From: Synechococcus sp. PCC 7335
GTDB taxonomy: Bacteria > Cyanobacteriota > Cyanobacteriia > Phormidesmidales > Phormidesmidaceae
DNA: 64,000 bases
Reading direction: 5' to 3'
NCBI RefSeq assembly: GCF_000155595.1
Contig: NZ_DS989904.1
Location: 4,333,987 to 4,397,986, forward strand
Numbering within the stretch: the first letter of the stretch is position 1; each line of letters begins with the position of its first letter. The notes under the pieces were generated by a model. It was not told the origin of the DNA, ran no database searches, and saw only the letters and a list, made by a program, of their open reading frames with translations. This document shows, piece by piece, positions 1 through 64,000 of this stretch. A program made the translations under genes and the position numbers.

Positions 1-3000
1 AACTGAGTAGCCAATCAAGAATCTCTAAGGCCGTCTCTGGTTCGATCAGAGGAATACCAGCTCGCTTTAGACGCTGTTCTACTTCAGGAGTATCTGCGAG
101 CCCTGAACCTGCCCAAGCAGCCCAGTTAATACTCAAGCCAGGCAGTCCCTGCTGACGGCGGAAGTGAGCGATCGCATCCAAAAAGCTATTCGCCGCTGCA
201 TAGTTTGCCTGCCCTACTGAGCCTAGCAAAGAAGCCACTGAAGAAAACATCACAAAGTAGTCAAGACTCATATCCTGCGTCACTTGGTGGAGGTTCCACG
301 TTCCGGTGACCTTCGCTGACAGGACGCACTCAAACGTTATCCAGCTTTGTTGTTGAAGCACGCCATCATCGATCTCGCCTGCCAAGTGAAAGAGTCCTTT
401 CAAAGGAGCACTGGTAGATTGAAGCGTATGCACTAGATCCCGCTGAAGCCGTTCTCTATCTAGAAGATTAGTGTGGAGCATTTTTACATCAACACCAGAT
501 TGACGCAGTCGGTCGATATGCTGTTGAATCTTCTTGAACTGAGGTTTCATCGACACAGGGCTGCGACATAAAAGGATAAGGGACCGGGCCCCTTGATCTA
601 CCAGCCACTGAGCAACCTGTAGGCCGAGTGCGCCCGCTCCGCCAGTGATTAAGTAGGTCGCATTAGCACGAATCGCGATAGGTTTAGAAGATGAGGATAG
701 ATTAGGCGGTGTAATATTGACTTTCCCTATATGTTTCCCCTGCTGCATCGTGCGGAAGGCATCTACTGTCTCTGAGGCGGTATAGAGTCGATGGGATAAG
801 GGTGATAGGCGGCTATTCTGTATCTCAGTAGCGATTCGGCTTAGCATTGACTGGATAAGCTGAGGCTGGCTGTTCGTTACCGCAACAAGATCAATGATTT
901 GATAGCTAACATCGGGGCGTTGCTGTCCCATCTGCTCCGCCGACCAGATATCTGATTTACCGATCTCTAGAAATCGACCACCGGTAGTGAGTGTAGAAAG
1001 GCTTTGGGCGATCGCCTCTCCAGAAAGCGAATTGAGCACCATATCCAACCCTCGCCCTTCGGTCTGTTGCATAATCTGGTCGGCAAAGTCTAGAGTACGA
1101 GAATTGAAGATATGCTGTACTCCCTGCTGTCTTAAAAACGCCCACTTGGGTGGAGAGGCGGTTGCAAAAACCTTTGCGCCTAAGCGTTGGGCAATCTGCA
1201 CAGCCGCTTGGCCAACGCCACCTGCCGCCGCATGCACTAGGACACTCTCACCTGCGGTTAATTCGCCTATCTCTACTAGCGCATAGTAAGCGGTGAGAAA
1301 CGCTGTTGGAATAGTCGCGGCCTCGATAGTGCTAAGACCCTTGGGTATAGGTACCGCTAGATCTGCGCAGACTGTGACATATTGGCTAAAGCTAGCAGGA
1401 GCGATCGCCATCACCCTATCTCCTACCGCTATCTTCTTCACTTGCTTCCCAACCGCAACGACCTTTCCAGCACATTCAAGCCCCAAAGGGCCAGCCTCGC
1501 CAGGATACAAATTCAACGCGTTCAACACGTCTCGAAAGTTAAGCCCGGTTGCCTGTACAAGGAGTTCTATTTCGTCAGGCGCTGGCTGTTTGCGAGACGT
1601 CTCCTGCCAGCTAAGGTTCTCTAAAGTTCCTCTTTCTACCGTTTGTAGCTGCAGATTATCAACAGATTGATCACTCTGCTGAATGGGTCGAGTTAGTCTA
1701 GCCACATAGCGCTTTCCGTTTCGATAGGCAACTTGACTCTCTCTAGAATCGTTCTGATAAATTTCGGCGAGCAAACTAGAGAGCACTTGCTGTTCGCTAG
1801 CAGTTGAATCTAAGTCTAAACAGACGCAATTTAATTCAGGATGTTCGAGGGCAACTGTTCTACCGAGTCCCCAAAGCGGCGACTGGGCAACGTTTAGAGA
1901 GTCGTCGCCAAGAACAGCTTGGGCGCGATCAGTAACGAATAGAAGGCGGGTAGATAGATTACAGCTAACTAATGCCTGCGTGATATAAAGCGCGCCTTTG
2001 CAACTTTGTTCTACGTCACTGCCGCTAAAATATAGAACACCTCGCCAGCTACTTGCTCGCTGCACTTGCGTGTGAAAGCTTTCAGGATGTTCTCTATCTA
2101 TCTCGAGATACGCTTCGCTCTGCTGCTGAGCCTTACCCAAAAGTGCAAGGGTACAATTTTGCGCTTGCTCTGTTAGGAGACGGGCGATCGCCTTTAACCT
2201 AGCAGCATCCTCTCCCAGAATTAACCAGTGGTCACCTGCTGCTAATTGGGGACTATCCACCACCGCCGTCGGCTGCCATTCGACTGTATAAATCCAGTCT
2301 TTCCAGTGAGGAAGCTGCGCTGATAGCGGGCTTTGATCGGGTGGATTTTGATGGGCGGGCACTACGCGTCTTGCCATCAAGCCCGTAATTGCAGCGATTA
2401 TCTCTCCTTCGTCATCGAATATCTGCACGTCTGCTGTCACCGTGTGAGCGCGCACTTCAATCGGCCAAAGCTGAACGTAGCTCCAAACAAACTGACTTTT
2501 AGTCGAGCTACCGATCGCTAAGGGCCGGTGACATATCACGTGTTCAGCGCCAATAGGCACATAAGCATTGGCGCTCGCAGAAGCTGGTAGCGCCGCTAAA
2601 ATACACTGAAAACAAGCGTCTAGTACAGCAGGGTGTAGCTGATAGCTAGCGCTATTGGAGATAATTTCAGGCGCAATTCGAACTCGACCTAAGGCTTCGT
2701 TCGGCGCGTGCCATATGGCCTCGATGCCACAGAAAAGACCCTCGTATGAAAGACCAATACGTTCGCACGCTTCGTAATGGACCTGGGGCGATCGCACTTC
2801 CCCTAGCCTAGCTTGTATCTGCTTGATTTCAATAGAATCTATTGCTATCTGCTTAGCTGCGCTGACAACGCCTTCACAGTGTAATGTCCACTCCGAGTTC
2901 TTAGAAGAAGCTGAATCTTCTAAAGATCGACTGAAGATTTCAAAGCGGTAAGCGCTAGCAGACTGCTCATCGGTACCAGGGGTTAGAATCGTCTGGATTG

Positions 3001-6000
3001 CTGTCAATTTCTCAGAGATAGGGAGTGGTCTCAAAATAGAAACCTCACTGAGCTGAACCGAGGTAGTTTGTAGAATCTCAGTGCCTACCGACAAGCCGAT
3101 CTCAAAGAAAGCCGATCCTGGGAAAAGAGCTTGACCTTGAACTTTGTGATGCTGTAAATAGTCTGGCTGAGCTGAATGAACCGTTTGTTGAAAAAGAATC
3201 TGTCGAAGCGGCGTAGAGATCTTTGAGCCTGCTAGAGGATGAGACGATGCATCTATCGAGGTCGGTGGCCTGGTTGATGTAGGCCGCTCCATCCAGTACC
3301 GCTGACGTTCGAAGGCATATGTAGGTAGGGGAATTCGACCGACTTGACGATGGCTATAGAACGCCTTCCAATCGACTGCATATCCCCCTTCATAGAGAGC
3401 CGCTAAACTAGAAAGCATCTGCCAGCTATCGGACTTTTGCGGCTGTAAGCTTGCTAATAGAGTGTATGAACTAGCAACGGATGAATCAGAAGAGAGGGTC
3501 GCCTGTGCTAGTGTGAGCAGAACTGGACGAGGGCCACATTCAATAAAGGTAGAAACGCCTTTTTCCCTAAGCGTCTCAACACTTTGAGCAAACTGCACAG
3601 GTTGTTGAACATGCTCAACCCAATAGTTGGCATCAAAAGTATCCGTCGTTTTTCCGCTGATGTTAGAGACAATCTCTATACTCGGTGTTCGATAAGAAAT
3701 AGAGTTCGCAACTTCTCGGAAGTCGGATAGTATTGGCTTCATCTGCGAAGAATGAAAAGCGTGAGAAACCTTTAGCTTTCGATATCTAATCCCCTGCATG
3801 GCGAACTTTTCAGCAATCCTATCAATAGCTACTGACGATCCGGATAGCACTGTATTTTCAGGAGAATTAATTGCCGCGATCGCAATGTCTTCTTCTAAAG
3901 CTTGCTTGCAGGTGTTGACATCTGCCGTCACTGATAGCATCGCGCCACCAGCGTGATCAATAGGCTCACCTGCAGAATCACCGACAGGTATAGACTGAAT
4001 TAATCGACCTCTTTCTAAAACCAGCTTCAGTCCGTCTTCTAAGTCAAATACATCTGCTATACAAGCGGCTACATATTCTCCCAGGCTATGTCCTAGCACC
4101 GCTGTAGGCTGTATACCCCAGCTTATCCACAGCCTTGTGATCGCATATTCAAGCGCAAATAGAACAGGCTGAGTGTATTCTGTTTGATTGATCCGTTCGC
4201 TTTCTTCGAATAACACAGCTAGCAGATCAAAGTTATCTCGTCGTAGAATATCAGCACAGCAATCTAGCTCACGGCGAAAGACAGGTTGAGTCTCATACAG
4301 CTCTCTCCCCATACCTACAGCCTGAGCGCCTTGACCGGTGAAAAGAAAAGCAGCTTCCCCAGTTGTCATAAGATCTGTTGGTGCTAACAGCCATTCATCA
4401 AGCTGAGTACGCAGATCTTCTACAGAATTAACGACTAGCGCTAGACGATAGGGAAAGTGCGATCGCCCTACGCCTAAAGTAAAACAGATATCTGACAAAG
4501 AGATATCTGAGCAGTCACGAAGAAAATCAACATGCTTTTTAGCAAGCGCCTTCAGAGCAGTCTGAGTCTTCGCAGAAAGCACAAATAGTTCCGCTTGGAA
4601 TCCGGCTGGCTGGCTAGCGCTATGCGAATCACGATCTTCAACGACCGCTTCTTCTAAAACCATATGGACATTAGTGCCCCCAATACCCAGTGAGTTAACG
4701 CTAGCTCGCCTTGGCGTTTTGGTCCTTGGCCAATCAGCAAGCGCTGTGTTGACATAGAAGGGACCATTAGCAAAATCAATTTGCGGATTTGGCGTTTGAA
4801 AGTGTAAGCTCGCTGGAATTTGACCGTGATGTACGGCCAATGCAGTTTTGATAAAACCAACGACACCAGAAGCAATATTAAGATGGCCTACATTAGTCTT
4901 TACCGATCCAATCGGACAAAATTGTTTTTTGTCCGTGCTTAGAGGCTCAGGGCAACGTTTAAAGGCCTGGCTTAGGGCTGCAATCTCAATCGGATCGCCT
5001 AGCTGAGTGCCCGTCCCATGCGCTTCGACATAGCCAATCGTTTCGGCAGGGGTATTTGCGATCGCCAACGCTTCTACGGCTACCCGCGCTTGTCCCTCAC
5101 TCAAGGGGGCTAGATAGCCTACCTTTTGTCCACCGTCATTACCTACCGCAGATCCTTTGATAACAGCATAAATAAAGTCCCTATGCGCGATCGCCTCATC
5201 CAATCGCTTCAGCACGACTAGGCCCACACCGCTGCCAAACACCGTCCCCTTCGCCCCGGCATCAAATGCCCGGCAATGGCCGTCTTCAGCTAAGATCATA
5301 CCTTCTTGGTACAGATAGCCTGCCTGCTGCGGCGTTTCAACCGACACGCCCCCAGCTAGCGCCATATCGCATTCTCTTTGTAGCAAGCTCTGCGCCGCCA
5401 AGTGAATAGACACTAGAGAAGTAGAACAGGCCGTTTGAACATTCAAACTAGGCCCGCGTAGATTCAGCTTATAAGAGACCCGAGTAGTCAGATAGTCTTT
5501 ATCATTAGCAACCGTCGCTTGGAAGCCACCAAGAGAGCTAAGTGTAAATACATCTAGTGAATCATTCGAATCGAGCGTATGACGATTCGGATAAACCTGA
5601 TTGAGCAGGTAAGTATTCATCGTTGCCCCTGCAAACAGGCCGATCGCACCCTCATAAGTGAGTGGGTCATATCCGGCGGCTTCCAAACTTTCCCACGCAC
5701 ATTCCAACAGTAGTCGCTGCTGAGGGTCCATCAGCCGAGCTTCTTTAGGACTGTAGCCAAAAAAATTGGCATCGAAGTAATCAATCTCTTCTAGGGTTGG
5801 GCTAGCATTCACATAGTTTGGATGCTGTAGCAGCGCAGGGTCAATTCCTGCTGCTAGCATCTCTTCATCAGTGAAAAAAGTAATTGACTCCACACCGTCT
5901 TTTAGGTTCTGCCAGAAAGCGTCTAAGTTTGGAGCGCCTGGGAATCGACCGGCCATGCCAATGATGGCAATATCTGAGTGTTGACTGCTACAGCCCTCTT

Positions 6001-8185
6001 CCAACTTCGTTTTCAACGAGTCGCGTAGAGGCTGTGAGGGCGTTTCTAAATCTGTTTGGTTGCGTTGTTTTAGATAGCTAGCTAGCGTAGCAATCGTAGG
6101 ATATTGAAAGAGAGAAACGACTTTTAGCGTAGGGGCAAGCTGGTTTTGCAAGTGTCCAAGGACCTGCATTAGTTGCAAAGACGATCCGCCTAGCTCAAAG
6201 AAGTTTCTATTTCTATCGATTCTTTCTACAGAAAGAACAGACTTCCAGATAGAAGAAATATGCTGCTCAAGCTTGGACTGACTGAGATTCGTAGTTTCTA
6301 AACTAGCTTGGAACGCTTTGATAGATCGCTGCACTTGCGGATTGAATTCACCGGCTAAAAATCGCTTGCTAAGCTGACTACGCTGAATTTTTCCAATAGA
6401 AGTTTTAGGGATATCTGTCTCTTCTACCGGTATCACATAGGTCGCAGAGATGCCAATTTGATCAATTACTTGGGTCCGAATTTGTCTAATCAACGAGACA
6501 ATAGCGTCTAGGTCTTGGGTCCCGGCAGCAGGATGAAAAAAAATGGCTAGTTGCTCGGTGGCATCTTCTGCGCTACGCACCCCGCAAGCTGCCGTAAAAG
6601 AAGTATCTATGCCTGCTATCGTCTCTACGACAGATTCGATCTCATGGCTGTAATAGTTGACGCCACCAAGGATGATGACATCTTTTTGCCGACCGGTAAT
6701 TGTCAACGCATCGTCTTGAATGAATGCTAAATCACCCGTATTAAACCAACCGTCCTCTGTGAACGCGGCTACATTTGGATCGGTTTTACTTGACGCTGTT
6801 TTACTTAACTTTGTTACAGTCGAAGCCGCTTCATTATCAAACCCACTCGAGCCTTGCTCATTTGGGGGCTGATAGTAACCAGCGGTAACACTCAATCCTT
6901 TTACCTGTAGGCGACCAATCTCCCCTTCAAAAACTACCGAGTCTGTATCATCTACCACTCGAATTGAGACGCCTGGAATCGGCTTTCCTAGAGTCACAAA
7001 GGCATCTGATTTAGTCGCAGAGGCTAGCGAAAACTGACGAGAATGGACAATTCCAGAACAAGTTTCTGTCATCCCATAGCCCGGACTAACTACCGTTTCA
7101 GCTAGACCATAGGGGGCCAACATTTGCAAAAACTGTCGGGCTGTTTCTCCGACGACAGCTTCTGCTCCATTTCCCATCCAGCGAATAGAAGAGAAGTCCC
7201 AACCATAGCGCTTAGCTCTTTCTACAACCCTATGTGCCTGATCATTAACCAAACCATAGGCAAAATTAGGCGCCCAGGTTGCGCTAGTTTGGTACTTAAC
7301 CAAAAGGTCCATCCAGACTAAGGGATCTTTTAAGACAAGTTCGCGCGCAACATGAATCTGCTCGCAGCCTATGTATATCTCTGTTAAATGAAACATGACT
7401 AGACTAGCTACATGCTCAAGCGGCATCCAATTGAGCGTAGTATCTTTTGCAGAAAGCTGGTTTACAGTTACCATGCCATAGGCGCTGGCTCTGATATTTT
7501 GGTGGGTGAGCTGGACGCCTTTGGGCGCGCCTGTACTGCCAGAGGTTAAAAGGAGGAGCGCTAGCTCATCTGGCTGTGGCTCATATAGAGGTGGCTCACC
7601 ACAGTGATTTTTCTGAAGATCAGCGAGCGTTAGAACCCTAGTAGAAAGTGAGATTGGTAGTGACTTTGAGAGATCTGGCGAGTCTGTCAGCAGAATAGGA
7701 TTTTCTAGTAAGGCGATCGCGCTTTCTAATAGCGTCTGTCCGCCTGTACTACTAGCTTGCGCAGAAATAGGCACCGGAATACAGCCACTGAGGAAACATC
7801 CCCACAAGGCGGTGACCAAATCAATGCTTTTGGAGAACTGAAGAATAACAAAATCGTGCTGTCTTGTTATGGTCTTTCTATCAGTCGGTTTCTTTGCTAC
7901 TTTGCAAGAGTCATTTCCTAACCCTCTTTCTATCAATCCGAACGCGATTTGCTTAGCGGCAGCTAATAGCTGATCATACGGCTGTAGAGTCTCCGTACCG
8001 TCAGGGCATAGATAGCGAGTGCCAGTCTTTCTTTTCGCCGCTTGATCTAGCGCGTCAACTAAGTTAGGAGGAAAATCAGTCGTATCAGGAAAAGGATCGC
8101 CGTGAACAATCGCTAGTGATTGAGTTGGCTGCTCTAACTGCTTGTCTGGCTGCTGCGATATTGACTTTGAGGATGACACGGTCAT
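1..8185 (-). CDS. Type I polyketide synthase, FAAL-ACP-KS-AT-DH-ER-KR, partial (C-terminus beyond left edge)
   Basis: One uninterrupted minus-strand frame of 2728 residues starts at ATG 8185 and leaves the window; I checked its lines for in-frame stops and found none. Domains in order: fatty acyl-AMP ligase (about 1-610; A3 motif [11 protein letters not shown] from residue 213, [30 protein letters not shown]); acyl carrier protein (FELGGSS, attachment Ser668); ketosynthase (738-1160; Cys920 in TACSTS, His1056 in EAHGTGT, His1101 in GHLN); acyltransferase (Ser1367 in GHSLG; HAFH at 1475-1478, the malonyl-CoA signature); dehydratase (His1680 in [10 protein letters not shown], Asp1856 in [10 protein letters not shown]); enoylreductase (NADPH loop HAAAGGVG near 2318); ketoreductase (TGGAGALG near 2515, Tyr2662 in QANYAAAN). 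By family knowledge it activates a free fatty acid as acyl-AMP, loads the ACP, extends with malonyl-CoA and fully reduces the beta carbon. A second ACP and any release domain lie outside. The product is unknown. Confidence 0.93.
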
Positions 8186-8375
8186 ACCTGTACGTACTTA
8201 GGGATGATCAAGTAGCTTGAACGCAATAGACTCTTTGAAGCAGTACCATAGCGGGTTTTGAGCCAATCTGTAAAGCAGCAAGGCTACGACAATATGGCAT
8301 GATAATGACTGTATCTACATAGGTCTACGGGTCTAGCTTACGGTTTGTACCGACTCAACCCTTCTATTTGAATAG

Positions 8376-9611
8376 ATGGAGACTCTCAATTTACTCATTT
8401 CGGATGAAACGCTACGGGACGGAGAACAGCAAGTTGGTCTCTTCTTTGAAGACAAAACAACCCTAGCTAACCTGATTGCTCAAACTGGGGTCCAACAGAT
8501 TGCGCTGATGCCTGCTATTCATACTAGCGAGGCAAAATTGGTTAGTAGCCTGGTTGACAGCGGCCTAAAGCGTCAAATCGTTGCTTCGACGATGATGAGA
8601 CGCGCCGCAATCGAGCATGCCAAGACCTGCGGTGTGCGACAGGTCATTCTTTTCCATGCTGTGTCCGATCGACTGCTGTTTCTAAGGGATCTAGAAATCG
8701 CTAAAGACCCGAGGTTCAAGGGCAAAACAATCGACGATGATATCGATCTTCCGGTCATCCAACGCAGCCGTCAGCGGATGTTGATTCATGCCTTAGAACA
8801 TGTACGCTACGCAGCTGAACAAGGACTCAGAATCTGCTTTGCCGCAGAAGATGCGAGCCGAGCGGATAATGATTTTCTAGTCGAGTGTATCAACACGCTA
8901 TCGCCCTACATTGACGAATTTTTACTTTGCGATACAGTCGGTAGCCTGACGCCTAAGCGGACAGCTCTGTGGATTCAAAACCTGTTGCAACATACTCGCG
9001 CAGTACCGCTATCTGTCCACTTTCACAACGATATGGGGCTGGCTCTAGAAAATACGATTCAGGCTGTGTGTGCGGGCGCTAGGGGCATTTCAGGCACGTT
9101 CGGAGGAATTGGAGAACGAGCGGGTAATGCGCCGATTGAACAGGTTCTAAAGGGGCTGCGATCGCGTTTTGGCTGGGAAGTGGCAGGCATTGATTACGAT
9201 GCACTAGATCAGGTGGTTGACTATTTACACGCGCAGGGACATCGGCCTCATGCACCTTATTCGCGTCAGGCTCAGCGGCATGAGTCGGGCATTCACGTTA
9301 GCGCTTTGTTACGCGATCGCCGCAGCTACAGCATTTTTCCTCATCAGCAGCCAGAGATCTGGTTTGGTAAAGGCAGTGGATCGAGTAACTTTCAATATCT
9401 ATTTGAACAGTATCTCAACTGGCCCCTACCCCAGTGCGAATACGAACGACTAAGAGCCATTGTCAAAGCGATCGCCATCCGAGAAAAGCGATCTTTTTCG
9501 GTAGAAGACATGCTCAAACTAATCCAGGAAAGAAACCTGATACCTCTTTTGAACCCACTGACCTTGGACTCACGAAGGGCTAGTCAGAATAAACATCTGA
9601 TAGGAGCATAG
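8376..9611 (+). CDS. 2-isopropylmalate/homocitrate synthase family enzyme, hphA-like
   Basis: This 411-residue member of the DRE-TIM metallolyase family has signature 1 (DETLRDGEQQVG, residues 10-21) and signature 2 (SVHFHNDMGLALENT), with GERAGNAPIE after it and HESGIHV in the accessory region. Such enzymes condense acetyl-CoA with a 2-oxo acid. The C-terminal LeuA regulatory domain that confers leucine feedback is missing, as in NifV/homocitrate synthases and specialised enzymes. It is divergent from the PKS across 190 bp and convergent, 65 bp away, with a fused isomerase. A condensing enzyme plus fused isomerase resembles HphA and HphCD of Nostoc punctiforme homophenylalanine synthesis; that is inference. 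Homocitrate synthase or a second isopropylmalate synthase are alternatives. The ATG at 8376 is the first in-frame start and gives the conserved N-terminus. Confidence 0.8.
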   Translation: METLNLLISDETLRDGEQQVGLFFEDKTTLANLIAQTGVQQIALMPAIHTSEAKLVSSLVDSGLKRQIVASTMMRRAAIEHAKTCGVRQVILFHAVSDRLLFLRDLEIAKDPRFKGKTIDDDIDLPVIQRSRQRMLIHALEHVRYAAEQGLRICFAAEDASRADNDFLVECINTLSPYIDEFLLCDTVGSLTPKRTALWIQNLLQHTRAVPLSVHFHNDMGLALENTIQAVCAGARGISGTFGGIGERAGNAPIEQVLKGLRSRFGWEVAGIDYDALDQVVDYLHAQGHRPHAPYSRQAQRHESGIHVSALLRDRRSYSIFPHQQPEIWFGKGSGSSNFQYLFEQYLNWPLPQCEYERLRAIVKAIAIREKRSFSVEDMLKLIQERNLIPLLNPLTLDSRRASQNKHLIGA

Positions 9612-9676
9612 TCCGCGTCGTATCATGGTGACTGGCAGACATAACGCTCAGAACACCACTATCGTCTAGAACATCA

Positions 9677-11380
9677 CTATGGCAACTGGTCGCTAATTTC
9701 TCCACGCACTGCTGAAATTGCCACTGTTCTAGGTGAGGCCAAATAGTTCCGTCCGGTCGGATCGCCGCTGCGGCCCTTAAAATTACGATTGGTCGCATAG
9801 ATTCCGGTTTCTTTTGCGCCCAAAACACCGCGCCCCGCATTGATGCAGGCACCACAGCCCGACTTCAAGACGGTTGCACCCGCTTGTTCTAAAGTTGACA
9901 GATAGCCCATAGATTCTGCCTGCTCTTTAACCGCCTGTGAAGCTGGAACGACAAACAAACTCACCGCCGGATTGACTCGCTGCCCCTTGATTGCTGCTGC
10001 TGCTGCTGCGAGATCATGTAGCTTTCCGCCCGTACAAGACCCGATGAAGGCCCGAGTGATTGCCACACCATCAAGCTCATGAACAGGAACAACTCTATCG
10101 GGCGTCGGTGGCGCAGCTACCTGTGGAGTTAGCTGACTAAGATCAAACCGATAGCTCTGTTCATACTGAGCGTCTAGGTCGGCTGTCACTTCAGTGAAAG
10201 GCTGATTCGTATGCGCTTTCACGTATTCTCGGGTGGTCTGGTCGACTGGCATTAAGCCGCACATAGCCCCGCACTCTATGACCATATTTGCCAACGTCAT
10301 TCGCTCGTCCATCGGCAGCTGTTCAACAACGCTGCCAGCAAATTCTACAACTGTCCCAGTTGCGCCGTGACATCCAATCTGACCCAAGATAAACAACATA
10401 ATATCTTTGGCGCTTACCAACTCAGGCAGCTTTCCAGACAGCTCAATCCGCAGCGTCGCTGGCACTCGAATCCAAAGGTCACCCATCGCGAAAATGTTCG
10501 CCATATCCGTAGTCCCTACACCTGTAGAAAAGCTACCAAACGCGCCATAAGTGCAGCTATGAGAGTCTGTGCCAGCAATCATCATACCCGGTCGTACAAA
10601 GCCTTGCTCAGGTAGAAGAACGTGACAAATTCCAGCGGCTTCACCAGGAGAAACAACATCAAACAGATGGCAGCCCTGCTGTTTGGCAAAGTCCACCATC
10701 TGCTGGTGCAGAGAGATCGCACCACGATCTTGGCGAATGTCGTTGACTTGGATGAAGTGATCGGCGACTAGAACGATCTTGCCTGGATCCCACACAGTGG
10801 CGTTCGGTCCAAACTGCTGCTGAAATAGCGCTCCGACCGGGCCGGCGATCGCATCGTGAGACATCGCCAAATCCACCTTGGCAAACACCACCTCTCCAGG
10901 CCGTACGTATGAGTTTCCTGAGGCCTGCGCCAGCAGCTTTTCGGCTACCGTCATCGGTCGAGCTAACGTCTGACTTTGAGGAATATCGACTTTCCCTTGT
11001 CGTCGTTGCAGGTTAAATGCGATCAGGCCACCAGCAGCGACAATAGCCTCTACCGCTGGATTCTGCAAAGGTTTTCCAATAACCTCTAGCGGCAGTCCAA
11101 TGTTGATACTGTTGCGATAGAAGATTTCAGCAAAAGACTTCGCCCGAACTTTCTGAATCCCCGCCGCCTGAATGGCAATAGGGGCAAACTCCCTGCTAGA
11201 TCCACACCCAAAGTTCTCGCCGGCTTCGATCACGTCGTATTTCAAAAGGTTGCCCGGTCCGATCACATGCTCTAGCGCATAATGTGCAAGATGGTCTAAA
11301 TCACCATTAGTGCCACGTTTAGCTGGGATAATGTCATCTGTATTGATGTTGTCCCCTAACCTAAGCACCTGCTGAGTCAT
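9677..11380 (-). CDS. Fused small-large 3-isopropylmalate isomerase/homoaconitase-like protein, hphCD-like
   Basis: An aconitase-family hydro-lyase with both subunits in one chain. The swivel (LeuD-like) domain is first: NTDDIIPAKR substrate loop and GENFGCGSSRE. The large LeuC-like catalytic domain follows: GTDSHSCTYGAFG, then the three [4Fe-4S] cysteines in IGSCTGGK and SGCGAC. The swivel-first order is the reverse of aconitase A. By family it isomerises a 2-alkylmalate to a 3-alkylmalate. I start it at ATG 11380 (MTQQVLRLG), where swivel homology begins; a GTG at 11413 would add 11 residues and overlap the upstream methyltransferase by 11 bp. About 567 residues. Probably cotranscribed with the methyltransferase, and paired functionally with the condensing enzyme at 8376-9611. 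Substrate not determinable from sequence; the Hph pathway is my leading inference. Confidence 0.82.
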   Translation of the reverse strand: MTQQVLRLGDNINTDDIIPAKRGTNGDLDHLAHYALEHVIGPGNLLKYDVIEAGENFGCGSSREFAPIAIQAAGIQKVRAKSFAEIFYRNSINIGLPLEVIGKPLQNPAVEAIVAAGGLIAFNLQRRQGKVDIPQSQTLARPMTVAEKLLAQASGNSYVRPGEVVFAKVDLAMSHDAIAGPVGALFQQQFGPNATVWDPGKIVLVADHFIQVNDIRQDRGAISLHQQMVDFAKQQGCHLFDVVSPGEAAGICHVLLPEQGFVRPGMMIAGTDSHSCTYGAFGSFSTGVGTTDMANIFAMGDLWIRVPATLRIELSGKLPELVSAKDIMLFILGQIGCHGATGTVVEFAGSVVEQLPMDERMTLANMVIECGAMCGLMPVDQTTREYVKAHTNQPFTEVTADLDAQYEQSYRFDLSQLTPQVAAPPTPDRVVPVHELDGVAITRAFIGSCTGGKLHDLAAAAAAIKGQRVNPAVSLFVVPASQAVKEQAESMGYLSTLEQAGATVLKSGCGACINAGRGVLGAKETGIYATNRNFKGRSGDPTGRNYLASPRTVAISAVRGEISDQLP

Positions 11381-11402
11381 AGCGTTTCCGATGGTGAAAG
11401 TT

Positions 11403-12035
11403 CTAAGGGACACGATACTGGGTCAAGGTGCGATCGCGAAATCGGCTGTCTTTGTTCGTAAAGCGTTCTTGCTTCACCCTCTCTAAGCCCGCTTTCTCAA
11501 AATGCGCTAGCTCATCAAACGATAGGGGCCAGGGCGCATCATCCCCTGGATCTCCGTCATCTTTACGCATGTAAGTCGCAATCAGTACGGTTCCTTGCGA
11601 GGTGCCTAAAGCGGCAATGTTTTCAATCACCTCTTCTCGAACGCTTAGCGGCAGTGCCTGAATCGTTCTAAAGTCAAAAACTAGATCGAACTTACCTAGC
11701 CAGTCAGCAGGCAGGTTAAACAGATTAGCAGTGACGTAGTTGACTAGAGAATGGGGAAAGCGACCCTTTGCCCAGGCGATCGCGCTTTTAGAAATATCAA
11801 ACCCCGTTACCGCAAACCCAGCCTTTGCTAGCGCCTCAGCATCATCACCTAAGCCACAGCCCACAACTACCGCCGATCGCCCTTCCCCCGCCACCTCATT
11901 CTGCTCTAGCCAATCAGTTAAGTACGCCGTCGCGCTAGGTAAAGCCCAGGGCACTTGGCCAGTATCGCCATCCGCGTTTGCATACAGCGGCTCAAACCAA
12001 TCAGAAGCTCGCCCTCTAATCGTTTCTTCGGTCAT
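11403..12035 (-). CDS. Class I SAM-dependent methyltransferase, thiopurine methyltransferase-like
   Basis: The 210-residue protein has an SAM motif I (VVVGCGLGDDAEALAKAGF, residues 57-75) followed by the acidic strand-2 end (VTGFDIS) and LVFDFRTIQALP as motif post-II. The N-terminal WFEPLYANADGDTGQVPWA resembles the tellurite-resistance/thiopurine methyltransferase branch. Its stop lies 22 bp upstream of the ATG of the fused isomerase on the same strand, so the two are likely cotranscribed. It could be a housekeeping detoxifying methylase or a tailoring enzyme of the adjacent pathway; the sequence does not decide. Starts at ATG 12035. Confidence 0.85.
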   Translation of the reverse strand: MTEETIRGRASDWFEPLYANADGDTGQVPWALPSATAYLTDWLEQNEVAGEGRSAVVVGCGLGDDAEALAKAGFAVTGFDISKSAIAWAKGRFPHSLVNYVTANLFNLPADWLGKFDLVFDFRTIQALPLSVREEVIENIAALGTSQGTVLIATYMRKDDGDPGDDAPWPLSFDELAHFEKAGLERVKQERFTNKDSRFRDRTLTQYRVP

Positions 12036-12122
12036 ACAACCCCCAGAATGTAAACTTCACTCCCGATACCGTTGGAATTGTCTGCGCTTGCAGTTGCTTT
12101 TGTAGAGCGCATCGCTTGACCT

Positions 12123-12527
12123 TTAGTGATCGTCTCCGGCATATATCCACATAGGCTCTGTCTTACCCGCTCTTTCAAACCCGCGCTTCTGATAGAATGC
12201 GACCGTTTCGTACTCAGCGACCAACATTTGCATATGCATCCCTTCGTAGTTTTTGCATAGCAGCTCCATAATCTTCCCGCCAATTCCCTGCTGCTGATAG
12301 TCTGGGTGAACTAGCAAGTGAGGATAGTAGACTACCAAAAAGCCATCTGAGATGGCGTTACCAAGACCAACAAGCTGCTCATCATTCCAGGCCGAGACCA
12401 GACTGTGAGAATTGATTAGTGCTTTGCGTAAAGCATCCGGTTTTTGCGCCGCAGACCAACCGTTTAGTTCATAGATAGGCAGGATCTGTTCGACTGAAAT
12501 GTCTCTACGCTGAGAATATGTAATCAT
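12123..12527 (-). CDS. GNAT family N-acetyltransferase
   Basis: The 134-residue single-domain protein has the GNAT acetyl-CoA loop (QQQGIGGKIMELL, motif A R/Q-x-x-G-x-G/A) after the strand VVYYPHLLVHPDY, and the C-terminal helix AFYQKRGFERAG of motif B. It transfers acetyl from acetyl-CoA to an unknown amine. The ATG at 12527 gives the normal length. It lies 87 bp upstream of the methyltransferase on the same strand and may share its transcript. Substrate unknown. Confidence 0.85.
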   Translation of the reverse strand: MITYSQRRDISVEQILPIYELNGWSAAQKPDALRKALINSHSLVSAWNDEQLVGLGNAISDGFLVVYYPHLLVHPDYQQQGIGGKIMELLCKNYEGMHMQMLVAEYETVAFYQKRGFERAGKTEPMWIYAGDDH

Positions 12528-12650
12528 TTCTACTGTAACTGTCCTACCACTTTATACGCTGTACAGCTGTACAAATGATGACTGTACGACCGATGGCTGT
12601 ACGACTGATCTAAGTCTCATCATACGCTGCTAGGCAAGAGGATACCGCTA

Positions 12651-13286
12651 GTGATAGATCTAACAACTTTGATTTCATTTGGGTTAGCAGCGGCTGTCTT
12701 GGTAGCGATGCCAGGGCCGGCCACCTTGTATATTGTGACCCGTAGTCTAGACCAGGGAAGGCAGGCAGGTCTTGCTTCTGTATTAGGAATCTCTACAGGC
12801 TCGCTAGTGCATTTTTTTGCAGCGGGGCTAGGGCTATCCACTATCTTGATGACCTCGGTAGTCGCGTTCCAGGCGGTGAAGTATATCGGCGCGCTGTATC
12901 TGATCTATTTAGGCGTTCAGAAGCTGCTATCTAACGAAGTGCTATCGATTGAACAGGTGGTAGCACCGCGATCGCTTACCAAGATTTTCTACCAGGGCGT
13001 GGTTGTCAACGTTTTGAACCCGAAAGCAGCGGTCTTCTTCTTAGCGTTTCTGCCACAGTTTATCGATCCGACAGTAGGTCCGATTTGGCAGCAGCTGATT
13101 CCCCTGTGCTGTGTGTTTATCTGCATTGGCCTAGCAGGCGATAGCACCTACGCTCTAATCGCTGGCAAGACGCGGCAGTGGCTGGTTCAAAATGCTTCGT
13201 TTTTACGGCGACAAAAGTATGTTGTCGGCGCTACCTATATTGCTTTGGGCATGGCTGCGGCAACGGTCTCGCCAGCTCGTAAATAG
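12651..13286 (+). CDS. LysE/RhtB family amino-acid exporter
   Basis: A 211-residue hydrophobic protein with about six transmembrane segments and the family N-terminus, including AMPGPATLYIVTRSLDQGRQAG, the conserved P-G-P and cytoplasmic loop. The family exports amino acids such as lysine, threonine or homoserine lactone from the cytoplasm. It starts at GTG 12651 behind a purine-rich stretch (aagagg) at 12636-12641. The next gene starts 12 bp after its stop, so they form an operon with the binding lipoprotein. Export of an unusual amino acid made by the neighbouring chain-extension enzymes is possible but speculative. Confidence 0.88.
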   Translation: MIDLTTLISFGLAAAVLVAMPGPATLYIVTRSLDQGRQAGLASVLGISTGSLVHFFAAGLGLSTILMTSVVAFQAVKYIGALYLIYLGVQKLLSNEVLSIEQVVAPRSLTKIFYQGVVVNVLNPKAAVFFLAFLPQFIDPTVGPIWQQLIPLCCVFICIGLAGDSTYALIAGKTRQWLVQNASFLRRQKYVVGATYIALGMAAATVSPARK

Positions 13287-13298
13287 GAGATTAGTCGT

Positions 13299-14306
13299 AT
13301 GAGCTGTGCACGCACTTGGCTAACCGCTCTACGAGTGGCTACAGGAGTGGCTACCGCTCTAGGAATTATGCTAGGAAGCTGCACTACTAACGGACAGACA
13401 ATAGGCGATACGAATGACATGCCGTTCGTAGCCGTAACGCAGCTAGTAGGGGATCCGACGCTAAATGTGCTACGCGAAGGGATAAAAGATGAGCTGTTGG
13501 CAGCGGGCTATGAAATTGGGACAACGCTGCGCTGGGAATGGCGAAGTGCCAAGGGAAGTCCGGCGACCGCCAGGCAGATCGCGACTAAATACGCCCAGGC
13601 CAGTCCCGATGTGATTGTGGCGATCGCAAACCCTAATGCAAAATTAGCAGCAGCAGTCAGCCAAAATATTCCGATTGTCTTTTCAGCAGTCGGCGATCCA
13701 GTAGCTGCGGAACTGGTGAGCGACTTAGATAGACCAGGCGACAATATTAGTGGCGTCAGCGATCGCCTACCGATCCCCCAACAGCTAGCGCTCATCAAAG
13801 AGATTGTGCCAACCTCGCTCACCCTAGGAATAATCTACGACGTGGAGCAAGGTAGTACGTCTAGCTTAGTCTCACTAATCAACCAAAGTGCGCTAGAGCA
13901 GGATCTTGCGGTTCAAGCGGTTACTGTTTTATCGCCTGATGAGACAGCAGCAGCAGCACGGGGATTAGTCGGATCGGTAGATGCCATTTATATCCCACCA
14001 GGTAGCACACCAGCCGCCTTAGAAACGATAGTTCGAATAGGAAGGAACAACAAGCTACCGGTGTTTGCAGGGGATGTAGAGGCTGTAGAGAGCGGCGCGA
14101 TCGCCACACTCAGCTTCGACTATTACGATGTGGGTCGTCAGACCGGAGAAATGATCGTCCAAGTACTAGCAGGCAAGAACCCTGGTGATTTACCTGTTGA
14201 ATTTGTTGAGGATCTACAGTTAACTGTCAACCAAGCCGCCGCTGATGCCGTGGAGGTTCAGCTACCGAGCACCGTCATCTTTCGCGTTGATAGGACCATC
14301 GAATGA
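13299..14306 (+). CDS. ABC transporter substrate-binding lipoprotein (TrpX/DUF534-like)
   Basis: The 335-residue protein has an N-terminal hydrophobic signal ending in a lipobox (LGSC, residues 26-29), so it should be lipid-anchored and periplasmic. The body matches the ABC_sub_bind family (FVAVTQLVGDPTLNVLREGI at the start, ANPNAKLAAAVSQNIPIVFSAVGDPV in the middle), which binds amino acids or related ligands. The start ATG 13299 has a TAGGAGA Shine-Dalgarno that overlaps the stop of the exporter gene. No permease or ATPase follows: the next gene, valS, is convergent. An orphan binding protein next to an exporter is unusual. Confidence 0.85.
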   Translation: MSCARTWLTALRVATGVATALGIMLGSCTTNGQTIGDTNDMPFVAVTQLVGDPTLNVLREGIKDELLAAGYEIGTTLRWEWRSAKGSPATARQIATKYAQASPDVIVAIANPNAKLAAAVSQNIPIVFSAVGDPVAAELVSDLDRPGDNISGVSDRLPIPQQLALIKEIVPTSLTLGIIYDVEQGSTSSLVSLINQSALEQDLAVQAVTVLSPDETAAAARGLVGSVDAIYIPPGSTPAALETIVRIGRNNKLPVFAGDVEAVESGAIATLSFDYYDVGRQTGEMIVQVLAGKNPGDLPVEFVEDLQLTVNQAAADAVEVQLPSTVIFRVDRTIE

Positions 14307-14385
14307 GGGCGGAAAGCCACACCAAAGCAAGCTAACTTCAATCAGTTTTAGCAGGTTAAGTTGACTAGCTTATACGTTTTAATCT

Positions 14386-17300
14386 CTATAGCATTGCGAG
14401 TCGCTCTTTCACCAGTGTCGCTTGCTTTTCAGCCTCAGCTAGTGCATCCCTAGCACCCTGCACTACCGCTGCGGGAGCCTGACTAACAAATCCTTGATTG
14501 CCTAACCGACCGTTTAGAGATTTCATTTCACCTTCCGCTTTGGCCAAATCCTTCTCTAGCTTCGCTCGTAGTGACTCTACATCCACCACCCCTGTTAGCG
14601 GAATTAGCACTTGCACAGTACCGGTTACCCCAGCGAACATCTCTCGCTGAGCGGCTGACTCTGACCTCACTTGAGCGGCTTGAGCGGTGGCTCGAATCAG
14701 ATCGGCTGTCGATACGCCTTCTGGCATGGGCGTAACTTCTATCGTCTCTTCTGTAGTCTCTGCTTCTGTTGTAGATGAGTCTACTTCGATATAGGGTTCC
14801 GCCGGTTGGCTGATCGATTGAGCAGCGGGTTTGGAGTCTGCCGCGGTGCGATCGCCTGTAATCCGACTCCAGATGTCTTTCAATTCAGTAAATGTGCGCG
14901 CGCGCGCCTCTGCCTTGAACAATCGTCTCACACCCAATCGACCCACATAAAACAAGCCTACCAGTTGGAACAAACCTCTCAAGCCCGGCACTTCATCAAT
15001 AGCATCTAACATCGAATCAAGCACACGGTAGGTCATGACCGTACCCAAAATTATCGCTAAAGACAGCGCAGGTCTCTTGTAGTCACTAAAGAACAGTTGC
15101 AAATGCTTACCTGGCTCGTCTAGAAACTGCAGAACCGCATCTAGCGCTTTCTCCCAGACGGCACCTTCTGAAGAGGCACCCTCTGAGCGCGAAGGCTGCT
15201 CTAACGTAGAATTGATGGTTCCAGGCGCTGCTGTCACGGCAATTTCGGCCGCCCTAGAAACAGACAGCGTCTCAGCGACAATTTCGGCTTCTGGAGCTAG
15301 ATCGGTGTTTTGAATGGTCAAGGTTTCTACTTTCGCCATCGCCTTGATATAAGCCTGCGTCGATTCCAGCACTGCCAACTCATCAGAGCTGTCGGTCTTG
15401 AGGATGGCTTCGATCTTTGTAGAAGGCTTTACTCCCGCTTCTGCTCGCAGGTTGCGAATTGTTCTAATCACATCAAACAACAATTCAAACTGCTGTTCTA
15501 ATTGACTGTTGATCTTCTCAGACTCAGGCTCAGGGTAGCGCTGTAAGGCCAGACAATCTTCTTCACCCACGCCAGTGAGCGTATGCCACAACTCTTCTGT
15601 AATGTGGGGCATAAAAGGATGCAACAGCTTCAAAGTGCCTTCTAAAACATAGGCTAGCGTCTGCTGTGCGGTTCTTTTCGTCTCGCCTTCTCCATATAGA
15701 CGCGGCTTAACGAGTTCAATATACCAGTCACAAAAGTCCCCTCGGGTAAAGTCGTATAGCTCCTTAGCAGCTTCACCCAAGCCGTATTTGTCCAGGTAGG
15801 TGCGCGATCGCCCTGCCGCCTGATGAAACTTCGATAGAATCCACTCGTCCGCGAGTTCCAAAGGCCCGGCGGTACCTGGCATTCCTAGCCCAGATGGCGA
15901 CTGTCCGCCCAGGTTCATCATCACAAAACGTGAGGCGTTCCACAGCTTGTTGGTAAAATTTCGAGAGGCTTCTACTGCTGAAGATTCGTCTGTTTGCCGA
16001 TCGTAGTCTAGGCGGATATCTTGGCCAGCGCCTGCTACTTCGCGCACTAACGTATAGCGCAACGCATCTGTCCCATACTTGTCAATCAAGACCAGCGGAT
16101 CGATACCATTTCCCTTCGATTTCGACATCTTTTGGTTGTTTTCATCGCGTACCAAACCATGGATGTAGACGGTATCAAACGGCATCTTCCCAGTGAAATG
16201 ACCTGCCATCAGTGTCATTCTAGCCACCCAGAAAAAGATAATATCAAACCCAGTTACGAGCGTTTGAGTTGGGTAGTAAAACTGGTAGTCAGGCGTGCTC
16301 GTATTAGGCCAGCCCAAAGTAGACATCGGCCATAGGCCTGAAGAAAACCAAGTATCAAGTACGTCTGGATCTTGTTTAAGCTGGATATCATCGCCATACT
16401 TGGCTTTTGCCTTTTCCCAGGCCTCGGTCTCGTTTTTTGCAACAACAAAAGGCGTATCGTCACAAATTTCATCCTCTGTTGCAGTGACAACATACCAGGC
16501 TGGAATTTGATGCCCCCACCATAGCTGCCGAGAAATGCACCAGTCATTTAAATTTACTAACCAATCCCGGTAGACTTTCGTCCAGCGTTCAGGGACAAAC
16601 TGCGGATCGCTTTGCTGGTCGAGTGCTGCTAGCGCCTGCTCAGCTAGCGGTTCGATCTTGACAAACCACTGAGTAGAAATTAGCGGCTCGATTGGGACTT
16701 TACCGCGATCACTATAAGGAACAGCATGCCGATAGTCTTCGATCCCGCCCATCCGGCCTTCCGCTTCTAGCTTCTCGATTACCAGATCGCGGGCCTGAAA
16801 ACGATCAACGCCAACAAAGTCTTCGCCTGCATTCTCATTCAGCGTGCCGTCTTTGTTCAAGATATTAATCAGGGGCAGGTTGTGGCGCTTGCCCATTTCA
16901 AAGTCGTTGGGATCGTGGGCAGGGGTTACCTTTACACAGCCTGTACCAAATTCCGAATCGACAAATTCGTCACCAATAATTGGGATCTCTCGATCAGCGA
17001 TCGGTAGCCACAACTTCTTACCAATCAAATGGCGATAGCGCTCGTCGTTAGGATTTACCGCCACTGCAGTATCCCCTAGCATAGTCTCAGGTCGGGTAGT
17101 GGCGACTTCTAGCTCGCCCTCTTCGCCAACGAGCGGATAGCGAAAATGCCATAGCTTACCATCGACTTCCTTCTTTTCTACTTCTAAATCAGAAACTGCC
17201 GACTGACTGGCCGGGCACCAGTTCACCATATAGCTACCGCGATAGATCAGCCCTTCTTCGTATAGCTGATTAAACGCTGTTAGCACCGCAGTAGACAGGC

Positions 17301-17760
17301 CTTCATCCATCGTGAAGCGCTCACGGGACCAGTCCGCAGAAATACCCAATTTGGTCAACTGACCAACAATTGTTCCCCCTGACTGAGCTTTCCATTCCCA
17401 AGCTCGTTCTAAGAATTTCTCCCTTCCAACTGACTCACGGGTCTGCCCTTCATCTGCGAACTGCTCTTCTAGAATCGTTTGAACGGCAATGCTAGCATGG
17501 TCAGTTCCTGGCAGATACAGCGTGTTTTTCCCCTTCATCCGCTGATAGCGAACGACCGTATCAATTAGCGCCTGCTCAAAGGCATGACCTATATGCAAAC
17601 TACCCGTTACGTTTGGCGGTGGAATCATCACGCAAAACGGCTCGCCACCTTTACTAGGATCAGCTTTGAAGACTTCATTTTGCTGCCAGTAGTCTTGCCA
17701 CTTGGTTTCAGTGGTAGTCGGATCGTATTGGCTAGCAAGCGTGGGGGTGGTGGCAGTCAT
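14386..17760 (-). CDS. valS: Valyl-tRNA synthetase with CAAD membrane domain
   Basis: Class Ia synthetase charging tRNA-Val. HIGH signature at about residues 56-59 ([13 protein letters not shown]) and KMSKS near residue 543 ([13 protein letters not shown]). After the anticodon-binding domain there is an insertion of about 150 residues. It contains [19 protein letters not shown], two hydrophobic segments (about 890-935) and [11 protein letters not shown], which I recognise as CAAD, the cyanobacterial aminoacyl-tRNA-synthetase appended domain that anchors such enzymes in thylakoid membranes. An acidic Glu/Thr-rich linker and the C-terminal ValRS coiled coil (ending VKERLAML) follow. I chose ATG 17760 (MTATTPT); a TTG at 17778 is possible. 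About 1124 residues, longer than the roughly 950 of E. coli because of CAAD. Confidence 0.97.
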
Positions 17761-18165
17761 TGCAAAGGGGAAAAGCAAGGGTTGATTCAGCTAAATGGTA
17801 GCAGTGATTTGAACGCTCATACGTCTAAGAAGTTAATCAGTCTAAAGGCTCAGCAGCAAAAAGCACCCAGACGTCTGCAGTTGGGTGCTGATCTATCAAA
17901 GCTGTGAAAGTAGAACGATTCAGGTAGCGCTGTGAAAGGACTAGGAAAGTAGCTCAATAGTACCTACCTAGTAGGTATAGCAATGGCCGGATGCATACTC
18001 TGCGAGAAGGCAAAGCCTACGGCCATCGACGACCACCTAGCTCTTCATGCATCAAAGGTTTCAGTCCTAGAATTTCAGCCCTAGAAGACGTGTAAAGCTA
18101 AGTGGCGAAAGCTATCGTACAAATAATAGTTAAGTGCCCAACAGTTGAGTTCAGCTCAATAAAAC
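17761..18165. other. Intergenic region between the 18166-18519 gene and valS
   Basis: About 400 bp between two minus-strand genes. It holds a terminator at 17858-17889 and a short inverted repeat, tacctac/gtaggta, at 17961-17977. The valS promoter should lie below 17858. No convincing small gene on either strand; the reading frame across the valS start on the plus strand is antisense and looks like a shadow. Confidence 0.6.
17858..17889 (-). terminator. Rho-independent terminator upstream of valS
   Basis: On the minus strand an 8-bp stem (AGCACCCA paired with TGGGTGCT, 12-nt loop) is followed directly by TTTTTGC. It faces transcripts from the small secreted-protein gene at 18166-18519 and insulates valS from it. 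Confidence 0.75.
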
Positions 18166-18519
18166 CTATTCGCCTGTTTCAGGAATGATGTTGTTCTGCT
18201 GCTCTGCCCCATTTTGCTGTTCTATGATTGCGCGCTGACGTTCGCGTAAGGATTCAGCTTCGCGGTTAATCCGACGGCTTTGGCTACGATAGAACCCTTC
18301 ATCGGTAACACCTGCACCAGAGAGTACAGAGGAACGATGAAAGATATCCCAAATATCGACATTAGAGCCTAAAATACCATCACCCGCATCTCCTGACTTA
18401 AAGTCTTCAGCCGTGTTAGCAACGCCAGAATCTTGAGCGATCGCATCTCGCACACCGACGCTCATACCCAGCCCTAGCACCACACCCAAACCCATCAGTC
18501 CAACTAAAGCCTTACGCAT
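18166..18519 (-). CDS. Small secreted protein, conserved in cyanobacteria, function unknown
   Basis: The 117-residue protein begins with a classic signal peptide (MRKALVGLMGLGVVLGLGMS, probable cleavage after DAIAQ or just before it). The mature part has the distinctive stretch NVDIWDIFHRSSVLSGAG, then an Arg/Glu-rich helix (RREAESLRERQRA-like) and a Gln/Asn-rich tail. I recall similar short exported proteins in other cyanobacteria but no function. Start ATG 18519; flanked by its own terminator at 17858-17889. Monocistronic by appearance. Confidence 0.75.
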   Translation of the reverse strand: MRKALVGLMGLGVVLGLGMSVGVRDAIAQDSGVANTAEDFKSGDAGDGILGSNVDIWDIFHRSSVLSGAGVTDEGFYRSQSRRINREAESLRERQRAIIEQQNGAEQQNNIIPETGE

Positions 18520-18655
18520 TACTCATCTCTCCAAAGGGTCTTTTCTCAGATGCCACTAGTGTATCAATTGCAGCCATTCTAACTAGAAATCTTGTGCCGA
18601 TACTGTGTCTGGATGGCTGTGCTAACTTGCTTCATCTAGATCGTTGATTCCAACA

Positions 18656-18718
18656 TATGACATTTTATTTCGGCCTATGGCACTTTCTACTTCGGCTTAC
18701 GGCACTTTAGCCTCAGCA
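18656..18718. repeat. Three imperfect 21-bp tandem repeats
   Basis: Degenerate units tatgacattttatttcggcc, tatggcactttctacttcgg(ct) and tacggcactttagcctcagc follow one another immediately downstream of the ABC permease stop (minus strand). They share the core ta(t/c)g(a/g)ca(t/c)ttt. Function unknown. Confidence 0.55.
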
Positions 18719-18721
18719 TAA

Positions 18722-19591
18722 CTAACTGATCCGGCGACTAATTAAAGGACGAATTGTCGCTAAAGCCACCACACTAAATATCAGCAACAGCCCAACTGCC
18801 AAACCTAAGCTGATATCTCCAAACGGAGCCCGCATTACTGTGCTAGTAAAACTCCAGTCCGAATGCAAGTAGATATAGCGAATTGGCTCAATCGCATAGC
18901 TTAATGGATTAAGACTGGCAATGACCTGCAACCAAGGCGGCATGAATGACAAAGGCACTAAAGCAGTACTCGCAAACAGCAGCGGCAAGTTAGTAATGAA
19001 AATCACCGCCAGCAGCTCAATATGGCCTGGTAGCGTAAAAGCTAGCCCTAAGCTCAGCGCCGTTACACCAAACACTAGCAGTAACACAATCACCGTCATC
19101 AGCAGCAGACCCGCTGGCCCAGGCAGCCCAGCACCTAGTACGGCGCTTAATCCTACAATTGCAGTTGTTTGAATCAGGCTCATAGTCGCAATGAACAAAG
19201 CCGAGGCAACCACAATCGAAAAGCGTGAAGCCAAAGGTGCTACGAGCAGGCGGTTGAGGAAGCCAAATTCCCGGTCAAACATCACAGGCAAGCCAGCATT
19301 GAGCGCGCCTGCAAAAGCGGTAAAAACGATGATACCTGCACCGAGAAATTGGCCGTAGTTGCGGCTCTCACCAAACAGATCACTTGGCACGTTTTGAAAA
19401 AGCGCGCCAAATAAAATCAGCCACATCAAAGGTTGGATAACCCCAGCGACTAGTGTAGTTGGTCGTCTCTGCAGCTGAATAAACAGGCGGCGAGTGAGTG
19501 CGACAGTTTCTTGAATGAATTCTTTAGTGCCAGGCGATCGAAGCTGGGCAGCAGGGTTGTCGGAAATAGGAGCAGAAACAGATTGACTCAT
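18722..19591 (-). CDS. ABC-2 type exporter permease (DrrB-like)
   Basis: The 289-residue integral membrane protein has six predicted transmembrane segments and the ABC-2 family pattern: LFIQLQRRPTTLVAGVIQPLMWLILFG at the first helix and LNPLSYAIEPIRYIY near the end. It pairs with the ATPase at 19670-20689, 78 bp upstream on the same strand. The substrate is unknown; the daunorubicin-type name reflects family, not function. Position after ctaB suggests cotranscription with haem A synthesis genes, a linkage I recall from other cyanobacteria. Confidence 0.9.
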   Translation of the reverse strand: MSQSVSAPISDNPAAQLRSPGTKEFIQETVALTRRLFIQLQRRPTTLVAGVIQPLMWLILFGALFQNVPSDLFGESRNYGQFLGAGIIVFTAFAGALNAGLPVMFDREFGFLNRLLVAPLASRFSIVVASALFIATMSLIQTTAIVGLSAVLGAGLPGPAGLLLMTVIVLLLVFGVTALSLGLAFTLPGHIELLAVIFITNLPLLFASTALVPLSFMPPWLQVIASLNPLSYAIEPIRYIYLHSDWSFTSTVMRAPFGDISLGLAVGLLLIFSVVALATIRPLISRRIS

Positions 19592-19669
19592 CGATCGACT
19601 CGTTGGGCTTACAGTTGTGATGGATAGATCTTCTAGGCTTACATACAGGCTAGCGCAAATATAGCTGCC

Positions 19670-20689
19670 TTATTTCATGCTTGCTTTCCGCTCTTTTTTC
19701 AGGTCTCGCTTACCAACTGCTGCCATCTCTGCGTCCATCAAGGTTCGACCAGTTGCCGCTAGGTAGACATCATCTAAGCTCGGCTGAGATTGGGCAATGC
19801 CAAAGGTTGGCAAGCCCGCTTCTTTTAGCACAGACTGTACAGCAGACAAAGCTTCTCCACCTTTATCTACCACCAGGTTCAAAGAGTTTCCTTGGGCACT
19901 GTTAATAATCACATCTTGCACAACTGGCAGATCGGCTAGCAGAGAGCGGGCCTTCTCGGCCTCGTCATCACCCGCAAACTCTCGAATGCGCAGGGTAATG
20001 CGATCGCCCCCCACCTCAGCTTTTAGCGCCGCAGGCGTTCCGGTCGAAATCACTTTGCCTTGATCAATAATCGCCACTCGGCTAGCAAGCGCGTCTACTT
20101 CTTCTAGATAGTGACTAGTCAATAGAATCGTCGTCCCCTGCTCTCTTAGCTGCCGCAAAAACCGCCATACCCCAGAACGACTCTCAATATCTAATCCTAC
20201 TGTCGGCTCATCTAGTATAAGTACCGCAGGCTGATGCAGTAGCCCTGCTGCTAGATCTAACCGTTTCAACTGACCACCCGAATAGGTACCTGTCCGCCTG
20301 TCGGCAATGTCGGTAATCTCTAGCAGCGCTAGCATGTGCTCAATTCGCGCTTTTGCCTGGGTTTGTGGCAAATGATAGATCGCGGCCTGCAATTCCAATA
20401 GCTCCCGGCCCGTCAAAACTTTGTCCGGAGCAACTTCTTGAGCGATGTAGCCTAGTAACTGCCGAGCACGTCGAGGATCGTTTAAGACCGAGACACCCAT
20501 CAGCTCCAGATTGCCAGCATCCGGAGCAGTCAGCGTACACAGACAGCGAATCGTGGTCGTCTTGCCTGCACCATTAGGCCCCAGCAATCCAAAGATCTCA
20601 CCAGGTTCAATAGCAAAAGAAACGTCCTTGACGGCGGCTACTTCACCATAGGATTTCTTTAAATTTTCGACTAAGACTGCAGAATGCAT
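19670..20689 (-). CDS. ABC exporter ATP-binding protein (DrrA-like)
   Basis: A 339-residue nucleotide-binding subunit with Walker A GPNGAGKTT, Q-loop (YIAQEVAPD), signature TYSGGQLKRLDLA, Walker B VLILDEPTVGLD and the H-loop LTSHYLEE. The C-terminal 100 residues form the extra domain typical of DrrA-type ATPases (ending DDVYLAATGRTL). It energises the permease encoded next. It starts at ATG 20689, 65 bp after ctaB on the same strand, so it is probably in the ctaB transcript. Function in haem/copper oxidase biogenesis is only suggested by position. Confidence 0.93.
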   Translation of the reverse strand: MHSAVLVENLKKSYGEVAAVKDVSFAIEPGEIFGLLGPNGAGKTTTIRCLCTLTAPDAGNLELMGVSVLNDPRRARQLLGYIAQEVAPDKVLTGRELLELQAAIYHLPQTQAKARIEHMLALLEITDIADRRTGTYSGGQLKRLDLAAGLLHQPAVLILDEPTVGLDIESRSGVWRFLRQLREQGTTILLTSHYLEEVDALASRVAIIDQGKVISTGTPAALKAEVGGDRITLRIREFAGDDEAEKARSLLADLPVVQDVIINSAQGNSLNLVVDKGGEALSAVQSVLKEAGLPTFGIAQSQPSLDDVYLAATGRTLMDAEMAAVGKRDLKKERKASMK

Positions 20690-20754
20690 GGGTCAAAGAG
20701 AGGGTATGAAGTTCGGGGCAAAGACGTAAACTCGCCTACCCTTAATCACCAACA

Positions 20755-21756
20755 TTATCCCAAGATAGAACCAGTCACACAGCTCACCATAGGAATAGCC
20801 TGATAGATTCCTTCTAATCCATGTGCTAGGGCGCTAACACCAAAGCGAGTAACGGGTAAAGAATCGAGCACCATCACCACTGCTAGCAACATCATGTAGA
20901 AAATTGAGTACTTGAAAGTACCTCTAGCTAGATCGCGATCATCAAAGTGACAGCGTAGCTGCCATGCTTTTTTCAGGAAAAGACCACCGAGTACGGCTGC
21001 GCCCAGTCCATAAACCACACCACAGGCTCCCAACGGATACACCATCACTAGTGTCAAAGGGACTAGCCCGACCGTATAGCGCCAGATCTGCTTCGCCGTT
21101 TCTTGATTGCCAACGACAACCGGCATCATTGGTACGTTCACCTTGGCATAGTCATCTTTGATCAGCATTGCCAACGCCCAGAAGTGAGGCGGCGTCCATA
21201 CGAACACGATTGCAAAGAACACCCAAGCCGCCAGATCTAGATGGCCTGTGACTGCTGCCCAACCGACTAGCGGCGGAATCGCACCAGCCGCGCCGCCGAT
21301 CACAATATTCTGGGGAGAAGATCGCTTCAGCCAAAAGGTATAAACCCCCACATACACCATAATCCCTAGCATCGCTAAACTAGCGCTAAGCAAGTTAGCA
21401 AAGCTTGCTAGTAGAGAGAAAGACATCATCGCCATGACTAGCGCAAATAGCAGGGCGTCTCTCGGCTGGATTCGACCAGAGGGAATTGGACGGTGGCGGG
21501 TTCGCTCCATATCGTAGTCAATGTCGCGATCATAGATACAGTTGATCGTTTGAGCCGACGCCGCTGCAAGTGTGCCACTCAACAGAGTGACCAGCAGCAA
21601 AACTGGACCGACTCGGCCTTCTCCAGCCACCCACATTCCCGCTGCGGTTTCGATCAGCAATAGCGGAATGATGCGCGGCTTAGTCAGCTGCCAATAGCTC
21701 TGAATGACCTGCCGGGGGCCATCATGGCGTCGCGCGGTCCAAATCGAGGTTTGCAT
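20755..21756 (-). CDS. ctaB: Protoheme IX farnesyltransferase (haem O synthase)
   Basis: A 333-residue UbiA-superfamily membrane prenyltransferase that adds farnesyl to haem B to make haem O for cytochrome oxidase. The first Asp-rich motif is [19 protein letters not shown]; the second region reads [16 protein letters not shown], with conserved [12 protein letters not shown] between them. About nine membrane helices. It lies downstream of ctaA on the same strand (145 bp) and divergent from ctaCDE, the usual cyanobacterial arrangement. Confidence 0.96.
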
Positions 21757-21901
21757 AGTTTAAGGAAAGTCCTATTGCAATTAAGTTCAAAAAAGAGTGT
21801 GAAAGGCTGCTTGAGCACAAGTCTTGAGCACAAGATGTTGGCACGAGATCTTGAGGTAGGGTTGAAGCAACTTCAAAAGAGATTAAAAGGGATACTGCTG
21901 C

Positions 21902-22933
21902 CTACAAAGCGGCTGAGGAAGTGGGAGAAGCCATTTGCTGGTCAGATGTCAGCCCTTCTGGCTGAACTCGATAGTTGCGTAAAGCTCGATAGTCCCGTAA
22001 AGACAGCACCGAAAACCCCACTAACGTACCTAGTAGGGCTGCGCCAATGGTCTGATGACAGACCGTCAGCGGCTCTACCTGTAGTTGCAGCTTGAGTGTG
22101 GCAATCCCTAGCAAAATCTGTAGAACAACCAGTACGCCCGCAGCATTTGCCAGTATCCGTAGATGGCTGTTGAGAGCAGGTGTTCGCCAGACACTAACTA
22201 CTAGCAGCAGTACTGCCAATGTCGGTGGGAGTACGCCAGCGATATGCGTGTTCATAATGTTGCACAGCTCGGATAGGCCAAAGCACTGATGTGCAGCCCA
22301 TCTAGAGGCTACCAAGCCACCAATGATGCTCTGAGCGTAAACCAGCCCAGCGGCGGATAGCCCTAGCCAGGGAAGCTTGCCGGTATTACCAGTGGGGCGG
22401 TACGGCAGCAGGGATAGGGCGATCGCGAGCAAGCTGCAAAAGAACAGTAGCGCTGTTCCTAGATGCGCTGTGACGATGTCGAATCGCAGCAGTTCAATCA
22501 CGGTCAGACCGCCTAAGATACCTTGCACCACAATCAAGAACAGAGCGCCCACTGCCGCCCGAGGCAACCAACCAGGTAGCGATCGCCGATACCAAGCGCA
22601 TAGGCCAACCAGTCCAATCGCCATCAGACCGATCAAAGAGGCGTCCATGCGATGAAACCACTCCAAAAACACTCTTAGATTCATCTGAGCAGTCGGGACT
22701 AGCTGGCCATAGCATAAAGGCCAATCAGGGCAGGCAAGGCCGGCGTTCATCACTCTTGTGGCGCTACCCACAGCCATCAGTGCCAACGTCGCAAAAGCCA
22801 TCTTCCAGACCCAGCGCCGAATGAAGGTTATTTCTGCCGAGTCTAGGCAATAGCTATCTACGGAGTTCGCTGGAGTGTTCACTGGGGGGACGGCTTTCAA
22901 GAAATTGAAGTTGAAAGAGCTAGAGTTAGCCAT
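21902..22933 (-). CDS. ctaA: Haem A synthase (COX15/CtaA family)
   Basis: The 343-residue membrane protein has eight predicted helices in two homologous halves. Visible markers are GSATRVMNAGLACPDWPLCYGQ, the haem-ligand motif EWFHR of the first half, ELLRFDIVTAHLGTA, AAHQCFG..NIMNTHIAG and CHQTIGAALLG. It hydroxylates and oxidises haem O to haem A. Its product follows CtaB in the pathway and feeds CtaD, encoded divergently 0.8 kb away. Start ATG 22933; the first 40 residues are cytoplasmic and poorly conserved. Confidence 0.95.
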   Translation of the reverse strand: MANSSSFNFNFLKAVPPVNTPANSVDSYCLDSAEITFIRRWVWKMAFATLALMAVGSATRVMNAGLACPDWPLCYGQLVPTAQMNLRVFLEWFHRMDASLIGLMAIGLVGLCAWYRRSLPGWLPRAAVGALFLIVVQGILGGLTVIELLRFDIVTAHLGTALLFFCSLLAIALSLLPYRPTGNTGKLPWLGLSAAGLVYAQSIIGGLVASRWAAHQCFGLSELCNIMNTHIAGVLPPTLAVLLLVVSVWRTPALNSHLRILANAAGVLVVLQILLGIATLKLQLQVEPLTVCHQTIGAALLGTLVGFSVLSLRDYRALRNYRVQPEGLTSDQQMASPTSSAAL

Positions 22934-23730
22934 GTATAGATAGTAGAGATATCCAAAGAAACAACTGACTAAGAAAGCGTTTTGGTTTAAGTATTAGCCC
23001 GGAGCAATCTAGATAAATTCTAGTAGTCTCACCAGAGGACAAACCTGCTCAGCCTTGTTCTTAAGGTTTGTTTCGCATTTCTGCTGAGCTGATCTTTGCT
23101 ATTACTCACAACCGAATTTTGTCGGTAAAAGTTCGGCAAGAGATTTTTGCAACACTTCAACGCTGTCGAGTGAAAATATAGCGCAACAAACTAAATATTC
23201 TCTGAGCGTAGACATTTTCCTTTAGAATGCATCTACAAATGCTTAACCTTGCTTAATATTGTTATTTATTGTGTCTGTCTTCAAAGCGCCTAAGTGGTCG
23301 CCTATGCGATCGCTCAAGTGCTATCAGAGCGCTGTCCTCGCTAGTATTTCCATCGGGCTCACTTGAGTGTATTGGCCTATACAGCCGTGATATGAACGTA
23401 GACCATAAGTTAGCCTAAATCCTCGTAGAACAGCACCTGATTAGTCTCTTCTACCTATTTTTCTTCTTCAAAGCAGAAAGTAGAAATGCTGAATAAGAAG
23501 CATAAACAGCTCTAAGGTCTCTCTAATGATCTCGCAGAGATGATCTCGCATAAAAGCTGATTATAGAAAAAAGATTAAAGCGCAAAACAATCGTTTAACA
23601 AAGCACTCATACCATTAGAAATAGCGCTACCTTGTGTGAGGCAACAAAACTCGATCAGCAGCGCTCTTGATCGCCAGCTCGACTCACCCTCCTCATTAGC
23701 CGGACTCGTTTAGGTCCGTGAATCACCACT
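22934..23730. other. Divergent intergenic region between ctaA and ctaC
   Basis: Almost 800 bp between the divergent ctaA and ctaC starts, somewhat AT-richer in the middle. It must contain the promoters of both oxidase operons. I see an 11-bp direct repeat atgatctcgca around 23527-23550 but no gene, tRNA or clear terminator. The long leader suggests regulated transcription, which I cannot resolve by eye. Confidence 0.55.
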
Positions 23731-24756
23731 GTGAATATTCCAAGTCCTATTTTGACCCTGTTAGTGGGTATTTTCGTCACCATTGCTAGTCTTTGGTATG
23801 GCCAAAATAATGGCCTGATGCCAGTAGCCGCTTCTCAGGAGGCAGAGCTAGTTGATGGATTGTTCAGCACGATGATCACTATTGGCTTTGGCCTTTTTCT
23901 GCTTGTAGAAGGTGCTCTGCTCGTCGCCGTTTTTCGATTCCGTCGCAAGGATGGGGACGAGGGCGATGGCGAACACCTTGAGGGCAACATTCCGCTTGAG
24001 ATTGTTTGGACCGCAATTCCAGCTGTTGTTGTATTAGGTATTTCCATATATAGCTTTGATATCTATACCCGTATGGGCGGGCTAGAGCTGATGAAGCACG
24101 ATATGGGCGGACCTGGAAAAATGGTCGAGGTTGCCTACGCGGCTGATGCGGTGCCAGGTAGCTCGACTTCAGCTTTGGGTGAACTGCCGCTAGAAGGTGA
24201 TTTATTAGAGAGTGATCTATCAGAGGGCGAGCTAATTAGCGAAGCTGGGCTAGGTGCTCCTGTAGAGATGGCGGACAGTGCCCTTTCGATCAATGTGCAG
24301 GGCCTGCAATATGCTTTCATCTTTAACTATCCCGATGGGATTGTAGATGGTGAGCTGCATATCCCAGTAGACGAACCGGTAGAGCTGAAACTGAATGCAC
24401 AGGACGTTTTGCATGCGTTCTGGCTGCCGGAGTTTCGCGTTAAGCAAGACATGATCCCAGGACAAGAGACCAGGCTAGTGATCAACGCCATCCGTGAAGG
24501 CACTTATCCGGTGGTCTGCGCTGAGCTTTGTGGTCCTTACCATGGCGGCATGCGTACTCAGCTCATTGTTCATTCGGCAGAAGACTATGCCGCTTGGGTA
24601 GATGAGCGGATGGCGGCTTTGGACAACGGTGAGGTGATCGCGTCTCTACCAACGCCTGCTGCTGACAAAACAGACGCCGAATACTTAGAGACTTTTGTAG
24701 ATCCGCTGCAATTAGCGATCGCCCCTGAGAGCCTAACAGCGCTGCGTAGCGAATAA
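23731..24756 (+). CDS. ctaC: Cytochrome c oxidase subunit II
   Basis: A 341-residue subunit carrying the dinuclear CuA centre. Two N-terminal transmembrane helices (7-25 and 45-70) anchor a periplasmic/lumenal cupredoxin domain. CuA ligands are visible: His in VLHAFWLPEFRVKQD and the cluster CAELCGPYHGGM (Cys, Cys, His, Met). It accepts electrons from cytochrome c or plastocyanin. Between helix 2 and the CuA domain sits an acidic low-complexity insertion of about 45 residues. It starts at GTG 23731. First gene of ctaC-ctaD-ctaE. Confidence 0.95.
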   Translation: MNIPSPILTLLVGIFVTIASLWYGQNNGLMPVAASQEAELVDGLFSTMITIGFGLFLLVEGALLVAVFRFRRKDGDEGDGEHLEGNIPLEIVWTAIPAVVVLGISIYSFDIYTRMGGLELMKHDMGGPGKMVEVAYAADAVPGSSTSALGELPLEGDLLESDLSEGELISEAGLGAPVEMADSALSINVQGLQYAFIFNYPDGIVDGELHIPVDEPVELKLNAQDVLHAFWLPEFRVKQDMIPGQETRLVINAIREGTYPVVCAELCGPYHGGMRTQLIVHSAEDYAAWVDERMAALDNGEVIASLPTPAADKTDAEYLETFVDPLQLAIAPESLTALRSE

Positions 24757-24789
24757 AACTGTACAGAAAAAATATAGCGACTCATCTGT

Positions 24790-26466
24790 ATGACTATCAC
24801 TTCTGAACCCAAAGCCTCTAGCCCGGATACGCCAATGCTGCTGGGCAATGAGCGCAAATGGACTGACTATTTTACCTTTTGTACCGATCACAAGGTCATT
24901 GGTATTCAATACCTGGTCACGGCCTTCTTCTTCTATCTAATCGGCGGTGCGCTAGCAACAGCAATGCGTACAGAGCTAGCGACTCCGGCTCCTGATGTTG
25001 TGACCCCAGATGTATATAACGGCCTGCTGACGCTCCACGGCACGGTAATGCTGTTCTTGTGGATTGTGCCGGCGGGCGCAGGACTAGCAAACTATCTGAT
25101 CCCGCTGATGATTGGAGCGCGGGATATGGCCTTTCCTAGGCTAAATGCGATCGCTTTTTGGATGATCCCCCCTTCCGGTATCTTGCTGATCAGCAGCTTC
25201 TTCTATGAGCCCCCCCAAGCTGGTTGGACTTCATATCCACCGCTAAGCCTAACAACAGGTATGTTAGGAGAAGGGATTTGGATCTTAAGCGTTCTTTTAG
25301 GCGGTACCGCTTCTATCCTAGGCGGCCTGAACTTCTTAGTCACCATCTTGAAGATGCGCGTGCCCAGTATGCCGCTGACTAAGATGCCTTTGTTCTGCTG
25401 GGCGATGATTGCGACCTCCCTGTTGATTTTGATCAGTACGCCTGTGTTGGCTGGTGCTTTAATTCTGCTGGCATTCGACCTAATTGCAGGAACCGCATTT
25501 TTCAACCCTACTGGTGGCGGCAATCCAGTTGTCTACCAGCATATGTTTTGGTTCTATTCGCACCCGGCAGTGTATATCTTTGTGCTGCCGCTGTTCGGTG
25601 CGATTAGTGAAGTGGTTTCTGTCCATGCGCGTAAGCCTATCTTTGGCTATCGGGCGATCGCCTATTCCTCTATTGTCATTAGCTTTCTAGGCCTAATTGT
25701 TTGGGCACATCACATGTTTACTAGTGGTACCCCTCCGTGGCTACGTATGTTCTTTATGATCACCACTATGGTCATTGCCGTACCTACTGGAATCAAGGTC
25801 TTCGGCTGGGTGGCTACGCTTTGGAGAGGAAAGATTGCCTTTACTAGCGCAATGCTGTTTGCCTTAGGGTTCATATCTTTGTTTTTGATCGGTGGCATCA
25901 GCGGCGTTATGCTTGCCGCCGTCCCCTTCGACATTCACGTTCACGACACCTACTTTGTTGTGGCCCACTTCCACTATGTGCTCTTTGGTGCCTCTGTCTT
26001 CGGCATCTTCATGGCGGTCTATCACTGGTTCCCTAAAATGACTGGGCGGATGATGAACGAATTTTGGGGTAAAGTTCATTTTGCCCTGTCGTTTATCGGC
26101 ATGAATCTTACATTTATGCCGATGCATGAACTAGGTCTAAGAGGAATGAACCGCCGCATTGCCCTCTACGATCCTCAGTTCACTGATTTGAACGTTATCG
26201 CCACCATTGGCGCTTACGTCATGGCTGTTTCCACCATTCCGTTCCTCATCAACGCAGTCTGGAGCTGGCGCTATGGTGAGAAAGCACCCGCGAACCCATG
26301 GCGCGCCCTCACGTTGGAATGGCAAACCCTGTCTCCACCACACATTGAGAACTTCGAAGAACTGCCGGAGCTAATTACAGGTCCTTATGACTACGGTTTA
26401 GGCTACACCGCCGAAAGAGACCCTGAAGAACTCTACGCTCACGCAGTCCCTGCGCCTGCTTCGTAG
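24790..26466 (+). CDS. ctaD: Cytochrome c oxidase subunit I
   Basis: The 558-residue catalytic subunit with 12 helices. The haem and CuB ligands are present: LHGTVMLFLW (low-spin haem His), FWFYSHPAVYIFVLP (CuB His and the cross-linked Tyr region), WAHHMFTSG (two CuB His) and HDTYFVVAHFHYV (haem a and a3 His). It reduces O2 to water and pumps protons. 33 bp separate it from ctaC. It is the aa3-type enzyme expected from the adjacent ctaA/ctaB. Confidence 0.98.
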   Translation: MTITSEPKASSPDTPMLLGNERKWTDYFTFCTDHKVIGIQYLVTAFFFYLIGGALATAMRTELATPAPDVVTPDVYNGLLTLHGTVMLFLWIVPAGAGLANYLIPLMIGARDMAFPRLNAIAFWMIPPSGILLISSFFYEPPQAGWTSYPPLSLTTGMLGEGIWILSVLLGGTASILGGLNFLVTILKMRVPSMPLTKMPLFCWAMIATSLLILISTPVLAGALILLAFDLIAGTAFFNPTGGGNPVVYQHMFWFYSHPAVYIFVLPLFGAISEVVSVHARKPIFGYRAIAYSSIVISFLGLIVWAHHMFTSGTPPWLRMFFMITTMVIAVPTGIKVFGWVATLWRGKIAFTSAMLFALGFISLFLIGGISGVMLAAVPFDIHVHDTYFVVAHFHYVLFGASVFGIFMAVYHWFPKMTGRMMNEFWGKVHFALSFIGMNLTFMPMHELGLRGMNRRIALYDPQFTDLNVIATIGAYVMAVSTIPFLINAVWSWRYGEKAPANPWRALTLEWQTLSPPHIENFEELPELITGPYDYGLGYTAERDPEELYAHAVPAPAS

Positions 26467-26575
26467 TCAGGATTTAGAAAATTAGGGAGAGGCGTTTGTA
26501 TATCCATTTCCCTATCTTCCCCCTATTCCTACCACTCTATACTTCATATCCCAGTAAACCCACACTCTTCGCCCT

Positions 26576-27199
26576 ATGCAAGGCTCCATCAACACTGCTG
26601 AAGGTACGCTTAATCTTGCTCAAGAAGAAAACGCCGCCGTCAGTCATCACGAAGAACATCCCGACCATCGCCTGTTCGGCGTGCTTGTCTTTCTGTGCGC
26701 TGAGAGCATGCTGTTCTTAGGTCTATTTATCGCATATATCACTTTTCGCCTGGTTGCGACAGAATGGCCGCCCGCTGGAACTCCAGAGCTAGAAGTTTTG
26801 CTACCTGGCATTAACTCTTTGATTCTTATTTCTAGCAGTTTTGTCATTCACAAAGCCGATACAGCAGTTAAGAATAACAATGTTGGCGGTGTCAAAACCT
26901 GGTTCGCCGTGACTATCGTTATGGGCACTATCTTCTTGCTTGGGCAAGGGTACGAGTATGCCAACCTAGAATTTAGCTTGAAGGACAATCTATTTGCGAG
27001 TACTTTCTACGTGCTCACGGGTTTCCACGGTCTGCATGTCTTCCTAGGCTTACTGCTGATGGGCGCTGTTCTTTGGCGTGCACGGGTTCCCGGTCACTAC
27101 TCTAGTGAGAATCACTTCGGCATCGAAGCAGTTGAACTCTACTGGCATTTTGTAGATGTCATCTGGATTATTCTCTTTATTCTGTTGTACCTTTGGTAG
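26576..27199 (+). CDS. ctaE: Cytochrome c oxidase subunit III
   Basis: The 207-residue protein has five transmembrane helices of the short COX3 form and the markers RLFGVLVFLCAESMLFLGLF, FHGLHVFLGLLLMG and the C-terminal AVELYWHFVDVIWIILFILLY. It stabilises subunit I. It lies 110 bp after ctaD on the same strand and closes the oxidase operon. The ATG 26576 start yields the usual short cytoplasmic N-terminus. Confidence 0.96.
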   Translation: MQGSINTAEGTLNLAQEENAAVSHHEEHPDHRLFGVLVFLCAESMLFLGLFIAYITFRLVATEWPPAGTPELEVLLPGINSLILISSSFVIHKADTAVKNNNVGGVKTWFAVTIVMGTIFLLGQGYEYANLEFSLKDNLFASTFYVLTGFHGLHVFLGLLLMGAVLWRARVPGHYSSENHFGIEAVELYWHFVDVIWIILFILLYLW

Positions 27200-27304
27200 C
27201 CTAGACGAGTCATATCGTATTGCAATCTTCTTTATAAGGGCACTAGAGATAGCGTCCTTATTTTGCTACGACAGCTCTAAACATGTTCTTCCATACGTGT
27301 TCTT

Positions 27305-28114
27305 CTATGCGGTTGCTTCAAGGACTCTATTAAGCTTACCGCTTCTATATCCTTCTAGATCTAGCGTCACGTAGGTAAAACCAAAGCTTTGAAAGGCTTC
27401 TACCAATGATGGTAGGTTGGTTCTACTCGTGAAATCGGCTATCTCTTCTGGCATCAGCTCAATCCGTGCAGTTTCTCCATCTGATCGCACGCGCAAGTTT
27501 CGATACCCCAAATCTCGCATATAGCGTTCAGCTCTTCCTACCCGGTGCAGTTTTTCTGTTGTAATCAGCTCGCCATAGGGAAACCGGGAGCTAAGACAAG
27601 GTTGAGAAGGTTTGTCCCACCAAGGCAGGCCAAGCTGCCTAGATATTTCGCGCACTTCTAGTTTAGTAATTCCCACTTCTGCAAGGGGCGATCGCACGCC
27701 TCTTTCCTTCGCTGCTGCAATTCCCGGTCGATAGTCTAATAGATCGTCGGCGTTAAGACCATCTACTACATAGTCATAGCCTAGCTCGTCGGCGAGAGGT
27801 CGCAGCGTATCATGCAGTTCGCTCTTACAAAAGTAGCAGCGGTTGACTGGATTAGACGTATATTGCTCATTGTCCATCTCATGCGTTTCTACCACGCGAT
27901 GCGCAATGCCCAGCTGCGCTGCCTGCGTCTTGGCATCTTCGAAGTCTTCTGGCATCAAAGAAGGGGAATTAGCAGTGACTGCTAGCGCCTGATCGCCCAG
28001 CACATCCCAGGCCACCTTTGCTACTAGTGTGCTATCAATTCCGCCTGAATAGGCAATCAGTGCGCGATCCATTGCGCGAAAAATAGCTTGAAGCTGGGCC
28101 AGTTTGTCAGACAT
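27305..28114 (-). CDS. larE: ATP-dependent sacrificial sulfur transferase, LarE-like
   Basis: The 269-residue PP-loop ATP pyrophosphatase has YSGGIDSTLVAK near the N-terminus. The LarE family thiolates the nickel-pincer cofactor precursor, donating sulfur from a protein cysteine or a bound cluster. Three cysteines stand out: NRCYFCK (C-x2-C) and KPSQPCLSSRFPYG, the latter at the position of the sacrificial cysteine. I chose ATG 28114 over a TTG at 28129. No larB, larC or larA is present here, so the substrate could differ from lactate racemase cofactor. Confidence 0.85.
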   Translation of the reverse strand: MSDKLAQLQAIFRAMDRALIAYSGGIDSTLVAKVAWDVLGDQALAVTANSPSLMPEDFEDAKTQAAQLGIAHRVVETHEMDNEQYTSNPVNRCYFCKSELHDTLRPLADELGYDYVVDGLNADDLLDYRPGIAAAKERGVRSPLAEVGITKLEVREISRQLGLPWWDKPSQPCLSSRFPYGELITTEKLHRVGRAERYMRDLGYRNLRVRSDGETARIELMPEEIADFTSRTNLPSLVEAFQSFGFTYVTLDLEGYRSGKLNRVLEATA

Positions 28115-28222
28115 ATCGAGCGTAAGCAACGTTACAGAAGACTTCAGCTCTCACTCTAACGCTTCTACAAAGGTATTAGCTGCCCTTTGACGTTTTGCAA
28201 TAGCCAGAAATCTTGATCGCCT

Positions 28223-28256
28223 CGATCTGCCACAAGCCCCGATCTGCCATAAACCC
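28223..28256. repeat. 17-bp tandem repeat, two copies plus a partial third
   Basis: The unit cgatctgccacaagccc is followed by cgatctgccataaaccc (two differences) and then cgatctccc. It lies between the divergent larE-like gene and the acetyltransferase gene. Function unknown. Confidence 0.6.
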
Positions 28257-28340
28257 CGATCTCCCGATTCCTTCTCGATTGTTTTCTAGAGTATGCCTAG
28301 AGGGCAAAAGCCCTTATCCTCGAACATGAATGTATGAGTC

Positions 28341-28967
28341 ATGAAGTCACCTAAGCGTTCTTTCTTCAAGACAGCTGCAACTATTCAAAAGCCACTCGTT
28401 AAGATCGCCACCGCGACCGACGAGACGCCGACTGTTGATGTCCTCGTCCGGGCGTTTCGCTCCGATCCAGTCATCCGTTGGGTATGGCCTGACTTACAGT
28501 CTTATCTCACCTACTTTCCGAGCTTCGTCGAGGTATTTGGAGGTAAGGCGTTTGCACAGAAAAGCGCCTACTTCGTTGAGGACTACGCCGGTGCATCTCT
28601 ATGGCTTCCTCCGAACACGTACCCAGACGAAGAGGCGCTATTCAACTTTCTACAGTGCACCGTTTCTAAGCAGCGGCAAACAGATCTCTTTACGGTATTT
28701 GAACAGATAGACCGCTATCATCCAAGTGAGCCACATTGGTATCTACCACTCATCGGTATCGACCCTTCCCAACAGAGCAGAGGTTATGGCTCAGCCCTAA
28801 TACGGCAGGCTCTTATTCAATGCGATCGCACTCAAACGCTGGCCTATCTTGAAGCATCGAGTCAGAAAAGTACCGCCTTCTATCAGCGACACGGGTTTGA
28901 ATTATTAGGCACCATCCAAGTAGGGACATCACCGCCCCTGTTTCCCATGCAGCGTCAACCGCAATAA
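28341..28967 (+). CDS. GNAT family N-acetyltransferase
   Basis: The 208-residue protein resembles the GNAT branch whose core reads HWYLPLIGIDPSQQSRGYGSAL (acetyl-CoA loop Q-x-x-G-x-G), with AYLEASSQKSTAFYQRHGFE as the C-terminal motif. The N-terminal part (AFRSDPVIRWVWPD) is typical of acetyltransferases that modify small molecules. Substrate unknown. Starts at ATG 28341 and is flanked by divergent and convergent neighbours, so it is probably monocistronic. Confidence 0.85.
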   Translation: MKSPKRSFFKTAATIQKPLVKIATATDETPTVDVLVRAFRSDPVIRWVWPDLQSYLTYFPSFVEVFGGKAFAQKSAYFVEDYAGASLWLPPNTYPDEEALFNFLQCTVSKQRQTDLFTVFEQIDRYHPSEPHWYLPLIGIDPSQQSRGYGSALIRQALIQCDRTQTLAYLEASSQKSTAFYQRHGFELLGTIQVGTSPPLFPMQRQPQ

Positions 28968-29082
28968 CATCATACTCGTTAGTTCGTCTTAGCTTACTAG
29001 CTCACATAGGCCCTTATACATTGACTTTACTGTGTGAAAAAGGATCTGTAAAAAAGATTTATCTCTCTAGCTAGCCAAAGGT

Positions 29083-29886
29083 CTAAAACTGACGACTTTC
29101 AAATACCGTGACGGTTACTGTCAGCAGTAGCACTGTGTAAATCAGTCCATATACAGCATTTTCTAGTAAGCCCCCACCGCTAGGGGGCGCAACAAAACCG
29201 TTAGCAATCTCATTTTTCAGATTCAACCTTTCGAGATCAGGCAATACCAAAAATAGCCCTTCTGCCACCCGGCGAAAGCTCTCGCTCTCTGCGATCTGAT
29301 CAAATGCCAAGATATTTCGAGTTTCGTGGCCAACTGCGAAGAGAGCAAGTGTCATCAAAGTGGCAAGCACAGTGCTAGTAATGACGCCAAACATGATAGC
29401 AGCCGCGATCAGCAGCACCATCTCGAGAAACATAAAGGAAATTGCTAGCAGCATTAGATCTAGCTGATAAGGAATGCCACTGATAGAAAATAGGCCTAGC
29501 ATCAGTAAAGTCAAAGCCCCGATCAACGCGGCCATAACCAGGCTAAGTCCAAAGTGCTTTCCCAAAATGAACTCCGTTCGGCTAACGGGTTTAGCAATTA
29601 GCACTAAGACAGTCTTCTTCTCAATCTCTTTGTTGATTAGGCTCGTCCCAACGAACACGACTACCAATAAAGAGAGAAGGTTAATAGCGGCAAGTCCGGT
29701 ATCAAGAATGAGCTTATCTTCGGTGCCCGCCGCGACTTCTGGCAACAGGACAATGGCCATCACCATGATGATGGCAAAGATGCCAACAACATAAAGGATG
29801 CGATCGCGTATGACTTCTAGAAATACATTGCGAGCGATTGTCCAGATCTTGCTCCAAGTGGTCGAAAGCGTCGTTACCAAATCCAT
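29083..29886 (-). CDS. fraE: ABC-2 type permease, FraE-like
   Basis: A membrane protein of 267 residues from ATG 29886 (a GTG at 29913 is possible), with about six helices. Recognisable segments include NVFLEVIRDRILYVVGIFAI, LINKEIEKKTVLVLIAKPVSR and KHFGLSLVMAALIGALTLL. It is third in a minus-strand series after fraC-like and fraD-like genes, matching fraC-fraD-fraE of Anabaena, where FraE is an ABC permease needed for filament integrity and heterocyst maturation. The partner ATPase is not here. The symbol rests on synteny plus family. Confidence 0.8.
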   Translation of the reverse strand: MDLVTTLSTTWSKIWTIARNVFLEVIRDRILYVVGIFAIIMVMAIVLLPEVAAGTEDKLILDTGLAAINLLSLLVVVFVGTSLINKEIEKKTVLVLIAKPVSRTEFILGKHFGLSLVMAALIGALTLLMLGLFSISGIPYQLDLMLLAISFMFLEMVLLIAAAIMFGVITSTVLATLMTLALFAVGHETRNILAFDQIAESESFRRVAEGLFLVLPDLERLNLKNEIANGFVAPPSGGGLLENAVYGLIYTVLLLTVTVTVFESRQF

Positions 29887-29997
29887 GGGTGCCTTACCGT
29901 AGCGATCAATCACTACTGAAACGAATCATCGCCTATACAATGCCCAGCGGATTGAGAACGAGCAACTTGGTATCAAACTTTATAGGTTTGATAGGTT

Positions 29998-30999
29998 TTA
30001 TTTTCTCAGCCGTTGTAAGGCTAGTTCGCTGCCGCAGTCCACGAAAGTAGATCTAGATGTTGGCTGTGCGTCTGCTTGCATAGAAACCGCACTAGATCGG
30101 TCAACTGGTAGAATTTTGCAGGTCTTTTGAACGAACAACCTACCCTCTCTACTCGCTGGCCCAGTCCAGTTAACCGTAAGATCTAGCAGATAACCCTCAT
30201 CAACGGGTCTTAGCGCTTGAGGAACTTCTACTTGCCAGAATTTTCCTTCGGTTGGGGCATCTAGCAACTCCTTTGCACGCTGGAAAATTGTCTCAAGCTG
30301 AGAGTCCCGAGTATAGAGCCAACGTTCGGTTTGATACCACGGTTGTTCGTTAAGTTCTTCTGTAATCTCAACAGCCATACTTTCTAACAACGGAATCCCT
30401 TGAGCCTGACGCGCTCTGCCTTGATCAAAGTCATAAACAAACGAACTTTGTTCAAGGCTGCTAGCTAGCAAACTGGGATAGTGATTGACCCAGTCTTGTA
30501 CTCGAAAATGGAATAAAATCCAGCTACTCAACAACAGATTGATCAGTGTTGTCATCACTAAGGTCTTATTTGTTGACTGGCTACGTTGCTTCAGCCTAAG
30601 TTCCCAGTCGACAAACTGTGGTAGCGCTAAGACACCCATAGAAATTAGCGGCCAGCAGGTTAGTGCCCAGCGAAACCGAGTATCATCCGTCCACGGGTTG
30701 AACAAAAATAAACAGATGAGTGCGCCTATGATCCAAGGATTGATTGAGAATCTGAATATTTCAATCGGATTCTCCTTAAGTGCCCACCAGATGGCAGAGA
30801 TGAAAAATATCCAGCTAAAATTAGTAAGCAGTGCGACTGCCCACGGGTTGCTCTCGCCAGTAGACTCAACAGCCGCTGCCATAAACAGCGAAAACAAACT
30901 CAGCAGTAGTAAAGTCTGCCATGAGAAATATTCGTTTGGCAAAAGTGGCTGAAGCAGGGTTTTGATCTCTTTACCGAAGCTGCGAAGCAGATCTTGCAT
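29998..30999 (-). CDS. fraD: Septal junction protein FraD-like (DUF5357)
   Basis: A 333-residue protein with about five N-terminal transmembrane helices (residues 28-165), then a large extramembrane domain with a helical stretch (SLEQSSFVYDFDQGRARQAQG) and a beta-rich C-terminal part. In Anabaena FraD is a component of septal junctions connecting neighbouring cells. The start ATG 30999 lies one base past the stop of the upstream fraC-like gene (TGA-g-ATG), so translation is likely coupled. Length is close to Anabaena FraD. Identification relies on topology, length and gene order. Confidence 0.8.
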   Translation of the reverse strand: MQDLLRSFGKEIKTLLQPLLPNEYFSWQTLLLLSLFSLFMAAAVESTGESNPWAVALLTNFSWIFFISAIWWALKENPIEIFRFSINPWIIGALICLFLFNPWTDDTRFRWALTCWPLISMGVLALPQFVDWELRLKQRSQSTNKTLVMTTLINLLLSSWILFHFRVQDWVNHYPSLLASSLEQSSFVYDFDQGRARQAQGIPLLESMAVEITEELNEQPWYQTERWLYTRDSQLETIFQRAKELLDAPTEGKFWQVEVPQALRPVDEGYLLDLTVNWTGPASREGRLFVQKTCKILPVDRSSAVSMQADAQPTSRSTFVDCGSELALQRLRK

Positions 31000-31000
31000 C

Positions 31001-31573
31001 TCAAAAAGTCCATTCCTGCGCTACGGTGCGTAGCAATAGCAGCAGCAAAATCGTGCTAAAGCTAGCAGCATTAGCGTAAATCACAGCGTCCGTGAAGCTA
31101 GAGATAGTGCTCTGCGCTCTAGAAGCATCTCCACGGGCTCTGGCGTATCGAGCGTCTCGAAGGTTTGTTTTCTGGTTTCGAGGTGCCAAAACCTCCCATG
31201 TGTCATCAGCGCGTAGCAGCAATTCTAGTCCTTTTGCCTTGATAAAGATAGCCACAAAGAAAACTACAATGGCGCAAACGAACAGCAAGGCCCCTACCTG
31301 CGCTGTCCAGCCGCCGATTAGCAAGTTATCAAAAAGTACATAGCTGATCATCCGCTCTCTGATGGATATAGAAGCAAGTGGCTCTATAGCCAAGAAGACG
31401 ATCCAGCCAGCGACGACCGTTGCTAGATTAGTCACCAGCGCATACTGCACACTCGTTTGAAATCCTAGCCGTAGCCGCTGCCTTAAGATGCCAGCTTCTA
31501 TCACGATTGTCACCATTAGAAACAAGATCTGGAACACAATCGCTTTGATTGGAAATATTGGCTCATACTCCAT
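31001..31573 (-). CDS. fraC: Filament integrity protein FraC-like
   Basis: The 190-residue protein has three or four hydrophobic helices: an N-terminal one (IVFQILFLMVTIVIEAGIL), then LATVVAGWIVFLAIEP, a third (QVGALLFVCAIVVFFVAIFI) and a C-terminal hydrophobic tail. Between the last two is a basic cytoplasmic stretch (RNQKTNLRDARYARARGD). QRLRLGFQTSVQYA after helix 1 is what I associate with FraC. It starts at ATG 31573 and opens a three-gene operon. FraC and FraD cooperate in cell-cell communication in filamentous cyanobacteria. Confidence 0.82.
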   Translation of the reverse strand: MEYEPIFPIKAIVFQILFLMVTIVIEAGILRQRLRLGFQTSVQYALVTNLATVVAGWIVFLAIEPLASISIRERMISYVLFDNLLIGGWTAQVGALLFVCAIVVFFVAIFIKAKGLELLLRADDTWEVLAPRNQKTNLRDARYARARGDASRAQSTISSFTDAVIYANAASFSTILLLLLLRTVAQEWTF

Positions 31574-31700
31574 TATGGTCTTCGCCTAATATTCTTAAAA
31601 CGCTTGGGATCAAAGCCGCCTCACCAAAAAACGGCTACTTTTACCCACACCGACATACCGCATAAGATATAACCTAGAGGTGAATTTGTGTTAGTTTTCC

Positions 31701-32831
31701 ATGCCTAGAACCATCGGTATCCGCACTGCTCAGAACACCAGCGAACGACTAACGGGTCAAATTCACCTGTATGACGGCGAAGGGAAAGGCAAGTCTCAGG
31801 TTGCTCTAGGTGTAGTGCTACGCTCAATTGGCCTAGGCATTCATCAATTTATGGAAAGCCGAGTACTGCTGCTACGCTTTCTAAAAGGCCCCGGACGGAC
31901 CTATGACGAGGATGCTGCAATCGAGGCATTGCAACGGGGGTTTCCCCACTTGATTGACCAGGTGCGTACAGGAAGATCTGAGTTTTTCGGGCCAGAAGAG
32001 ATCACCAAGTTCGACAAACAAGAGGCCCAACGCGGCTGGGATGTGGCTAAAGGAGCGATCGCATCGGGACTCTATTCTGTCGTTGTTCTAGACGAAATCA
32101 ACCCGGTTTTAGATCTTGGTTTACTTTCGATTGCAGATGTGGTCAAGTCGCTCAGGAATAAACCTGAGCATCTAGAAGTGATCGCGACCGGAAGAGGCGC
32201 ACCGCCACAGCTCATTGAGATTGCCGATTTGCACTCGGAAATGAAGCCGCAGATTCATCAAACCGCCGCAGATATTGGAATTGAAGGCATTGAGATCTAT
32301 ACAGGGGACGGCAAAGGCAAATCGACTAGTGCGCTCGGTAAGGCGCTTCAAGCCATCGGTCGCGGCATCAGCCAAGATAAGTCTCACCGAGTGATGATAA
32401 TCCAATGGCTAAAAGGAGGCAAAGGCTATACAGAAGATGCAGCGATCGCCGCCCTGCGCAAAAGCTATCCGCGCCTAGTCGATCACCAACGCTGTGGCCG
32501 CGACGCGATTGTCTGGAGAGGACAGCAGCAGCCGATTGACTACATCGAAGCCGAACGTGGCTGGGAGGTTGCCAGCACAGCAATCACCTCAGGGCTATAC
32601 AAAACCATCATCCTCGACGAACTCAACCCTACGGTGGATCTAGAGCTACTGCCAGAAGAGCCGATTATCCAGACGCTATTGCGTAAACCCAAAGACACCG
32701 AGGTCATCATCACCGGACGCTGTAAAAATCAGCCTAATTACTTTCAGCTTGCCAGCACGCACTCAGAAGTTTACTGTCACAAGCACTATGCAGAACGCGG
32801 CGTCGAACTCAAACGGGGGGTTGATTTTTGA
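31701..32831 (+). CDS. Tandem-duplicated CobO/BtuR-like P-loop protein
   Basis: The 376-residue protein consists of two homologous halves. Each has a Walker A (GEGKGKSQ at 27-34; GDGKGKST near 202), an EDAAIEAL/EDAAIAAL helix, QRGWDVA/ERGWEVA, and a Walker-B-like segment (VVLDEINP; IILDELNP), ending in VIATGRG and IITGRC. CobO enzymes transfer adenosyl from ATP to cob(I)alamin or its precursors and normally have one such domain. Both P-loops look intact. It may be an adenosyltransferase acting as an internal pseudo-dimer or a relative with another role. Starts at ATG 31701. Confidence 0.82.
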   Translation: MPRTIGIRTAQNTSERLTGQIHLYDGEGKGKSQVALGVVLRSIGLGIHQFMESRVLLLRFLKGPGRTYDEDAAIEALQRGFPHLIDQVRTGRSEFFGPEEITKFDKQEAQRGWDVAKGAIASGLYSVVVLDEINPVLDLGLLSIADVVKSLRNKPEHLEVIATGRGAPPQLIEIADLHSEMKPQIHQTAADIGIEGIEIYTGDGKGKSTSALGKALQAIGRGISQDKSHRVMIIQWLKGGKGYTEDAAIAALRKSYPRLVDHQRCGRDAIVWRGQQQPIDYIEAERGWEVASTAITSGLYKTIILDELNPTVDLELLPEEPIIQTLLRKPKDTEVIITGRCKNQPNYFQLASTHSEVYCHKHYAERGVELKRGVDF

Positions 32832-32921
32832 TTTGGACTTGAGCTACCTCGTGCGAACAAACCCTAGATTGGGCTAACACTCAAGCTAAAGATGAGAGCC
32901 GCTAATGCCCCTATGAGTGAG

Positions 32922-33779
32922 TCAGCGTCCTATCGCTTTTCGCCTTAGGAAAGGCACAACTACCTCACTTACTTTTTCCGACCAATCTTCTTGGGCATAG
33001 TGTCCGGTTTCTTCTAGCTCGGCGATCTCCACATCGGTAAGCGTTTTGGCAAAGTTTTTGGCCAAAGAAACAGGTAGCCACTTATCGGCTGTACCCCAAG
33101 CAATCAGAGTAGGTATGCTCCAGTCTGCAAAGCCTTGATCAATCTCAGGTAAAATGCGCTTTAGCTGAAGCTGTTTGACAGTCGCTAAGAGTGATCGCCC
33201 CGCATCCGAGCTTTTCAAAAACGGCTGACGATAGACTTCTAAGTCTTTATCATCAACCACATATGGTCCTGCGCCTTCTAGCGTGCGATCAACCAGAATT
33301 GGGTCCTGCGTCAGCATATCGCCCACCAGTGGAATGCCCAGCTGCGAAATTTTGAAAGGCACTTTGGCAGCAGTGGTCAGCGGCGTGTTCAAAATTACCA
33401 GGCGCTCAATCTTGTCAGGATGTTTTGCTGCGTACAGTAGCCCCGCCGAGCCCAAAAAACCTTGAACCACTAAATAAAATCGGTCGATTTCTAGCGAGTC
33501 GAGCCAGGTTTCTAATCCAGCGACAAAGGCCTCAGGGGTGTAGTCAAATTCGCGTTTATCTGGCTTGGATGAATAACCATGGCCAATCCAATCAGGTGCG
33601 ATCGCTCTGAAGCCTACATCTGCCAGACTTGCCATCACCTCGCGCCAGCTATAGCTTTGAGAGACCAGCCCATGCAGCAAAACCACTGGTAATTTACCCG
33701 ACTGATTAACCGGCAGTGCTTCTCGATAGAACCACCGTAGTCCACCGGCCTCACATTCTTGCTCTGCAATCTTCCCCAC
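32922..33779 (-). CDS. Alpha/beta hydrolase fold protein with atypical nucleophile elbow
   Basis: The 285-residue protein follows the haloalkane dehalogenase/epoxide hydrolase pattern: oxyanion strand VVLLHGLVSQSYSWR, then APDWIGHGYSSKP. At the elbow, where a Ser or Asp nucleophile is expected (VVQDWGG in dehalogenases), it reads VVQGFLG. The acid (WGTADKWLP) and the histidine (ETGHYAQED) are retained. Hydrolysis through a covalent intermediate therefore looks unlikely in the classic form. Start ATG 33779. Substrate unknown. Confidence 0.82.
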   Translation of the reverse strand: MGKIAEQECEAGGLRWFYREALPVNQSGKLPVVLLHGLVSQSYSWREVMASLADVGFRAIAPDWIGHGYSSKPDKREFDYTPEAFVAGLETWLDSLEIDRFYLVVQGFLGSAGLLYAAKHPDKIERLVILNTPLTTAAKVPFKISQLGIPLVGDMLTQDPILVDRTLEGAGPYVVDDKDLEVYRQPFLKSSDAGRSLLATVKQLQLKRILPEIDQGFADWSIPTLIAWGTADKWLPVSLAKNFAKTLTDVEIAELEETGHYAQEDWSEKVSEVVVPFLRRKAIGR

Positions 33780-33829
33780 TGGCCTACTCCAAACGCTTGG
33801 TATCCCTTTGACCTTACTCCTCTAACAAT

Positions 33830-33884
33830 CCCCAGATCAAACACCCCAGATCAAACACCCCAGTCAAATACCCTGGATCAAACA
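33830..33884. repeat. 14-bp tandem repeat, four copies
   Basis: Two perfect copies of ccccagatcaaaca are followed by two degenerate ones (ccccagtcaaata and ccctggatcaaaca). They sit upstream of the alpha/beta hydrolase start and ahead of the gene at 34025, in the divergent promoter region. A variable-number repeat or binding array is possible. Confidence 0.7.
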
Positions 33885-34024
33885 TATGAAAAATCAAACC
33901 GCAGGCGTTGTTCAGCTTCCTTTACATCCTTCACAAAAAAGAGCACCTATGGCAAACCGTCAATAATGACCAACACGATAAAGACCAAAATGCTACTCTA
34001 ATCCCAGTAAAGCTACCCATCACC

Positions 34025-34441
34025 ATGAGCGCTACTTTCCCTGATGACCAGACAGTCGTCCGCCTTCAACGGATTCGTCCCGATTTGCTTAAGTTGCACA
34101 AAGCGCTGCTCTATTCTGAGCGAACCGTATATGAGCAAACGCATGGTCCGATTGCCAATAGCGGCGAATTTTTTCGACTGGTGACCGAAGATGAAGCTTT
34201 TAGCTGGCTTAGACCCATTTCCCAATTTATTGTCCAGATTGACGAGCTGCTAGATCTGCGGAAGAAAGACGCAGTTGAACCAGAAAGTGCTGCCATTCTG
34301 CTCGAAAAAGCCCGGCTGATGCTAAAGCCGAACAAAGACTCATTGACCCCATTAGGTGAACGGTATTTTCAAGCTATCCAGAGAGATCCCAAAATTGCGC
34401 TAATGCATGCGGATATGGCGGAAAAGCTAAGAGGCGAGTAG
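34025..34441 (+). CDS. Conserved hypothetical protein
   Basis: The 138-residue protein is predicted to be all-helical and soluble (RLQRIRPDLLKLHKALLYSERTVYEQTHG; SWLRPISQFIVQIDELLDL; LTPLGERYFQAIQRD). I chose ATG 34025 because the 39 residues possible upstream have a different composition and look like leader. I recall similar proteins in several bacterial phyla but no function. No Shine-Dalgarno stands out. It precedes the small membrane protein at 34582 by 140 bp. Confidence 0.65.
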   Translation: MSATFPDDQTVVRLQRIRPDLLKLHKALLYSERTVYEQTHGPIANSGEFFRLVTEDEAFSWLRPISQFIVQIDELLDLRKKDAVEPESAAILLEKARLMLKPNKDSLTPLGERYFQAIQRDPKIALMHADMAEKLRGE

Positions 34442-34581
34442 AGAGCACCCAGCTGAGAATGCCGATTGGGAAGATCTCTATGCTCTCTATGGTAGTTATA
34501 AATTTCGTGAATTTGAGCCTATCTTGTTGAGACCCGCTTCTAAGATAAGAGGTGTCTTCTTTGCACTGAAGGATTGTCTCA

Positions 34582-34902
34582 ATGGACCAGGTGATGCAGC
34601 TAGCATTTGTCTTGTTAGCAAAGTTTGTGGTTTGGGTGCGTCCGTTTTTACCTACTATTTGCTTTGTATTTGTGTGGGGAGTGATTTTGCTTACCACCTA
34701 TAACCTGGTTACCGGACTGCGTAAAGGTATCGACAACGTTCGTCAAATGCACCGTATCCCCTGTGCCGGCTGTCAGTATGCGACTAATAGCTACCATCTG
34801 AAATGTTCTATAAGGCCCTCTGTTGCATTCTCAGAGCAGGCTATTGGCTGTCAAGATTTCGAGTCCGGTATCCTACAAGACCTTTCTAGCAAAGCCTACT
34901 AA
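34582..34902 (+). CDS. Small membrane protein with four-cysteine tail
   Basis: The 106-residue protein has one or two N-terminal hydrophobic segments (LAFVLLAKFVVWV and FLPTICFVFVWGVILLTTY). A soluble tail carries a cysteine array: IPCAGCQY (C-x2-C), HLKCSI and AIGCQDFE. Similar tails recur in a family of small cyanobacterial proteins, and a metal or Fe-S site or disulfides are plausible. No function is known to me. It starts at ATG 34582, and its own promoter probably lies in the 140 bp upstream. Confidence 0.7.
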   Translation: MDQVMQLAFVLLAKFVVWVRPFLPTICFVFVWGVILLTTYNLVTGLRKGIDNVRQMHRIPCAGCQYATNSYHLKCSIRPSVAFSEQAIGCQDFESGILQDLSSKAY

Positions 34903-34955
34903 GTTCTCTTTCATGCCTTAATCGAGTTCTTCTCTTATAGAGAACGTAACCGTCA

Positions 34956-36647
34956 CTATTGCTGATACTCTAAGCTTCCTTGGCGGGTGCACCACAGTCG
35001 CTCGATATTCTTCGCTGGAATCGTCAGATGGAGGACATCGCCAGGTTCTAAAATGGCGTTCAGTAAATTCCAACCGTGGAAGCTTTCATGGGTGCTTTGC
35101 AAATAGAGCGGCACTAAATCTGCTTCGATTGCAATCTCTTGAACAAGTCTGTGGCAAAAGGCATGAGTAGGCGTGATCAAAAGAGAAAGCGCAATCCATA
35201 GAATCTCGCCAGTAACGCCACTGCCCAAAATGCGGCCTCCTAGCGCCGCTGCTGCAAAAGTGGATGCCGCAATCTCAAAAGGGTTTAGTACGGTGGTAAA
35301 GTCAAATACTTGAGACATTCTGTTGGCAAGGGTAGGATTGTTGCTGCGTACAACAATCGATAGATGCGCAGCCAGCTCTTTGGCAGTGAGCGCAATCTCT
35401 AGGTTGACCATATCGTCGTTGGTAACCGCAATTAGCGCAGTTGCCTGAGCAATATTCGCCGTTTGCAAGGTTAGCGGCAAGCTCGCATCGGCTAAAATCA
35501 CTGGGATTTGCTGAGACCGAGCCATGCTGAGAAACCGGCTGTCATCATCGCGTTCGATTACCACAACTTTATATCCTTGGGCTAGTAGCTGCTGTGCCGT
35601 TTTGATCCCTACTCCCCCTAGACCACAGATGATGTAATGACCTTTGCTAGGGACCCTGGCCACGTCCCAAAATGCTCTTAGCCGACTACCCAGCACTAGG
35701 TCATTAAGCAGCGCGTAAAAGATTCCGATTACGCCAGCACCGACTAGCATCATCACAGCAGTGAATACCTTCAAAAGCGCAGATGATCTTTCAGCAACGT
35801 CTTCATTGCCACCAGCTCCCGTAATCATGCCCACTGAGAAGTAAAGGGCATCGACTAGGGTGCTTTGCTCCCAGCCAAAGAGAATGTAGGTAAAAGTAGC
35901 GATCGCAATCGTCATCAATAGAAAAAAGCTGACAATCAAACCTGGTCGCAGATAGCGCCGAAACTGTTCTAGCCAAAGAAAGCTTTTTTTGATCTTTTCA
36001 GCGGCGGTAGATCGATAGGTTGCGATGTTAGGATGAGTCCCAATAATCAGGCGATCGCCTGATTGCAAGCGCCGATCTTGGCTCATTGCTTCAATCAGGC
36101 TAATTTCAGCATCAGACGTCAGGTAGTAGATCAGCATTCGGGATCGATCGTTCCAAAGTTCGCTAAGAAGACGATTACACCAAGGATGATCCCGGTGAAT
36201 CCGCTCTTCGTAGATTGGCCAGATGCTCTGGAATAGCTGAAGATGACCGATGGCCACCTGACTCATTGCCGCAAAGGTGAAGATTGGCGCCGAGAGATCT
36301 GCCACGCTCATCGTTGTATGATCGACTAGGGTGCGATCTAGGCGATCGCCTAAACTGTGATTGAACAGTCGATTGATAATGCGAATGCGGGGGTTAAGCA
36401 AACGCGCCTGAAGCAGAATTTCTAGATTAGTAGCATCATCGTTGTTGGCAATAACGATTGTTTGTGCCATTTCGACCCCGGCTCTACGCAGTGTCTCTGT
36501 GCAAAGCAGATCGCCCACAATAATATCTGCTTCCCCTGGAATAGAATAGCGGTTAACGCCTACAACGGCGGCTTGCTGTTGGCGAAGCAGACATAGGACG
36601 CCATAGCCAATAGAATCCAACCCGTAGACGATGATTTGAGGCGTCAT
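34956..36647 (-). CDS. Two-RCK-domain ion channel-like protein (Kch/TrkA-N family)
   Basis: From ATG 36647 the protein has 563 residues: an N-terminal TrkA-N/RCK Rossmann domain (IIVYGLDSIGYGVLCLLRQ), an extended linker, two transmembrane helices around a pore loop (about 240-320), and a second RCK domain (YIICGLGGVGIKTAQQLLAQG). The pore loop aligned to TVGYGD of potassium channels reads TGAGGN, so selectivity may differ or conduction may be lost. A further hydrophobic helix follows near residue 490. Nucleotide or ligand binding to the RCK domains would gate it. It is 125 bp downstream of the LuxR regulator on the same strand. Confidence 0.82.
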   Translation of the reverse strand: MTPQIIVYGLDSIGYGVLCLLRQQQAAVVGVNRYSIPGEADIIVGDLLCTETLRRAGVEMAQTIVIANNDDATNLEILLQARLLNPRIRIINRLFNHSLGDRLDRTLVDHTTMSVADLSAPIFTFAAMSQVAIGHLQLFQSIWPIYEERIHRDHPWCNRLLSELWNDRSRMLIYYLTSDAEISLIEAMSQDRRLQSGDRLIIGTHPNIATYRSTAAEKIKKSFLWLEQFRRYLRPGLIVSFFLLMTIAIATFTYILFGWEQSTLVDALYFSVGMITGAGGNEDVAERSSALLKVFTAVMMLVGAGVIGIFYALLNDLVLGSRLRAFWDVARVPSKGHYIICGLGGVGIKTAQQLLAQGYKVVVIERDDDSRFLSMARSQQIPVILADASLPLTLQTANIAQATALIAVTNDDMVNLEIALTAKELAAHLSIVVRSNNPTLANRMSQVFDFTTVLNPFEIAASTFAAAALGGRILGSGVTGEILWIALSLLITPTHAFCHRLVQEIAIEADLVPLYLQSTHESFHGWNLLNAILEPGDVLHLTIPAKNIERLWCTRQGSLEYQQ

Positions 36648-36772
36648 GGCTGACGATGCTAGAAACAACCGATCACTCTACTCTAAGAAGATCGTGACTC
36701 TTCCAGGTGTAGTCGAGATAACGCTTTTGGGGCGAATTTCAACGCTGACACCAAAAACATTCTACGAGTTAG

Positions 36773-37435
36773 CTATAGCTTCACCAAACCTGCTTTGATC
36801 CCGACGCTAACCGCTTCAGTGCGGCTAGAAACGTCGAGCTTAGCCAAAATAGCGCTGATGTGGAACTTAACAGTGTTCTCAGAGATCGTCAGGACTTGGG
36901 CGATCGCCTTGTTAGAAAGCCCGTCTGCTAGCTGGTTTAGCACCTGAACTTCTCTGGTGGTCAGCGGATCTATAAGATATGGTTCGGCTAGACTAAAGGC
37001 CGTGTCAGATTGAGAAAAGAGAGTTTCTGTAATACTGGGATGAGAGATATTGAAGCCGCTGATAATTGCTGAAATCGCGCATCTCAACTGATTTGCTGAA
37101 ATATCTACAGGCACTATGTTGACAGCGCCTGTGCCGACTAGCTGAGCCGCGCTTTCTCTTGCTTGGGCTTCAATCCCATTTTCTAACAGCATCAACACGC
37201 TTAGCGCATCTTCTAATGGCAGCTCCTCCAGCATTTGAAAGACTGCTTCGCTCTCAGTAATTCCTAGCGCGGATAGCTCAATGATTGCTAGATCTGCCCG
37301 CTGATTCTGCAACCAAGCTTCTAATAACTGTAGATTGCCAACTTGAGCAACGATTTGAGTGGTGGCCATCTTTGACATCGCCGCCATGCCTGCTCTAGTC
37401 ACAGACTGATCCGCACAGATAACAACTTTTTCCAT
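36773..37435 (-). CDS. LuxR/NarL-type regulator with degenerate receiver domain
   Basis: The 220-residue protein has a receiver-like N-terminal domain and a clear GerE/LuxR helix-turn-helix at the C-terminus ([19 protein letters not shown], then [18 protein letters not shown]). In the receiver the acidic pair near residue 8 reads AD, the phosphorylatable Asp (LMD in NarL) reads IIE, and the conserved Lys is absent (VNIVPVDIS). It probably does not use standard phosphorylation. It lies 17 bp downstream of the HtrA-like gene and 125 bp upstream of the channel gene, all one strand. Start ATG 37435. Confidence 0.85.
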
Positions 37436-37452
37436 GAACTGTCTTTTATCGC

Positions 37453-38361
37453 CTAGCGCTCACCGACTACAACGGAAACCGAACGAAGTTCTCCGCCGCG
37501 CAGTAGCTGAACTTGTAGCGCTTTGCCAACGCTTTGAGGGCCGAGGAAAGACTGAACCTGTTTGAGGTCTTCCAGCATCTCTCCATCAAAAGTGAGCATG
37601 ATATCGCCTAGCGTCAGGCCAGCGGTATCTGCGGCGCTCTCCGTCTCTACGCTCACGATCAAGATGCCAACGGCCTGGGTGAGATTGTGCTGCTCTCGCA
37701 CATTCTCTGGCAGCGAAATCGCCTGCATTCCTAGACCCAGATAGCCGCGTGATAGCCTGCCACGCTGCTGTAGCTGATTGACGGTAGCCGTCACATTAGT
37801 AGCGGGTATGGTCAAAACCTGACGCCGAGGCCCAAAAGTATTGAAGCCGACAACCTGACCGCCCGCGTTGATCAACGGACAGCCAGCACTACCCCGGTAA
37901 AGGCTGAGATCGACAACGATATAGCAATCGATCTGTCCGCCGCGCTGCGATCGCCATGCCGGCCCGATCTGACAAACTATGCCTAGGCTGGCAAACTGAC
38001 TACGCTTTCGGCCTCGCCCTACCTGATAGCCAACGGTAGAGACCAATTGGCCTAATGCCAATGTCTGTGGATCGCCCAGCACGGCAGCCGGTAAGTCTGT
38101 AGTTTCTGGCAGGGATAGCAGCGCAATATCGGTCGCTAGATCAGTTCCTAACAGCTCCGTGTCGACGGTTTGACCGTTGGGTAGACCAATTTTGAGACTA
38201 TCTTCTGTAGAGAGGGCTTCGCAAGAGGTAACAATTAGTCCCCTTTTCCAATGGATGCCAGTGCCTGCCGAGCGTTTGCCCCAAACAGAGACCACCGATC
38301 GACTGGTGTTAGCGATAATATCCGAGAGATTTTGAGAGAGCGTTTCTAGCGTAGTGTCCAT
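37453..38361 (-). CDS. HtrA/DegP-like protein with PDZ domain and inactivated protease site
   Basis: From ATG 38361 (AAGGAA Shine-Dalgarno just upstream) the protein is 302 residues: a trypsin-like domain then a PDZ domain ([34 protein letters not shown]). The triad looks broken. The His motif (usually LTNNHV) reads VTSCEAL, and the Ser motif (usually GNSGGPL) reads GSAGCPL. The Asp segment TDIALLSLP remains. No signal peptide is evident, so it may be cytoplasmic. It looks like a protein-binding pseudoprotease, cotranscribed with the LuxR regulator 17 bp downstream. Confidence 0.82.
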
Positions 38362-38508
38362 CAGCTTATTTCCTTGGTGCTCACAACGTATGCTCACAAT
38401 TGTGTTTTGGATGACGCTAGTTAGCACCGCCCATATGAGTAGGGTTATAGAGTGAGTTCTGGGTTCCCAGCGAGACAGACAAAGCGAATCAGCTAAGGCA
38501 GAGGACTT

Positions 38509-39477
38509 TTATAGCAATGATAAAATCTGAGGCGTAATCCCTGTTAGGTCTTCTACCCGATAAAAATCGGCTGCATGAGGGCCGATCGCGATCAGCGGTA
38601 CCGGGTTCAGCGTGTGTCGCTTTGTAGAAAGATCTTCTATGTTGCCGTGGTCGCTGGTAACGATCAGCGTGACGTTTGGCGGTAGGTAGGCAATCACACC
38701 TGCTAGAAAAGTGTCCACCCGCTGAAGAGCGGCAATAGCTTGATCCCAATCCTGAGCATGGCCAGCATAATCAGTGAGATAGCACTCAAATAAAGTGACG
38801 TTGTAGCCTTCACTGAGTTGGGCCAGTCTTTTTCCGGCTACGGCTGGAGGGATTGACGTTCTAGCGCCTACTTGCCCTGGCACCTGTGCATCTCTGGCCG
38901 AACGCACCGTGCCAATAATGTTCCAGATGATGGCTTCCCCTTGTTCGTATTCGTACTGCATCCGAAAAGGTAGACCGGCGCTTAGGTTTAGTAGGGTACA
39001 GACCGAATAACGACGTTTTCTGCGAGCGATCGCATAAAAATATTCCGGCGAATAGGCATTGGCCAAAGTTGCCGTTTTTCCTAGCGCCAGGGCTTGAGCG
39101 AACAATCCATACTGGTCAATCAGCTTTCGCAAAGAGCCATTGGCAAATCCTGACTGGTGCCTTCCTAAAAACTTAGCCGCATTCTGTCCGGTGTAGAGTG
39201 TCGTCTGACCCGTGGCACTTTGGGGTAAACCTTCGACGCCTAAGGTCGCATCAATTGGCTTTAATAGAAGATTAGGAAGCAACAGATTGGGAAGTCGATC
39301 AAATGACTGATTAGACGGGACTTTCAGCAGCTTTCTTCCTAGATATCTTTCTAGAAATGGCATCGCTACCAACGTAGATAGCGGATTGTTGTTTGCTTCT
39401 CCTAGCCCAAGTCCATCTAAAAACACCAATAAGAAGCTAGCATCTGATGAGGATGGAACAGAATGGGATTCGTCCAT
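38509..39477 (-). CDS. Alkaline phosphatase-superfamily metalloenzyme, substrate unknown
   Basis: The 322-residue protein has the metal-binding motifs of the phosphoglycerate mutase/phosphopentomutase group: LLVFLDGLGLG near residue 17, a Thr nucleophile region (SATGQTTLYTG), CYLTDYAGHAQD and VTSDHGNIEDLSTKRHT. It likely hydrolyses or transfers a phosphoryl group with two divalent metals. Its ATG at 39477 directly abuts the trmFO stop, so the two are cotranscribed and probably translationally coupled. The reaction cannot be read from the sequence; it is shorter than iPGM. Confidence 0.78.
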   Translation of the reverse strand: MDESHSVPSSSDASFLLVFLDGLGLGEANNNPLSTLVAMPFLERYLGRKLLKVPSNQSFDRLPNLLLPNLLLKPIDATLGVEGLPQSATGQTTLYTGQNAAKFLGRHQSGFANGSLRKLIDQYGLFAQALALGKTATLANAYSPEYFYAIARRKRRYSVCTLLNLSAGLPFRMQYEYEQGEAIIWNIIGTVRSARDAQVPGQVGARTSIPPAVAGKRLAQLSEGYNVTLFECYLTDYAGHAQDWDQAIAALQRVDTFLAGVIAYLPPNVTLIVTSDHGNIEDLSTKRHTLNPVPLIAIGPHAADFYRVEDLTGITPQILSLL

Positions 39478-40866
39478 CTATGCGATCGCACTCATCTTTG
39501 GCAACACTAGCGACAAGTTGTTCTCATCGGCCCAGGTTTGAAGATCGGCAAAGGCGCGATCACGATACTGTCCGTACCGTTCTCTTTTGTTCCTAACTCG
39601 CTTGGGCAGGGCTGGAATAATGCCCATATTTGGCGGCATCGGCTGAAAATGCTTAGGTTCAGCCGAGCTAATAAAATCAACTAGCGCCCCGAGCATGGTT
39701 GTTATCGGTAGCGTCAGCGGCGGTTTCCCTAGCGCGATTCGAGCAGCGTTTGTACCAGCTAGCCAGCCACCTGCGATCGCGGCAGTATAGCCTTCCGTTC
39801 CTACTAGCTGCCCTGCTGCCAGTAAATTCGGACGCGACTTAAACTGTAGCGAGCTGTTCAGCAACTCTGGCGAATTAATAAACGTGTTGCGATGCATCAC
39901 CCCCATTCGCACAAACTCTGCATTCTCCAATCCTGGAACCATCCGAAACACTCGCTTCTGCTCACCCCAGCGCAAATTAGTTTGAAAGCCCACCATATTC
40001 CAGAGCTGCCCGGCTTTATCTTCCTGGCGTAGCTGCACCACCGCATAGGGCTTATGCACCTTGTTCTCTGGCGCGTCAAACGCTCCGTACTTTTGAGTGT
40101 TAAATAATCCCACAGGCTTCAAAGGCCCGTAGCGCATCGTGTCTTCCCCCCGGCGGGCTATCTCCTCAATCGGCAAACACGCCTCAAAGAACTTTGCCGT
40201 CTCACGTTCAAAATCCTTTAGCTCTGCCTGCTCTGCCGTGCATAGCTGATGATAGAAAGCAAAATACTGCGCCTTATCCATCGGGCAGTTTAGATATGCT
40301 GCCTCGCCCCGGTCATACCGAGAGGCCATAAAGGCAACGTCCCGATTAATCGACTCACCGACCACGATTGGACTTGCCGCATCAAAAAAACTCATATAGG
40401 CTTGTCCTGCAAACCGCTCCAAATCCTCACTAAGCGACTCACTCGTCAGCGGCCCAGTCGTCAGCACCGTCACCCCCTCTTCAGGAATTCGCAGCACTTC
40501 CTCTCGTCGCAGCTCAATGAGTGGATGCGACGCCAGTACCGCCGTTAGATCTTGGCCAAACACTCCGCGATCTACAGCCAGCGCTCCTCCGGCCGGCACT
40601 GCATGCTCATCGGCCTTGCCAATCACAATCGAACCTAGCCGCCGTAGCTCCTCGTGCAGCATTCCAGAAGCGCGATCGGTCCCCATCGCTCCAAATGAAT
40701 TACTACACACCAGCTCCGCCAAATGCTCAGAATGATGCGCCGGACTCTTCTTCACCGGACGCATCTCATGCAGCACCACCGGCACCCCGGCCCGCGCAAT
40801 CTGCCAAGCCGTCTCTGTCCCGGCTAGGCCGCCGCCAATCACATGAATTGGCTGCTGGTCACTCAT
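39478..40866 (-). CDS. trmFO: TrmFO, folate/FAD-dependent tRNA (uracil-54-C5) methyltransferase
   Basis: A flavoprotein that methylates U54 in the T-loop of tRNA with methylenetetrahydrofolate. The N-terminal FAD-binding motif is [19 protein letters not shown], followed by the family segment [20 protein letters not shown] and CSNSFGA. The C-terminal flavin-binding [20 protein letters not shown] and [10 protein letters not shown] are also typical. It starts at ATG 40866 (462 residues); a GTG nine bases upstream is an alternative. Cotranscribed with the phosphatase-superfamily gene. Confidence 0.97.
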
Positions 40867-41058
40867 TTTCACCACTCAAACGCTCATTAAACTAATTGGC
40901 TGTCTAATTCTAGAGGGTATCTGTGATTAGTTGCCCCTTCTTGATCATAACGAGTCTATAGTGCAACAGGTTCTCTGCTGTATCGGTAGGTGAATCTCTA
41001 GGGTTGTGCTCCGCTTGGAACTTTGGAAAAATCCAGAAGAGTAAGGCTTTAAAGGGTA

Positions 41059-41535
41059 TCAAGTAGGAACTGTCTTTTCCAGCTCAGCGACAAAGGTATG
41101 AATATCTTGTTCTATAAGTTGATACAGCTTTTGTGCAGCCGTAATATTCACCTGTAGCTGAGTCAGCTCAATGTCTTTTCCATAGGCGTGTCTTACCAGA
41201 TGGCGGAAGCCTCTAAGCTGATCCAGCACATCCCAGGAGGCTTCAGAAAGTAAAGCTGGACGAATTCCTTCAATTGGCTGACTGAGTCGAAGTAGTAGCA
41301 CTTTATGCCAGTTTTCACCTGTGCCAACGTTATTCTCAAAAGCCTTTGCAACTAGCTTCAGCAGATCTTCTATTGAGCAGTAGAGATTGTGAATTTGGTA
41401 GGCAACGCTGTCTAGCTGACCTGGTGTGTCCAAGCCAGCATTGAGCCTAGATTGCAAACGAACGTTTACTTTCTCAATTAGCCAGAGCTGACCTTTTAGT
41501 TCTGCTGTCAGACCCGCTAATCTTTCGCTGTCCAT
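41059..41535 (-). CDS. HEPN-domain toxin, HepT-like
   Basis: A 158-residue all-helical protein with the R-x4-H-x-Y motif (RHLVRHAY) that defines HepT RNase toxins; the Tyr is the residue AMPylated by the cognate MntA antitoxin in characterised pairs. It overlaps the MNT gene by 19 bp on the same strand, with the antitoxin first. It is somewhat longer than typical HepT (110-140). Toxicity is inferred from family. Confidence 0.83.
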   Translation of the reverse strand: MDSERLAGLTAELKGQLWLIEKVNVRLQSRLNAGLDTPGQLDSVAYQIHNLYCSIEDLLKLVAKAFENNVGTGENWHKVLLLRLSQPIEGIRPALLSEASWDVLDQLRGFRHLVRHAYGKDIELTQLQVNITAAQKLYQLIEQDIHTFVAELEKTVPT

Positions 41536-41867
41536 ATCAACCCAATGTCTCTAATCTTGGCAGCAAAATGGCACTGGTCCAAAGGAACACAGTCTACATC
41601 CCGGCAAAGATGCGCTGATAAAGCTCCCATTAGTCCACAGATATTCCCAGTCTTGTGAGTCTCGACGGCCAAATCAACATCTGAGCGTTGAGTAAATCGA
41701 TTTGGCTCAATCACCGAGCCAAACAGATAGCCGCTACTGATACCGTAACGCTGAGCATTGGCTGTCAACCAATCTAGCGTTTCCTGCAAAAGCTGTTGAC
41801 GAGTTTGTTCGTTTTGCTTTCTTTCTCTAGCTAGTCTGGCATCAAGTAAGTGAGTGGAGAACGCCAT
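41517..41867 (-). CDS. MNT-domain nucleotidyltransferase antitoxin, MntA-like
   Basis: A 116-residue minimal nucleotidyltransferase with the catalytic signature LFGSVIEPNRFTQRSDVDLA, i.e. GS followed by DVD, the metal-binding aspartates. MntA antitoxins transfer AMP from ATP to the HepT tyrosine. The spacing between GS and DxD is 11 residues, one more than the textbook 10. Starts at ATG 41867, first gene of the pair. Confidence 0.83.
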   Translation of the reverse strand: MAFSTHLLDARLARERKQNEQTRQQLLQETLDWLTANAQRYGISSGYLFGSVIEPNRFTQRSDVDLAVETHKTGNICGLMGALSAHLCRDVDCVPLDQCHFAAKIRDIGLIWTAKD

Positions 41868-41913
41868 ACGAAATCACAGTGATGTGACTCCATTCTAAGA
41901 GACTCTCAAATTC

Positions 41914-42966
41914 TTATTGAAACTGCGAGCAGATCTTTTCACCATCTAGCTCGTGCCCAATTACGATGAGTTTGGTTTGTCGAGGCTCATCAGCCCGCCA
42001 GGGGCGATCGTAGAAGTAGTCAAACCGATTGCCAACCCCATTTAAAACCAGCCGCATTGCTTTTCCGGGGACAGCGACGAAGCCTTTGATCCGATAGATC
42101 TCTTGCTCACTGACTAGCTGCATAAGCTGACGCACTAGTGCTTTTGGCTCAAACGCTTGGTCTAGTGTTAACGGGATAGAGGTGATGTCTTCATCGTGGT
42201 CATGTTCTTCTTCGTGGTCATGATGGCTGTGGCGACTGTCGAGATTGTCTTCTACAGCAGCATTGAAACCGAGTAGGACGTCGGGGCTAATTTGACCGCT
42301 GTGACAGGGTACGACTTTGACGCCGTCTTGAAGTTCACTCGCTAGCCAGGTTTTGACTTTGTCGAGCCCAGTGGGATTTACGCAGTCAACTTTGGTGAGC
42401 AAGACCATATCCGCACAGCCAAGCTGATCTTCAAACAGTTCTTCGATTGGCGTTTCGTGGTCTAGTTCTTCATCGGCTTGACGTTGCGCTTCCAGCGCGT
42501 CTAAATCGCCAACTAGTTCTCCTTTTGCTAGCGCTTCGCAATCGACAACGGTAACCACACCGTCGACAGTGGCGCTAGTGCGAATTTCTGGCCAGCGAAA
42601 GGCCTGAACAAGCGGTTTGGGTAAGGCTAAGCCCGAGGTTTCAATGACTACGCAGTCTAGCTCATCGCGTCGTTCGATTAGTGCTTGCATAGTCGGTAAG
42701 AACTCTTCTTGGACGGTGCAGCACAAACAGCCGTTAGCCAGTTCTAATATGTTGCTTTTAGAATTGTTCTTTTCTGCATTATTTTCTGTCTCTTCGTCAC
42801 AGATCTGGCAGTCGCGCAACAGTTCTCCATCAATGCCAACTTCACCAAACTCGTTGACGATCACAGCAATTCGTCGCCCCTGATTGTTCTGTAGAAGGTG
42901 GCGAACAAGCGTTGTTTTTCCAGCGCCAAGAAAGCCAGTGACGACGGTAACGGGGAGTTTGCTCAT
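41914..42966 (-). CDS. cobW: COG0523 GTPase / CobW-family metallochaperone
   Basis: The 350-residue G3E-family GTPase has Walker A GFLGAGKTT, the metal-binding NGCLCCTVQ (C-x-C-C) and TKVD as guanine-specificity motif. A histidine/acid-rich linker (SRHSHHDHEEEHDHDED, about 233-250) and a CobW C-terminal domain follow. Such proteins deliver metal to target enzymes. Its ATG overlaps the hupE stop by 4 bp (ATGA), so translation is coupled, and both follow a cobalamin riboswitch. Cobalt handling for B12 is therefore more likely than zinc; that is inference. Confidence 0.88.
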   Translation of the reverse strand: MSKLPVTVVTGFLGAGKTTLVRHLLQNNQGRRIAVIVNEFGEVGIDGELLRDCQICDEETENNAEKNNSKSNILELANGCLCCTVQEEFLPTMQALIERRDELDCVVIETSGLALPKPLVQAFRWPEIRTSATVDGVVTVVDCEALAKGELVGDLDALEAQRQADEELDHETPIEELFEDQLGCADMVLLTKVDCVNPTGLDKVKTWLASELQDGVKVVPCHSGQISPDVLLGFNAAVEDNLDSRHSHHDHEEEHDHDEDITSIPLTLDQAFEPKALVRQLMQLVSEQEIYRIKGFVAVPGKAMRLVLNGVGNRFDYFYDRPWRADEPRQTKLIVIGHELDGEKICSQFQ

Positions 42967-43604
42967 GCCAATAACCCTCCGACAAAGGCGATGCCTACAC
43001 CTAGTACCGCGAAGCCAGCGTGACGAACTGACACGAGGCCACTTGTTTGGTTGGTGCTGATAGCGCGTTTTGATAGCAGGTAGGTGGTGTAGGCGATCGC
43101 ACTCTGCACACCAGCAAATCCAATTAGATAGGCCACTATCGGTGTCGGCTCTGCGCCCACAACCGCCTCACCATAGGCATAGCCATGGAAGACACCTGCT
43201 AAAGCGCTCAGCAATACGACGACCATAGGGTTTAGACGATCACGCATCACTGCTAGCGCTCCAAACAAAAGCACCGAAACAGAAATTACTATCTCTATCA
43301 TCGGCAGATTAATCTCAGCGAGGTGCACTCCAGTGCCAAAGAGCGTAGCTACGACAAAAGCAGCCGGCACTCTCCAGCCACGGCTGATAACAGCAGCAAG
43401 CAAACCGGCTGCGACCACAAAAGCCAAGTGGTCAAATCCAATCACAGGATGTCCTGCGCCTGAGAGTATTCCTTCAAAAATATTTTTAGGGGCGCTGCCA
43501 CCAAAGGGGTGATGAGCTAGGGCGGGTTTAGCTAGGCACAGGCTAACCAAACCGGCAAAAACAGCGCCAGATAGAATCCGACGGCTCGATAGGCGATGAT
43601 TCAT
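42963..43604 (-). CDS. hupE: HupE/UreJ family metal permease, probably cobalt
   Basis: The 213-residue membrane protein has a signal-like N-terminus ending LAKPALAHHPFGG, where the mature His-rich start resembles other HupE proteins. GFDHLAFVVAAGLLAA carries the conserved H-x-x-F metal motif, and six or so helices follow, with VFHGYAYGEAVVG as the second family motif. HupE/UreJ proteins carry Ni or Co. The ATG at 43604 has a good Shine-Dalgarno (AAGGAAAG) and lies directly behind a cobalamin riboswitch, which argues for Co(II). Confidence 0.88.
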   Translation of the reverse strand: MNHRLSSRRILSGAVFAGLVSLCLAKPALAHHPFGGSAPKNIFEGILSGAGHPVIGFDHLAFVVAAGLLAAVISRGWRVPAAFVVATLFGTGVHLAEINLPMIEIVISVSVLLFGALAVMRDRLNPMVVVLLSALAGVFHGYAYGEAVVGAEPTPIVAYLIGFAGVQSAIAYTTYLLSKRAISTNQTSGLVSVRHAGFAVLGVGIAFVGGLLA

Positions 43605-43624
43605 GAGTTACTTTCCTTGTCTGT

Positions 43625-43812
43625 ACCTCGCAGACAGCGGTTGAGTGTAGCGAAAACCCGCACAGGCATTCTGGCTCAGGCAAAAGAAAGCAACTATATT
43701 GAAGAAACTTTGTTAGAGATTGCCATCACAGTTGCGGGACAGCGCCGGTTTTTCACCGAACTTTCCCCATGCAGGCTACCTAGCCTAGCACGGCGCATAG
43801 CGACACAATCAT
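43625..43812 (-). promoter_or_regulatory. Cobalamin (AdoCbl) riboswitch upstream of hupE-cobW
   Basis: On the minus strand the leader carries the conserved riboswitch core: GGGGAAAGTTCGGTGAAAAA, then CCGGCGCTGTCCCGCAACTG (the B12 box type sequence), then GAGCCAGAATGCCTGTGCGG closer to the gene. A GTCTG/CAGAC hairpin lies just before the AAGGAAAG Shine-Dalgarno and could be the expression platform. By family the RNA binds adenosylcobalamin and shuts expression off. Ends are approximate. Confidence 0.9.
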
Positions 43813-43872
43813 ATAAGGTCTACATCCCTTATCATTTGTAAAAATATATTGGTCCATCCTGAATCTATCACT

Positions 43873-44541
43873 ATGCTCAAAGCCGTTATTTTCGACTTAG
43901 ATGGCACCTTAACTGACAGCGACAAAGTGCATTTTCAGGTTTTTCAAGAACTGTTTGCCGAGCGAGACATCGAAATAGATAAAGCGCTCTACAGAGAAAG
44001 GATCAGCGGACGGCAAAACAGCGCAATCGTGTCCGACTTCTTTCCTGATATGTCAGAAGAAGAAGGAGAAGCCTTTAGCGATAACAAAGAAGCGCTGTTC
44101 CGAAAACGGGCAAAAGGATCTCTAGAGCCACTATCAGGACTGACTGACTTTCTAGCGGCTATTCAAAAGCATGAACTCGCAGCGGCAGTGGTCACTAACG
44201 CACCGCCAAAGAACGCCTGGTTTATGCTAGATACGATTGGGCTAAGTGAACAATTTGATCCAGTCATCATTGCCGATGAGCTTCCTAGAGGAAAGCCTGA
44301 CCCGCTACCCTATCAGACAGCGTTGAACAAACTAGGTATCAAGCCCGAGGAGGCAATTGTCTTTGAAGACTCAACGGCAGGAATTCGATCAGCAGTTGGA
44401 GCGAAAATCACAACGATAGGCGTAATGACAACACATAGTGAAACAGGCTTAATCTCAGTCGGTGCACAGCGGGTGATCGCAGACTTTAGCGATCCTTACC
44501 TTCAAACGCTATTTCAACCCTCGTCGCCTCTCTCAATCTGA
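43873..44541 (+). CDS. HAD-superfamily hydrolase (beta-phosphoglucomutase-like)
   Basis: The 222-residue subfamily IA phosphatase/mutase has motif [14 protein letters not shown] with the nucleophile Asp, a helical cap (residues about 18-85), motif [11 protein letters not shown], motif III Lys in RGKPDP and motif [14 protein letters not shown]. It likely dephosphorylates a sugar phosphate or similar small molecule. I use ATG 43873; a TTG eight codons upstream lacks support. Its 3' end overlaps a small convergent gene by 28 bp. Confidence 0.9.
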
Positions 44542-44681
44542 TTTCGCCTCCGCCGACAGCGATCAGAGCAATATTTCACATCATCCCAACAATTCTCCCA
44601 TTTTTTACGCCAGACAAAAGGACGACCACAAACTTGACAAGGTTTGGAAGGAAGATCGGACTTTTTACGATGACGAGGCAT
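44514..44681 (-). CDS. DUF2256 small zinc-ribbon-like protein
   Basis: A 55-residue basic protein read on the minus strand from ATG 44681 to a TGA at 44514-44516. The sequence includes [18 protein letters not shown] and [11 protein letters not shown], i.e. C-x2-C and C-x3-C pairs with tryptophans, the DUF2256 pattern I recognise from cyanobacteria and proteobacteria. It probably binds zinc; its function is unknown. It overlaps the HAD gene 3' end in the opposite sense. Confidence 0.85.
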
Positions 44682-44690
44682 GGAGAATGT

Positions 44691-44740
44691 GAAGAAAGTA
44701 AGCAGGCCTCCTAATGAAGAAAGTAAGCAGGCCTCCTAAT
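44691..44740. repeat. Perfect 25-bp tandem duplication
   Basis: Two exact copies of gaagaaagtaagcaggcctcctaat lie back to back between the DUF2256 gene (minus) and the methyltransferase gene (plus). They sit in the divergent promoter region and may be a recent slippage duplication. Confidence 0.85.
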
Positions 44741-44783
44741 ATAGTGTACCAAGAGTGACTGAGGACGCTGTAGCCGTTTGAGC

Positions 44784-45698
44784 ATGTCAGAAGTATTGAG
44801 TAAGCAGCCACCCACCCAGGCAGATCTAACACAGATCAGAATCGTTCTGGTGGCACCAGCAGGTCCACTGAATGTAGGCTCGGTAGCGCGGGTAATGAAA
44901 AACTTTGGCCTCTCACAACTCTACCTAGTCGATCCGCAGTGCGACTATCTAGGCGCTGAAGCTTTGCAGATGGCTGTACATGCCGACGATGTATTGAAGA
45001 CGGCACAGATCGTACCAACCATTCCTAAGGCTTTAGCGGGTTGTGAGTATGCGATCGCAACGACTGCTCGTACCAGGGGGTTCAACGTCCCACTCGATCC
45101 ACCAGAAACTGCGCTACCCAACCTATTAACTTCAAACCCGCAGCAGCCTATCCGCCAGACTGCTCTCCTCTTTGGGCCAGAAGATCGAGGACTGAGCAAC
45201 CAAGAACTCATCTACGCCCAACAGTTTCTCAAAATTCCTACTAGCGATGCCTATAGCGCGCTTAATCTAGCCCAAGCAGTCACCATCTGCTGCTATGAAC
45301 TCTCACGGGTTGCCAGAACCTTCTGCCCTAACAGCACCCTAAGCTCCTACCCTATCGAATCCTCTCTAGAAAACAAAACACCTGCTTTACAAAATACCCC
45401 TTCATCTGCTAAACAGTCAGAATCTTCCTTATCAAGTACAGCCAACGCCCCCATCATAAAAGAACACGAAGATCAGCCCAGAGCAAACCTAGAGGAAATT
45501 GAAAGATACTACGAGCATTTGGAATCATTACTACTACAGGTGGGATATCTTCTTCCTCACACAAGCGCTAGTCGCATGCGTAAAATTCGGCAGCTGCTCC
45601 ATCGAGCCTCCCCGACCTCTCACGAAGTTGCCCTATTGCGTGGCATGATTCGGCAGATCGAATGGGCATTATCACACTCAAAACAACGGCAAACGTAA
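44784..45698 (+). CDS. TrmJ-like RNA 2'-O-methyltransferase (SPOUT/TrmH family)
   Basis: A SPOUT methylase of about 304 residues. The knotted domain shows VLVAPAGPLNVGSVARVMKNFG near the N-terminus, then ALLFGPEDRGLSNQEL, and SDAYSALNLAQAVTICCYEL at the SAM-binding knot. TrmJ modifies position 32 of tRNAs; the exact target here is not certain. A Ser-rich linker (about 190-225) leads to a C-terminal helical dimer extension as in TrmJ. Starts at ATG 44784 (TTG 44778 also in frame). It precedes the beta-lactamase-like gene by 15 bp. Confidence 0.85.
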   Translation: MSEVLSKQPPTQADLTQIRIVLVAPAGPLNVGSVARVMKNFGLSQLYLVDPQCDYLGAEALQMAVHADDVLKTAQIVPTIPKALAGCEYAIATTARTRGFNVPLDPPETALPNLLTSNPQQPIRQTALLFGPEDRGLSNQELIYAQQFLKIPTSDAYSALNLAQAVTICCYELSRVARTFCPNSTLSSYPIESSLENKTPALQNTPSSAKQSESSLSSTANAPIIKEHEDQPRANLEEIERYYEHLESLLLQVGYLLPHTSASRMRKIRQLLHRASPTSHEVALLRGMIRQIEWALSHSKQRQT

Positions 45699-45713
45699 AG
45701 GTTAGACCCTGTC

Positions 45714-47249
45714 ATGACGGATACCCACAACTTGCGCAACGCCTGGATCGGGGGGCAAAACGTTGACACTCAGCTACGGTCCAGTTCCATTAGGCAAAAG
45801 CCTAAACAGCTATCCAAACAGATTCCAACACCTTCTAAGGCACCTACTCGCAGCCGTCGTCATCGAAATAAACGCTCTCGTCGCACTGATACCTCTCTAG
45901 AGCGCCGTCGTTTGTCGATTACCGGATCTGATCGTGTTAAAAGCAGATCTACTAGCCGCACGCTTGCTGCTAAACCCAGACCGATTTGGGCTAGTCACCA
46001 ATCGCAAGATACTGCGCAGGTCCATTTCCTTAGGCAGCAAAAAGAAGCCGGAAATGGTGATTCTAAAGTGAGTGATTTCATAGCAAGAAAACCTCGTGCG
46101 TTTCGATCTAATCCGAGGCCAACGCTACCTGTCACATCGATGCCAGGGAGAGGTTCATCATCTCGTGCATCAGGTCGTCGCCGTCGCCGTACGTCCAAAG
46201 TACATAGAACGCCTGCCTCTGTCCTTTACATTATTCGACTAATTATTGTTGGTTTAGGTGTGGCAGCTATTGGTGGAACCCTATTGAAGGCATTGCCGAA
46301 AGCGCCTGCGCAAGAGACTGCGGAGGTTGCGCCTGTAGCCACTCAAGATGTACCACTCAAGACTTTCCCAGTCGAGCTAACTACAGAGATTGCACCTCTA
46401 AAAGCAGCCTTGCAAGCGCTGCCTGACCAATACACTGGCCTAGTGCCTAAAGTTTTCTATGCGGATGTTGATACAGGTGAGTATGTCAGCGTAGGAGGGG
46501 AAGAGGCGATCGCAGCCGCTAGCACAATCAAGCTCCCCATTTTGTTAGCCTTCTTCGAGGACGTAGACGCTGGCCGAATTGACCTCATGAAAACAATGTC
46601 TATGAAGCCTGAGCAGATAGCTTCGGGGTCTGGAGACATGCAGGTGGCTGATCCTAAGACTCAGTACACGGCGCTAGAAGTCGCTTCCCAGATGATTGTC
46701 ACGAGCGATAATACGGCTACTAATATGATGATCGATTTATTGGGTGGACCAGAAGCATTGAACAATCGATTTATCAACTATGGCCTAGAGACAACCCAAC
46801 TAAACGCTCCTCTACCCGATCTAGAAGGCACCAATTTAACCAGTGCTCGCGACCTAGCACATACGATGCTTCTTATTAGTCAAGGAGAGTCTTTGACTGT
46901 GCGATCGCGTGACCACATCCTCAATATTCTCAACCGAACCCGTAGCAAGGATCTACTGCCAGCTACCCTCGAAGAGAAAGGCGCATTAACCTATAACAAA
47001 ACCGGAGACATTCGTTCAGTACTAGGAGATATTGCCCTAGTGGATCTGCCGAATGGCAAACGCTATGTCGTAGCTGCTCTGGTTCAGCGCCCGAGCAACG
47101 ATATCCGAGCAGCAGAGCTAATTCGCCAGGTGTCTGACCGAACTTATCAAATTGCCGAGAAAGCTATCCAACCATCTATAGTGCCTTCGAACGAGCCTAC
47201 CCTTGATGAAGAGAGCCCGTCGGTATCGGAAGCAGAAAATGAGTCTTGA
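45714..47249 (+). CDS. Membrane-anchored class A beta-lactamase-like serine hydrolase
   Basis: The 511-residue protein has an N-terminal Arg/Ser-rich region of about 165 residues, one transmembrane helix (about 173-193), and an extracytoplasmic penicillin-interacting domain. Motifs: S-x-x-K at Ser270-Lys273 (ASTIKLP), SDN at 331-333 and KTG at 429-431. The Glu166 loop characteristic of class A enzymes is not obvious (LPDLEGTNLTS), so it may be a peptidase or a weak lactamase. It is 15 bp downstream of the methylase gene. The C-terminal tail is acidic. Confidence 0.85.
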   Translation: MTDTHNLRNAWIGGQNVDTQLRSSSIRQKPKQLSKQIPTPSKAPTRSRRHRNKRSRRTDTSLERRRLSITGSDRVKSRSTSRTLAAKPRPIWASHQSQDTAQVHFLRQQKEAGNGDSKVSDFIARKPRAFRSNPRPTLPVTSMPGRGSSSRASGRRRRRTSKVHRTPASVLYIIRLIIVGLGVAAIGGTLLKALPKAPAQETAEVAPVATQDVPLKTFPVELTTEIAPLKAALQALPDQYTGLVPKVFYADVDTGEYVSVGGEEAIAAASTIKLPILLAFFEDVDAGRIDLMKTMSMKPEQIASGSGDMQVADPKTQYTALEVASQMIVTSDNTATNMMIDLLGGPEALNNRFINYGLETTQLNAPLPDLEGTNLTSARDLAHTMLLISQGESLTVRSRDHILNILNRTRSKDLLPATLEEKGALTYNKTGDIRSVLGDIALVDLPNGKRYVVAALVQRPSNDIRAAELIRQVSDRTYQIAEKAIQPSIVPSNEPTLDEESPSVSEAENES

Positions 47250-48163
47250 AAAACTTCACTACCCAAGCGTGTGATTTCCCTGCTTGCGCTGACAGTCTAT
47301 CAGCCCAGATTGAGTTGACTTAGCGTATTTAACGACGTACGCAATAAGTAATTAGAGATCGTAGTAAAGCTTCAGCATTCTCTATTGCCATAGCGTAGAG
47401 CCTATATTCTGCAATCACCTCTACAGTCTTTGACACCTACTTAAGGAAAAACATTTAAGTTCAGGCACCTTGCTCGATTCCAAGAATGCGGCGTTATCGT
47501 TCTTCAACAACATTAGAAATTCAAACGCTGTAAGTATGAAACCTCATATGAGCTGTTGGTTATCAAGCAACGAGTTCACATCGCTTTAGTCGTCATCTTC
47601 CAAAAGTCATGGAAGAGCGATCGCTCAAAATCAATCTGGCTCTAAGGTCAGTAGTATCAGAGCGTAATGAATACCTCCAGCAAAGCTGTCTAGGTAGAAA
47701 TACTGATTCCCTAACAACTGCGTGTTTTTTGGTTTTGTTAGGGAAGCATTTAGAGTGTGCCAATATTCTTAGCGCTGAACCGTACTTATCCTTTCTGCAT
47801 GATAAGCATAGGCTGCATGTGCTCTAGTAGGACGTTCTTTTAGCTCCGAAAAGCAAGTCTCTCTACATGCAATCCCTTATGGTATGCGGATTATATAAAC
47901 TCTGATTAGGAATATTTTGATTTATTTCATGGCTGTTGATCCGACCCCTATCTACCAACCAGCAATCAATGATGTGTAGGTCAATTCTATAACTGGCTGA
48001 TATGAAGACATAAGAACTATTTTCGTCTTCGAGGATGTTTTGTAACCCTTGGTATAAATTTTTAAGATCTAAGTATCATAGGTCCGTACACATACGCCTA
48101 ATAAAGCAGCGTTGCACTTTTATACATCCCTTAAAACTATTTTCAAACTATCACTCGCGAGAC
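47250..48163. other. Long intergenic region
   Basis: About 0.9 kb between the beta-lactamase-like gene and a small regulator. A 72-codon frame (47609-47827) with a HIP1 site inside has no family features that I can recognise. I see no tRNA, terminator or repeat that is convincing. Confidence 0.5.
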
Positions 48164-48424
48164 ATGAAAAAAATGGGCAGGGCAGGCAAGGCACTCAAGT
48201 GTGTTCTTCAACAATATGGTATTAGTCAAAACAGACTAGCCGTTACAATGGGTGTGGCCCGGTCCACCGTAAATCAGTGGGTCAACGAGGTCAGCGATCC
48301 GCTCGCTGATTCTATTCCAGATATTGTTACCGCCCTAGACACGTTAGAACCTTCTGCCGCGCAGATATTTTTGCAGCTGTATATTCAGCGTAGAGGCCCT
48401 CAACCCAATAAGAACCTTCAGTAG
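48164..48424 (+). CDS. Small XRE-family DNA-binding regulator
   Basis: From ATG 48164 the protein has 86 residues, almost all a Cro/C1-type helix-turn-helix (LKCVLQQYGISQNRLAVTMG then ARSTVNQWVNEVSDP). The frame is open for 43 codons upstream, but that part is unlike a protein domain, so I use the internal start. The C-terminal IVTALDTLEPSAAQIFLQLY may be a dimerisation helix. No partner toxin or prophage genes lie nearby. Targets unknown. Confidence 0.75.
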   Translation: MKKMGRAGKALKCVLQQYGISQNRLAVTMGVARSTVNQWVNEVSDPLADSIPDIVTALDTLEPSAAQIFLQLYIQRRGPQPNKNLQ

Positions 48425-48460
48425 GGAGCTATTGGGTTGGATTTGTTGGCGGCGTTCTTA

Positions 48461-48501
48461 ATAGCGGTAGTCGCGTTGTAGTGACGGAGGCGACTACCGC
48501 T
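48461..48501. repeat. Perfect 13-bp inverted repeat
   Basis: tagcggtagtcgc (48461-48473) pairs with gcgactaccgcta (48489-48501) across a 15-base loop, just after the XRE gene stop. There is no T-tract on either side. It could be an RNA hairpin or a protein site. Confidence 0.75.
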
Positions 48502-48619
48502 ACTTCCAGACGTCCTCAAAGGCAGATTTAATGCATCACCTAGGTTCAGTATGTAGCGCTAAGCAGCGAGAGCTACATAGCCTAGCTCAGCGAATCTATA
48601 TTCATATATTGCGGCCATA

Positions 48620-48653
48620 GAAAAGCACAGAGAAATATTCCTCTGTGCTTTTT
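48620..48653. terminator. Bidirectional terminator between the XRE gene and psbV
   Basis: A 12-bp stem aaaagcacagag / ctctgtgctttt with an 8-base loop has T-runs on both strands. It lies 62 bp past the psbV stop and about 200 bp past the XRE stop, so it can serve the convergent pair. Confidence 0.8.
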
Positions 48654-48714
48654 ATGGTGTCTTTATTATTGCAATAAAACTAGCCTTATTCAGCTAGGAA
48701 TGTCGCAGCAATGC

Positions 48715-49233
48715 TTACAAGGACTTCGTTTTACCTGCACCCCACTGGTCACCACGAATCTTTGGCATTAGTAGAATATGTCCAGAGATTGCCCTGAGGT
48801 CGTCTTCTGTTAGATTTCGCATCTTAGGGTAGATATCGCTGCTCTTGGTACTAGGATGTAGTTCAGAAATCTCAGTCAATCCATCGTAAGTTGTTGGGTT
48901 GTGTAGGTAGTCTACAAGCCCTTCCAAGTTGTTTCGATCAGGGAAGGCACCTGCCAAAGACTCGGTGTCTAGACCCACGTTAGGATTGGTCTTAGTGATA
49001 CCTCCTAGATGACAGATCGCGCAGGCATTGTTGAACTTTTGTTGACCCCGAGTAAATTCTTCTAGCGAAAGTGTTACTGTATCACCCGCTTCATTGAGAG
49101 GGATGGTTCGAAGGTTCGCGTCGAGTTCGGCTGCGATCGCGCCTTCTACCAAAGGCCCAGCGCCAAACAGACCTATTGCCACAAAGACAAACGTCGCCAT
49201 CCACCAGGCGAATTTTTGGAATACTTTTTTCAT
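48715..49233 (-). CDS. psbV: Cytochrome c-550, photosystem II extrinsic protein PsbV
   Basis: From ATG 49233 the precursor is 172 residues. The signal peptide ends near residue 35 (VEGAIAAE), followed by LDANLRTIPLNEAG, and the haem c motif is CAICH at 71-75. LVDYLHNPTTYDG and MRNLTEDDLRAISGHIL are characteristic of PsbV. The mature protein sits on the lumenal face of photosystem II and stabilises the Mn cluster environment. A 20-residue extension from an upstream start is possible but would disrupt the signal peptide. Confidence 0.97.
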   Translation of the reverse strand: MKKVFQKFAWWMATFVFVAIGLFGAGPLVEGAIAAELDANLRTIPLNEAGDTVTLSLEEFTRGQQKFNNACAICHLGGITKTNPNVGLDTESLAGAFPDRNNLEGLVDYLHNPTTYDGLTEISELHPSTKSSDIYPKMRNLTEDDLRAISGHILLMPKIRGDQWGAGKTKSL

Positions 49234-49502
49234 ATTTAATGCTCGCTTTTTAGCCACGCAACACAGCAGTGATCCAACCATGGTTTGAATCAAATTATCT
49301 CTCTATCATGCCATGAATAGGACAAGAGAGCGATGGCCCAGCGCCGAAACTGCGCTGAAACCCCACCGAGTCTGCCTTAGACCACATTAAAGATAGACCG
49401 CCAGCGAATCAATGGTATGAACCCATAGGGCAAAGCCCTGGCTGTTATTTCGTCCCAAGGGGTGGGAATGAACCCAAAGCGATTTAAAGAAGTTCTACGG
49501 AT

Positions 49503-50432
49503 CTATTCAGCTCCTTCTAGAACCACTTCCACTTGCTTAGCAACAACAGGCACCTTTCCCTTCACAGGAGCATGTAGTCGAATCAGCTGCGCTAACGTCC
49601 GTTTGAGCTGAGGACGCGGCACAATTTTGTCGACGAAACCGTGATGCAGCAAATACTCAGCCGTTTGAAAGTCCTCTGGCAGCTTTTCGCGAACGGTTTG
49701 CTCTACCACACGGCGCCCAGCAAAGCCAATAGTTGCCTCAGGTTCAGCCAGGATAATATCACCTAGCATCGCAAAACTAGCTGTCACACCACCAGTCGTT
49801 GGATGCGTGAGAATAGGAATATACAACAGGCGAGCAGAACGGTGACGCTCTAACGCTGCTGAAATCTTCGCCATCTGCATCAGACTCAGCATACCTTCTT
49901 GCATTCTGGCACCACCAGAAGCGCAGACAATCATCACTGGAAGCCGATTCGCCGTACCGCGCTCAATCAAGCGGGTAAGCTTTTCACCCACAACTGAACC
50001 CATGCTGCCGCCCATGAATCGAAAGTCCATAACACCTAATGCCACAGACTCTCCAAGAATCTTTCCTACACCTGTTTGAACACCATCGATCAGCTTTGTC
50101 TTGGTCTGGGTATCGCGGATGCGATCAGCGTAGGCTTTGCGATCGCGAAACCGCAGCGGATCTTCAGGTGAAATCTGAGTATCTATTGGCGTCCAAGTAC
50201 CTTCATCTATCAGTTGCTCAATTCGTTCGACGCTAAACACCCGATGGTGATGGCCGCACTCTGGACACACCTGCTGATTTGCCTTGAGATCTTTGGTATA
50301 GGTAAGCACATCACAACGTTCGCACTTAGTCCAAAGCCCATCAGCAATCTCCCTCTCTCGGTGATCTGGGCTAATCAAACCTGTCTTTTTTCTGTTGGCA
50401 AACCAGTCAAACAGCGACATCTTTCCACTCAT
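49503..50432 (-). CDS. accD: Acetyl-CoA carboxylase carboxyltransferase subunit beta
   Basis: The 309-residue subunit begins with a four-cysteine zinc ribbon (TKCERCDVL and [11 protein letters not shown]), followed by the carboxyltransferase fold with [24 protein letters not shown] and [11 protein letters not shown]. With AccA it transfers carboxyl from biotin to acetyl-CoA, giving malonyl-CoA for fatty acid synthesis (and for any PKS). Start could be ATG 50432 (MSGKMSLF) or ATG 50420 (MSLF). Monocistronic here. Confidence 0.97.
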
Positions 50433-50643
50433 CAGCTTTGTTTAAGGTATGCCTCAAAACGAAAGGGAAGTGAGGCCAATACTATTCCTATCCTACTAGG
50501 GTGGCGGTCATTTGTAGGAAGTAGAGATAGAGCTGCTTTGGCAAAGCCTATCTATTGAATACAAGAAGATCTCATAAGACTCTAATAGAACAAGAAAGTG
50601 AACAGGATAATAGTGCTTGGAGTGATTGGTTATAGTCTAAAAG

Positions 50644-51474
50644 TTATAATCCCAGAGGAAAAAAGATCGATAGATACGCGTCTATAAGCTGCTGACCATA
50701 GAAAAGCGTGAGTGTAGCGCCTAGCGCTAGATATGGCCCGAACGGGATTTGCTGCTTCCGGTCTATCATACCTAGTACCAATGCTGAGCCTCCAATCAGG
50801 GAACCCATCGCTGCAGCCAAGAACGTCGCTAAGAGTAATCCTGGCCAACCTAACCAAGCTGCCATCATTGCCGCTAGTTTAGAGTCCCCACCGCCCATGG
50901 CCGTTTTACCAAATACACTGCTCCCGGCAATACCGATCAGATCAAACAGCCAAAGCCCAAAAATACTCGAAAAGAAAGCAGCTACCACACCGCTCATTCC
51001 CGAAAGTAATGTCGGTGTCGCCAGGTAGCTTATCGAACCCTGAAATCCCCATCCCAGGATTAATCCTGAAGCGGTCAGACGGTTAGGCAACGTCATCGTA
51101 TCCAAATCAATCAGCGCCAGTACCAGCAGCCAGCAAAGAAATATCCAGTAGCAAGGTGTCTGCCAGGTCAGTCCGAAACGAGTAAACACCAAGACAAATA
51201 CCCCCCCGGTAGCAAACTCTACTAGGGGATATCGAAAAGCAATCGGCTGCTTACAATTGCGACAGCGACCCCCTAGCCAAAACCAGCCGAACACTGGCAC
51301 ATTGTCGTAGAGTTTCAGGCGTACTCCACACTTTGGGCAGCACGAGGGCGGATACAACAAGGAGAGGCTCTCGGGCAGTCGATAGACTACGACGTTTAAG
51401 AAGCTACCTATCGCAGTGCCTAGGACGAAGATTAATAGTAAAAGAGTGATGCTATCCACAGAAGCCAGCTGCAT
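50644..51474 (-). CDS. pilD: Type IV prepilin peptidase/N-methyltransferase
   Basis: A membrane aspartyl protease of about 276 residues from ATG 51474. The N-terminal cytoplasmic domain has a zinc-binding pair of CxxC motifs (SCCPKCG and CRNCKQP). The two catalytic aspartates are in ALIDLDTMTLPN and GGGDSKLAAM, with eight or so helices. It cleaves and N-methylates prepilins for type IV pili (motility, competence). An upstream non-ATG start at 51513 would add 13 residues. Confidence 0.93.
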   Translation of the reverse strand: MQLASVDSITLLLLIFVLGTAIGSFLNVVVYRLPESLSLLYPPSCCPKCGVRLKLYDNVPVFGWFWLGGRCRNCKQPIAFRYPLVEFATGGVFVLVFTRFGLTWQTPCYWIFLCWLLVLALIDLDTMTLPNRLTASGLILGWGFQGSISYLATPTLLSGMSGVVAAFFSSIFGLWLFDLIGIAGSSVFGKTAMGGGDSKLAAMMAAWLGWPGLLLATFLAAAMGSLIGGSALVLGMIDRKQQIPFGPYLALGATLTLFYGQQLIDAYLSIFFPLGL

Positions 51475-51575
51475 TGGGAGAGAACTGTAGATAAGGTGCC
51501 CATCAGCTAACAATTCGACAGTAATTCGACAGTAATTGGCTTCCGTTTAGGCTAGCCATTGCTATGACCAATAAC

Positions 51576-51848
51576 TTAAGCTACATCAGGTTCGAGTTGG
51601 CTAAGGGGGATAAGGCACTCCTGTGGTAGTAGGACAGGCCGATCGCTAAAGACAACTGTTCCACGGTGATTTAATCGGCAAATAGCAACGCCAATGGGTC
51701 TCTGGATAATTTCTGGATGCACTTCGCAGAAGGTATGGTAAATCTGTCGAGCAGCCTTAACCAACGCTGGGTTCAAAACGACAGAATCACCTCCAAAGGC
51801 AAGGCGATCGGCGCCATTGATTAGCCTTTGAGTAGTCATAGTCGGCAT
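51576..51848 (-). CDS. Small conserved hypothetical protein
   Basis: The 90-residue protein starts at ATG 51848 with a strong AAGGAG Shine-Dalgarno 5-10 bases upstream. The sequence (NPALVKAARQIYHTFCEVHP; RGTVVFSDRPVLLPQE) has no signal peptide or membrane segment. I do not recognise the family. The good ribosome site and coding-like composition support a real gene. Confidence 0.65.
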   Translation of the reverse strand: MPTMTTQRLINGADRLAFGGDSVVLNPALVKAARQIYHTFCEVHPEIIQRPIGVAICRLNHRGTVVFSDRPVLLPQECLIPLSQLEPDVA

Positions 51849-51937
51849 AAAGTGCTCCTTACGGTGCCTAATTTACAGCTGCTTTTGAGCGATCAAAGGG
51901 CATGGTCTGCCCTAGCCAGTCTTGGTCTAAGCTCTAT

Positions 51938-51967
51938 TTTGCTTCTATCTCGTTTGCTTCTATCTCG
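51938..51967. repeat. Perfect 15-bp tandem duplication
   Basis: Two copies of tttgcttctatctcg in direct succession, in the 240 bp between leuB and the small hypothetical gene. Confidence 0.8.
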
Positions 51968-52087
51968 CTTTGGTAGGTGAACCTCGTATCACCACCACGT
52001 ATCACCCAATTTGGCTCAAGTCTACTACAGGCCGTTCATTTTAAGCTGTTTGTCAAGCTTTTCCAAAAAATCCCATCAAAGGATTCT

Positions 52088-53185
52088 CTATTCTGAAAGA
52101 GCTGTTTGCAGTGCCTCTCCCATTGCTTTGCAGCCGACCGCTTTCATTCCTTCAGACATAATGTCACCAGTCCGATAGCCTTGATCCAACACCGCCAGCA
52201 CAGCTTGCTCTATTCGATCTGCAGCAGTAGGTTGGTCTAGTCCGTAGCGAAGCATCATCGCCACGCTAAGCACTTGGGCCAGCGGGTTAGCCTGGTCCTG
52301 CCCGGCGATATCGGGAGCCGATCCATGCACCGGTTCATAGACGCCAGGGCCACCTTCCCCTAAGCTAGCCGAAGGTAGCATACCAATACTGCCAGTGAGC
52401 ATCGCAGCCGCATCAGAAAGAATATCGCCGAATAGATTACCAGTAACGATCGTGTCAAACTGTTTGGGCGCACGGACAAGCTGCATGGCGGCATTATCGA
52501 CGTATAGATGGGACAGCTCAACGTCTTTGTAGCTTTCGCCAAGCGCAGTGATGCGATCGCGCCAAAGCTGCGACACCTCCAGCACATTCGCTTTGTCTAC
52601 AGAACACAGCCGTCGCGATCGCTTTCGTGCAATCTCAAATGCCACCCGGCCGATCCGATCAATCTCTTTGCCGGTATAGGCCATCGTACTCACCCCACGC
52701 TGATCGCCATCTTCTGTCTCAAAGATGCCTTTAGGCTGACCAAAGTAAACACCGCCTGTCAGCTCGCGAACCACCATAATATCAACCCCTTCGACTACTT
52801 CTGGCTTCAGCGAAGATGCCTGAAGTAGTTGCGGCAAAATCGTTGCTGGGCGCAAATTAGCGAACAGGCCTAGTCCAGCTCTAAGGCCTAGCAATCCAGT
52901 TTCCGGACGCTGCGATCGCGCCAAGTTATCCCATTTGTAGCCCCCGATCGAGGCAAGTAGAACAGCGTCACTTTGACGACAGGTGCTCAGCGTTTCCTCT
53001 GGCAAAGGAACACCAGTTGTATCGATGGCTGTCCCACCAATGGGCATTTCCGTAAATTCAAACTCAATTGCCTCCTGCTCTCCGATTTGCTTCAAGACGC
53101 TCACTGCTACAGCCATGATCTCTGGGCCGATACCATCTCCAGGCAGGAGAGTAATCCGATAAGAGTGGGCTGTAGAATCTGTCAT
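52088..53185 (-). CDS. leuB: 3-isopropylmalate dehydrogenase
   Basis: From ATG 53185 (MTDSTAHS) the protein is 365 residues, the usual LeuB length. It has the opening [28 protein letters not shown] for substrate binding, [15 protein letters not shown] and [18 protein letters not shown] for metal and catalytic residues, and [12 protein letters not shown] for NAD. It oxidatively decarboxylates 3-isopropylmalate in leucine synthesis. Distance (40 kb) from the chain-extension genes argues that this is the housekeeping copy. Confidence 0.95.
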
Positions 53186-53284
53186 GACTAGCACGGGTGT
53201 GAGGGACGGGTGCCATAATACCCGATTCAGAGGTGCTGTAGAATGCACTGGTATTGAATAGTCAAAGGTTGGCGTTTAAGCGAT

Positions 53285-54478
53285 ATGTCTTTTCTACGTG
53301 CTGATTTAGCTCAGCTTGCGGCGTATCAGTCGCACCTATCGGATGAACTAGCTTCGGTAGCACCTGTCGATCCGTTAGATACTAACGAAAGCCCAATCGA
53401 TCTACCCATTGAGATAAAAAAGGTATTAGCCGAAAAATATCAGCAGGCGATCGCCGCCAACCGCTATCCGGACGGCACACACTCAGCGCTAAAACAGGCT
53501 GTCCTCAAATATGCCGCTGCTTCAAGCAGTATCGATCCAAAGGCCATCTCACTCGGTCACGTCACCTTAGGCAATGGCTCCGACGAACTTATTCGATCTA
53601 TCCTATTGGCTACCTGCCTAGGCAACAGCGGTTCTATTTTAGTGGCCACACCCACCTTTTCTATGTACGCAATCCTAGCTAGGACGCTTGGCATCGCCGT
53701 ACACAGCACAGAGCGCCAAAGCAACTTCGAGCTTGACATTCCTACTGCTCAGTCCATCATCGATCGTTCTGCGCCAAAGCAGACCTCAAATCAACTCCTA
53801 GAGCAGTCGCAAGACTCAACTCAAACAGCGCCCATTCGAGTTGTTTTCATGGTGCATCCGAATTCACCCACCGGCAACGCTCTGACCGACCGTGAACTCA
53901 GCTGGCTTAGACAGTTACCAAAAGATATCCTTGTGGTCGTTGATGAAGCCTACTTTGAGTTCAGTGAACAAACTACTCTATTAGATGCCCTTAGCCGCCC
54001 CAACTGGATTGTGCTGCGAACCTTATCCAAAGCCTTTCGCCTAGCGGCTCACCGTGTTGGCTACGGCATTGCCCACCCTAATATCATTACAGCTCTAGAA
54101 AAGTTGAGATTGCCGTACAACCTTCCTAGCTTTTCGCAGCTAGCCGCCACAGCTGCACTGGCTCACAGCGATATGCTGCTAGAACAGATTCCGGCGCTGC
54201 TCAGTGAACGCCAAGAACTGCTATCTGTTTTAGGCAAGCATTCCTGTTTGCAGGTTTGGCCGAGCAAGGGGAACTTTGTCTATGCTCGGCTAAGCGACCA
54301 TGGCCTTGCCAGCTTAAAGGTCATCTCTCAAGAAGAGGGGCTCACAAAAATCTTCCAAATGCTTCGTGCACAAGGAACCCTTATTCGACACACGGGCAGC
54401 GGACTGCGCATCAGCATCGGTACCGCTGCAGAAAATCAGCGAACAATAGTGAATTTTAAGAAAATACTTAGCGACTAA
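53285..54478 (+). CDS. hisC: Histidinol-phosphate aminotransferase family protein
   Basis: A 397-residue fold-type I PLP enzyme. The N-terminal DTNESPIDLP corresponds to the HisC LNxNE region; GNGSDELIRSIL, VHPNSPTGNAL, VVVDEAYFEF and the PLP lysine in RTLSKAFRLAAHRVGYG follow. It transfers the amino group of glutamate to imidazole-acetol phosphate in histidine synthesis; related enzymes use aromatic oxo acids. It starts at ATG 53285, divergent from leuB across 100 bp. Confidence 0.9.
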   Translation: MSFLRADLAQLAAYQSHLSDELASVAPVDPLDTNESPIDLPIEIKKVLAEKYQQAIAANRYPDGTHSALKQAVLKYAAASSSIDPKAISLGHVTLGNGSDELIRSILLATCLGNSGSILVATPTFSMYAILARTLGIAVHSTERQSNFELDIPTAQSIIDRSAPKQTSNQLLEQSQDSTQTAPIRVVFMVHPNSPTGNALTDRELSWLRQLPKDILVVVDEAYFEFSEQTTLLDALSRPNWIVLRTLSKAFRLAAHRVGYGIAHPNIITALEKLRLPYNLPSFSQLAATAALAHSDMLLEQIPALLSERQELLSVLGKHSCLQVWPSKGNFVYARLSDHGLASLKVISQEEGLTKIFQMLRAQGTLIRHTGSGLRISIGTAAENQRTIVNFKKILSD

Positions 54479-54618
54479 GCAAGAGGCGGCTTCTTATCAC
54501 GCTCTAGGGAAGTTTCAGAATCCCATGGTCTTGTTATGGCCCTGTTTGGTATTGAATAGGCATAGTATTGAACGAGCAAAGCCAAAATTCGGCGGCCAAG
54601 CAAAGTCGAAACTTATCA

Positions 54619-55260
54619 TCAGACAAACTCAGAGCGAACGCGGTGAACCGTCTGCGGGAGTACACCAACTAGCATTGCAAACGCATCATCGGAAACTAAA
54701 TCTACCGTCGCTTGATCGAAGTAGGTTTTAAACTGCTCTAGAATCATGCGAGCTCTATCAGCTGGCTCCGGCTGGTCTGTAAAATTCTGCGTCAGGCGAA
54801 TCCACTGTAGCCGAATCTTGATTGCATTCTGATGATCTTCATGAGAATCAGGGGCTAACAGTGAAAGATTACCAATCGGAATTACATCAACAACATCATC
54901 GTCGATTAGACCGCCAACCGCAGCTCCTGGACCCGCAAACTCTGCATGAAACTTACGCAGCACAATTAACCCGTTCCGACGACGACTATTAACAACCCAA
55001 AGCTGCCCACTACCTATCTTTTTCACTACATCGTCAACTTTGAGTTCTTGATTCACCGCTGCCCCAAAGAATTGCCAGTTTCCCTTATTGATGCCCTGCT
55101 TAACAGCCTCTAGCTTCATACCTGAGTGTTTTAAAGCGTTGGTCATATCAGAGCGAGGAACAGGGTTCACCTTGTTTGGAGTCACCTGTTTATAAACCTC
55201 AGCACGGGCGTTGGCATTTTCGTTACCAGGTACTAGCGCGTCGTTTGATAGAGATTTCAC
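54619..55260 (-). CDS. Conserved cyanobacterial protein, possible C-terminal helix-turn-helix
   Basis: A soluble 213-residue protein, not recognised with confidence. The first 40 residues are polar (NANARAEVYKQVTPNK). A beta-rich middle (GQLWVVNSRRRNGLIVLRKF; DDDVVDVIPIGNLSLLAPDS) and a helical C-terminal third (DRARMILEQFKTYFDQATVD) follow. The end, AFAMLVGVLPQTVHRVRSEF, has the shape of a helix-turn-helix recognition unit. Start 55260 is the first in-frame candidate. It may be a regulator; no neighbour helps. Confidence 0.65.
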   Translation of the reverse strand: MKSLSNDALVPGNENANARAEVYKQVTPNKVNPVPRSDMTNALKHSGMKLEAVKQGINKGNWQFFGAAVNQELKVDDVVKKIGSGQLWVVNSRRRNGLIVLRKFHAEFAGPGAAVGGLIDDDVVDVIPIGNLSLLAPDSHEDHQNAIKIRLQWIRLTQNFTDQPEPADRARMILEQFKTYFDQATVDLVSDDAFAMLVGVLPQTVHRVRSEFV

Positions 55261-55694
55261 ACTTGTTTCGGCTGATTGAACCCCTTGAAGAAAAATCTAA
55301 GACCAACCTATGAGAATAGGCTTCCTATTAATGTGATACAAATCTTCAACAAATTGAGAATGAACAGGTGGCTTTTATTCATTCTTTATGACAGTAACCT
55401 CCGTACTTCACATACTGTACATAAAACGCTTGCACTGCTTTTTAGTACAGCTTTGAACCTTCACTAAGCTAGTCACGAGCATCACAAGAGCCTAGAAAGG
55501 TTCCATCCACTTCAGAATTTCTTAAGGATTCTAATAATGTTTCAAAGCCTTCAGAACATTCACCGATTTAATCCTCTTGATAGATGCAATAGGATCTGAA
55601 CTATTTGGCAGATTTACCAAGGTAATTTACCAATTAATGATCTACTTCTAGACTACCCAGATTATGGACTACTTAGAATTAGAAAAGATATCTG
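55261..55694. other. Intergenic region between two minus-strand genes
   Basis: About 430 AT-rich bases between the unrecognised protein gene and the acetyltransferase gene. A frame of 63 codons on the plus strand is present, but it shows no coding bias that I can see. No RNA gene or terminator identified. Confidence 0.5.
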
Positions 55695-56258
55695 TCAAAA
55701 AACCTTTTTGGACAGCAACAGTCGTTCTGGTCTAAGTCCCAAGCTAGACATAATAGGATTGTCCACACCGCACTGTCGATAGCCAGCCCGCTCATAGAGC
55801 GCTCTCGCAGCTGAGTTATCTGCCATCACATGTAGATATACCTGGTGAAAGCCCCAGTTAAAAGCGATTTTCTCGCTTGTGTGTAAAAGCTGCTGAGCTA
55901 CACCTTGACGGCGATACGCAGGCTCAGTCGCTAAGTTAGAAATATAGGCTCTTTTCGGTGGCAGCAGTCGCCAAGCCTCGCAGGGGCGCTGAGAAATTTC
56001 GGCAGTACCTACTATTTTACCTGACTGAGCTGACGTTACATCAACAGCAGTGGCAACAAGACATGCATATTGGCTAGCAGGTGTTTTAAGCCGGGTCTTG
56101 ATATCCTCTTTGATACCCAAACGCATAATCCAATACAGCCACTGAGTCGCTTGCGCCTGCGGATAAAAGCTAGAGAGCAGAACTACGACAATCTGCGTCA
56201 GGTCTTTTTGATAGGCAGAGCGAATGCGAAAGGGCTGCTGTCGGTAAGGAGAGGTCAT
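55695..56258 (-). CDS. GNAT/RimI-like N-acetyltransferase
   Basis: From ATG 56258 (MTSPYRQQ) the protein has 187 residues. The acetyl-CoA loop is YRRQGVAQQLLHTSEKIA (R-R-x-G-x-A), preceded by AYISNLATEPA and followed by VYLHVMADNSAARALYERAGYRQ, the RimI-type core. A 23-residue upstream extension from 56327 looks like leader. Acetylates an unknown amine or protein N-terminus. Confidence 0.85.
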   Translation of the reverse strand: MTSPYRQQPFRIRSAYQKDLTQIVVVLLSSFYPQAQATQWLYWIMRLGIKEDIKTRLKTPASQYACLVATAVDVTSAQSGKIVGTAEISQRPCEAWRLLPPKRAYISNLATEPAYRRQGVAQQLLHTSEKIAFNWGFHQVYLHVMADNSAARALYERAGYRQCGVDNPIMSSLGLRPERLLLSKKVF

Positions 56259-56619
56259 TGTAGGCTCTGTATTGACCTTGGAAATTCTGTATTTACCTAA
56301 AAATATAGTCAAGAAGTGGATAGGCACTATACCTTAGACGTAGCACAGATATAGGTATTTACTGCATCGTCAGACGTAGGCAAGTCTTGGGTATTTGATG
56401 CACCGAGTTCATCATGCGCACAACTAGTGCAATACATTACGTCTTCTGTGGAATCTGTGTCTATGGAATCTACATGCGATCTCAGTTTACTAGTTCCCAT
56501 TGTGACGGACACCATTGACGTAGACTAACTAACTGGCTATACGTTTGTGCTATATGCTCGTAGGCACTGGCCCAAAACCGTGATATCGTATCTAAGCTAA
56601 TATACGAATAACACCAGCT

Positions 56620-56690
56620 GCGGGTGTAGTTTAGTGGTAAAACCTTAGCCTTCCAAGCTAATGATGGGGGTTCGATTCCCCCTACCCGCT
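56620..56690 (+). tRNA. tRNA-Gly (anticodon UCC)
   Basis: Folds as a cloverleaf: acceptor gcgggtg pairs with tacccgc (one G-T), the D arm contains tagtggta, the anticodon stem ttagc/gctaa encloses cttccaa with anticodon TCC, and the T arm is ggggg-ttcgatt-ccccc. CCA is not encoded. It decodes GGA and GGG. Confidence 0.96.
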
Positions 56691-56801
56691 TTGTACTTAT
56701 ACAGTGACCCAACTCTTCGAAGGTAGTATCCTCGCTCTAAGATTTTCCATCTAGAGTAGGGGTAGAGAACTTCAAATTGAATCTCACGACATTGAATCTC
56801 G

Positions 56802-57884
56802 CTATTTAGTCGACAGTTCTATATTCTTTAGACTATCAACTTCTAGATCAGCTATTCCAAAGCTATCTACAATCTGCTTGAAAGTAGCAGCTAAGGGGAC
56901 TGCTATCACTGCTCCCAGTAGCCCATCTACTTGTGCCCCAACTAGCAATGATAGTAGCACCCACACCGGATTGAGACCTACCGCATCGCCCAAGATCCGA
57001 GGCGTAAATACATTATCTATGACCTGATCGGTAATAATGCAAGCTGCGAGTACTTCGGTACCTAACAATGGATCGCCTATGCCGACTAGCAGGCTGACAG
57101 TTGCCATTCCTAACCAATCGCCAAATGGAATAAACACACAAACACCAATACCTAGTCCAGAAACTAGCCAAAAAGGCACTTGTAGTATGTAAAAAACTAG
57201 CGCTAACGTAACCCCCATCAACGCCGCAATCACCGCCTGACCGAAAAAGTAGTTTTCAAACTGTACACTCAGTGCGGCGCTTAGTTGCTCACCTAAATCA
57301 TTCGGTAGCCACTTATAAAGGCCTTGCCAAAATGGTTTGCCATATAGCAATAAGTACAACGTCAAAACTGTTGTCAGAACGATGTCGAACAGCTTGTCAG
57401 TAAAGCCCAACAAAAAGCTAACCAGCTGACCGGGCAGCAGCTTTAATTCCACGGGTAGTAGGTCAGTAAGCTGATTGGTCAAATCGCTAATATCAATGTT
57501 GTCAGCTGATTCTAACTTGTCAATTTCAGTATCAAGTAGTTCTAGCTGCTGGCTGCCAGAGGCTAGCCAGCCGGGCAGCTGAGTGGTTAGTTCGGTTAGC
57601 TGATCGAGAAGAGTCGGAACTACTGTCATCGAAATAAGCACTATCAGGGATAGTGCTAGTAGAACAATGATCAAGACGCTGTAGCTTCGAGCACAGCCTG
57701 TTTTTTGAATAAGACTGACTAGATAATCTAGCAAGAACGCAAGCAAAGCAGCTACTACAAAAATACTCAAAAGCGAATGAAAGTATTGAACGCCTTTAAA
57801 CAGTAGCCACAGATTGAAGATAGTAAGCGGAATGGCAAGTTCCCACACTAGCCACCGAGGTAGTTTATCGAGCAGTTTAGTCAA
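56802..57884 (-). CDS. AI-2E family transporter (PerM-like permease)
   Basis: The 360-residue membrane protein has about eight helices. The N-terminal hairpin (LLFKGVQYFHSLLSIFVVAALLA), the soluble loop (LDTEIDKLESADNIDISD) and LGIGVCVFIPFGDWLGM plus NVFTPRILGDAVGLNPVWVL are typical of this family. Members export AI-2 or transport sodium/other solutes; the substrate here is unknown. The first in-frame start is TTG 57884; no ATG gives a full N-terminus. Confidence 0.88.
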   Translation of the reverse strand: MTKLLDKLPRWLVWELAIPLTIFNLWLLFKGVQYFHSLLSIFVVAALLAFLLDYLVSLIQKTGCARSYSVLIIVLLALSLIVLISMTVVPTLLDQLTELTTQLPGWLASGSQQLELLDTEIDKLESADNIDISDLTNQLTDLLPVELKLLPGQLVSFLLGFTDKLFDIVLTTVLTLYLLLYGKPFWQGLYKWLPNDLGEQLSAALSVQFENYFFGQAVIAALMGVTLALVFYILQVPFWLVSGLGIGVCVFIPFGDWLGMATVSLLVGIGDPLLGTEVLAACIITDQVIDNVFTPRILGDAVGLNPVWVLLSLLVGAQVDGLLGAVIAVPLAATFKQIVDSFGIADLEVDSLKNIELSTK

Positions 57885-58042
57885 CTGTTGTCCCTTGTCT
57901 GTGAAGCTGTACGAATCCTTTGATACTTCATAAGAGCCTGTAACAACCAGTCTCTAACGAAGGATCTTGCTACAGTAGCTCAAGAGGAGTCAAGCCGACC
58001 TAGAGCAATAGGCTGGAGCAATAGACTGACTACTAGCTTCAT

Positions 58043-61000
58043 TTATTCCTGTTGCTTGGGGTTTAGTAAATTAATGACAGCTTCAACTAGCCTAGCAGGG
58101 GCAACTGGTTTAGTTAAATGCTGTTGAAAGCCTACCTCCAAGATCCGCATTTCATCATTTTCTGTAGCGTAAGCAGATAACGCGATCGCCTTCACTTGGT
58201 CATCTTGTCCGATAGCTAATGCTCTAATTTGTTGCATTAGCATATATCCGTCCATCTCAGGCATACCGATATCGCTAATGATGATATCCGGCGGAGCCTG
58301 AGCTACCACAGCTAGCGCATCATATCCAGAAGAGACCGCAACCACAGTAGCTCCTGCCGATTCCAACGTAAAAGTAGTAATCTCTTTAGAGTCATCCTCG
58401 TCGTCTACGACTAAAATGCATAGACCGCTTAGGTCACCTTTGGCGACTGCGGGCTTTTCAATAATCGCACCGTCAACAGTCATCGCCCGCGGCAAGCAAA
58501 CACTGAATGTTGTCCCCTGGTTTTCCCCAGGACTGCGAACCGCGACAGTGCCATCGTGTAGATCTACAATCTGCCTAACAATAGCCAAACCCAACCCTAA
58601 ACCACCAAACTTGCGAGTAGTCGAGTAGTTTTCTTGACGAAAGTGTTCAAATACAAAGGGTAAAAAGTCGGCGGCAATTCCCTTCCCCGTATCGCTCACT
58701 TCGATCACTACCTCTGAAACATCAGCGGTGACTGTAACTGTAATAGACCCGTCGCGAGGCGTAAACTTAACCGCATTCGATAGCAGATTCCACACTACTT
58801 GCTGTAGCCGTACGGCATCGCCTACTACAGTACAAGGTGTGATTGTTGTTTCTATGTGAATAGACTTTTCCGCTGTGGCCTGTTTTACCGTTTCTAACGC
58901 AGCAAAGATAATACTCTCTAGATCAACCGGAGCCTTATCAAGGATAAGCTTGTTTCGTAATATCCGAGAGATATCAAGCAGATCACCAATTAGCTGGACC
59001 TGAAGCTGCGCGTTACGTTCAATCGAAGCTAGCGCTAACTTTGTTCTTTTTTCATCGAGTGTTCCACGTTTAAGCAGCTGAGACCAGCCAAGTATAGGAT
59101 TTAGCGGCGATCGCAGCTCATGAGAAACGACTGCTAGGAACTCATCTTTGATCCGATTGGCGCGCTCAGCGGCTTCGCGAGCCGCCTCCCTTTCAAGCGC
59201 TACCTGTTTTCGAGTAGTGATGTCTCTTGCTACCGCGTAGAATCGACCTTCGGCTATGAGGGCTGTTACCTTCCACAACAACCACCGATAGCTCCCATCC
59301 TTGCAGCGATAGCGATTTTCAAACTCAATAGGATCCTCGCTAGCGGTTAAATTAGCCGCTATAGCAGCCGTCATCTCACGGTCATCAGGATGAATAAAGA
59401 AGAGGTAAGGCTGCGCAGTTAGCTCACTAGACGTGTAGCCTAAGACCTTCACCCAAGCAGGATTGACTTGGGTGAAGTAGCCCTCAAAGTTACCAACAGC
59501 ATGCATATCAGGTGAAAGCCTAAAGAAGCGATCGCGCTCTTCGGTCACTTGCTTCAATCTAGTCAGATCTAAGATAAATGCCATCACCTCCTGACTTTGA
59601 TCAGCGACTTGCTGAAGCAAGGTTGCAGCGACGAGAACAGGTACCTTACTGCCATCCTTGTGACGGAAGGCCTTTTCATAGGGTTCGCAAGTCCCCGTTT
59701 CTCTTAGCTGATTGATGGCAGCTTGGTCGGCCAGGGCAAATTCAGCGGGCGTTATCTGATCCCACCTCACCTGATGAGAGGCCAGTTCATGAGCACGATA
59801 TCCTAATAGATCCAAAACATAGTCGTTGGCATAGCTCAATTCACCTGAGAGCGTTCCAAAGACAACACCAAATAGATTCGATTCAGCAACGTCCCTAAAG
59901 CGCTGTCCACCCACCTTAGCCGCTTGCTCTGCTTGCTTTCGCTCAGTAACATCAATCGAAACACCAATCAAACGGTCAGCTTCACCAGTCTCATCACAAA
60001 CTCGCTCAGCTCTAGAGATCAGCCAGTGTATGCTGCCATCAGCCCAAACTAGTCGATATTCTTCATCGAAGCCAATACCCTGACTTATCGTCGCTTGATA
60101 AGCGGCAGTGACTCGATCACAGTCGCTAGGATGAATACGCGATTGCACTATCTCATACGTAAGATCAGCCTCTGCTGGCAAACCATAGTTGTATTTATGC
60201 TGATTAGAAGCAGTCAGTGTTTGCGTCTTGAGATCGATTTCCCACGTACCGATCCTACCTGTCGCCAGCGCCAGTTTTAACTGTCGCCGAGCCTCTTTTG
60301 CAGCCCGCTTCTGTCGGATCAAGCTGGCTATCTGAGTTCGCTTCTCAGTCTGTATCGCCGCTTGCACGATGGTTCGATCGACATAATCTACCACCAGATC
60401 AATAAAGCCCTGATAATCCTGGTCAAAAGCCTTTGTAGGACTAACGCCAACTACTAGCATGCCGACTGTCTGCGAATCCTCAGGTAGAAGCAGCGGCTTC
60501 AATACGGCTCTCGAAACCAGATTGTTCCAGGTATCCGTCAGCGCTTTTGGCAGTAGGACATCAAAATACTCAAGATCCTCAATCACCACTTTTTGACTGT
60601 CCTTGCAAGCACCTAAAAATGCCTGCGCTAGTGACCGACTTGTCTGTGCACTATACTTTGCACTATACGGTGATTCGCCTTGTGATTCGTCGTTGAGTAC
60701 TTCGCTAACCCTTGCCGCTATCAGATTTTCTATTAAAGGGTTCGCCACCATATCTGCATCGACACCGACTGAGTCAACCAATCGTAAGGTGTCATTCTCA
60801 ACTAGATACAGCAGGGCAAAAGGAATATCGTAGGGATTTTTCGAAAGAACGTTCAGCGCCTGATAGCCAGCGGCCTCAACATTCTTGATCGGAGAAGGCA
60901 GAGCGTGAAGCGATCGCAGCGTTTGTAGTCTGCGACTGCTAATGACTTGGTCGGTTGTCTCATGGCACAAACATAATACGCCAACGCTGAGACCCAACTC

Positions 61001-61420
61001 GTCATAAATCGGGCTACAGCAAAAAGAGTAATAGCATTCTTCCTGCCAAGACTCGTGGGGAATAAACTGCTGTAATTGACTGATGGCAGCAGCCTGACCC
61101 TGCATCATCACCCGTGAAACCATCGGCTCTAGAAAATACCAAAACTGCATCCCAGCGGCCCCTAAGGCCTGCGGATGCTGAGCCTGACCTAAGGTAGAGC
61201 GATAGCTATCGTTGTATAGCATCGTCAGCTCAGATCCCCAGAGGATGAACATCGGCTCACTAGCTGCTAGTAGCACACCAACCATCGTTCGCAGCGGCTG
61301 AGACCATGTCTCGATGGGGCCTAAAGGTGTAGCGGCCCAATCATGTGAGCGCACCAGTTCACTTAGCTCGCCACCATCGGCGAACATCGTCTCAGGTGAT
61401 AGTGTCCGCTCAGTCTTCAT
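58043..61420 (-). CDS. Hybrid sensor histidine kinase (PAS-GAF-PAS x3-HisKA-HATPase-REC)
   Basis: A 1125-residue soluble sensor. The N-terminal PAS-like domain is at about 30-150 (WAATPLGPIETWSQPLRTMV), a GAF-like domain at 185-350, and three PAS/PAC modules span 385-745. The kinase core has His767 in VSHELRSPLNPILGW, N-box WNLLSNAVKFTP, G1 DTGKGIAADFLPFVFEHF and GLGLGLAIV. A C-terminal receiver has VVDDEDD and Asp1050 in IISDIGMPEMDG. No membrane segment, so it senses a cytoplasmic signal. Its ATG 61420 lies 37 bp downstream of the treH stop on the same strand, so cotranscription is possible. Confidence 0.93.
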   Translation of the reverse strand: MKTERTLSPETMFADGGELSELVRSHDWAATPLGPIETWSQPLRTMVGVLLAASEPMFILWGSELTMLYNDSYRSTLGQAQHPQALGAAGMQFWYFLEPMVSRVMMQGQAAAISQLQQFIPHESWQEECYYSFCCSPIYDELGLSVGVLCLCHETTDQVISSRRLQTLRSLHALPSPIKNVEAAGYQALNVLSKNPYDIPFALLYLVENDTLRLVDSVGVDADMVANPLIENLIAARVSEVLNDESQGESPYSAKYSAQTSRSLAQAFLGACKDSQKVVIEDLEYFDVLLPKALTDTWNNLVSRAVLKPLLLPEDSQTVGMLVVGVSPTKAFDQDYQGFIDLVVDYVDRTIVQAAIQTEKRTQIASLIRQKRAAKEARRQLKLALATGRIGTWEIDLKTQTLTASNQHKYNYGLPAEADLTYEIVQSRIHPSDCDRVTAAYQATISQGIGFDEEYRLVWADGSIHWLISRAERVCDETGEADRLIGVSIDVTERKQAEQAAKVGGQRFRDVAESNLFGVVFGTLSGELSYANDYVLDLLGYRAHELASHQVRWDQITPAEFALADQAAINQLRETGTCEPYEKAFRHKDGSKVPVLVAATLLQQVADQSQEVMAFILDLTRLKQVTEERDRFFRLSPDMHAVGNFEGYFTQVNPAWVKVLGYTSSELTAQPYLFFIHPDDREMTAAIAANLTASEDPIEFENRYRCKDGSYRWLLWKVTALIAEGRFYAVARDITTRKQVALEREAAREAAERANRIKDEFLAVVSHELRSPLNPILGWSQLLKRGTLDEKRTKLALASIERNAQLQVQLIGDLLDISRILRNKLILDKAPVDLESIIFAALETVKQATAEKSIHIETTITPCTVVGDAVRLQQVVWNLLSNAVKFTPRDGSITVTVTADVSEVVIEVSDTGKGIAADFLPFVFEHFRQENYSTTRKFGGLGLGLAIVRQIVDLHDGTVAVRSPGENQGTTFSVCLPRAMTVDGAIIEKPAVAKGDLSGLCILVVDDEDDSKEITTFTLESAGATVVAVSSGYDALAVVAQAPPDIIISDIGMPEMDGYMLMQQIRALAIGQDDQVKAIALSAYATENDEMRILEVGFQQHLTKPVAPARLVEAVINLLNPKQQE

Positions 61421-61457
61421 CTTCTATGAAATTACTGGAGTTAAACCCTATTCTAGG

Positions 61458-63080
61458 TCATTGCTCTAGTATTGCCAGCAGCTCTAATACAACGCCGTTT
61501 GTCCAACCAAAGCCAATCTCATTACTGCTATAGCCATACTGGATTTCATCAGAAACTTCACCCGAGCAGGTTTCTAGATCGTACTTCTCCAGCAAGCTGC
61601 CGCTGCGCTCAAAATCATCAACCACCAATGTAATAAAGCGCTTTGCTAACCGCTTTGCTTCCTCATGATAGCCATATCGCCCCAGACCCTTGACGGCAAT
61701 CAGCTGCAGCGGCGCCCAACCGAAGGGATCATCCCATTGATTTCCAGATGTCTGAGTGCTAGTGCGTACGCCGCCGGGGGCCTCAAATTTGACTAGATGT
61801 TCTACAACGGCTGCCGCTTGTTCCTTAGAAGCGACCCCTGCCCACAGTGGGTAAAAGGTCGTAGCAAATTCGTAGTAGTGTCTTTCACCTGTGGTCAGAT
61901 AGTAATCAAGGTACAACCCCTCCGACTCATCCCATAGGTATTTGTTGATACTCTGCTCTCGCAGCAGCGCCTTGTGCTGCCAACCTTTAATCTCGACGGC
62001 GTAGTCTGCCTTTTCGATCTTAGAAAGCGCCCGGTAGACCTCAGCAATGTCTTGTTCCATCATATGGAGCAAGACATTCAGACACACTGGCAGATAGTGA
62101 ACGATATCAACACTAAAAGGACCGAAGCGATTCGTGGGATCAAAACCAGACTCACGCATTGAGCGATCGCCTTTGAAAAACAGATCCGTCAGCTTATCTG
62201 CTTGCTCGTTATAAAACAACGAGACGTCGTAATCTTCGATCGATTCGTGCTTGTAAAATTCTCGAATCCGATCAAAATGCGTCCTTCCCTCTTCATCCAC
62301 TTCAGAAACAATGACTTCAGGCGCAGGGCCCTCACCGGATGCATAGAACCTAGAGAGTCCGCTTTCTTTATCAAGATGGGGCTCAACCATCCAGTAGTCG
62401 TAGTACTCAATCAGGGTAGGCAACGTAGATCTTAGCCAGTCAGCATCTTGCGTTCTAGCGTAGATTTTAAGCACCATATTGGCCAACAAAGGTGGCTGCG
62501 ATCGCCCTAAAAAGTAAGTCCGGTTAGCATTGAGCACAGTGCCATAGTGAACCACCTGATACAGCAGCTGATCGGTCAAACTTTTTGCCATTTCTAGCTG
62601 ATTGTCTTGCAGCAGGCCCAGCAAAATGAAATAGCTATCCCAACCATAAAGCTCGTTAAACCGTCCACCTGGAACAATATAATCCCCTGGTAGATACAAC
62701 AGACCGTGATCCTCAATTTCACCCTGCTCAGGCAGTGTCTCTATGCGAATTCGGCTAAATTCAGCCGACATGGTTCGCCGTAGCGTATCAGCCACTGCTT
62801 CAGGATCTTCTTTAGCAGAGATATACACAGGCCAGGACCGTCCCGACTCATGTTCTACTTTAGAGTCCCTCGCCGCCGTGAGAATATGATCGTGTCCACG
62901 CCGCAAAGTTCTCCAAGTTCGGTTGATATATTTTCTGACAGCTGCGATCTGCTCAGCAGTCGGATAGCTACTCTTACAAGTAGAAGTGCTATTAGCAGCA
63001 CTCTCCAAATCAGCAGATGAGTCTACTGACGATGAAGCACTTGACAGCTGAGAAGAATTAACAACGGCGTCTGGTTTCAC
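61458..63080 (-). CDS. treH: Trehalase, GH37 family
   Basis: The 540-residue protein hydrolyses alpha,alpha-trehalose to glucose. Both family signatures are present: PGGRFNELYGWDSYF (near 136) and QWDDPFGWAPLQLIAV (near 450), and the catalytic-domain elements RSQPPLLANMVLKIY and YYDYWMVEPH. The first 40 residues are Ser-rich and not signal-like, suggesting a cytoplasmic enzyme. The start is GTG 63080. It lies 253 bp downstream of treY on the same strand, as in the Anabaena treZ-treY-treH group. Confidence 0.93.
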   Translation of the reverse strand: MKPDAVVNSSQLSSASSSVDSSADLESAANSTSTCKSSYPTAEQIAAVRKYINRTWRTLRRGHDHILTAARDSKVEHESGRSWPVYISAKEDPEAVADTLRRTMSAEFSRIRIETLPEQGEIEDHGLLYLPGDYIVPGGRFNELYGWDSYFILLGLLQDNQLEMAKSLTDQLLYQVVHYGTVLNANRTYFLGRSQPPLLANMVLKIYARTQDADWLRSTLPTLIEYYDYWMVEPHLDKESGLSRFYASGEGPAPEVIVSEVDEEGRTHFDRIREFYKHESIEDYDVSLFYNEQADKLTDLFFKGDRSMRESGFDPTNRFGPFSVDIVHYLPVCLNVLLHMMEQDIAEVYRALSKIEKADYAVEIKGWQHKALLREQSINKYLWDESEGLYLDYYLTTGERHYYEFATTFYPLWAGVASKEQAAAVVEHLVKFEAPGGVRTSTQTSGNQWDDPFGWAPLQLIAVKGLGRYGYHEEAKRLAKRFITLVVDDFERSGSLLEKYDLETCSGEVSDEIQYGYSSNEIGFGWTNGVVLELLAILEQ

Positions 63081-63126
63081 GGGCGTAAAAGATAGTGGAA
63101 CTTTTGAAGTCAGCGTCAGCTTCGGT

Positions 63127-63166
63127 TCAGCCAGCCAGATCGATCTAGACCGATCTGGCTGGCTGA
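63127..63166. repeat. Perfect 16-bp inverted repeat between treY and treH
   Basis: tcagccagccagatcg at 63127-63142 pairs exactly with cgatctggctggctga at 63151-63166 around an 8-base loop. There is no T-tract on the minus strand side. It could be an attenuating hairpin, an operator or a nearly intrinsic terminator. Confidence 0.75.
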
Positions 63167-63333
63167 CTCAATTTGGGTAGCTAGATTGATCTAGAGTTCG
63201 CCCAGAAAATAGGACTCATCCTCATGCTGAGCACAGACACTCAAACTAGCTATAAACACTGTAATATCAATATCAGAAAAACCGCCAGCTTAACTGTCTT
63301 TAATAAACATCGCTAAGACCGAAGGAAACGGAC

Positions 63334-64000
63334 CTACTGAGCAACTACAAAGCTGTGATTCTCACTAGCAAGTAGCGCGACTGGAAAACGCTCTAGCAGT
63401 CTTCCTACTAGCACAGAATTCTCTATTACCATAGTGCGATCGCTTAACCAGTCTTTCCAATCAGCGCTCGCTCCATTTGGCAGCTCGATACTTGTCTCCC
63501 CCCATAGCGCTTCCCCACAGGGCAAAGCGTCTGGCTCAATCAAACTCGTCAAAAAGCGAGGCACTACCACCACTAGCGTATGCTCACCTTGGTGACGCGC
63601 ATAGGCAATTACATTTTCGGCATGCTCACCTGTCACCTTCAAAGGAATATAGGCGCCGCTTCTAAACACATTGCGAAAATAGTTTCGCGCCGCTAACCCT
63701 CTAAAGGTCAAAAACAGCTTAATTCGCCCATCTTGCCTAGTCTTTAGCAGCTCCTTCATCAGTGCGCCAGGCTGCTTCTCCCACTTAGCTCGAACATCTT
63801 CTAAAGCACTCATCCGTTTTGAATAGTCCACAGGGCGGCGGTTATCTGGATCGACCAAGCTTAGATCCCATAGCTCGCTGCCTTGGTAAAAGTCAGGAAT
63901 ACCCGGAGCCGTTAGCTTGATTAGCAGCTGTGAGAGAGAGTTATAAATGCCATAGGCTGCAACTTTGGACTGAAAGACCTGTAGCTTGGCTAAGAAAGTA
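63334..64000 (-). CDS. treY: Maltooligosyl trehalose synthase, C-terminal part (right edge)
   Basis: The last 222 residues of TreY, a GH13 enzyme that isomerises the reducing end of maltooligosaccharides to a trehalosyl end. Visible: AAYGIYNSLSQLLIKLTAPG, IPDFYQGSELWDLSLVDPDN, RRPVDYSKR, LLKTRQDGRIKLFLT and the beta-sandwich C-terminal domain. The frame is open to the window end; the stop is at 63334-63336. It runs into treH, giving a transcription order treY-treH. Confidence 0.93.
   Translation of the reverse strand, partial: TFLAKLQVFQSKVAAYGIYNSLSQLLIKLTAPGIPDFYQGSELWDLSLVDPDNRRPVDYSKRMSALEDVRAKWEKQPGALMKELLKTRQDGRIKLFLTFRGLAARNYFRNVFRSGAYIPLKVTGEHAENVIAYARHQGEHTLVVVVPRFLTSLIEPDALPCGEALWGETSIELPNGASADWKDWLSDRTMVIENSVLVGRLLERFPVALLASENHSFVVAQ

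Follow-up and report, generated by a model that had tools for sequence, protein, structure and literature searches.

The window analysed here is a 64,000 nt stretch of the Synechococcus sp. PCC 7335 genome (contig NZ_DS989904.1, positions 4,333,987 to 4,397,986), in which an earlier note had described a regulation-free synthase and a fused isomerase, convergently arranged beside a lipid PKS and resembling HphA and HphCD. Both open reading frames are present exactly where the note had placed them and are convergent, and the neighbouring PKS is real. The features considered here are as follows:

2..8185, minus strand, 5′ part of the loading PKS, which runs off the window (full gene G000:C1:4333367-4342171, 2934 aa)
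8186..8375, no strand, 190 bp spacer separating the divergently oriented PKS and hphA genes, an order that recurs among relatives
8376..9611, plus strand, HphA-type 2-arylmalate synthase of the PKS-associated clade (411 aa), assigned by family and tree
9677..11413, minus strand, HphCD-type fused LeuD-LeuC isomerase (578 aa), start possibly at 11380
52088..53248, minus strand, housekeeping LeuB (523 bits versus a cut-off of 353), outside the pathway and given for contrast only

The synthase is a short HMGL-family enzyme in which the Pfam search recognised PF00682 as the only domain, and no LeuA_dimer/LeuA regulatory domain. It is 55–56% identical to the HphA proteins of hphA-hphB-hphCD sets located beside NRPSs (loci L044, L045, L048 and L050), and the isomerase, with the small-subunit domain PF00694 preceding the large-subunit domain PF00330, is 68–69% identical to HphCD of the same operons. 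Because the listed GTG start of hphCD overlaps the neighbouring gene, translation may in fact begin at the ATG of residue 12 (11380). In a tree of 86 rows, which left out N. punctiforme HphA itself and the fragment L134, the synthase was placed outside LeuA, NifV and CimA, in a branch of 57 rows (56 HphA-type and one Holophagaceae) with support of 100/100; the 56 HphA-type rows alone were supported at 85/88, and the PKS-type HphA proteins formed their own clade (21 rows, 100/99). A plasmid search matched 322 records, all at <60% identity, with the 15 listed being mostly homocitrate synthases.

The superfamilies are shared with leucine and homocitrate biosynthesis, and a second copy of either pathway was considered as an alternative. 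The genome holds separate LeuA, LeuC and LeuB genes. It also has genes for another LeuA-like protein, a CimA-like protein and a homocitrate synthase that scores as NifV, and the best NCBIfam score of the synthase (NifV, 217 bits) is far below its cut-off of 463. The pair are not leucine enzymes, because the leucine genes are present separately and the synthase groups with HphA at 100/100, and with the sub-cut-off score and the tree placement the leucine, homocitrate and citramalate readings were rejected, leaving a second housekeeping copy a very remote prospect. The synthase is thus neither a sole copy nor a member of a housekeeping clade, and the HphA/HphCD reading of the earlier note is supported.

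The same note had expected a dehydrogenase (HphB) nearby and had not seen one. There is indeed none in the window, but a search of the genome for leuB-like genes recovered, besides the housekeeping LeuB, a distinct HphB at G000:C1:2325147-2326196, 2.0 Mb from the hphA/hphCD pair. This HphB is 62–65% identical to HphB of the four NRPS-linked operons, proteins which share just 39–40% identity with the host's own LeuB. The LeuB of the window was rejected as HphB, as it is 40% identical to the HphB candidate and has a LeuB score of 523 bits. All three Hph enzymes are thus found in this genome, divided between two loci; their identity is well supported by sequence, and 2-benzylmalate synthase activity is the predicted function of HphA.

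The hphB reading frame shares a 4 nt overlap with the gene of a second PKS, the last 380 aa or so of which form an alpha-oxoamine synthase (AOS) domain. The best solved-structure match of this SPT/BioF/KBL-type fold-type-I PLP domain is serine palmitoyltransferase (SPT, 1.3e-69), and family motifs with lysine, aspartate and histidine can be seen in its sequence, which we take to be the lysine, the D/H motifs and the stacking histidine. It scored below the curated cut-offs for both SPT (323 of 640 bits) and BioF (367 of 426 bits), and is assigned on its sequence to the AOS family and not to either named member. Rows with Hph cohered weakly in the AOS tree (64/73), and five columns (58, 151, 173, 184 and 312) discriminated weakly between rows with and without Hph, of which column 58 alone is suggested to lie near the loop controlling amino-acid entry. 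The second of two solved-structure matches of the SDR is the 3-ketodihydrosphingosine reductase TSC10 (3.2e-27), which is a resemblance only, with 107 bits versus the 400-bit KDSR equivalog cut-off in NCBIfam; its kin (59–60% identity) were found near AOS genes in L080, L203, L204, L208, L255 and L258.

Linkage of these genes recurs in other cyanobacteria. The distantly related G057 carries HphCD, HphB, the PKS-AOS, HphA, the loading PKS, a KS, a START-like protein and the SDR within about 33 kb, with HphB inside the cluster and not adjacent to the AOS. HphB adjoins the PKS-AOS in G002 (L077), L191, L192, L193, L194, L196 and L197, joined by HphCD in L193 and L196. A PKS-fused AOS was present in 13 of the 19 genomes with PKS-clade HphA versus 0/28 with other HphA (Fisher p 2e-7, uncorrected for relatedness and with 2/49 genomes left out), and was not found in the remaining six (G431, G437, at a contig edge, G438, G442, G470 and G474). 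Within the 13, HphB lies beside the AOS in six (G430, G433, G434, G435, G436 and G444) and elsewhere in six (G432, G439, G441, G443, G462 and G477), and was not found in G440. The 95% complete PCC 7335 genome contains one Condensation domain, in an NRPS-like protein of 1378 aa at G000:C1:858 kb, and none near the hph genes, which does not favour the NRPS destination that the earlier note had envisaged for the Hph product. A neighbouring NRPS is a feature of gene context and does not define HphA as an enzyme. The likely partner of the Hph enzymes is instead the PKS with the terminal AOS.

From the family identities, gene linkage, co-occurrence and catalytic motifs, which are all apparent in these sequences, we infer the substrates, the order of the PKS proteins, the use of the Hph product by the AOS and all later steps of the following pathway. 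HphA would add acetyl-CoA to an aryl-pyruvate, HphCD would isomerise the product and the distant HphB would oxidise it, after which a general aminotransferase could give an aromatic amino acid one carbon longer, such as homophenylalanine or a near relative. The PKS with the McyG-like loading domain would start an acyl chain, to be extended by a free-standing KS and the second, reducing PKS module, and the AOS at the end of the latter would join the ACP-bound chain to the homo-amino acid with loss of CO2, releasing an alpha-amino ketone. The SDR could then reduce this ketone to a sphingoid-base-like amino alcohol, which the glycosyltransferases of the cluster would perhaps glycosylate.

We consider the chances about even that the Hph pair provides the first and second enzymes of a chain extension serving lipid rather than peptide biosynthesis. 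With confidence slightly short of even, we propose an undescribed and widespread class of cyanobacterial lipids, in which a homologation pathway is dedicated to AOS release and the products are analogues of sphingoid bases whose head is of phenethyl type where serine would leave a hydroxymethyl group, and which may also carry a sugar and, at the opposite end, an aryl starter. The data point to a family of sphingolipid-like molecules of predicted structure. Sphingoid-base analogues are bioactive in many cases. Our literature search found no publication joining Hph enzymes with an AOS, nor any paper under the LEGE strain names.

The loading PKS contains a McyG-like adenylation domain followed by ACP, KS, AT, DH, ER, KR and ACP, and its loader does not settle whether this is a lipid PKS, as the earlier note had called it, because the nearest PDB structure is McyG (3.2e-117), well ahead of the fatty-acyl ligases and fatty-acyl-AMP ligases (6e-36 and weaker), with the keto-acid domain StsA at about 1e-106. 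For the same reason the label FAAL was dropped, although the best NCBIfam names are fatty-acid CoA/AMP ligases, all far below cut-off (273 of 572 and 214 of 600 bits). The loader has the hydrophobic residue Val at the position of Asp235 in amino-acid domains and retains the aromatic-stabilising Trp272 of McyG. A McyG/AerA-type domain is also present near HphA outside the PKS clade in L119 and L123, and was not counted as PKS-type. The features of the loader agree with an alternative that we consider rather unlikely, in which the chain-extended 2-oxo acid, or an acid derived from it, is activated as the starter while the AOS uses another amino acid. Loaders of the same tree group occur in 17/19 genomes with clade HphA (in G477 as a 579-aa frame only), more than the 13/19 with PKS-AOS, and hphA is the divergent neighbour of the loading PKS in 13/21 tree rows, in one of which (L085) a gene intervenes. 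Furthermore, G340 and G172, which have PKS-AOS genes without HphA, have no such loader at E 1e-85, and their PKS-AOS genes indicate that the AOS architecture does not need an Hph amino acid. The group of PKS-type loaders also includes the loading domain of G469, a genome with other HphA. Against a keto-acid starter, StsA has an A-KR-T arrangement, whereas there is no ketoreductase between the adenylation domain and the ACP here, so that an alpha-keto starter would go into extension unreduced; in addition HphB, the last enzyme, in this genome adjoins the AOS gene and not the loading PKS, and the fatty-acid ligase names, although far below cut-off, allow that the starter may be a fatty acid.

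The Hph product could also serve both ends of the molecule, or feed a pool of free homo-amino acid on which other enzymes draw, such as the Condensation-domain NRPS, with the PKS neighbourhood only partly connected. The presence of that protein and the division of the hph genes over two loci fit this reading, but G057 has these genes together with the same PKS types and the PKS linkage recurs across several lineages, making it improbable. Somewhat less unlikely than either, and compatible with AOS release of the homo-amino acid as well as with the starter role, is the use by HphA of another 2-oxo acid, such as 4-hydroxyphenylpyruvate or a branched-chain acid, in which case the product would be homotyrosine or a chain-extended aliphatic amino acid. 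In HphA numbering, the 21 PKS-clade rows have C, Y, S or W at position 157, where 29/35 others have D/E, position 73 is S in 20/21 with one gap, and W267 is fixed in the clade versus I in 34/35 other rows; these three positions, however, have been reported to be conserved less well than the others across HphA proteins. The side-chain pocket (S71, C154, A156, L183 and S239, numbered on L099 rather than N. punctiforme HphA and cross-checked with 6KTQ at five positions and 3RMJ at four) is identical to HphA at 2/5 positions, and at 0/5 has the residue of homocitrate synthase (H,R,T,S,H) or isopropylmalate synthase (L,E,S,N,E).

If release by the AOS of a chain joined to the Hph amino acid is correct, the Hph set, known only from peptide pathways in the work cited below, would have a second, lipid-making role in a dozen or more genomes of cyanobacteria, providing a concrete structure class to search for in culturable strains. 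Carriers in culture include Hydrococcus rivularis NIES-593, Xenococcus PCC 7305 and Cf. Phormidesmis LEGE 11477. Arginine is the AOS substrate of SxtA in saxitoxin biosynthesis. Acceptance of a bulky aromatic amino acid would be notable, as in one AOS study the wild-type enzyme accepted four amino acids, all of them small, and had to be engineered to accept more (PMC11906848).

Homologation by HphA/HphB/HphCD is known from cyanobacterial NRPS clusters, such as that for anabaenopeptin in N. punctiforme (PMC12961565, PMC6562525). The pathway described here shares all three enzymes, the LeuD-LeuC fusion and the 100/100 HphA branch with that of anabaenopeptin, but differs in its own HphA clade, PKS neighbours, division over two loci and the single, distant Condensation domain. 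The cyanobacterial AMP-ligase/AOS assembly lines (Synechococcus B1XHP8, PMC3870968), together with the AOS genes that our analysis found beside ligase and SDR genes, are alike in the AOS family, a ligase and a KDSR-like SDR, whereas their AOS proteins, 44–66% identical, group apart in a supported set of 31 rows (100/96), most of them from frames whose length leaves no room for a fused PKS, and no hph genes were present in the loci examined. The McyG loading module is similar in its adenylation loader, Val at the Asp235 position and Trp272, while DH and ER are present here and no methyltransferase was detected by Pfam. McyG carries a methyltransferase, and its adenylation-carrier-KS-AT order matches that of the loading PKS. 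In Pseudomonas fluorescens, SgaA, SgaB and SgaC combine a PKS with an AOS to make sphinganines, a KDSR-like SDR has been proposed as the reducing enzyme, and SgaB takes serine almost to the exclusion of alanine and glycine (PMC12134224). The Sga pathway is alike in having a type I PKS that hands its chain to an SPT-like AOS and in its KDSR-like SDR, with the system described here being distinguished by fusion of the AOS to the PKS, several PKS proteins, a McyG-like loader and the hph genes.

Both genes of the pair described in the earlier note were confirmed at their coordinates, as was the PKS beside the synthase, whose start lies 190 bp away on the opposite strand:

2–8185 (−), loading PKS, opening with a McyG-like adenylation domain
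8376–9611 (+), HphA, synthase
9677–11413 (−), HphCD, fused LeuD-LeuC isomerase

The synthase is a short protein with an HMGL-like region as sole domain, in agreement with its description as regulation-free, and the isomerase is indeed a fusion with the small-subunit part preceding the large-subunit part. In four loci (L044, L045, L048 and L050), two of which match records of Planktothrix rubescens PCC7821 and Microcystis aeruginosa LEGE 91341 (L100, L102), hphA, hphB and hphCD form one gene run beside large NRPSs, which we take to be of anabaenopeptin type, and the proteins of Synechococcus sp. PCC 7335 (G000) share 55–56% (HphA), 62–65% (HphB) and 68–69% (HphCD) identity with those encoded there. 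The tree groups the synthase with HphA at a support of 100/100. At the five substrate positions separating HphA, homocitrate synthase (HCS) and IPMS, as given in PMC12961565, the window protein (S71, C154, A156, L183, S239) carries the HphA residue at two and an HCS or IPMS residue at none; our mapping reproduced the published letters of 6KTQ at all five positions, and those of 3RMJ at four, with position 73 lying in a gapped stretch. Identity, substrate residues and tree placement thus uphold the HphA/HphCD likeness, and the assignment of the pair to the Hph enzymes is well supported by sequence.

A leucine or homocitrate role for the pair was rejected, since other genes in the G000 genome (6.0 Mb, 11 contigs, 95% complete; window at C1:4333987–4397986) encode LeuA, a NifV-scoring synthase, LeuC and LeuB. 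There are five HMGL proteins (six match rows, two being pieces of the window gene), including LeuA (560 aa, 835 bits, cut-off 532), homocitrate synthase (NifV, 525 bits, cut-off 463) and two that we presume from sequence to be a second LeuA-like and a CimA-like protein. LeuC is a separate gene at 2.45 Mb; the separate LeuA, LeuC and LeuB rule out that the pair is the sole copy serving the leucine pathway. The search for a second leuB-like gene, which the earlier note had proposed, found one: PF00180 matched LeuB, itself in the window (52088–53248), and a divergent protein at 2.325 Mb scoring below the LeuB cut-off (314 vs 353 bits). No isocitrate dehydrogenase was found among these two PF00180 proteins, and its gene may lie in the missing 5%. 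Close to the isomerase, the region 12651–14306 (+) encodes an exporter of the LysE family together with a substrate-binding protein resembling TrpX.

The HphB that had been expected nearby is absent from the window, as noted earlier, and is not close to it; the candidate is the protein at 2.325 Mb, whose start lies 4 nt inside the 3′ end of a second PKS gene (PKS-AOS). In G002, of the same genus, the longest ORFs overlap likewise, with homology to G000 HphB beginning ~70 bases downstream. PKS-AOS (2666 aa) has the order KS-AT-DH-ER-KR-ACP, followed by a terminal class I/II aminotransferase-fold domain, for which the best solved match was serine palmitoyltransferase (SPT, 1.3e-69) and which scored under the curated cut-offs for both SPT and BioF; by homology we assign it as an alpha-oxoamine synthase (AOS). 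HphB directly follows an AOS in L015, L077, L191, L192, L193, L194 (AOS end alone visible, contig edge), L196 and L197. Among 13 genomes with a PKS-fused AOS, HphB adjoins it in six (G430, G433, G434, G435, G436, G444) and lies away from it in six (G432, G439, G441, G443, G462, G477); it was not found in G440, where PKS-AOS is partial, which counts against our reading.

The strongest single reason for treating the two G000 loci as one pathway is the one-contig genome G057, of another family, in which the set lies together at ~2522.9 to 2556.1 kb, while G000 carries the same gene kinds split over two places. The G057 cluster holds (identity to G000):

HphCD (67%), HphB (65%) and HphA (58%)
PKS-AOS (AOS 67%), loading PKS and KS (52%)
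GT4-like glycosyltransferase (52%), PagL-like protein (48% over 207 aa), START-like protein (40% over 157 aa) and SDR (63%)
two proteins resembling the one upstream of the G000 GT4 gene, with a PMT_2 domain in the one scanned

Homology searches of genome contigs retained at least 78 loci, and among the matches listed identity to the window HphA fell from 52% within the HphA-type group to 38% (one Holophagaceae MAG) and ≤32% beyond. The window HphA sits in a clade of 21 rows (support 100/99, tree of 86 rows), and all NRPS-linked HphA rows fall outside it; comparison with three reference NRPSs labelled no ORF near the 21 clade genes as an NRPS, the loading PKS itself excepted. Thirteen clade rows have hphA divergent from the loading-PKS start, 12 as neighbours and L085 with one gene between, and this order is absent in eight (L086, L092, L093, L096, L097, L098, L129, L132). 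HphA distribution is patchy, with 6/58 relatives (one a fragment, G028) and 14/386 genomes of the phylum sample (E 1e-65), both counts including G000. The G002 HphA is identical to the one recorded for Cf. Phormidesmis sp. LEGE 11477 (L084). In two Symploca MAGs the synthase lies inside a longer ORF (L096:3074–5095 (+), L129:135–1748 (+)), in L096 fused to a TauD-type dioxygenase domain and adjoining a 474-aa protein without Pfam family. The Microseira wollei gene is split over two ORFs and apparently broken (L131:9932–11228 (+)), with no AOS in that genome at E 1e-90, and Phormidium sp. LEGE 05292 (L119, from 14325 (+)) has an NRPS-linked HphA a few kb from a PKS whose loading domain is McyG-like. 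L132 (JAAUUT010000106.1), titled Candidatus Gracilibacteria, carries HphA, HphB, PKS-AOS and a loading domain nearly as in Hydrococcus, and is likely a mislabelled cyanobacterial bin.

Within 49 genomes reached via 50 HphA loci, 23 had AOS relatives at E 1e-90. With G476 (broken HphA) and G478 (fragment) left out, the AOS was fused to PKS modules in 13/19 genomes with a clade HphA versus 0/28 with another HphA (Fisher p 2e-7, genomes taken as independent and relatedness ignored). The six clade genomes lacking the fusion are G431, G437 (contig edge), G438, G442, G470 and G474; a search of 41 genomes at E 1e-70 found no HphB in G431, G438, G442 and G474, as would be expected if the pathway had been lost or a contig were missing, and G470, with HphB, is a plain exception. 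The relatives G022 and G028, with HphA and no PKS-fused AOS, also count against the association. AOS matched 19/386 phylum-sample genomes at E 1e-95, and PKS-AOS ranges wider than Hph, since G340 and G172 carry it without HphA.

The main rival to use of the Hph product by the AOS is that Hph products are the starter for the loading PKS. The first 640 aa of that protein matched McyG (3.2e-117) and StsA (~1e-106) ahead of fatty-acyl-AMP ligases (6e-36 and weaker), and a tree of 42 rows set PKS-type loaders apart from a group of 19 rows (97/85) holding the ~1400-aa frames, presumably AerA/SpuA-like by size. Aligned to site residues from PMC11253843, the domain shares with McyG both the Val at the Asp235 position (V227) and the Trp (W272), and it has Met where StsA has M415. 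The top NCBIfam names are fatty-acid ligases, every one below cut-off, and L270 falls on the PKS side of the tree though from G469, a genome with another HphA; both results count against our reading. These observations together place a starter acid of aryl, hydroxy or keto type on a par with a fatty acid. Against the rival, StsA, a keto-acid loader, has according to the same source a ketoreductase between adenylation domain and carrier, and the G000 loading PKS has none there.

Condensation of the Hph-derived amino acid by the AOS is the reading we prefer. AT, DH, KR and ACP motifs were found in both G000 PKSs, with an AT motif (HAFH) that we assume to be malonyl-type and a KS motif of TACSTS in the window PKS versus TACSSS in others. 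The ER pattern matched the loading PKS only, and Pfam gives ER-type domains in both; the DH pattern had no match in G057 PKS-AOS. The SDR resembles TSC10, with kin (59–60%) near AOS genes in L080, L203, L204, L208, L255 and L258. All of these but L255 hold AMP-ligase-like, AOS and KDSR-like SDR genes together, with no hph genes in the stretch read, and are candidate cyanobacterial sphingoid-base makers. In the open-access literature, where absence is weak evidence, no publication was found linking Hph genes with AOS or describing this PKS; homophenylalanine and oxoamine never shared an entry among the matches listed, and oxoamine synthase, polyketide synthase and cyanobacteria gave nothing on this system by title. 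A parallel exists in Pseudomonas, where, according to PMC12134224, the PKS SgaA and the AOS SgaB yield sphinganines from serine and a KDSR-like SgaC is proposed. From this parallel, the PKS motifs and the TSC10-like SDR, we propose that a chain-extended aromatic amino acid would be condensed by the AOS onto the PKS chain and the amino ketone reduced by the SDR, giving an amino lipid.
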